Origin: a virus
DNA length: 21,025 nt
IMG/VR virus record: IMGVR_UViG_3300029448_000537
Span: 1-21,025 of that record
Strand: one strand, 5' to 3'
The translations under genes were made by a program, and so were the position numbers. Positions 1 to 21,025 of the stretch are shown here, piece after piece (positions within the stretch are counted from its first letter, which is position 1; every line of letters begins with the position of its first letter). Below the pieces are notes generated by a model, which saw only the letters and a program-made list of their open reading frames with translations, ran no database searches and was not told the origin of the DNA.

Positions 1-137
1 TAGGAGACAGCAGTAATTTCTCCAATAGTTCCTTTTGTGGTTACTCTTCCATTACCAGAACCACCACCATTATCAAAAACAAGCGTATTTAGAGTGCTTG
101 TTTCGTGTGCGACATTAGTGACTTTTAGTGTACTCAT
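1..137 (-). CDS. Tail fibre protein, N-terminal fragment (cut by window edge)
   Basis: Reading leftward from an ATG at 137 gives an open frame of 45 codons that runs off the window at base 1. It begins MSTLKVTNVAHETS and continues with a Gly/Ser/Thr-rich stretch. The MSTLKV-type opening followed by a short hydrophobic/polar lead is a familiar start of tail-fibre proteins in marine phages, and three other fibre genes lie just upstream. The start overlaps the stop of the 99-aa gene as ATGA, a coupling used elsewhere in this operon. What the missing part binds or how long it is cannot be said. The reading frame is seen directly; the fibre role is inferred from the N-terminus and position. Confidence 0.7.
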   Translation of the reverse strand, partial: MSTLKVTNVAHETSTLNTLVFDNGGGSGNGRVTTKGTIGEITAVS

Positions 138-433
138 GGCTTGGGATTAGCGTCTTTAACGGCTTTGATTGCAGTGTACCATTCGCCTGTCTTTGCGTCT
201 GCTCCAAACTTACCAGAATCTACATCACGAAACAGTTGATCTAATTGTTCTCCTATTCCCTTATATGTTGTGCTATTACCATCGGTATCTTTACCATGAA
301 TTAATCTGTCAGTTATATATTTTGTTTTAGCATTTTCAATAGCAATCGCTTCTCTTTCAGCAATCTCATCAGAAGTTAAATCAACTGTAGTTTCTTCGCC
401 TGTTTGAAAATTTACAATAGTTTTTTTAGTCAT
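134..433 (-). CDS. Small tail-fibre-associated protein, possible assembly chaperone
   Basis: A 99-aa protein with a charged N-terminal half (TSDEIAEREAIAIENA) and a C-terminus ending in WYTAIKAVKDANPKP. Small acidic/helical proteins with an AEREA-type stretch and an AVKxANP ending occur among phage tail-fibre genes, where some act as fibre-assembly chaperones. I recognise the general type but cannot name a family with certainty. It sits between two fibre genes: its ATG is 2 nt past the stop of the 221-aa fibre gene, and its TGA overlaps the ATG of the next fibre as ATGA. That position favours a role in folding or attaching the fibre encoded immediately downstream. It could also be an uncharacterised structural protein. 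Confidence 0.55.
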   Translation of the reverse strand: MTKKTIVNFQTGEETTVDLTSDEIAEREAIAIENAKTKYITDRLIHGKDTDGNSTTYKGIGEQLDQLFRDVDSGKFGADAKTGEWYTAIKAVKDANPKP

Positions 434-435
434 AA

Positions 436-1101
436 TTAGTCAGTATAAGTAACAAGTCGAAGTTCGCCTGCATCAAAAGTTCCTGATTCTGGTAAAACTT
501 TTATAATATCTAATGCTCCTGATAAAGTTCTATAACCCTGTACGAAGAAAGTGTAATCTGATGTGCTATATTCTGTTATCATTGCTTGACAATACCATTT
601 TGTACCTGTTTGATGGTGTACATTAACAAACCTAAAAATTCCATTATTAGAATAACTTGCACCTGCTAATCCATGACTATAAAATCCTCCTGTATTAGCT
701 TCAGAAGGAGTGGCACTGCTGCTGTTGAAATAACCAGATTGAACTATATATCCACTTGTATCAACGCTACCACCTGTGCCTATTCTTACACCCCAATCTG
801 CTCCTGTATTAGATACAGCATTAAGCAAAATATCAAATCTCTTTATCGTTCCAAAACCTGTAAAATCAACGGCAGATTGATTTGACAATGTAATTGCACT
901 TCCTACTGTTCTTGAACTTGTTGCGGTAGACCCTGCACCAAATGATAAATTACCCGACCCATCAGTTTTCATAAACTGACCAGCCGATCCATCAGCATTT
1001 GGTAGTTTAAATGCTACGTCTGCTGCACTTGGAGCATTGGTTGGTGAGTTGAGTGAAACAACATTACCGCCTGAGTGTTTTAGTTTAATCTTTGCTGTCA
1101 T
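436..1101 (-). CDS. Tail fibre protein (221 aa)
   Basis: A short fibre protein. Residues 1-55 carry an adaptor-like module (KIKLKHSGGNVVSLN, KLPNADGSAGQFMKTDGSG) that I recognise from fibre and structural proteins of marine phages. Residues 60-221 are rich in Ser, Thr, Gly and aromatic residues, predicted beta-rich, and contain several Tyr/Trp positions (for example ADWGVRIGT, TKWYCQAMI, YTFFVQGYR). These could form a receptor-binding head. No enzymatic motif and no S74 domain is visible. The ATG directly follows the TAA of the S74 fibre gene (TAAATG), so the two are probably translationally coupled. Fibre identity is reasonably sure; the ligand is unknown. Confidence 0.7.
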   Translation of the reverse strand: MTAKIKLKHSGGNVVSLNSPTNAPSAADVAFKLPNADGSAGQFMKTDGSGNLSFGAGSTATSSRTVGSAITLSNQSAVDFTGFGTIKRFDILLNAVSNTGADWGVRIGTGGSVDTSGYIVQSGYFNSSSATPSEANTGGFYSHGLAGASYSNNGIFRFVNVHHQTGTKWYCQAMITEYSTSDYTFFVQGYRTLSGALDIIKVLPESGTFDAGELRLVTYTD

Positions 1102-2073
1102 TTATCCAGCCTCCAATGCAGCGACTTTTGTTTCCAATACTTCTATTTTAGCAATAGCCTCCTGTAATGCAGCCGTAAGTAAAGGTACAATTTTACTTTG
1201 ATCTATTTCTTGATGTACAGGCTTATTATCAGAGTCAACTGCATCTTTAGTTCCGCTAATTGCTTCTGGTACAGCAGATGAAACCTCATGAGCAAAGAAT
1301 CCATCAACAGGTGTATTTGTATCATCACTTATCCAATTAAATTTATATGGTTTTAAAGTTTTTAATCTTGTAATGCCATCAGATATTGCAACAGCATTTT
1401 CTTTCAAACGATAATCAGATGAAGTGTTGAAACTTGTACTAGATGTGCTACTGCTTATAGAACCAACTTCAGAACCGCTATTATTTTGAAAAGCTAAAGG
1501 CTTTCTAGTTGAAGTTCCATCTGGTCTAAAGACATGACCTCCAGTACTTGTTATATAAGTAGACATACGATATTCATTATCAAAACTAGAACTTGTATTT
1601 AATAAAAGTCTTCCAGCCGAATCTATACGCATACGTTCTGCTGGTAATCCACCAGAGGGTCTAGTTTCAAAGGTTATAAAACCTTCATTATTAGCATTAT
1701 CAGCGTTATAAAATAATATTTGTGAAGTTGTTTGTCCTCCTGCATCAGCACCTAATAATCCAGTAAAACTATTAGCTGTAGTATTTTTATTTTGTAATAT
1801 TAGTCTTGCTCCAGAGGTGCTTGTATTTCCAATAAAATAAACATTATTTTCACCGCTATGTTCAACATGAAACTTACCACTTGCAGAACTAGCACCAATC
1901 ATTACATTTCCAGACGAATCAACAGTTACTCTAGTCGATCCACCTGTATTGATATTGACAGTATCAGATGCAAAATTTATTCCTGTATTACTATCTGTTC
2001 CCTGTAATGCTGGTGCGGAAGCTGATCCATCAACTCCAGAAATACCAGTAGTGCCGTTAATGTTTAATGCCAT
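1102..2073 (-). CDS. Tail fibre with C-terminal Peptidase_S74 chaperone domain
   Basis: A 323-aa fibre. Residues 1-60 resemble marine phage fibre N-termini. A short motif recurs at about 48-60 (RVTVDSSGNVMIG) and 147-159 (RMRIDSAGRLLLN), a common beta-repeat of such fibres. From about residue 219 a Peptidase_S74 intramolecular chaperone begins with SDYRLKENA. S219 and K224 are spaced like the Ser-Lys dyad of endosialidase-type chaperones, which trimerise the fibre and then cut themselves off just before the serine. Cleavage would release a C-terminal piece of about 105 residues that ends in a predicted coiled coil (LTAALQEAIAKIEVLETK). Trimeric assembly and self-cleavage are family knowledge, not shown here. 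The gene starts 2 nt past the stop of the preceding fibre gene. Confidence 0.85.
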   Translation of the reverse strand: MALNINGTTGISGVDGSASAPALQGTDSNTGINFASDTVNINTGGSTRVTVDSSGNVMIGASSASGKFHVEHSGENNVYFIGNTSTSGARLILQNKNTTANSFTGLLGADAGGQTTSQILFYNADNANNEGFITFETRPSGGLPAERMRIDSAGRLLLNTSSSFDNEYRMSTYITSTGGHVFRPDGTSTRKPLAFQNNSGSEVGSISSSTSSTSFNTSSDYRLKENAVAISDGITRLKTLKPYKFNWISDDTNTPVDGFFAHEVSSAVPEAISGTKDAVDSDNKPVHQEIDQSKIVPLLTAALQEAIAKIEVLETKVAALEAG

Positions 2074-2075
2074 AA

Positions 2076-2660
2076 TTAAAGAATAACAAGGATTGCACCA
2101 GATGGCACAGTAATAGTAACACCTGAGTTAATTGTAGGAGATACGGTATGAGCATGCTTACCACTACTTAACTCGTATGATGTTGTTGCAGTTTGATCTG
2201 ATTCAAAAAATACTTCATCAGTTCCTCCTCCAGTAGCTCCAGCACCTCCTCCTATCGCACCCCAAGCACCATTGTTATAGCCTTCAAACTGGTTTAATGT
2301 TGAGTTATGTCTAAACATACCAACAGCAGGGCTACCATCCCTCTGAGCCGTTGTACCAGTTGGGATTGTCAAACTAGATGTATAGTTATGAGTTATCTTT
2401 CCTGTAAAAGTACCTCCAGCTAAAGGCATCAAACCAAAGTTTGTTGTAGCAACAGGACCAATAGTTACATATCCGTTATTAGCAGCATTTCTTATCTTTA
2501 AATTTCCATCAGATGTATCAACGTGCCATTGGTACGCATAGTTAGTAGTTAACGCACCTGACTTACTATTATTAGACGCAATAGCTTGTAAAACACTATT
2601 AATGTCACTACGAACTGCACTTCCCGTTCCGTTATCAATTATAAAATCGTGTTCTGCCAT
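2076..2660 (-). CDS. Tail fibre / tip-proximal fibre protein (194 aa)
   Basis: The protein starts MAEHDFIIDNGTGSAVRSDIN and continues LQAIASNNSKSGA, an N-terminal module seen at the start of many marine phage fibre proteins. Around residues 80-100 it has LAGGTFTGKITH, similar to the repeat that links fibre domains, and then a Gly-rich hinge (AIGGGAGATGGG). The C-terminal 45 residues (from DEVFFESDQTATTSYELSSG to VPSGAILVIL) form a compact beta module recurrent in such proteins. It lies first after J, so it may be the fibre attached to the tail tip. The upstream gap is 25 nt, with no Shine-Dalgarno at normal distance from the ATG; a 4-codon frame ends exactly at its start codon. Confidence 0.7.
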   Translation of the reverse strand: MAEHDFIIDNGTGSAVRSDINSVLQAIASNNSKSGALTTNYAYQWHVDTSDGNLKIRNAANNGYVTIGPVATTNFGLMPLAGGTFTGKITHNYTSSLTIPTGTTAQRDGSPAVGMFRHNSTLNQFEGYNNGAWGAIGGGAGATGGGTDEVFFESDQTATTSYELSSGKHAHTVSPTINSGVTITVPSGAILVIL

Positions 2661-2685
2661 TTAAACAAGTAACATTGTGCTTATT

Positions 2686-5600
2686 CTACCCTCCTTTACC
2701 AAATCCGACAGCCTGATAGGTGAAATTTCTATCAATCGAAGCATTTGATGAGTTTTTGAAGTGAACAGTAAAACCCGTCCCAGAAATACTACTTACTTCA
2801 AAGTAATCTCCTGATGCCATATTCTGAGCATTGATACCAACAGAGGGTAAATTAGTATTTGCTCCAAGCAAAGAAGAAGTACCAACAAAAAATGGATTGG
2901 CAAACGTAACAGCCTTTGCACCTGCTCCACTTGCTGTTACATTACCTTGTTCTGTTCTTCTCTGTAAAGATGCTGTATAACCTAACTGCGAAACCCTAAT
3001 ATCCTGTGCAGTATCTTCACTTGTAAGTTTTGCTCTAAATTGAAATCCTCTTCCTTTATATGTACCATTTGCAAAAGTTTGAAAGTCAGAATAAGTAGGA
3101 GAGCCAGAAGGGTTATCTTGAGTAAACCTTACTAACATTTCAGCGTTAACATCTGTTGCAGTAGCACCATCAAAATCTGTAATATCATCAATCAAACCTC
3201 TCGAATCAAATAAATCTGATGGATAGAAACCTTCTGTCAGGAAGTGACGTTTTAGGTCAAGGCTGAATACACCTCCTAAATCCAAAGTATCTCCACCAGC
3301 AGTTCCTCCAAAATCATAAGTACCAGAACTTGCAATCCCTCCAAAATCGTCTAATGAACCTACAAGATCAAAATCACTAATAGCATCAAATAATCCAGAA
3401 CCAGCTAGGTTTATAGTTCCTGTTGCAGAATCAAAATCAATACTACTTCTTGTTCCTTGAAATTTAGGACTGTCAGTATCTTCTCTTCTTGTCTGTGTAA
3501 TTAAAGGAGCTTGATTATCAGGAAGGTCAATTATTACACTTGTCTCTCCTGGACTGAATCTATCTCCATCATCTCTGAATTTAAGAATGTACTCACCCTC
3601 AAGATATGGAACTTCAGCAGTTGTTGTATTACCAGCTAACGCTTCGATCAAATCAACAGAGTTAGAAAAAGTACCACTACCATCTGTTTTTGTGGAGTGT
3701 CTTACATAAACACGACCACCATGAATAACATCAACATCAGTAGATAAATTCCATCTAAGTCTTACTAACTTTTCATTTATAGGTTCTGCTGAGAGTCCAG
3801 TAACATTTCCTGGTAAAGCAGTTTTACCTTGAGCAACAAAAGTTAAATTAGCTGATGTTGCACTTAACTGTAATGCTGCATTATAACTAAAGACTTGAAC
3901 TTCATAAGTTCCAACGTCACTATTTAATATCTCAAAGTCAGGACTAGAAACTGTTGTGGATATAAAGTTACCATTATTAAATCTGTAATTAACTTGATAC
4001 TGTGTAACTCCAGTAATTGGTTGCCAACTTACAATTAATTTTGATACCGCCTGATTATTAATAACAACAATTTTTTCTTCAGCCTGTAAAGCAGTTGGTG
4101 GTTCTTTTAAACCACCAAAAGTAGATACAGTTCTAACTGAAAGAGATGTGCCATCTTCAACAAATGTATATTTACCAGGAACGTAAGATAAAGCTGTTAT
4201 TGCATAATTCATACCATCTTGTTCTTCAACTGTTACTACTCTAAATTTTTGAGATTGAACAGTATCATTGGATAACAACCAAACTGTATTTACATTTGGA
4301 GTATCAGAATAAGCAGAAGATACTGTTATAACTGCACCTGAGATAGATGAGACATCTCTAGATTCTACAGTTCCATTAGGGAGAATAACACTAAGAGTTG
4401 GATTATTTGTAGTTGGTAAATCTGTAGAAGCTGTATCGTCTACTGTTATCTGAGTTGTTGTGACAGCATTTACTCTTCCTGATCTACGAATCCCTGCTCT
4501 TACTGGATCGTTTATTTCAATAACACTTCCAGGTCTACATATCGCACCACTATCAAGAGATGTTGTAAAAGTAACAACTTCTGACTCGTTATTTTCTGAA
4601 AATAATATATTTTTTGCAAGACGATTTGCTTGTCCTCTCGAAGTACAGGCAAATGCTTTTACCTGTTTTACTACAGTTCCTATCTTTGCTATTAACGTAC
4701 TATCTTCAACGACTTCAAAATCTACTTCCTGCGAATCCATATTGTAATAACTGGCAGAAACTACACTATGTCTTGCTTTTAAACTACTTCCAGAATAATT
4801 AAAACCAGCTTCACCTACATTTGCCAAACTAAATATATAGGAACTATCTTTAGGGCTATCCTGAGAAAGAGTAATAGATCCAGCAGACCATATAGGAATA
4901 CAACGCATCACACCAGCTAATTCATTTATCAAATCAAATGCTTCATTACTATTTTGAATATTTACATTACAACTAAATCTAGCTTCCTGTCCTCCTAATC
5001 CATCTGATACCAATGTATTTGCATATTTACTAACAGTAACAAAAGAGAATAAATCTAAATTGCTGTCTGTAATATGATCTCCAAATCCATACCTCGTGTT
5101 CGTGAGCAAGTCCAGTAGCACCATGCTTGGGCAGTTACAATAAGTAGCTGCACCCATAACTCCGTTAAAAATATAACCATCAGGATAAACAATACGACCA
5201 GTTGCACTATCAACAGTAGGAGTACCAGATCCAGAAGCACCTGCTCCTGGAATCCTTACTTTTATTCCTCTTATTCGATATTTACGTTTTGGTATAGAAC
5301 TGAACTGTTGTGAATCTATTCGTAAAGAGGCATAAGCACTATTTAAATAAGTTTGTTTATCATCAACAATTTCTGAAAAACTTGTAAATTGAAAAGTGTT
5401 TATTGTACTTGCATCTGTCGAATCATCAGTTACTCTCACAACTTTTATATCAACAGGAAAAGCACCTGTTAAAGTTACTCTGTATTCTTTTTGGTAAGCA
5501 TCAGCAGTTCTTCCTGTAACAGTATCGTCAATTAAAGTAGTAAAACCACCACTGTTATATTGAACTTGTATCTGTAAATTAACTGAACTTCCCAATAAAT

Positions 5601-6090
5601 CACCAGCACTTGTCGCAACTTGAATTTGAGGAAAAGTTATTGTTACTTTTACAGCATCAATATTTGTATTTGTTATTGATCTTGTAACAGGAGAAGCCTT
5701 TGTTACATTAACGCCAACAGTCTGTAACGACTCACTACTTTCTATTCCATTGATATGAGTTTGATCTGAAGTTCCAAATCTAGGATCAAAGGTTACGTCT
5801 TGAAAATTAAAATCAGTTGTAGCTGGACTTGAATTGTTAGCACTAGCTTGCAAGATAGCAGTATCGTTTAAAAATACATCCTTTAAAGCAGCGTTATTAT
5901 ATGCAGTTGTTCCTTTTGTTAGACCAGCTTTAGAAGCAGAAGCAAAACCTTCTATTTCTCCCTCTGATATTAAATCCATCAATGTAGCAAATTGTCTGCT
6001 ATGTAAGGTATCAGGAGTTCTTGTAGGTTGAGGTGGAGCAGAGGGAGGGGGTGGAGCACCAGCACCTCTAATAATTTTAGGTTTAGTCAT
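2686..6090 (-). CDS. J: Host specificity / tail tip attachment protein J
   Basis: At 1134 aa this is almost the length of lambda J. The N-terminus is Pro-rich (GAPPPPSAPP, residues 11-20) and continues LHSRQFATLMDLISEGEIEGF, the hallmark opening of J proteins. The central region, about 300-650, corresponds to the conserved tail-hub core (YGFGDHI, LAGVMRCIPIW). Two fibronectin-III-like modules follow at about 662-755 and 760-857. The C-terminal 275 residues are more variable and end in a distinct beta module (about 1045-1134, ending FTYQAVGFGKGG). J forms the trimeric tip that recognises the receptor. The ATG overlaps the stop of gene I as ATGA, and the order K-I-J matches lambda. Confidence 0.92.
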   Translation of the reverse strand: MTKPKIIRGAGAPPPPSAPPQPTRTPDTLHSRQFATLMDLISEGEIEGFASASKAGLTKGTTAYNNAALKDVFLNDTAILQASANNSSPATTDFNFQDVTFDPRFGTSDQTHINGIESSESLQTVGVNVTKASPVTRSITNTNIDAVKVTITFPQIQVATSAGDLLGSSVNLQIQVQYNSGGFTTLIDDTVTGRTADAYQKEYRVTLTGAFPVDIKVVRVTDDSTDASTINTFQFTSFSEIVDDKQTYLNSAYASLRIDSQQFSSIPKRKYRIRGIKVRIPGAGASGSGTPTVDSATGRIVYPDGYIFNGVMGAATYCNCPSMVLLDLLTNTRYGFGDHITDSNLDLFSFVTVSKYANTLVSDGLGGQEARFSCNVNIQNSNEAFDLINELAGVMRCIPIWSAGSITLSQDSPKDSSYIFSLANVGEAGFNYSGSSLKARHSVVSASYYNMDSQEVDFEVVEDSTLIAKIGTVVKQVKAFACTSRGQANRLAKNILFSENNESEVVTFTTSLDSGAICRPGSVIEINDPVRAGIRRSGRVNAVTTTQITVDDTASTDLPTTNNPTLSVILPNGTVESRDVSSISGAVITVSSAYSDTPNVNTVWLLSNDTVQSQKFRVVTVEEQDGMNYAITALSYVPGKYTFVEDGTSLSVRTVSTFGGLKEPPTALQAEEKIVVINNQAVSKLIVSWQPITGVTQYQVNYRFNNGNFISTTVSSPDFEILNSDVGTYEVQVFSYNAALQLSATSANLTFVAQGKTALPGNVTGLSAEPINEKLVRLRWNLSTDVDVIHGGRVYVRHSTKTDGSGTFSNSVDLIEALAGNTTTAEVPYLEGEYILKFRDDGDRFSPGETSVIIDLPDNQAPLITQTRREDTDSPKFQGTRSSIDFDSATGTINLAGSGLFDAISDFDLVGSLDDFGGIASSGTYDFGGTAGGDTLDLGGVFSLDLKRHFLTEGFYPSDLFDSRGLIDDITDFDGATATDVNAEMLVRFTQDNPSGSPTYSDFQTFANGTYKGRGFQFRAKLTSEDTAQDIRVSQLGYTASLQRRTEQGNVTASGAGAKAVTFANPFFVGTSSLLGANTNLPSVGINAQNMASGDYFEVSSISGTGFTVHFKNSSNASIDRNFTYQAVGFGKGG

Positions 6091-6698
6091 GCTCTCACCT
6101 GTTCAGTATCAACACCTGCACTTATTACAACACTTCCTGTAAATATTTCACCATAAACTATTGGAACGGGAGTACCTGCTCTTGATGTATTCTGAGTACC
6201 AGAAAAATTAAAAGATAATCTAGGATCTTCTTCTGAAGAAAAATCAGGAGTTTTTGGTGTAGGAGCTAACATTTCTGAGACACCTGTTAAAGCTAATGCA
6301 ACACCGATATTTCCTGCGGTTGCTGCTAATCCACCTCCAAAAAAACCTACTCCTTGTGTTGCATTAAGAGCAAAACCTGTTCCACCAGATATAATACCAA
6401 CACCAATTAATGCTGCACCAGTTAATATCCTGCCTAGTCCTCCTTCTCCTCCAGCACCAGTTATTACAGGTACAAAATGTAAATCCTGTTTTCCTATAGG
6501 ATCTTCTAACTCTTTTTCACTTATCTGATAATCACCAACTAAAACTTTAAAATTTGTATTTGCTATATATATTTCTGTTTTTGGAAAATTTGATGTTAAA
6601 AATCTAATAGATTGACTAATATTATCTACTTTTGCTTCTAATTCTTTATGACCAACAATTTTAGCAAGTTCGCCATACAGTTTTACTTTACGCAACAT
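6087..6698 (-). CDS. I: Tail assembly protein I (lambda gpI-like)
   Basis: A 203-aa protein of the lambda gpI family, needed for tail tip assembly but not clearly part of the mature virion in lambda. Residues 1-70 form a ubiquitin-like beta-grasp region (VKLYGELAKIVG, IRFLTSNFP). Residues 75-145 are Gly-rich and hydrophobic (TGAGGEGGLGRILTG, ALIGVGIISGG), typical of the family and possibly membrane-active. The C-terminus (SRAGTPVPIVYGEIFTGSVVIS) is the conserved closing motif. The gene overlaps the end of K by 11 nt and has a strong Shine-Dalgarno inside K, 6 nt before its ATG. It leads straight into J through ATGA. Confidence 0.88.
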   Translation of the reverse strand: MLRKVKLYGELAKIVGHKELEAKVDNISQSIRFLTSNFPKTEIYIANTNFKVLVGDYQISEKELEDPIGKQDLHFVPVITGAGGEGGLGRILTGAALIGVGIISGGTGFALNATQGVGFFGGGLAATAGNIGVALALTGVSEMLAPTPKTPDFSSEEDPRLSFNFSGTQNTSRAGTPVPIVYGEIFTGSVVISAGVDTEQVRA

Positions 6699-7389
6699 AA
6701 CGATACCTCCCTCCTATACATTTTAATAACCATTCTGATAATGGCTCTCTACAAGATAGTCTATCTGCTAAATGATGTAAAATTTCATCTCCTAAAAATA
6801 AAGCCACATGATTTAAACCTGGACTCATTATTGACATAAATAATAAATCTCCTTTTTGTAATTGTTCTTCTGGTCTTAATTGTCTAAAGCCTGTTCTCCA
6901 TGCACATTGTTCAAACATAGGATCTTTTAAAAATTCTTCTGGTGTTAAAGGTCTTTCCCAATCTCTTAAATCTATATCTAAATTTTCTTTATACCAATCT
7001 CTTACTAAAGACCAACAATCAGTTACACCCCAAACCCATTCACGACCCAATAATGGAGCTTTATAACCAGTTGGTTCGTAGTAACCCCATTGCTCTGTTT
7101 TAGGATTAACAATATGCCAGGGTAAGCCACTATCTTCACAACTAACTTTATCAGCTTGAGTCGGTATTGGTGGTGTTACAGGGTGACTATGAATAATAGC
7201 TGTTATTTCTCCTAAGTTATCTGCTTTTACATAATCTTCTGGATCAAGAATAAAACATTGATGACTATAAGTAGACAGATTACCGCAGGGATAATATTGT
7301 TGTTTTCCTTTAATATTTAATAAAACACCAACAGATTCTTTAGGATCTTCTTTCTTTGCATGAAGCAATGCTTTATATTTCCAACTCAT
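6688..7389 (-). CDS. K: Tail assembly protein K: JAMM metalloprotease plus NlpC/P60
   Basis: A two-domain 233-aa protein like lambda gpK. The N-terminal JAB/MPN domain has E18, the metal-binding HSH at 67-69 and D80 within HSHPVTPPIPTQAD, a JAMM motif with Thr in place of the usual Ser. The C-terminal NlpC/P60 domain has the catalytic cysteine C124 in GVTDCWSLVRDWY and the histidine H194 in GLNHVALFLG. Such proteins work at the tail tip, where the NlpC/P60 part can cut peptidoglycan during DNA entry and the JAMM part may process a tail protein; these roles come from the family. Both active sites look intact. Its ATG shares one base with the TAA of L (TAATG). Confidence 0.9.
   Translation of the reverse strand: MSWKYKALLHAKKEDPKESVGVLLNIKGKQQYYPCGNLSTYSHQCFILDPEDYVKADNLGEITAIIHSHPVTPPIPTQADKVSCEDSGLPWHIVNPKTEQWGYYEPTGYKAPLLGREWVWGVTDCWSLVRDWYKENLDIDLRDWERPLTPEEFLKDPMFEQCAWRTGFRQLRPEEQLQKGDLLFMSIMSPGLNHVALFLGDEILHHLADRLSCREPLSEWLLKCIGGRYRYVA
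6705..6714 (-). promoter_or_regulatory. Ribosome binding site of gene I
   Basis: On the minus strand the sequence reads GGAGGGAGGT, ending 6 nt before the ATG of gene I. It lies inside the coding sequence of K. It is one of the few strong Shine-Dalgarno matches in this window; most genes here rely on overlapping stop/start codons. Confidence 0.7.
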
Positions 7390-7964
7390 TAGTTAAACGT
7401 ACCAATAGAAGGAAATATGGATCTTGTACATTGACGTTTCGGAGCACGAACACCAGCAAGATCAAATACTGCTGCCAATTCAAATGTAACTGTTTCTCTA
7501 TTTTCTGATGATTTTCTATCAATTTTATATATTTCCTGCGGAAACTCTGCTGTAGGATCTGGTGTTCCTAATGGATTAGTATTGCCTGGAAAGTTTACTG
7601 AATCTAAATATCTAGCTAAAGTTCTAATTCTTGTAACTGTAGCTCCTGTTAAATCATTACCTGCTGTGGTCTGATTAACAGTTAACAAAATTGCTGTAAT
7701 TGTATTAAGAGCATTACTAACAGCTAAATTTGGTCTTGGTAACTGCCCTCTTGTATAAGCAAAACCTTCTGCCTGTATTGGCATTTTAACGTAAGTATTA
7801 CCAGCCCAAATTATATCTCCATTTCCTACTCTATTTGTACCCGCATGAAATCTATAAGTTGCATTTGATCCATGTAAAGCAGCAGTAATTTCTAAAGTAA
7901 ATAATTCAATAACTGCTGAAGGATTGATCTTTTGTAGATCAGTAATAATAGGAGCAGTACTCAT
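7389..7964 (-). CDS. L: Minor tail protein L-like (short, cysteine-poor form)
   Basis: A 191-aa protein whose place between M and K, and whose sequence (SAVIELFTLEIT, YRFHAGTN, WAGNTYVKMPIQAEGFAY, RGQLPRPNLAVSN), identify it as the lambda L family of tail tip proteins. The middle matches the family well. The C-terminus stops at PKRQCTRSIFPSIGTFN. Lambda L is longer (about 232 aa) and its C-terminal part carries a cysteine cluster that binds an iron-sulphur centre. Here only one cysteine is present in the whole protein and K begins at once, so that domain seems to be absent rather than frameshifted. Start overlaps the stop of M (ATGA). Confidence 0.85.
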   Translation of the reverse strand: MSTAPIITDLQKINPSAVIELFTLEITAALHGSNATYRFHAGTNRVGNGDIIWAGNTYVKMPIQAEGFAYTRGQLPRPNLAVSNALNTITAILLTVNQTTAGNDLTGATVTRIRTLARYLDSVNFPGNTNPLGTPDPTAEFPQEIYKIDRKSSENRETVTFELAAVFDLAGVRAPKRQCTRSIFPSIGTFN

Positions 7965-8308
7965 GGTTCAAATACTTCTCTAAATGTTGTCTGGATCGTT
8001 GCTCTATTGTTATATGGTATAGATTTTGACCATGCTTCGCAAACAAACTTCTGTGCAGCAGCTTCTCCAGGTGCAGTAAAATCAAAGCTATCACTATCTA
8101 AAGCTCTAGCATCAAGGAAGGTTTCTATAGTATCTGCGTCTGTTTCTGATACGTTGAAAGTAAAATTATAAACTTTAGGATTTTGATGTTCAGCTAATCC
8201 AAATAAAATTCTATGCTCATAACCATCGGCAAAACGAACTGTTCTGGTTAATGGTGCGGATCTTTTTTGTTGTCCGTATGTAGGTTTTATTGAAGGAAAT
8301 GTAGCCAT
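7961..8308 (-). CDS. M: Minor tail protein M
   Basis: A 115-aa protein of the phage minor tail protein M family, whose members form part of the distal tail at the junction of the tube and the tip. Typical features are the early Pro-rich lead (FPSIKPTYGQQ), RTVRFADGYEHRILFGLAEH, the acidic helix SETDADTIETFLDAR, and the closing AWSKSIPYNNRATIQTTFREVFEP. Length fits the family (about 110 aa). It starts on the TAATG that ends the tape measure gene and overlaps the start of L as ATGA, giving the lambda order H-M-L-K-I-J. Confidence 0.9.
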   Translation of the reverse strand: MATFPSIKPTYGQQKRSAPLTRTVRFADGYEHRILFGLAEHQNPKVYNFTFNVSETDADTIETFLDARALDSDSFDFTAPGEAAAQKFVCEAWSKSIPYNNRATIQTTFREVFEP

Positions 8309-10488
8309 TATGTTAATAATCCTCCTGGTCTTTTCTGTTTAATTAATTCTGATTGTATCGCAACTGAAATTACACGACCAAGTTCCCTACCACCTTGTTC
8401 ATCTCCTTCAACAGAAGAACCAGAAGCATCTACATTTACAACTATATTTGTAACGCTACCTCCGCCATCAATCTGACTGTTGGGAATTATATTGCCACCC
8501 TTAGAACCCATCTGCAAAATTTCTGGACCTCTTTCACCAACTACATAAGCACCGCCAGCAGATACTGGACCACCTCTTTCTTTACCAAACAAACCAGATA
8601 AGAAACCGCCACCAAAACCTTTCCCGCCACTGATCGCATTTCCTATCCCACTAATAGCTTTATTTAACGCAATATCAAGTAATTTATTTTTTAAATTATT
8701 TAAAACATTACCTAGTGCTTGACCTAAAGTTTGACTACCATTTATTGCTTCTCTTAAATTTTCAACTAAACCTTGTCTTGTTTCTTGTCCTATTTGTCTA
8801 TATTGCTCTTTAAGCTTTTCTGCCGCTTCTTTATTTTTGTCTATGTTTTCTTTTTGTTTTTTCAGTTCGTTATTTGCAGTTAGGTAATTTGTAATTATAT
8901 CTCTATATTCCTCTCCATATTCTTTAACAGCATTATTAATTGCTTGCTCTAATGCAACTTGTTCTCCTTTGCCATTAATTTGCGCCCTAACTAATGCTAA
9001 GGAATCACTTTGACTATCTATAAATTCACCGATTGCTGCAACTTTATCCATTTCTGCTTGTTCATAAGCAATTGCTTTTGCAAGATTATCTTTTTCTAGT
9101 TTATTTATTTCTTCTTGAATCTTTTTATTTTCTTCTTTTTTATCTGCAATATTTTTATTTTTTTGTGCAATAGCTTCTGATTTAGTAAGCTGTTCTTGTA
9201 AAGGTTTTAACTGATCATTTAATGATTTTATTTGTCTTTTTAGGCTTTGATCTACTCTATTACTTGAACCTAATCTTGCCTCTAACTTAGCTTTTTGTGC
9301 TTGTATTGCTTTTATCGCCGCTTTTAACTCTTCTTCACCACCTTCTTTAACAAGTCTGTTGTATTCTTTTTGTTTATCTATATGTTTAATAACAGCAGTC
9401 GTTATTGCTCCAATAGCTATAGCAACAGCACCAAACCCTGTGGCTAAAGTAGCTAATTTTAAAGCACCTAAAGCTAAAGTTAATTTTCCAATACCACCAG
9501 AGGCTAAAAGACTTGTTGCAGCCATACCTTTAAAGCCACCACTAGCTATCAATGCTTGCGTACCCACTAAACTTAATTGTGTTGCAGCTATAGTTAAGGC
9601 AGTTTTTAATAAGGCTACGGCAACAGTCACTCCTTTAATAGCAAAAGCTACTCCAGTAAATATTGCAGCGGTTGTTCCTATAGGTGAATTAAAAAATTCT
9701 GTTACTGCCGCTGTCAAATCGGTAATTCCTTTTATTACAGGTAAAACAGCAGGCGAAAGTAAATCTCCAAATGCTCTTGATAAGTTTTCCGCTTCATTTC
9801 CTAAGTCTTTAAATACTTGCGTTGGATCATTTTCTAATAATGCCTTAAGCGAAGCCGCGCCATCAACTTCTACTTTCTTTAATGCCCTAATAACAACATC
9901 ACTTGTCAATTTACCTTCAGAAGCAAATTTCTTTAACCCTCCAACTGTTGTATCTAATTCTTCTGCTATGGGTGCTAAAAGAGTCGGGACTTGTTCTGCA
10001 ATTGATCTAAATTCATCCCCTTGTAAACGCCCAGAACCTAACGCCTGCGCTAACTGTCGAAATGCATTTGATGATTCCATCGCGGACGCCCCCGCCAGTT
10101 TTGCAGCGGTATTAAATCCAATAAATGTAGTTCTTATATCCTCGACTTCAACTCCTAAAGGCTGTAATCTTGCAGTAATATCTGTAATACCTTCAAGCGC
10201 TTCTGTTGCACTTAAGCCGAATGATTTTTGCGCTTCTGCCGCTATTTCTTGTGATCTTGCAAAAGTTCCAGATGCTTTTGTCAACAAACCAAGCCTAACA
10301 TTTAATTTTTCAAAATTTGCTGAAGTATTTACAGCCTGTCTTGCTAAAACTGTTAAACCTACACCAGCAATAACTCTTTGCAGTCCACCAAATGATTTCT
10401 GAAGGGAGTTTGTTTTACTTTGTACTCCCTGTAATGCTCTAGTTGCACCACTGGCATCTACAGTAAGTTTTACATTTGCCTGTGCCAC
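8308..10488 (-). CDS. Tail tape measure protein
   Basis: A 726-aa protein. Residues about 55-210 carry the conserved tape measure domain (ITDITARLQPLGVE, NAFRQLAQALGSGRLQGDEFRS, EGKLTSDVVIRALKKV). Residues 250-365 are hydrophobic, Ala/Gly-rich helices that may cross the host membrane at infection. Residues about 370-580 are charged and predicted coiled coil. The C-terminus is Gly-rich and contains GGPVSAGGAYVVGERGPEIL, a common tape measure ending. The length sets the tail length; at roughly 0.15 nm per residue the tail would be about 110 nm (inference). The start is GTG; no ATG fits better. The AAAGG 12 nt upstream is only a weak ribosome site. Confidence 0.92.
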   Translation of the reverse strand: MAQANVKLTVDASGATRALQGVQSKTNSLQKSFGGLQRVIAGVGLTVLARQAVNTSANFEKLNVRLGLLTKASGTFARSQEIAAEAQKSFGLSATEALEGITDITARLQPLGVEVEDIRTTFIGFNTAAKLAGASAMESSNAFRQLAQALGSGRLQGDEFRSIAEQVPTLLAPIAEELDTTVGGLKKFASEGKLTSDVVIRALKKVEVDGAASLKALLENDPTQVFKDLGNEAENLSRAFGDLLSPAVLPVIKGITDLTAAVTEFFNSPIGTTAAIFTGVAFAIKGVTVAVALLKTALTIAATQLSLVGTQALIASGGFKGMAATSLLASGGIGKLTLALGALKLATLATGFGAVAIAIGAITTAVIKHIDKQKEYNRLVKEGGEEELKAAIKAIQAQKAKLEARLGSSNRVDQSLKRQIKSLNDQLKPLQEQLTKSEAIAQKNKNIADKKEENKKIQEEINKLEKDNLAKAIAYEQAEMDKVAAIGEFIDSQSDSLALVRAQINGKGEQVALEQAINNAVKEYGEEYRDIITNYLTANNELKKQKENIDKNKEAAEKLKEQYRQIGQETRQGLVENLREAINGSQTLGQALGNVLNNLKNKLLDIALNKAISGIGNAISGGKGFGGGFLSGLFGKERGGPVSAGGAYVVGERGPEILQMGSKGGNIIPNSQIDGGGSVTNIVVNVDASGSSVEGDEQGGRELGRVISVAIQSELIKQKRPGGLLT

Positions 10489-10513
10489 AAATAAAAAAAG
10501 CCTTTATTATATA

Positions 10514-11043
10514 TTACCTTGAATTGTGCTTTTGTCGTTGTGCCGCTCTTTTTTCTTCTTCAAATTTGTTTTCATAATATGCAGCCCAATATATTAACTC
10601 TTCCTGTGTAATTAGTTTTCTTAATTCTTGTAATGTTTTTCCTAATTCTGTTGCGAGAAAAAATTCAAAATTTATCCAATTATCTCGCTTTAGTCGTTTT
10701 TTGCTGTATCTACATCAAGTTTTATATCAAATAAAAATAGTTCTATTTCATTTAATACATTTTCTGGAAGTTCTCTTTGTAAGTTTGGGGCATCTGCAAG
10801 AGCAAAAGCCTTTGTGCCATCTTCAAGTTCTGCCATTTGACATAGTAATTGAGTTGATACAGTCAAAGCTTCATCTGTGCCAGCTACACTTTGAGCTTTT
10901 TGTCTATCAAACCTTGTAAGTGGTTTAAAATATAAATCAACAACTTTTTCTCCTTTCGAGTTTTTAAATTCATACTTTCTTCTTACGGACATTTGATCTC
11001 CGTAAGATTCAGTAATTAAATCAATTGTTCTTTTGATTGCCAT
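10514..11043 (-). CDS. GT: Tail assembly chaperone, frameshifted long form (gpGT-like)
   Basis: A -1 ribosomal frameshift at the heptamer 10696-10702 joins the first 116 residues of the short chaperone to a 60-residue extension ending at a TAA at 10514-10516, for a 176-aa product. The extension reads RLKRDNWINFEFFLATELG and later EELIYWAAYYENKFEEE, a helix of the kind seen in T-type domains of siphovirus tail chaperones. The -1 frame has a stop five codons before the slip site and no ATG in between, so the extension cannot easily be made alone. In lambda the G:GT ratio is essential for coating the tape measure and recruiting tube protein. Position between tube and tape measure genes fits exactly. 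The frame is read directly; use of the shift is inferred. Confidence 0.85.
10653..10688 (-). promoter_or_regulatory. Possible frameshift-stimulating stem-loop
   Basis: GCGAGA at 10688-10683 can pair with TCTCGC at 10658-10653, a perfect 6-bp stem with three or four G-C pairs in otherwise AT-rich DNA. The loop is 24 nt. The stem starts 7 nt after the slippery heptamer, the usual spacing for a stimulator. The large loop weakens the case and no pseudoknot was worked out. Confidence 0.5.
10690..11043 (-). CDS. G: Tail assembly chaperone, short form (gpG-like)
   Basis: A 117-aa protein between the tail tube and tape measure genes. It begins MAIKRTIDLITESYGDQM, has a basic/aromatic centre (DLYFKPLTRFDRQKAQS), and ends in an acidic region followed by DTAKND and a stop. 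The AKN codons form the slippery sequence. Proteins of this size at this location bind the tape measure protein and keep it soluble until the tube polymerises around it. Sequence similarity to lambda G is not obvious; assignment rests on size, location and the frameshift arrangement. Confidence 0.82.
   Translation of the reverse strand: MAIKRTIDLITESYGDQMSVRRKYEFKNSKGEKVVDLYFKPLTRFDRQKAQSVAGTDEALTVSTQLLCQMAELEDGTKAFALADAPNLQRELPENVLNEIELFLFDIKLDVDTAKND
10696..10702 (-). promoter_or_regulatory. Programmed -1 frameshift slippery heptamer
   Basis: On the minus strand the codons GCA AAA AAC give the heptamer A AAA AAC in the zero frame, the canonical X XXY YYZ form. It lies one codon before the zero-frame TAA. 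Both tRNAs can re-pair after slipping back one base (AAA AAA). The -1 frame stays open for 60 more codons. Confidence 0.88.
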
Positions 11044-11072
11044 ATTAAGTTGGGGTTGTTATTTAAAATGTA

Positions 11073-11492
11073 CTATATAGCTGAAGTTATAGTACCGCTT
11101 GTTGTAAAACTAATATTTATTATTTGAACTTCGCCAAGAGTTGCACCATATTCAGCAGAGGTAATAATTCCAGCAAAACTAATTTTCTTTGCTGAAGTTG
11201 CACTATCAGGAAATAACTCAAACAATGCGTCAGCATTATCACCTGTTGTTAAAACATCATCAATAAATGTTGTATAACCTGCACCTGTTTCACCAGGGGC
11301 ATATAAAAGTTCTGCTGAACCTTCTCCAGCAATTAAACCACCAATATTTGTTTTAAAGGTATCTCCTTGCTTTGTTGTCTCCATAATATCTTTTGAGATA
11401 GACAAAGACCAAGACCTTGTTTGACCAACATCAGCTTCAGTACCGCCAGCGTTTTCAAACATGATTTTTCCAACATCACCCTTAATAGCCAT
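11073..11492 (-). CDS. Major tail tube protein
   Basis: A 139-aa protein beginning MAIKGDVGKIMFE and VGQTRSWSLSISKDIMETTKQGDTFKT, which matches the tail tube families of siphoviruses (TP901-1/SPP1 type) where the N-terminal beta strands are followed by the E-T-T-x-x-G-D segment. The rest (GLIAGEGSAELLY, FAGIITSAEYGATLGEVQIINISFTTSG) is beta-rich with the conserved closing strand pair. Subunits stack as hexameric rings to form the tube. It is placed after the tail terminator and before the chaperone, as expected. No extra Ig-like C-terminal domain is present. No clear Shine-Dalgarno precedes the ATG. Confidence 0.88.
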   Translation of the reverse strand: MAIKGDVGKIMFENAGGTEADVGQTRSWSLSISKDIMETTKQGDTFKTNIGGLIAGEGSAELLYAPGETGAGYTTFIDDVLTTGDNADALFELFPDSATSAKKISFAGIITSAEYGATLGEVQIINISFTTSGTITSAI

Positions 11493-11517
11493 AACAAAAG
11501 AAAGTATTTATTTTATA

Positions 11518-11661
11518 TTAACCTTTTTTAGGTTTTTTCACATCTTTTTTTAAACTTTCTTGGTTTTCCATATATCTTTTGCAACGTCCGTCCCAATAGG
11601 CAGGGTCACGTCTACCTTTTACAGCCTCTATAGCATCAAGCATTGCTTCTGTTATTTCCAT
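11518..11661 (-). CDS. 47-aa conserved-looking small protein
   Basis: A 47-codon frame fills the gap between the tail terminator and tube genes. It starts MEITEAMLDAIEAVKG, has RRDPAYWDGRCKRYMENQE in the middle and a lysine-rich end (KKDVKKPKKG). The ATG abuts the TAA of the tail terminator gene (TAAATG), the same coupling style as its neighbours, which argues that it is translated. I do not recognise a named family. The aromatic, Cys- and Arg-containing core does not look like random translation. It may help tube or terminator assembly, but this is only position-based. Confidence 0.65.
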   Translation of the reverse strand: MEITEAMLDAIEAVKGRRDPAYWDGRCKRYMENQESLKKDVKKPKKG

Positions 11662-12084
11662 TTAAAGCTCCTCATAAATATTAAAAGTGATTCTAATTTG
11701 TGTTTGAAACTTACCTTCTGGACTTGATGTTAGAATCTCAGGGCCGATAGGTGGGTCAAAAATCACATTAGAAACAGTAATTCTATTGTATAAGTCCCTA
11801 AGTCTTTTGCAAATTGTAAAGTTAGACCCTCCTCCAAGACCTTCCTCTGTAAAAACATTTAAAAGAACCAAACCAACAACATTGTTTGTAGCAGTGCTTG
11901 AATCACCTTGAGTTAGATATTCATTTGCACCAAAGCTGGTAACGCACTGTACAAAGGTATCTTCTGTTGTAGAGTCAAAAGCCATGTTATTAAATATCAC
12001 AGGAATTGCTGGGCTTGAAGCAAGCTCTGTGGCTAACCTAGCCTCTATGGTGGATCTAACTGTGTTTAGGTCTGTTGCAGCCAT
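11662..12084 (-). CDS. Tail terminator / tail completion protein
   Basis: A 140-aa protein with the pattern of the tail terminator family (lambda gpU-like, DUF4128 type): an N-terminal helix (DLNTVRSTIEARLATEL), a first strand with IPVIFNNMAFD, a central FVQCVTSFG, a helix with CKRLRDLYNR, and a last strand pair (KFQTQIRITFNIYEEL). Terminators cap the growing tail tube with a hexameric ring and provide the surface that joins the head. The order gp10-like, terminator, tube is standard. Its ATG overlaps the TGA of the preceding gene by one base. Confidence 0.8.
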   Translation of the reverse strand: MAATDLNTVRSTIEARLATELASSPAIPVIFNNMAFDSTTEDTFVQCVTSFGANEYLTQGDSSTATNNVVGLVLLNVFTEEGLGGGSNFTICKRLRDLYNRITVSNVIFDPPIGPEILTSSPEGKFQTQIRITFNIYEEL

Positions 12085-12434
12085 CAGATACCTCTTTTAA
12101 TCTTTTCATATTCTCTTCTTGCATATTGTTCTAATTCTTTTCCAATAAGTTCTGGAAATCCAGCAACAGTTTTTTGTCTTGTTCTATAAGTTCCACCCCA
12201 TGATGGAGGTAAATTTTGACCAAAACAAACAGGTTCAGCATATACAACATTATTAATTATTGTTCCTTTAAATGGCTTTACATCAGTCTGCCAAGCTGAT
12301 CTAAGTCTGCCAGTATCTACTGGAGTTGCTCTTTTTACTCTTCTAGTCCATTCAAATGTAGTCGCATGGACAAGATTTTCAACAGCTTCTCTCATTACAT
12401 CATCTATTTGGTCTAATCTAATTTGTCTCGCCAT
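12084..12434 (-). CDS. HK97 gp10-like neck/tail completion protein
   Basis: A 116-aa protein with the HK97 gp10-like signature: N-terminal helix, then RRVKRATPVDTGRLRSAWQ around residues 31-49, followed by a strand with INNVVYAEPVCFGQ. The family sits between head-closure and tail terminator genes and is needed for joining or completing tails (lambda Z and SPP1 gp16.1/17 region equivalents). The C-terminus (IGKELEQYARREYEKIKRGI) is helical and basic. It ends on a TGATG overlap with the terminator gene. Confidence 0.82.
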   Translation of the reverse strand: MARQIRLDQIDDVMREAVENLVHATTFEWTRRVKRATPVDTGRLRSAWQTDVKPFKGTIINNVVYAEPVCFGQNLPPSWGGTYRTRQKTVAGFPELIGKELEQYARREYEKIKRGI

Positions 12435-12436
12435 AG

Positions 12437-12790
12437 TTACCTCAAGATAAGATCAAAACTTACAGGTGTATTATTTTGCTCATTCGTAATAATTTGAATA
12501 ACTTTAAATTCTACGCTACTGATAACAACTCTATCTTTTGTTGTGGGTACAAAAGTTAAATCCCCTGCTGATATTGTTAACCTTTTGTCCTGGGATTCTA
12601 TAAGATCATTAACCTCAGACTTTGATACATTACTTAACGCACCTTTGACAGTTGTATCAGATGTAGATTCTGTTATCGCTCCTGTTGTTGTGTTATAACT
12701 ACCAGCCGTTACCTGTCTAATAGTTACATCACCTCCAAGCTTGCTAAGAGTTTTTGATGCTGCTTTTTTTAATGCGTTAGCAATACTCAT
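12437..12790 (-). CDS. Head closure (stopper) protein
   Basis: A 117-aa protein resembling the head-tail joining family that closes the connector after DNA packaging (SPP1 gp16 / lambda FII type). After an N-terminal basic helix (NALKKAASKTLSKLGG) come beta strands typical of the fold: DVTIRQVTAGSYNTTTG, VKGALSNVS, DKRLTISAGDLTFVPTTKDRVVI and FKVIQI. Location between the connector/adaptor and the gp10-like gene supports it. Its ATG overlaps the TGA of the 79-aa gene as ATGA. Confidence 0.78.
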   Translation of the reverse strand: MSIANALKKAASKTLSKLGGDVTIRQVTAGSYNTTTGAITESTSDTTVKGALSNVSKSEVNDLIESQDKRLTISAGDLTFVPTTKDRVVISSVEFKVIQIITNEQNNTPVSFDLILR

Positions 12791-13026
12791 AAGAAATAAG
12801 CAATAACCTGACCACTAGCCAAAGTAATACTTGTAATAACACCACAAACTTCAGATGATGCCTTCATTGTGATGCCGTTGATAGTTGCAGATCCATTCTC
12901 TGTAATGTTCTCAGCAACAAAAGTTGCCTCTGCGTCTGTTAAACAATGCACCTTGCCAAATCTGCCTGTATGGGCAGCAGTGTTAGTAATGATGATTGCT
13001 GCTGGATAGTCGTAGCCGTAGCCCAT
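12787..13026 (-). CDS. 79-aa neck-region protein of unknown function
   Basis: A small protein starting MGYGYDYPAAIIITNTAAHTG, with GKVHCLTDAEATFVAENIT, GSATINGITM and a hydrophobic closing strand pair (VCGVITSITLASGQVIAYFL). The alternating pattern suggests a small beta-sandwich or barrel. I have a sense of similar short proteins in marine phage head operons but know no function. It lies 2 nt after the connector gene and overlaps the stopper gene by 4 nt, so it is probably translated and may decorate the capsid or neck. Confidence 0.6.
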   Translation of the reverse strand: MGYGYDYPAAIIITNTAAHTGRFGKVHCLTDAEATFVAENITENGSATINGITMKASSEVCGVITSITLASGQVIAYFL

Positions 13027-13028
13027 TG

Positions 13029-13589
13029 TTAAGACCTCTTGATTTGTAAGTTTGCTCTTCCACCTATTCTAATACCCATTAAGTAGTGGTCAACGATTGG
13101 TGGAATACGATCAACCCCGACTGCTCCATAAAATCTAGGAGTTACATTTATATTACCAATACTTACAGCAGCAAAATCTTCTAAGCCACTTAATTCAAGT
13201 CCGTTCCTGTTGTTGTTTAGATAAACAGCTAAAATAACCTGTGCATTTTTTACCCGATCTGGGATTTCAGTGTCAAGGTAATAGTCAGCAACTAATCTAT
13301 TTGGAAAACTCAACCCATACAAGTTTGTGTATGTGTCAGGTTTTCTTACTCCTGATCTCGGCCATTCAAGTGCCTGGGTATCAGATACCCTGGCTCCCAA
13401 GAATTTTTCTCGATCAATTCTTTGTGCAGCCGTAAATAATGCTCGGTTTTTATTGTCGTTGCTTGACCCATCCCATGCGGCAGCATCATCACTGAGGACT
13501 AAACCCTCAATAAAAGAGTTTGCATCAGAAAGACCTATATAAGTGTTGGCATTTGCACCACCAACAGTTGCATCAAGGGTTATCGCCAT
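13029..13589 (-). CDS. Head-tail connector/adaptor protein
   Basis: A 186-aa protein. The opening TLDATVGGANANTYIGLSDAN, the helix RALFTAAQRIDREKFLGAR, and the motif ALEWPRSGV are recurrent in phage connector proteins, some annotated as DnaT-like in databases. A helical bundle follows (VKNAQVILAVYLNNNRNG). The adaptor docks under the portal and receives the stopper protein; its place before the stopper gene agrees. The name DnaT-like should not be taken to mean replication. The first 17 nt overlap the end of the 43-aa gene upstream in another frame. Confidence 0.75.
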   Translation of the reverse strand: MAITLDATVGGANANTYIGLSDANSFIEGLVLSDDAAAWDGSSNDNKNRALFTAAQRIDREKFLGARVSDTQALEWPRSGVRKPDTYTNLYGLSFPNRLVADYYLDTEIPDRVKNAQVILAVYLNNNRNGLELSGLEDFAAVSIGNINVTPRFYGAVGVDRIPPIVDHYLMGIRIGGRANLQIKRS

Positions 13590-13704
13590 TTACTGTTACC
13601 TTTTGAGGCTTGCGTTTTGGTTTTGGCTTAGATGTGGAAACAGAAGCCGCCTTTTGAGCAGCTTCGTTTTGTTCCCTCATTCGCTTAAAAGCAAATATAG
13701 CCAT
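13573..13704 (-). CDS. 43-aa basic small protein between capsid and connector genes
   Basis: The frame starts at an ATG sharing one base with the TAA of the 121-aa gene (TAATG) and ends in a TGA 17 nt inside the connector gene. The product begins MAIFAFKRMREQNEAAQKAA and ends in a Lys/Pro-rich tail (SKPKPKRKPQK, then VTVNGDNP). The coupling at both ends, and a helical charged N-terminus followed by a basic tail, make it a likely real gene. Very short proteins with this opening are familiar to me from marine phage head modules, without known function. Confidence 0.68.
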   Translation of the reverse strand: MAIFAFKRMREQNEAAQKAASVSTSKPKPKRKPQKVTVNGDNP

Positions 13705-14069
13705 TAGCTAGATGCACCCTTTAGGGCAACAAAGTTAATGACAATCGCTTCACTTAGTGAACCGCCTGACACGTTAGAAACTGTGATCTTGAATGAACCA
13801 GCAGCAATGCTGTTTGCACTCACGATATAAGCCCCTGCTGTACCAGCAGATCCATGACAAGCAACGACAACATCAGTTGCAGCAACCTTTGTATTGGTAA
13901 CTGTAAAAGATACCTCTGCGGCATCTGCTAACGCTGCATTGTTCATTGTGATCTGACCTGACTCTGTACTTAGAGTTACGGCAGTTCCCTTGTTGGTGGC
14001 CTGAGTTACAGTTCCACCGTCTGTTGGCCCAGCTAAAGATCCAGCAGTGATTTCAAATAATGATGGCAT
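13704..14069 (-). CDS. Capsid-associated beta-rich protein (decoration candidate)
   Basis: A 121-aa protein directly after the major capsid gene. It has Thr/Ser/Ala-rich alternating strands: GGTVTQATNKGTAVTLSTE, GQITMNNAALADAAEVSFT, ATDVVVACHGSAGTAGAYIV, SFKITVSNVSGGSLSEAIVI. This is a pattern for a beta-sandwich, with no catalytic motif or membrane segment. The gene next to the capsid gene in many phages encodes a decoration or cement protein, which would stabilise the shell after expansion. That role is inferred from position and fold-like pattern only. The sequence type is common in marine phages. It lies 2 nt after the capsid stop. Confidence 0.6.
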   Translation of the reverse strand: MPSLFEITAGSLAGPTDGGTVTQATNKGTAVTLSTESGQITMNNAALADAAEVSFTVTNTKVAATDVVVACHGSAGTAGAYIVSANSIAAGSFKITVSNVSGGSLSEAIVINFVALKGASS

Positions 14070-14071
14070 GA

Positions 14072-15109
14072 TTAATCCTGGTTAGATGCGACAGTTGCAC
14101 GAACAATACCGATGTTCTTTGTCTCGTAAACTTTCGACCAAGAGGCTACTGTCTCTAATACGCTACGAGTTGGGTTCACTGTTGATACCGCATACTTCAA
14201 ACCAACTGGGTGGTAGATGTAGTGAAGGTCAACAGCCATTGCTTCTTCCAAAGCTAGGATGTCTCTATCAGTTTGAGTTCTGATTGGTGCTTGCTCACCA
14301 GTAACAACTGCTCCTTGTGTAAAGAAGAATGTTGAATACTCTGTTGAAGAACCACTGTTTGCAGTAGGAACATCATCAGAAACAATTACGTTAAGACCCA
14401 TAAAAGTATTAACAGTTGTTGGGCCGTCAAATGCTCTTGTTGTGCTACCAGAAGCTGCTGCTGTATCAGGAGCACCAGTATTGTCATAGATACGATCAAT
14501 AGCATTACGCTCAACCAAGTCATAAAAGACTTTTGAGTGCATTGCAACTGATGTGATCTTGTTTCCCTGGTCACCAAGTAAAGCTTGTGCTTTAGCAACG
14601 TGTCTAGGACTCAAAGTTGTAGGAGTATCACCTGATTCTGAATCTATGCAAAGATCAAACAAAGCTGAGCTGCTATCGTTTGCAGTCATAGAACCAAATG
14701 CACCAGTTAAGCAAGAATATAAATCCTTTTGCTTCTGATTATTGACATATGCAGCCATTTTTTGTGCAATAGCAGCCATAGGATCAGGGCCACCACCAAC
14801 TGCTAATGCAGCTAAGTCTCTGGAACTGAAAGCACGACCTCTATGTAAAACAGCAGCGATTTGATTATCGGCTGTGATCTTGCCTGGTGTTAATGATGTT
14901 GAGTCTGTAAGAACTTCAAAATCGCCAGATAGATTTGCTTTATAAAATGGAATTTTGACGAAATCCCCACCTCTTTCTGAGGATAGATTTAATTCTGCCA
15001 AAGGTGTAACCACCCCACTCTGCAAGAAGGCATCTCTGTTAGTTGTCTCTTCTATTAGATAAGGAGTGAACACCTCTGGGATAATTAAATCACTTCTTAA
15101 TGTTGCCAT
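14072..15109 (-). CDS. Major capsid protein (HK97 fold, SPP1 gp13-like)
   Basis: A 345-aa protein with a clear capsid signature: MATLRSDLIIPEVFTPYLIE, then RDAFLQSGVVTPLAEL, GGDFVKIPFYKANLSGDFEVL, and LHRGRAFSSRDLAALAVGG, followed by AAYVNNQKQKDLYSCLTGAFG. The end (LDLHYIYHPVGLKYAVSTVNPTRS shortened here to its sense: a Tyr-rich strand and a PT-SVLETV helix) is also typical. There is no N-terminal delta domain of the HK97 protease-cleaved type, and a separate scaffold gene precedes it. The family resembles SPP1 gp13-like coat proteins. A 68-nt untranslated leader with short repeats lies ahead, the longest gap in the operon. Confidence 0.9.
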   Translation of the reverse strand: MATLRSDLIIPEVFTPYLIEETTNRDAFLQSGVVTPLAELNLSSERGGDFVKIPFYKANLSGDFEVLTDSTSLTPGKITADNQIAAVLHRGRAFSSRDLAALAVGGGPDPMAAIAQKMAAYVNNQKQKDLYSCLTGAFGSMTANDSSSALFDLCIDSESGDTPTTLSPRHVAKAQALLGDQGNKITSVAMHSKVFYDLVERNAIDRIYDNTGAPDTAAASGSTTRAFDGPTTVNTFMGLNVIVSDDVPTANSGSSTEYSTFFFTQGAVVTGEQAPIRTQTDRDILALEEAMAVDLHYIYHPVGLKYAVSTVNPTRSVLETVASWSKVYETKNIGIVRATVASNQD

Positions 15110-15135
15110 TTAGATTTAAAAATTATGTTCACTTT

Positions 15136-15170
15136 GAGGCACAACCTCTGACATGGCACAACCACGTTGT
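15136..15170 (-). repeat. Short repeats and small hairpins in the capsid gene leader
   Basis: Within the 68-nt gap before the capsid gene the plus-strand 9-mer GGCACAACC occurs twice, at 15138-15146 and 15155-15163 (17 nt apart). On the transcript each copy belongs to a small inverted repeat: GTTGT/ACAAC with a 3-nt loop (15158-15170) and GAGG/CCTC with a 5-nt loop (15136-15148). The rest of the gap is AT-rich and no Shine-Dalgarno is near the ATG. Confidence 0.55.
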
Positions 15171-15177
15171 TTCTATA

Positions 15178-15849
15178 TTAACCGCTAACTTGGTTTTTTA
15201 ACATATTATATTTATTTACATCTGTTCTAAATAATCTTGCCTGTTCTGTCAAATTAAATGAATCTGGTGCAAATGGATTTTTTTCACCAGCTAATACTGT
15301 ATCAGTCTGAACCTTAGTAGTCGTTGCTCCACCGCCTTGTGGTCTTGGGTTCTTTTGTACCCATTGAGGCATTTTTGACATTGCCCATTCTTTAACTGGA
15401 GTCCTGTTATAACCATCAACGATGACAACAGTTCCATCTGCTTCTCTTGCAAGCTGGTCTTGGTTTATTTGCGATAATACATATCTTGGATCATGTACCA
15501 CATCAGCAAGTGCTGTTACTGCTGGGGCTTCAACCTCAAGCTGTCTTTGTTTAGCTTCTAGTTCTAATATTTTTTTATTCTTTGATTCTTCTGCATCACG
15601 ATATTGTTGAGCTTGTTTTGCAATCGCTTCGTCATATTTACCTTTTGCCTCTAACTCTTCCTGTTCTTTTTTCTGTTTAAAAGCAATCAAGGCATCAACA
15701 TCAACATTAGGTGGCACTGCCTTTGCAGCCTCTTTTGCTTTTTTGTAATCATCCAATAATTCAGCTTTACTTTTTCTTAGTGCTTCAACCTCTGCAATTA
15801 ACGCTGCTGTATCCACAGGTGGATTCGGTTTGTTTAATTCGTCAGCCAT
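15178..15849 (-). CDS. Capsid scaffold protein
   Basis: A 223-aa acidic and lysine-rich protein just before the capsid gene. Residues about 12-107 are predicted coiled coil (LIAEVEALRKSKAELLDDYKK, FKQKKEQEELEAKGKYDEA, NKKILELEAKQRQLEVE). A linker around 110-185 leads to the C-terminal NPFAPDSFNLTEQARLFRTD, a motif I recognise from phage scaffolds of this class, where the C-terminus contacts the coat. It directs capsid assembly and leaves the shell afterwards. I chose the ATG at 15849; a TTG five codons upstream keeps the frame open but MADELNKP is the more natural start. No protease domain is fused to it. Confidence 0.82.
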   Translation of the reverse strand: MADELNKPNPPVDTAALIAEVEALRKSKAELLDDYKKAKEAAKAVPPNVDVDALIAFKQKKEQEELEAKGKYDEAIAKQAQQYRDAEESKNKKILELEAKQRQLEVEAPAVTALADVVHDPRYVLSQINQDQLAREADGTVVIVDGYNRTPVKEWAMSKMPQWVQKNPRPQGGGATTTKVQTDTVLAGEKNPFAPDSFNLTEQARLFRTDVNKYNMLKNQVSG

Positions 15850-15882
15850 AAAAAATTTTAACAATAATTAATATTTAATATA

Positions 15883-16164
15883 TCAACTCCACTTCGTTCT
15901 GTCACTCCAATAAGCCGCACTGGTCTTACCTTTTGCAATATTTTTGGCATGACGAGCCTTAAAAGAACGTCTTTTTGCCTTATCTGCGTCACTTTCTCCT
16001 TTTCTTGGTGGTTTTGTCTTCGCTCCCTGCATACCAAATCTTATAAGCCTAAAACCATCACCTTTTTTGATAACAACCGCATGACTCTTACCACTTGGAT
16101 GCCCAGGAGTTCTGATCGGTTTATCAACCTTCTCAAAAGTATGACCGCCTCTAGTAATAGCCAT
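15883..16164 (-). CDS. 93-aa basic head-operon protein, function unknown
   Basis: A strongly basic small protein with the recognisable segments KPIRTPGHPSGKSHAVVIKKG, RLIRFGMQGAKT, GESDADKAKRRSFKARHAKNI and AKGKTSAAYWSDRTKWS. This type of protein is widespread in tailed phages between portal/minor head and scaffold genes. No function is established to my knowledge. The RRSFKARHAKNIAKG part could bind nucleic acid. It starts on a TAATG shared with the 75-aa gene. A 33-nt AT-rich gap separates it from the scaffold ATG. Confidence 0.75.
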   Translation of the reverse strand: MAITRGGHTFEKVDKPIRTPGHPSGKSHAVVIKKGDGFRLIRFGMQGAKTKPPRKGESDADKAKRRSFKARHAKNIAKGKTSAAYWSDRTKWS

Positions 16165-16391
16165 TACTTTTTCTTTTTAGGTGCTGCCTTAAGTTCTGAT
16201 CTTTTTTTTAATACAGAATTGCCAGTTGATTCAGATACAATCCTGACAATAGGATCTTCTTTAGTTCCCACTCTTGTAACAGCCCCTCCTGATGGGCCTT
16301 TAATTGTTGCTCTTGTTCCTCCACTTCCTGTAATTTTACCAAAAGTTCTTTTGCCGCCATACATCCAGCTAACTCTAGATCCTTTTTTCAT
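16164..16391 (-). CDS. DUF2945-like small protein (Tudor-like fold)
   Basis: A 75-aa protein reading KKGSRVSWMYGGKRTFGKITG, RATIKGPSGGAVTRVGTKEDPIVRIV and NSVLKKRSELK. The pattern K-G-x-x-V-x-W...G-x-x-x-G-x-I followed by a polar loop and EDP.Y/V.I..E..G..VLK...EL matches DUF2945, a Tudor-like small beta-barrel family found in bacteria and some phages. Its job in phage heads is unknown. The C-terminus is poly-lysine (APKKKK). It starts 1 nt after the 34-aa gene and ends on a TAATG with the 93-aa gene. Confidence 0.7.
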   Translation of the reverse strand: MKKGSRVSWMYGGKRTFGKITGSGGTRATIKGPSGGAVTRVGTKEDPIVRIVSESTGNSVLKKRSELKAAPKKKK

Positions 16392-16392
16392 T

Positions 16393-16497
16393 TTAATTTT
16401 TTTTAGTTTTTTTCTTAGAAGTTTTAGGCTTTACTTCGCAGTTTTCAACCTTTGGCTTTGACTCATCATAAGTTTGGACTTTAAATGTATATCCCAT
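16393..16497 (-). CDS. 34-aa lysine-rich small protein
   Basis: The frame starts MGYTFKVQTYDESKPKVE, has a single cysteine (NCEVKP), and ends TSKKKTKKN. A strong Shine-Dalgarno (GGGAGGT) ends 8 nt before its ATG, a rarity in this operon, so translation is likely. It ends one base before the ATG of the DUF2945-like gene. Unrecognised; small and basic like its neighbours, it may bind DNA or the capsid interior. Confidence 0.6.
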   Translation of the reverse strand: MGYTFKVQTYDESKPKVENCEVKPKTSKKKTKKN

Positions 16498-16550
16498 TAT
16501 TTTTTACCTCCCTTCTTTACTTTCTTTTTTTTCTTAGGTGAGCCGTACAT
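16497..16550 (-). CDS. Possible 17-aa lysine-rich peptide
   Basis: An ATG at 16550 opens a 17-codon frame, MYGSPKKKKKVKKGGKK, whose TAA overlaps the ATG of the 34-aa gene (TAATG). The frame is open further upstream (KIKAANYFPMYG) without an ATG, so a longer form from a non-standard start is possible. No ribosome site is evident. It may be only the open stretch that carries the next gene's Shine-Dalgarno. Confidence 0.3.
   Translation of the reverse strand: MYGSPKKKKKVKKGGKK
16506..16512 (-). promoter_or_regulatory. Shine-Dalgarno of the 34-aa gene
   Basis: The minus strand reads GGGAGGT, 8 nt before the ATG at 16497. It is inside the possible 17-codon frame upstream and supports the 34-aa gene as a true translation product. 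Confidence 0.65.
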
Positions 16551-16575
16551 AGGAAAATAATTAGCTGCCTTTATC

Positions 16576-16707
16576 TTACTTCTTTTTACGTTTTTTAGCA
16601 GTTGATAAAGCTATCGCCATAGCTTGTGATCTTGACTTGCCTTCTTTCATTAACATTTTAATATTTCCAGTGATTGTCTTTTTTGACTTTCCTTTTTTAA
16701 TTGGCAT
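16576..16707 (-). CDS. 43-aa basic small protein (KKGKSKKTI type)
   Basis: A 43-codon frame overlapping the last 11 nt of the minor head gene. The product begins MPIKKGKSKKTITGNIKMLM, followed by KEGKSRSQAMAIALSTAKK and a lysine-rich end. The pattern P-x-K-K-G-K-S-x-K-T followed by KEG...QA.AIAL..A recurs in very small phage proteins near head genes. Two helices with a basic N-terminus can be expected; DNA binding is a guess. No function is known to me. Confidence 0.7.
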   Translation of the reverse strand: MPIKKGKSKKTITGNIKMLMKEGKSRSQAMAIALSTAKKRKKK

Positions 16708-17887
16708 CTTTATACTTATCAGCTAACTCTACTAATGTTAGCTCCGTTCCATCTTCTCGGATAATTTTTTTTAACGCATTTGTAGGATTAAGTTGTTTTG
16801 TTCCCCTTTTTGGACTCATCAAATAATTAAAATATCTTTTCTTTTTACCAAGAACTTTTTCCTGTAGATCAGGATTATCTTTTAACCATGTTGCATAGTT
16901 TGTATCTTGAGGAACACGACCTGTTGCACTTGGTCTGGTATCAGGGAATTTACGTCTTAAATCGTCATCATCAATAATAGGAACAGTTGTAGATCGACAA
17001 TTAAAATGCTGCGGAGGAACTGGCCCTTGGTCATATTCAAACATCTGACCATCTAATCTTTGACAGATAGAACTTGTTCTTGCATCAAGAGTTGCCACAT
17101 ATTGATATTGACCAGTAACATCTTTATTTGCTGAGTAAACTGCTTGACTTGCTGCATTTTGTACCTGATTAACAGTTGTTCTCACAACAGTTTGTATTTG
17201 TTTATTTGATAAAAGCATCCCCTCAGAATTTTTTAATGCAGAGTTTAATGCGATTGAATTTTGTGGTTTGGCATTGAATCTAAGATTTGGCCCTTTGAGC
17301 CTTCTTGCAATCTTCGGCAAAGACTCTCCTTCTAAAACTCCAAGCCTTATTGCTCTTGATAGTTTTGAAGCAGAATTTTCAGAAATACCTCTAAATGCTT
17401 TTTTTACAGTGTCGCCATTTGGTAATGATATCTCTGATCCTCTTTTAGCAGTCAAAGCAAACTGAGCAGACCTAAATACACCATCTTTATCCCTCAATCT
17501 GATAGTCATAGCAGTTGGATCTTTCGTTACAATTGATTTTGCAAAGTCAGGTGAAACTGAAACTGTGTTTACCTGGAACTCACCTTTTGGCAGAACTCTT
17601 TGCAGTTGATCTTGCACAAATCCAACTTGAAACTCCGCTAGATTTTGAATTTCATCAATCATATAAGCTGCACTTTCATTCTCCCAACCTTTTAAACTAT
17701 CAACCATTTGTGCCAAGATTGATCGGAGCCTTGCAGTAGTAGTTGGGCTGTTACCCTCAAGATCTCTTATCTTTCTTAAGACATCTAAAATTACTTCATT
17801 AAATTGACTTGCAATTTGAAATTGAACCTTGTTGCTATATCTGTTTAGATCAATAGCCTCTCTATAAAAAGCCTCTGGAACTGCCAT
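16697..17887 (-). CDS. Minor head protein (Mu gpF / SPP1 gp7-like)
   Basis: A 396-aa protein directly after the portal. The central to C-terminal part holds the Mu gpF-like domain: helix NKQIQTVVRTTVNQVQNAAS (about 228-247), then ATLDARTSSICQRLDG (265-280) and PPQHFNCRSTTVPI (291-304). D268 and R270 plus C275, H294 and C297 are the conserved, probably metal-binding, positions. Proteins of this family enter the procapsid with the portal and influence DNA exit or entry. The N-terminal 130 residues are helical. The last 90 residues, basic and Asn/Lys-rich, are an extension. The gene starts 3 nt after the portal stop. Confidence 0.85.
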   Translation of the reverse strand: MAVPEAFYREAIDLNRYSNKVQFQIASQFNEVILDVLRKIRDLEGNSPTTTARLRSILAQMVDSLKGWENESAAYMIDEIQNLAEFQVGFVQDQLQRVLPKGEFQVNTVSVSPDFAKSIVTKDPTAMTIRLRDKDGVFRSAQFALTAKRGSEISLPNGDTVKKAFRGISENSASKLSRAIRLGVLEGESLPKIARRLKGPNLRFNAKPQNSIALNSALKNSEGMLLSNKQIQTVVRTTVNQVQNAASQAVYSANKDVTGQYQYVATLDARTSSICQRLDGQMFEYDQGPVPPQHFNCRSTTVPIIDDDDLRRKFPDTRPSATGRVPQDTNYATWLKDNPDLQEKVLGKKKRYFNYLMSPKRGTKQLNPTNALKKIIREDGTELTLVELADKYKDAN

Positions 17888-17890
17888 TCA

Positions 17891-19285
17891 TTAAGCTGCG
17901 TCAGGTTGGGCTGGGGCTTCCATTTCGATCAGCCCACCAGATTGCGTTGCCTCGACTTCTTCTTCTACATCAAAGTCATCACCAAGAATCTCACCACTGC
18001 TTAACTGTGTAAGTAATGTTTCTTGACTGATAGTACCAGCAGTAAATAATTGAAGTAAACTTTGAATCTCCTGTGGTTCTAGTCTTGCTGTTACAAAATC
18101 TCTATTAACAAAAGAACTTCCAGCATTAGGTTCGTTTAGATATTCACTATGAAACTTAAGGCAGTTATCAATCAAGTCTTGCATCTGCTGGGCAATGACC
18201 ATCATGGTGCTGTCATTTTGTGACCTATCAATCCTCTTGGCCTCGGCTGACTCACCAACTAATTTAGTACCAAGAACAGCACTCAAAGATAAAGTGTTTA
18301 TCTGTTCTCCAATATCTTTTAATCTTGTAAATTGGCTGTCATAACTATCACCCGATGGGCTTACATATTCCATCCTTGATTCGGGTGGTAATGATAATGC
18401 TTCATTCGGCCCTGTTGTTATCTCATCTGCATTTGGATAGCCAAACACTGCAAGTAAAGGAACAGAACTGATATGTAAAATATTATCTAAGTCACTCTGT
18501 ATTTGATAATGCTTAAGGTTTAGTTCTGCAATATCATACAAAGGGCTGCGTGATTCATACATTCCGACACGATTAGCATATGCGACAGAAAAAGGGATCT
18601 TATCTTTTATGCTCATCTCACCCTCATCATGTAATTTATATTCTCCTTTTTTATCTTTTCGATGGATTTCATATCGCCCAGGTTCTAACACCCTAATTTG
18701 TTTAATAATCTTCTCACCATATTTGCCATCATATTCGACAACCTGTTCCATCAATCGTAGCTGGCTTAATTGTCTTATACCATCAACAAGTTCTGTCCTC
18801 CAACCGAGTATATTTTTTGGTGCGTATGTAACCCAATAAGGTCTAGTCTTATCACCTTCTGTTGGTGCGTCAACTAAAACTCCTACATGACCAAAACTGA
18901 TTGCAGTTCTTGCCGTTTGATATAACCAGACATTGAGATCGTTGCCCTCAAGGTCTACATCAAATAACTGCTCTCTTACTAAATCTGAAACATCGTCCAA
19001 GCGAATTGGCTTCCTCACCAGCATACCGCTTAACATTTTTTCTATTCTCTGCAAATATGGAACTACTGTTGATCTACTTAATCTAACGTCATATGAATCA
19101 TCAGTTTCTCTGGATTCTTGCGGCAAGTATTTTCTATGTTCACTTCTGATCTTATATGTTCCCTCTTTTAAATCTTCAACCAAACCCCAAAAATTTGCCA
19201 TCCTTTGATAGGCAGCATTAGGACTTGCAACCGTTGTAGGAGCTAATGTTACAGGCTGATTGTAAATATTTAAAGAGCTATACAC
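17891..19285 (-). CDS. Portal protein (DUF4055 family)
   Basis: A 464-aa protein with family features of DUF4055 portals: AAYQRMANFWGLVEDLKEGTY near the N-terminus, RKYLPQESRE, a repeated RxxxVPYLQRIEKMLSGML helix, LNVWLYQTARTAISFGHVGVLVD, then SPLYDIAELNLKHYQIQSD and a long helix with AEAKRIDRSQNDSTMM. The end is acidic (FDVEEEVEATQ). The portal is the dodecameric ring for DNA packaging and head-tail joining. The start is GTG at 19285, chosen because GAGG lies 7 nt upstream (19293-19296) and an ATG just upstream is in another frame and closes after a few codons. TerL lies 26 nt upstream. Confidence 0.88.
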   Translation of the reverse strand: MYSSLNIYNQPVTLAPTTVASPNAAYQRMANFWGLVEDLKEGTYKIRSEHRKYLPQESRETDDSYDVRLSRSTVVPYLQRIEKMLSGMLVRKPIRLDDVSDLVREQLFDVDLEGNDLNVWLYQTARTAISFGHVGVLVDAPTEGDKTRPYWVTYAPKNILGWRTELVDGIRQLSQLRLMEQVVEYDGKYGEKIIKQIRVLEPGRYEIHRKDKKGEYKLHDEGEMSIKDKIPFSVAYANRVGMYESRSPLYDIAELNLKHYQIQSDLDNILHISSVPLLAVFGYPNADEITTGPNEALSLPPESRMEYVSPSGDSYDSQFTRLKDIGEQINTLSLSAVLGTKLVGESAEAKRIDRSQNDSTMMVIAQQMQDLIDNCLKFHSEYLNEPNAGSSFVNRDFVTARLEPQEIQSLLQLFTAGTISQETLLTQLSSGEILGDDFDVEEEVEATQSGGLIEMEAPAQPDAA

Positions 19286-19311
19286 GGTTTTTCCTCATAA
19301 TATCAGATCTT

Positions 19312-20658
19312 TTAATATATTCTAATGCCTGTTGGCTTGCCTGCCCTTCCATAAAGTAAATTAAATTCTCTGAAAATAAGATAACCGAGGGCATCTACAT
19401 GGTGATCATAACCATTTTGTTTATCGGGATCTCCTGTCTTTTCGTCATAACTTTGCAATTCTAAACATTCAATCAGACGAGTACAGTTGGCATGAATCGC
19501 CAAACGTCTTTCCCCTTTGCCGTTTTGTAATAACGCATTGACGGTTGCAACTCGATCCTTGATAAAGGGGTTGCTCTTGAGAGCCATTGAACTGAATCCG
19601 TAACTTTGCAAAATTGCGATGTCTGTTTTTGAGGCATTGATTGTTGAACGTGCTGAACCACTAGCGTCTGGGTAAACTAATATTCTGTTTGAACTATAAC
19701 GTCTGCGGATTTCTTGTGCCAACGCATCTGTATCATTTTGTTTTGATATCTCGTCAATGATCACCAGCTTGTCACCATCTTTTATTCCAACTACTGCATT
19801 ACAGTTCATCACGTTGAAATCGATTCCTATTAAAAGAGTTTCCATCTTGATATCAAACGGTATTTTGTCGATGACATGATCTGCCCTGGAAAACCTGTCA
19901 TAAACTTGCCCTTGAGTAAGGTTGACCCATTGTCCTAGCAAGTAAGCCTTTATCAACTGCGGTGGATAGTTTTCTTCAAGGGATTGAATGAAGTTGTCGG
20001 GTAGATATGGGTTGTCTTTTGTCTTTGCCTGTATTAATCCTGTGTCAGATTTTTTATTCTTTTCAAATGTTTCAAATGCCCAGCCATGACCTTCGGGAGT
20101 TGTTGTTGCATAAAACTGTTGAACATTACCAGACCTAAGTCTTGCAAGTGCCATGTTCATTGCTGATTCTGCCTCTCTTTTTGGAATAGTGTCTGCCTCA
20201 TCAAAACCCACTGCACATAAGTTTTGGCCTCGCAAACGTTGGTATGTAAGCATGGTTCTTAACAAGATAGTATGAGTACCTTCTTTAAATTCCAAATTGT
20301 ATTCAGGAAGAGGTGATGCTCTAAATGAAAAAGGTATTTGCCATTGGTCTAATAATTCATTCATCGTTCTTTGTAAAATATCTCTAAGCATCGGAGCCGT
20401 AGGTTCAAAAATTGCCGATACATGACCCACATTCATCGCTGCTAATATGCAAGATTTTGATATTAGTGCATGAGTTTTACCAGCACCAAAACCACAGACA
20501 AGAGCTAATTTTCTGTGATCAAGATCATCACAAAAAGTTTTTTGATGAGGGAGTAAATCTTGAGATATTCGAGTTATTGCTTCATCTGCTGTCGGTAAAT
20601 CATATGCACCGATTTGATATAAAACTTTTCCAGGTTGAACTGTATCTAAAATGCTCAC
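19312..20658 (-). CDS. Terminase large subunit
   Basis: A 448-aa packaging motor. The ATPase part has Walker A GFGAGKT at 56-62, Walker B with D153 and E154 in AVGFDEAD, and a coupling TTP at 186-188. The nuclease part has the RNase H-like acidic residues D280 (LLIGIDFNV), D331 (VYPDASG) and D418/D422 in YDHHVDALGY. All essential motifs are intact, and length is normal for the family. It translocates DNA into the procapsid and cuts at the end of a round. The start is GTG, overlapping the TGA of the small terminase gene as GTGA. The packaging strategy (cos or headful) cannot be read from the sequence alone. Confidence 0.93.
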   Translation of the reverse strand: MSILDTVQPGKVLYQIGAYDLPTADEAITRISQDLLPHQKTFCDDLDHRKLALVCGFGAGKTHALISKSCILAAMNVGHVSAIFEPTAPMLRDILQRTMNELLDQWQIPFSFRASPLPEYNLEFKEGTHTILLRTMLTYQRLRGQNLCAVGFDEADTIPKREAESAMNMALARLRSGNVQQFYATTTPEGHGWAFETFEKNKKSDTGLIQAKTKDNPYLPDNFIQSLEENYPPQLIKAYLLGQWVNLTQGQVYDRFSRADHVIDKIPFDIKMETLLIGIDFNVMNCNAVVGIKDGDKLVIIDEISKQNDTDALAQEIRRRYSSNRILVYPDASGSARSTINASKTDIAILQSYGFSSMALKSNPFIKDRVATVNALLQNGKGERRLAIHANCTRLIECLELQSYDEKTGDPDKQNGYDHHVDALGYLIFREFNLLYGRAGKPTGIRIY

Positions 20659-20975
20659 GAAATAATCTGTGCAAGTTTAGCTGCTGTATTGATAGCACCA
20701 AGAGCAATATGTAAATGCCCTTTTTCTCTTGCTTCCATTTGTAACGTTGCAGCTTGTGATAATAATGTTGCCACCATTTCGGGTCTTTCCACATCCCAAT
20801 CGGCCTTCATCTCGGCTCTAGCAATCTCTAAATATTTATCTGCTGTTGTAGAACTGACCCCCCAGTTTTTCAAAGCATATCTAACGCAATCAGATCTACG
20901 ACCACCTTTAGCGATAATCTCGCCAAGTTTGCGTGATCTAATGATTGTTTCTAATTTTGTACCTTTTTTAGCCAT
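20655..20975 (-). CDS. Terminase small subunit
   Basis: A 106-aa protein upstream of and overlapping the large terminase gene. The N-terminal half carries a helix-turn-helix-like region (RRSDCVRYALKNWGVSSTTADKYLEIARAEMK, shortened: SDCVRYALKNWGVSS then ADKYLEIARAE), followed by two helices (MVATLLSQAATLQMEAREKG, HLHIALGAINTAAKLAQI) that fit oligomerisation helices of small terminases. It would bind the packaging site and load the large subunit. Sequence families of this subunit are diverse, so position is the main support. No Shine-Dalgarno is seen before the ATG; the 50 bases to the right window edge hold no recognised feature. Confidence 0.75.
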   Translation of the reverse strand: MAKKGTKLETIIRSRKLGEIIAKGGRRSDCVRYALKNWGVSSTTADKYLEIARAEMKADWDVERPEMVATLLSQAATLQMEAREKGHLHIALGAINTAAKLAQIIS

Positions 20976-21025
20976 TACATAGATGTTACACGCAAATGAG
21001 AGAATATGAATATTTCTTAATTTTG

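Follow-up and report, generated by a model that had tools for sequence, protein, structure and literature searches.

Frameshifting that yields the G and GT proteins is already established in long-tailed phages, the slip site of phage lambda being GGGAAAG. The ratio of G to GT in lambda helps tail assembly, and the haloarchaeal siphovirus HCTV-2 is described as shifting between its g and t genes at A_AAA_AAC (both reviewed in PMC5009743).

Here, we consider a virus record of 21,025 bases, IMGVR_UViG_3300029448_000537 (the whole of this stretch is referred to below as the window), whose minus strand carries a cluster of head and tail genes. In it, G and then T come between the major tail gene and the tape measure gene and thus occupy the lambda-type position (Table 1). 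We consider it about 94% probable that the window encodes a lambda-type G/GT tail assembly chaperone pair expressed via programmed -1 ribosomal frameshifting, which makes it an ordinary case of its kind; that the slip site is actually used we infer from sequence. No Rfam match and, with ARAGORN, no tRNA were found within the window.

Table 1. Coordinates of the features at the G/T junction and of the adjacent tail genes in the window.
Feature	Position	Strand	Evidence
Major tail protein, immediately upstream of G	11073..11492	-	phrog_10528 major tail protein, 2.9e-35
Gene G, zero-frame product of 117 aa	10690..11043	-	ORF; phrog_20784, 1.3e-33; predicted fold similar to HK97 tail assembly chaperone 2ob9
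Slippery heptamer A_AAA_AAC	10696..10702	-	zero-frame phase, one codon before the stop; kept in relatives
Spacer of 7 nt, containing the zero-frame stop TAA (10692..10690)	10689..10695	-	sequence
Hairpin: outer stem 10688-10683 / 10658-10653, inner helix 10681-10678 / 10665-10662	10653..10688	-	fold energy; z vs recodings; covariation
T segment, -1 frame after the slip, 60 codons + stop	10514..10696	-	open frame; codon periodicity; phrog_337; hhalign to lambda gpT
Tape measure protein, immediately downstream of T	8308..10488	-	PF20155 TMP_3, 1.2e-34; phrog_339, 1.5e-32

Judging by sequence likeness, the virus is probably a siphophage of the Prochlorococcus type with Prochlorococcus as its host. 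This is a best guess, as the capsid protein (14072-15109) shares 92.5% identity with the one from Prochlorococcus phage MED4-184, and a part of the tail region resembles AG-345-A17, a virus found in a marine single-cell sample. P-HS2, a Prochlorococcus siphovirus (PMC7852597), matches the window just as MED4-184 does. The record looks like a mosaic: compared to the 92.5% of the capsid, G (10690-11043) is only 57% identical to its MED4-184 counterpart, and the tail-tip side is similar to AG-345-A17.

The zero-frame ORF ends with ...GCA AAA AAC GAC TAA, GAC being the sole codon between the heptamer and the stop, which agrees with the first-pass annotation of this DNA. The same annotation described the -1 frame as open for 60 codons and devoid of ATG after a stop five codons upstream. 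This stop is TGA, and direct reading of T in the -1 frame reveals no GTG or TTG either; the frame closes at 10516..10514, for a predicted GT fusion of 176 aa.

The window is A-rich, AAAAAAC occurs nine times on its minus strand, and its 26 ORFs contain in-phase X_XXY_YYZ heptamers in abundance (n = 51), hence a slippery heptamer followed by an open -1 frame could be a mere coincidence, with T untranslated. However, the heptamer in G is the only one of the 51 whose -1 frame outruns the zero-frame stop, namely, by 58 codons. The comparative data also contradict such a coincidence. As the conservation sample we used the best 80 IMG/VR relatives per query, that is, the closer relatives; those 80 and the window itself form the window clade (n = 81), with G identity of 77-100% at the protein level. 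A heptamer in phase is present at all 81 loci, as A_AAA_AAC in 35 of them, as A_AAA_AAA in 45 and, within a longer A run, as A_AAA_AAT in one, and the -1 frame past it is always open, for 54-62 codons. All 81 loci of the clade of Synechococcus phage S-H1, whose G is about 60% identical, have A_AAA_AAC in phase and an open -1 frame as well. Thus, the conservation of the heptamer and the open frame among homologues, proposed earlier as a check, holds for 162 of 162 loci in these two clades, but only in part for the more distant sister clade of MED4-184, where the -1 frame is open and the heptamer is missing from 82 of 82 sequences. A single-frame G-T fusion, suggested in the first-pass annotation as evidence against the shift, was found in neither the window clade (n = 81) nor the S-H1 clade (n = 81). 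Finally, the mean minor-allele frequencies at the three codon positions of T, read in the -1 frame, are 0.125/0.057/0.261, near the values for G in the zero frame (0.110/0.043/0.266). Variation in T is concentrated on the third positions of the -1-frame codons, as in G on those of the zero frame, and by this pattern the T segment is translated in the -1 frame and is under protein-coding selection, leaving practically no room for coincidence.

T could also be reached from an altered mRNA, if the polymerase slips at the A run and changes the number of A residues, making ribosomal frameshifting unnecessary. Runs of 8 or 9 A, in principle sufficient for this, are present at 13 of the 81 window-clade loci; but the run is of only 6 A in the window, in 34 other members of its clade and in all 81 S-H1 loci. 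Hence, we deem transcriptional slippage very unlikely, the more so as the A runs are not lengthened by selection, and a conserved hairpin at a distance of 7 nt suits ribosomal shifting. Alternatively, T might be a small gene in its own right, with ribosomes reinitiating past the stop of G. Indeed, the record of S-H1 lists the T segment (L082 1875-2018) as a hypothetical protein of its own, 47 aa in length (AZB50580.1), and many T segments of the S-H1 and KBS types contain an ATG or GTG. In the window, T has none of the three start codons, no start occurs within the first 35 codons in 62 of 81 window-clade sequences and in 63 of 82 from the MED4 clade, and the conserved coding begins directly past the slip site, ahead of every start codon, which renders a separate gene highly improbable.

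We now turn to the two proteins that the shift would join. The family to which window G belongs, phrog_20784, is of unknown function. No Pfam or NCBIfam model matches G or T, the lambda G models TIGR01674 and PF06894 being missed by G, and searching the PDB sequences with a profile of G retrieved no relative, so that the chaperone link comes solely from the fold. The AlphaFold2 model of G (mean pLDDT 86.9) has as its best PDB match the HK97 tail assembly chaperone 2ob9, with the Foldseek probability 1.00 and E 1.5e-3; VIA-align superimposes 99 residues with Z 8.7 and rmsd 3.7, the identity is 9-12%, and both programs place 2ob9 far ahead of the next PDB entries. Among predicted viral proteins, the model also matches several annotated tail assembly chaperones. 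The G protein of KBS-S-2A, which belongs to phrog_20784 too, matches the tail assembly chaperone family phrog_344 (6.3e-5), and the relative from S-2L is annotated as a putative tail assembly chaperone. The predicted structure thus supports a tail-assembly-chaperone fold of window G, and its chaperone function is a prediction.

The first-pass annotation had recognized a T-like segment in the -1 frame, and the profile comparisons agree with it. Window T matches the tail protein family phrog_337 (1.7e-6), as does lambda gpT (4.7e-7), and so do 27 of 28 T segments. Alignment of the T profile with residues 3-43 of gpT by hhalign, spanning the first 40 residues after the slip, gives E 5e-4 at a probability of only 31. 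The Pfam family Phage_tail_T (PF06223) is matched by gpT with 2.1e-14, and window T does not match it at E up to 0.1. Hence, by sequence, window T is not assigned to the PF06223 model, and the T segment is likely related to lambda gpT.

Downstream of the heptamer, a 6-bp GC-rich stem starting 7 nt past the slip site had been proposed, and we observe it as GCGAGA/TCTCGC, with the fold energy of -11.2 kcal/mol and z-scores of -2.66 (63 nt) and -3.36 (44 nt). The span of the 24-nt loop is real as well, but the loop is not plain, as it holds an inner 4-bp helix (AATT/AATT). When folded alongside random synonymous recodings that encode an unchanged peptide, the 51-nt stretch proved more stable, with a median z of -3.2 in the window clade (p < 0.05 in 93% of loci), -3.2 in the S-H1 clade and -2.35 in the KBS group; for the MED4-184 clade it was -1.8, and the hairpin there is less certain, with varying folds. 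In control stretches upstream and downstream, z was close to zero, with a single exception in the S-H1 clade (e.g. L166-L245). This second well-folding part of T, 51-102 nt past the start of the hairpin stretch, has a median z of -4.3 and is not seen in the other clades.

Some of the pairs are changed on both sides. In the window clade, the inner pair of alignment columns 24-39 is U-A in place of C-G in 9 of the 46 distinct sequences and disrupted in 2, and the pair 18-45 turns from A-U to G-C in 16; both fall on synonymous sites of the -1 frame. Compensatory change is clearer in the KBS-S-2A group, with four inner pairs changed on both sides, 95.7% of cells pairing, and a covariation score of 0.281 as opposed to 0.184 in shuffles (0/500) and at most 0.085 for the slid structure. 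For the window structure the score is not higher than that of the -2 slide, hence the case for covariation is carried by the single pairs and by the KBS group. Tree-based independent contrasts point in the expected direction and are too few for significance, and the compensatory pattern may have its source in recombination of whole hairpin types.

The exact pairing varies. The 6-bp outer stem of the window occurs at 54 of the 81 window-clade loci, and the other 27 need another pairing register, their arms being AGGGGA/GGGGAA/TGGGGA/GGGGGA and TTCCTMGC (M = A or C). Given these G-rich arms in a different register, the window stem as a clade-wide consensus was rejected. RNAalifold favours an outer part of 4 bp, pairing columns 17-20 with 43-46, which is broken in no sequence. 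In the window, S-H1 and KBS groups alike, the most frequent fold leaves a spacer of 7 nt, within the distance of about 5-9 nt expected of a stimulatory structure. Thus, the z-scores relative to recodings, the compensatory changes and the shared spacer length make a structural role of the RNA after the heptamer well supported at the sequence level, and we infer that the hairpin stimulates frameshifting. RNA structures are often found downstream of phage tail frameshift sites (PMC3483164), so this hairpin is not new in kind.

Taken as programmed -1 frameshifting, the locus would work as follows. The majority of ribosomes would translate G and terminate at TAA, and a minority, with tRNALys and tRNAAsn on A_AAA_AAC, would slip back by one base to AAA AAA and continue in the -1 frame to produce GT. 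The hairpin would probably slow the ribosome and raise the slip rate; in E. coli, A_AAA_AAC shifts far less readily than A_AAA_AAG does (PMC5009743), and a stimulator placed after it would therefore be plausible. If lambda is a guide, the tape measure protein would be coated by G together with the G portion of GT, and the T part of GT would recruit the major tail protein. The G/GT chaperone reading, already offered by the first-pass annotation, gains from the HK97-type fold, the codon periodicity in the -1 frame and the heptamer at 162 of 162 loci; the points against it are the low shift-proneness of A_AAA_AAC in E. coli, the 27 of 81 loci lacking the 6-bp stem, the MED4-184 clade lacking the heptamer, and T missing Phage_tail_T.

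A homologous T follows the G gene in the -1 frame in the cyanophages S-H1, KBS-S-2A, MED4-184, MED4-117, P-HS2 and S-2L, with different slip signals: A_AAA_AAC in S-H1 and KBS-S-2A, A_AAG_GAA in MED4-184, MED4-117 and P-HS2, and C_CCA_AAG in S-2L. In the MED4-184 clade (L083 1839-2033, L084, L086-L165), which has lost the A6 heptamer, T is still in the -1 frame, and the junction is strongly conserved as A_AAG_GAA TCY TAA RGGGGGA, with the shift located at the same position; in bacteria, -1 shifting at the single-codon site A_AAG is known (PMC5009743). In S-2L (L285 1201-1587 and downstream), C_CCA_AAG lies in the tail assembly chaperone gene and the T homologue in the -1 frame is unannotated, as is T in the records of MED4-184, MED4-117 and KBS-S-2A. 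One KBS-like contig has G_GGA_AAG at the junction.

In 11 KBS-S-2A-like contigs (L267, L268, L270-L274, L276, L277, L280, L281), T occupies the +1 frame relative to G and becomes open right after the TGA inside GACATGAAAAGC (GAC ATG AAA AGC). By its sequence, such a junction would apparently require a +1 shift at AAA_A; assembly errors are an unlikely cause, since the arrangement is found in 11 contigs with 7 distinct sequences. If so, one G-to-T junction would be crossed by different recoding events in related cyanobacterial siphophages, the signal being replaced and the product kept: a -1 shift at A_AAA_AAC with a hairpin in the window, S-H1 and KBS-S-2A groups, a -1 shift at the single-tRNA site A_AAG_GAA in the 82 sequences of the MED4-184 clade, and a +1 shift at AUG_AAA_AGC in the 11 KBS-S-2A-like contigs. 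We give this general scheme even odds.

Our search, which was thin on subscription papers, found no previous description of GT frameshifting for these cyanophages. The most interesting by-product is the turnover of the slip signal at one junction, the loss of the heptamer in the MED4-184 clade and the KBS-like +1 arrangement being new but minor. The analysis supplies T, the hitherto missing half of the tail chaperone, for an abundant group of marine cyanobacterial siphophages, whose cultured members MED4-184/P-HS2, MED4-117, KBS-S-2A and S-H1 have no annotated GT. Taken together, these phages vary naturally in slip site and hairpin register at a constant product, and such a series would allow one to measure the contributions of heptamer, spacer and stem to a phage frameshift.

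Compared with the known systems, the window shares its heptamer, and the purpose of the shift, with HCTV-2 as described in the review, whose host is archaeal. With the HK97 chaperone 2ob9, window G has a common fold at the low identity given above. The window differs from lambda in its predicted slip site, A_AAA_AAC rather than lambda's own, in having 60 T codons compared to approximately 144 in the lambda T ORF, in the conserved hairpin after the slip site, and in a G protein outside TIGR01674/PF06894. What it shares with the lambda G/GT system is the gene order, a -1 shift near the end of G (in the window a predicted one), a T without its own start, and an N-terminal part of T likely related to gpT.
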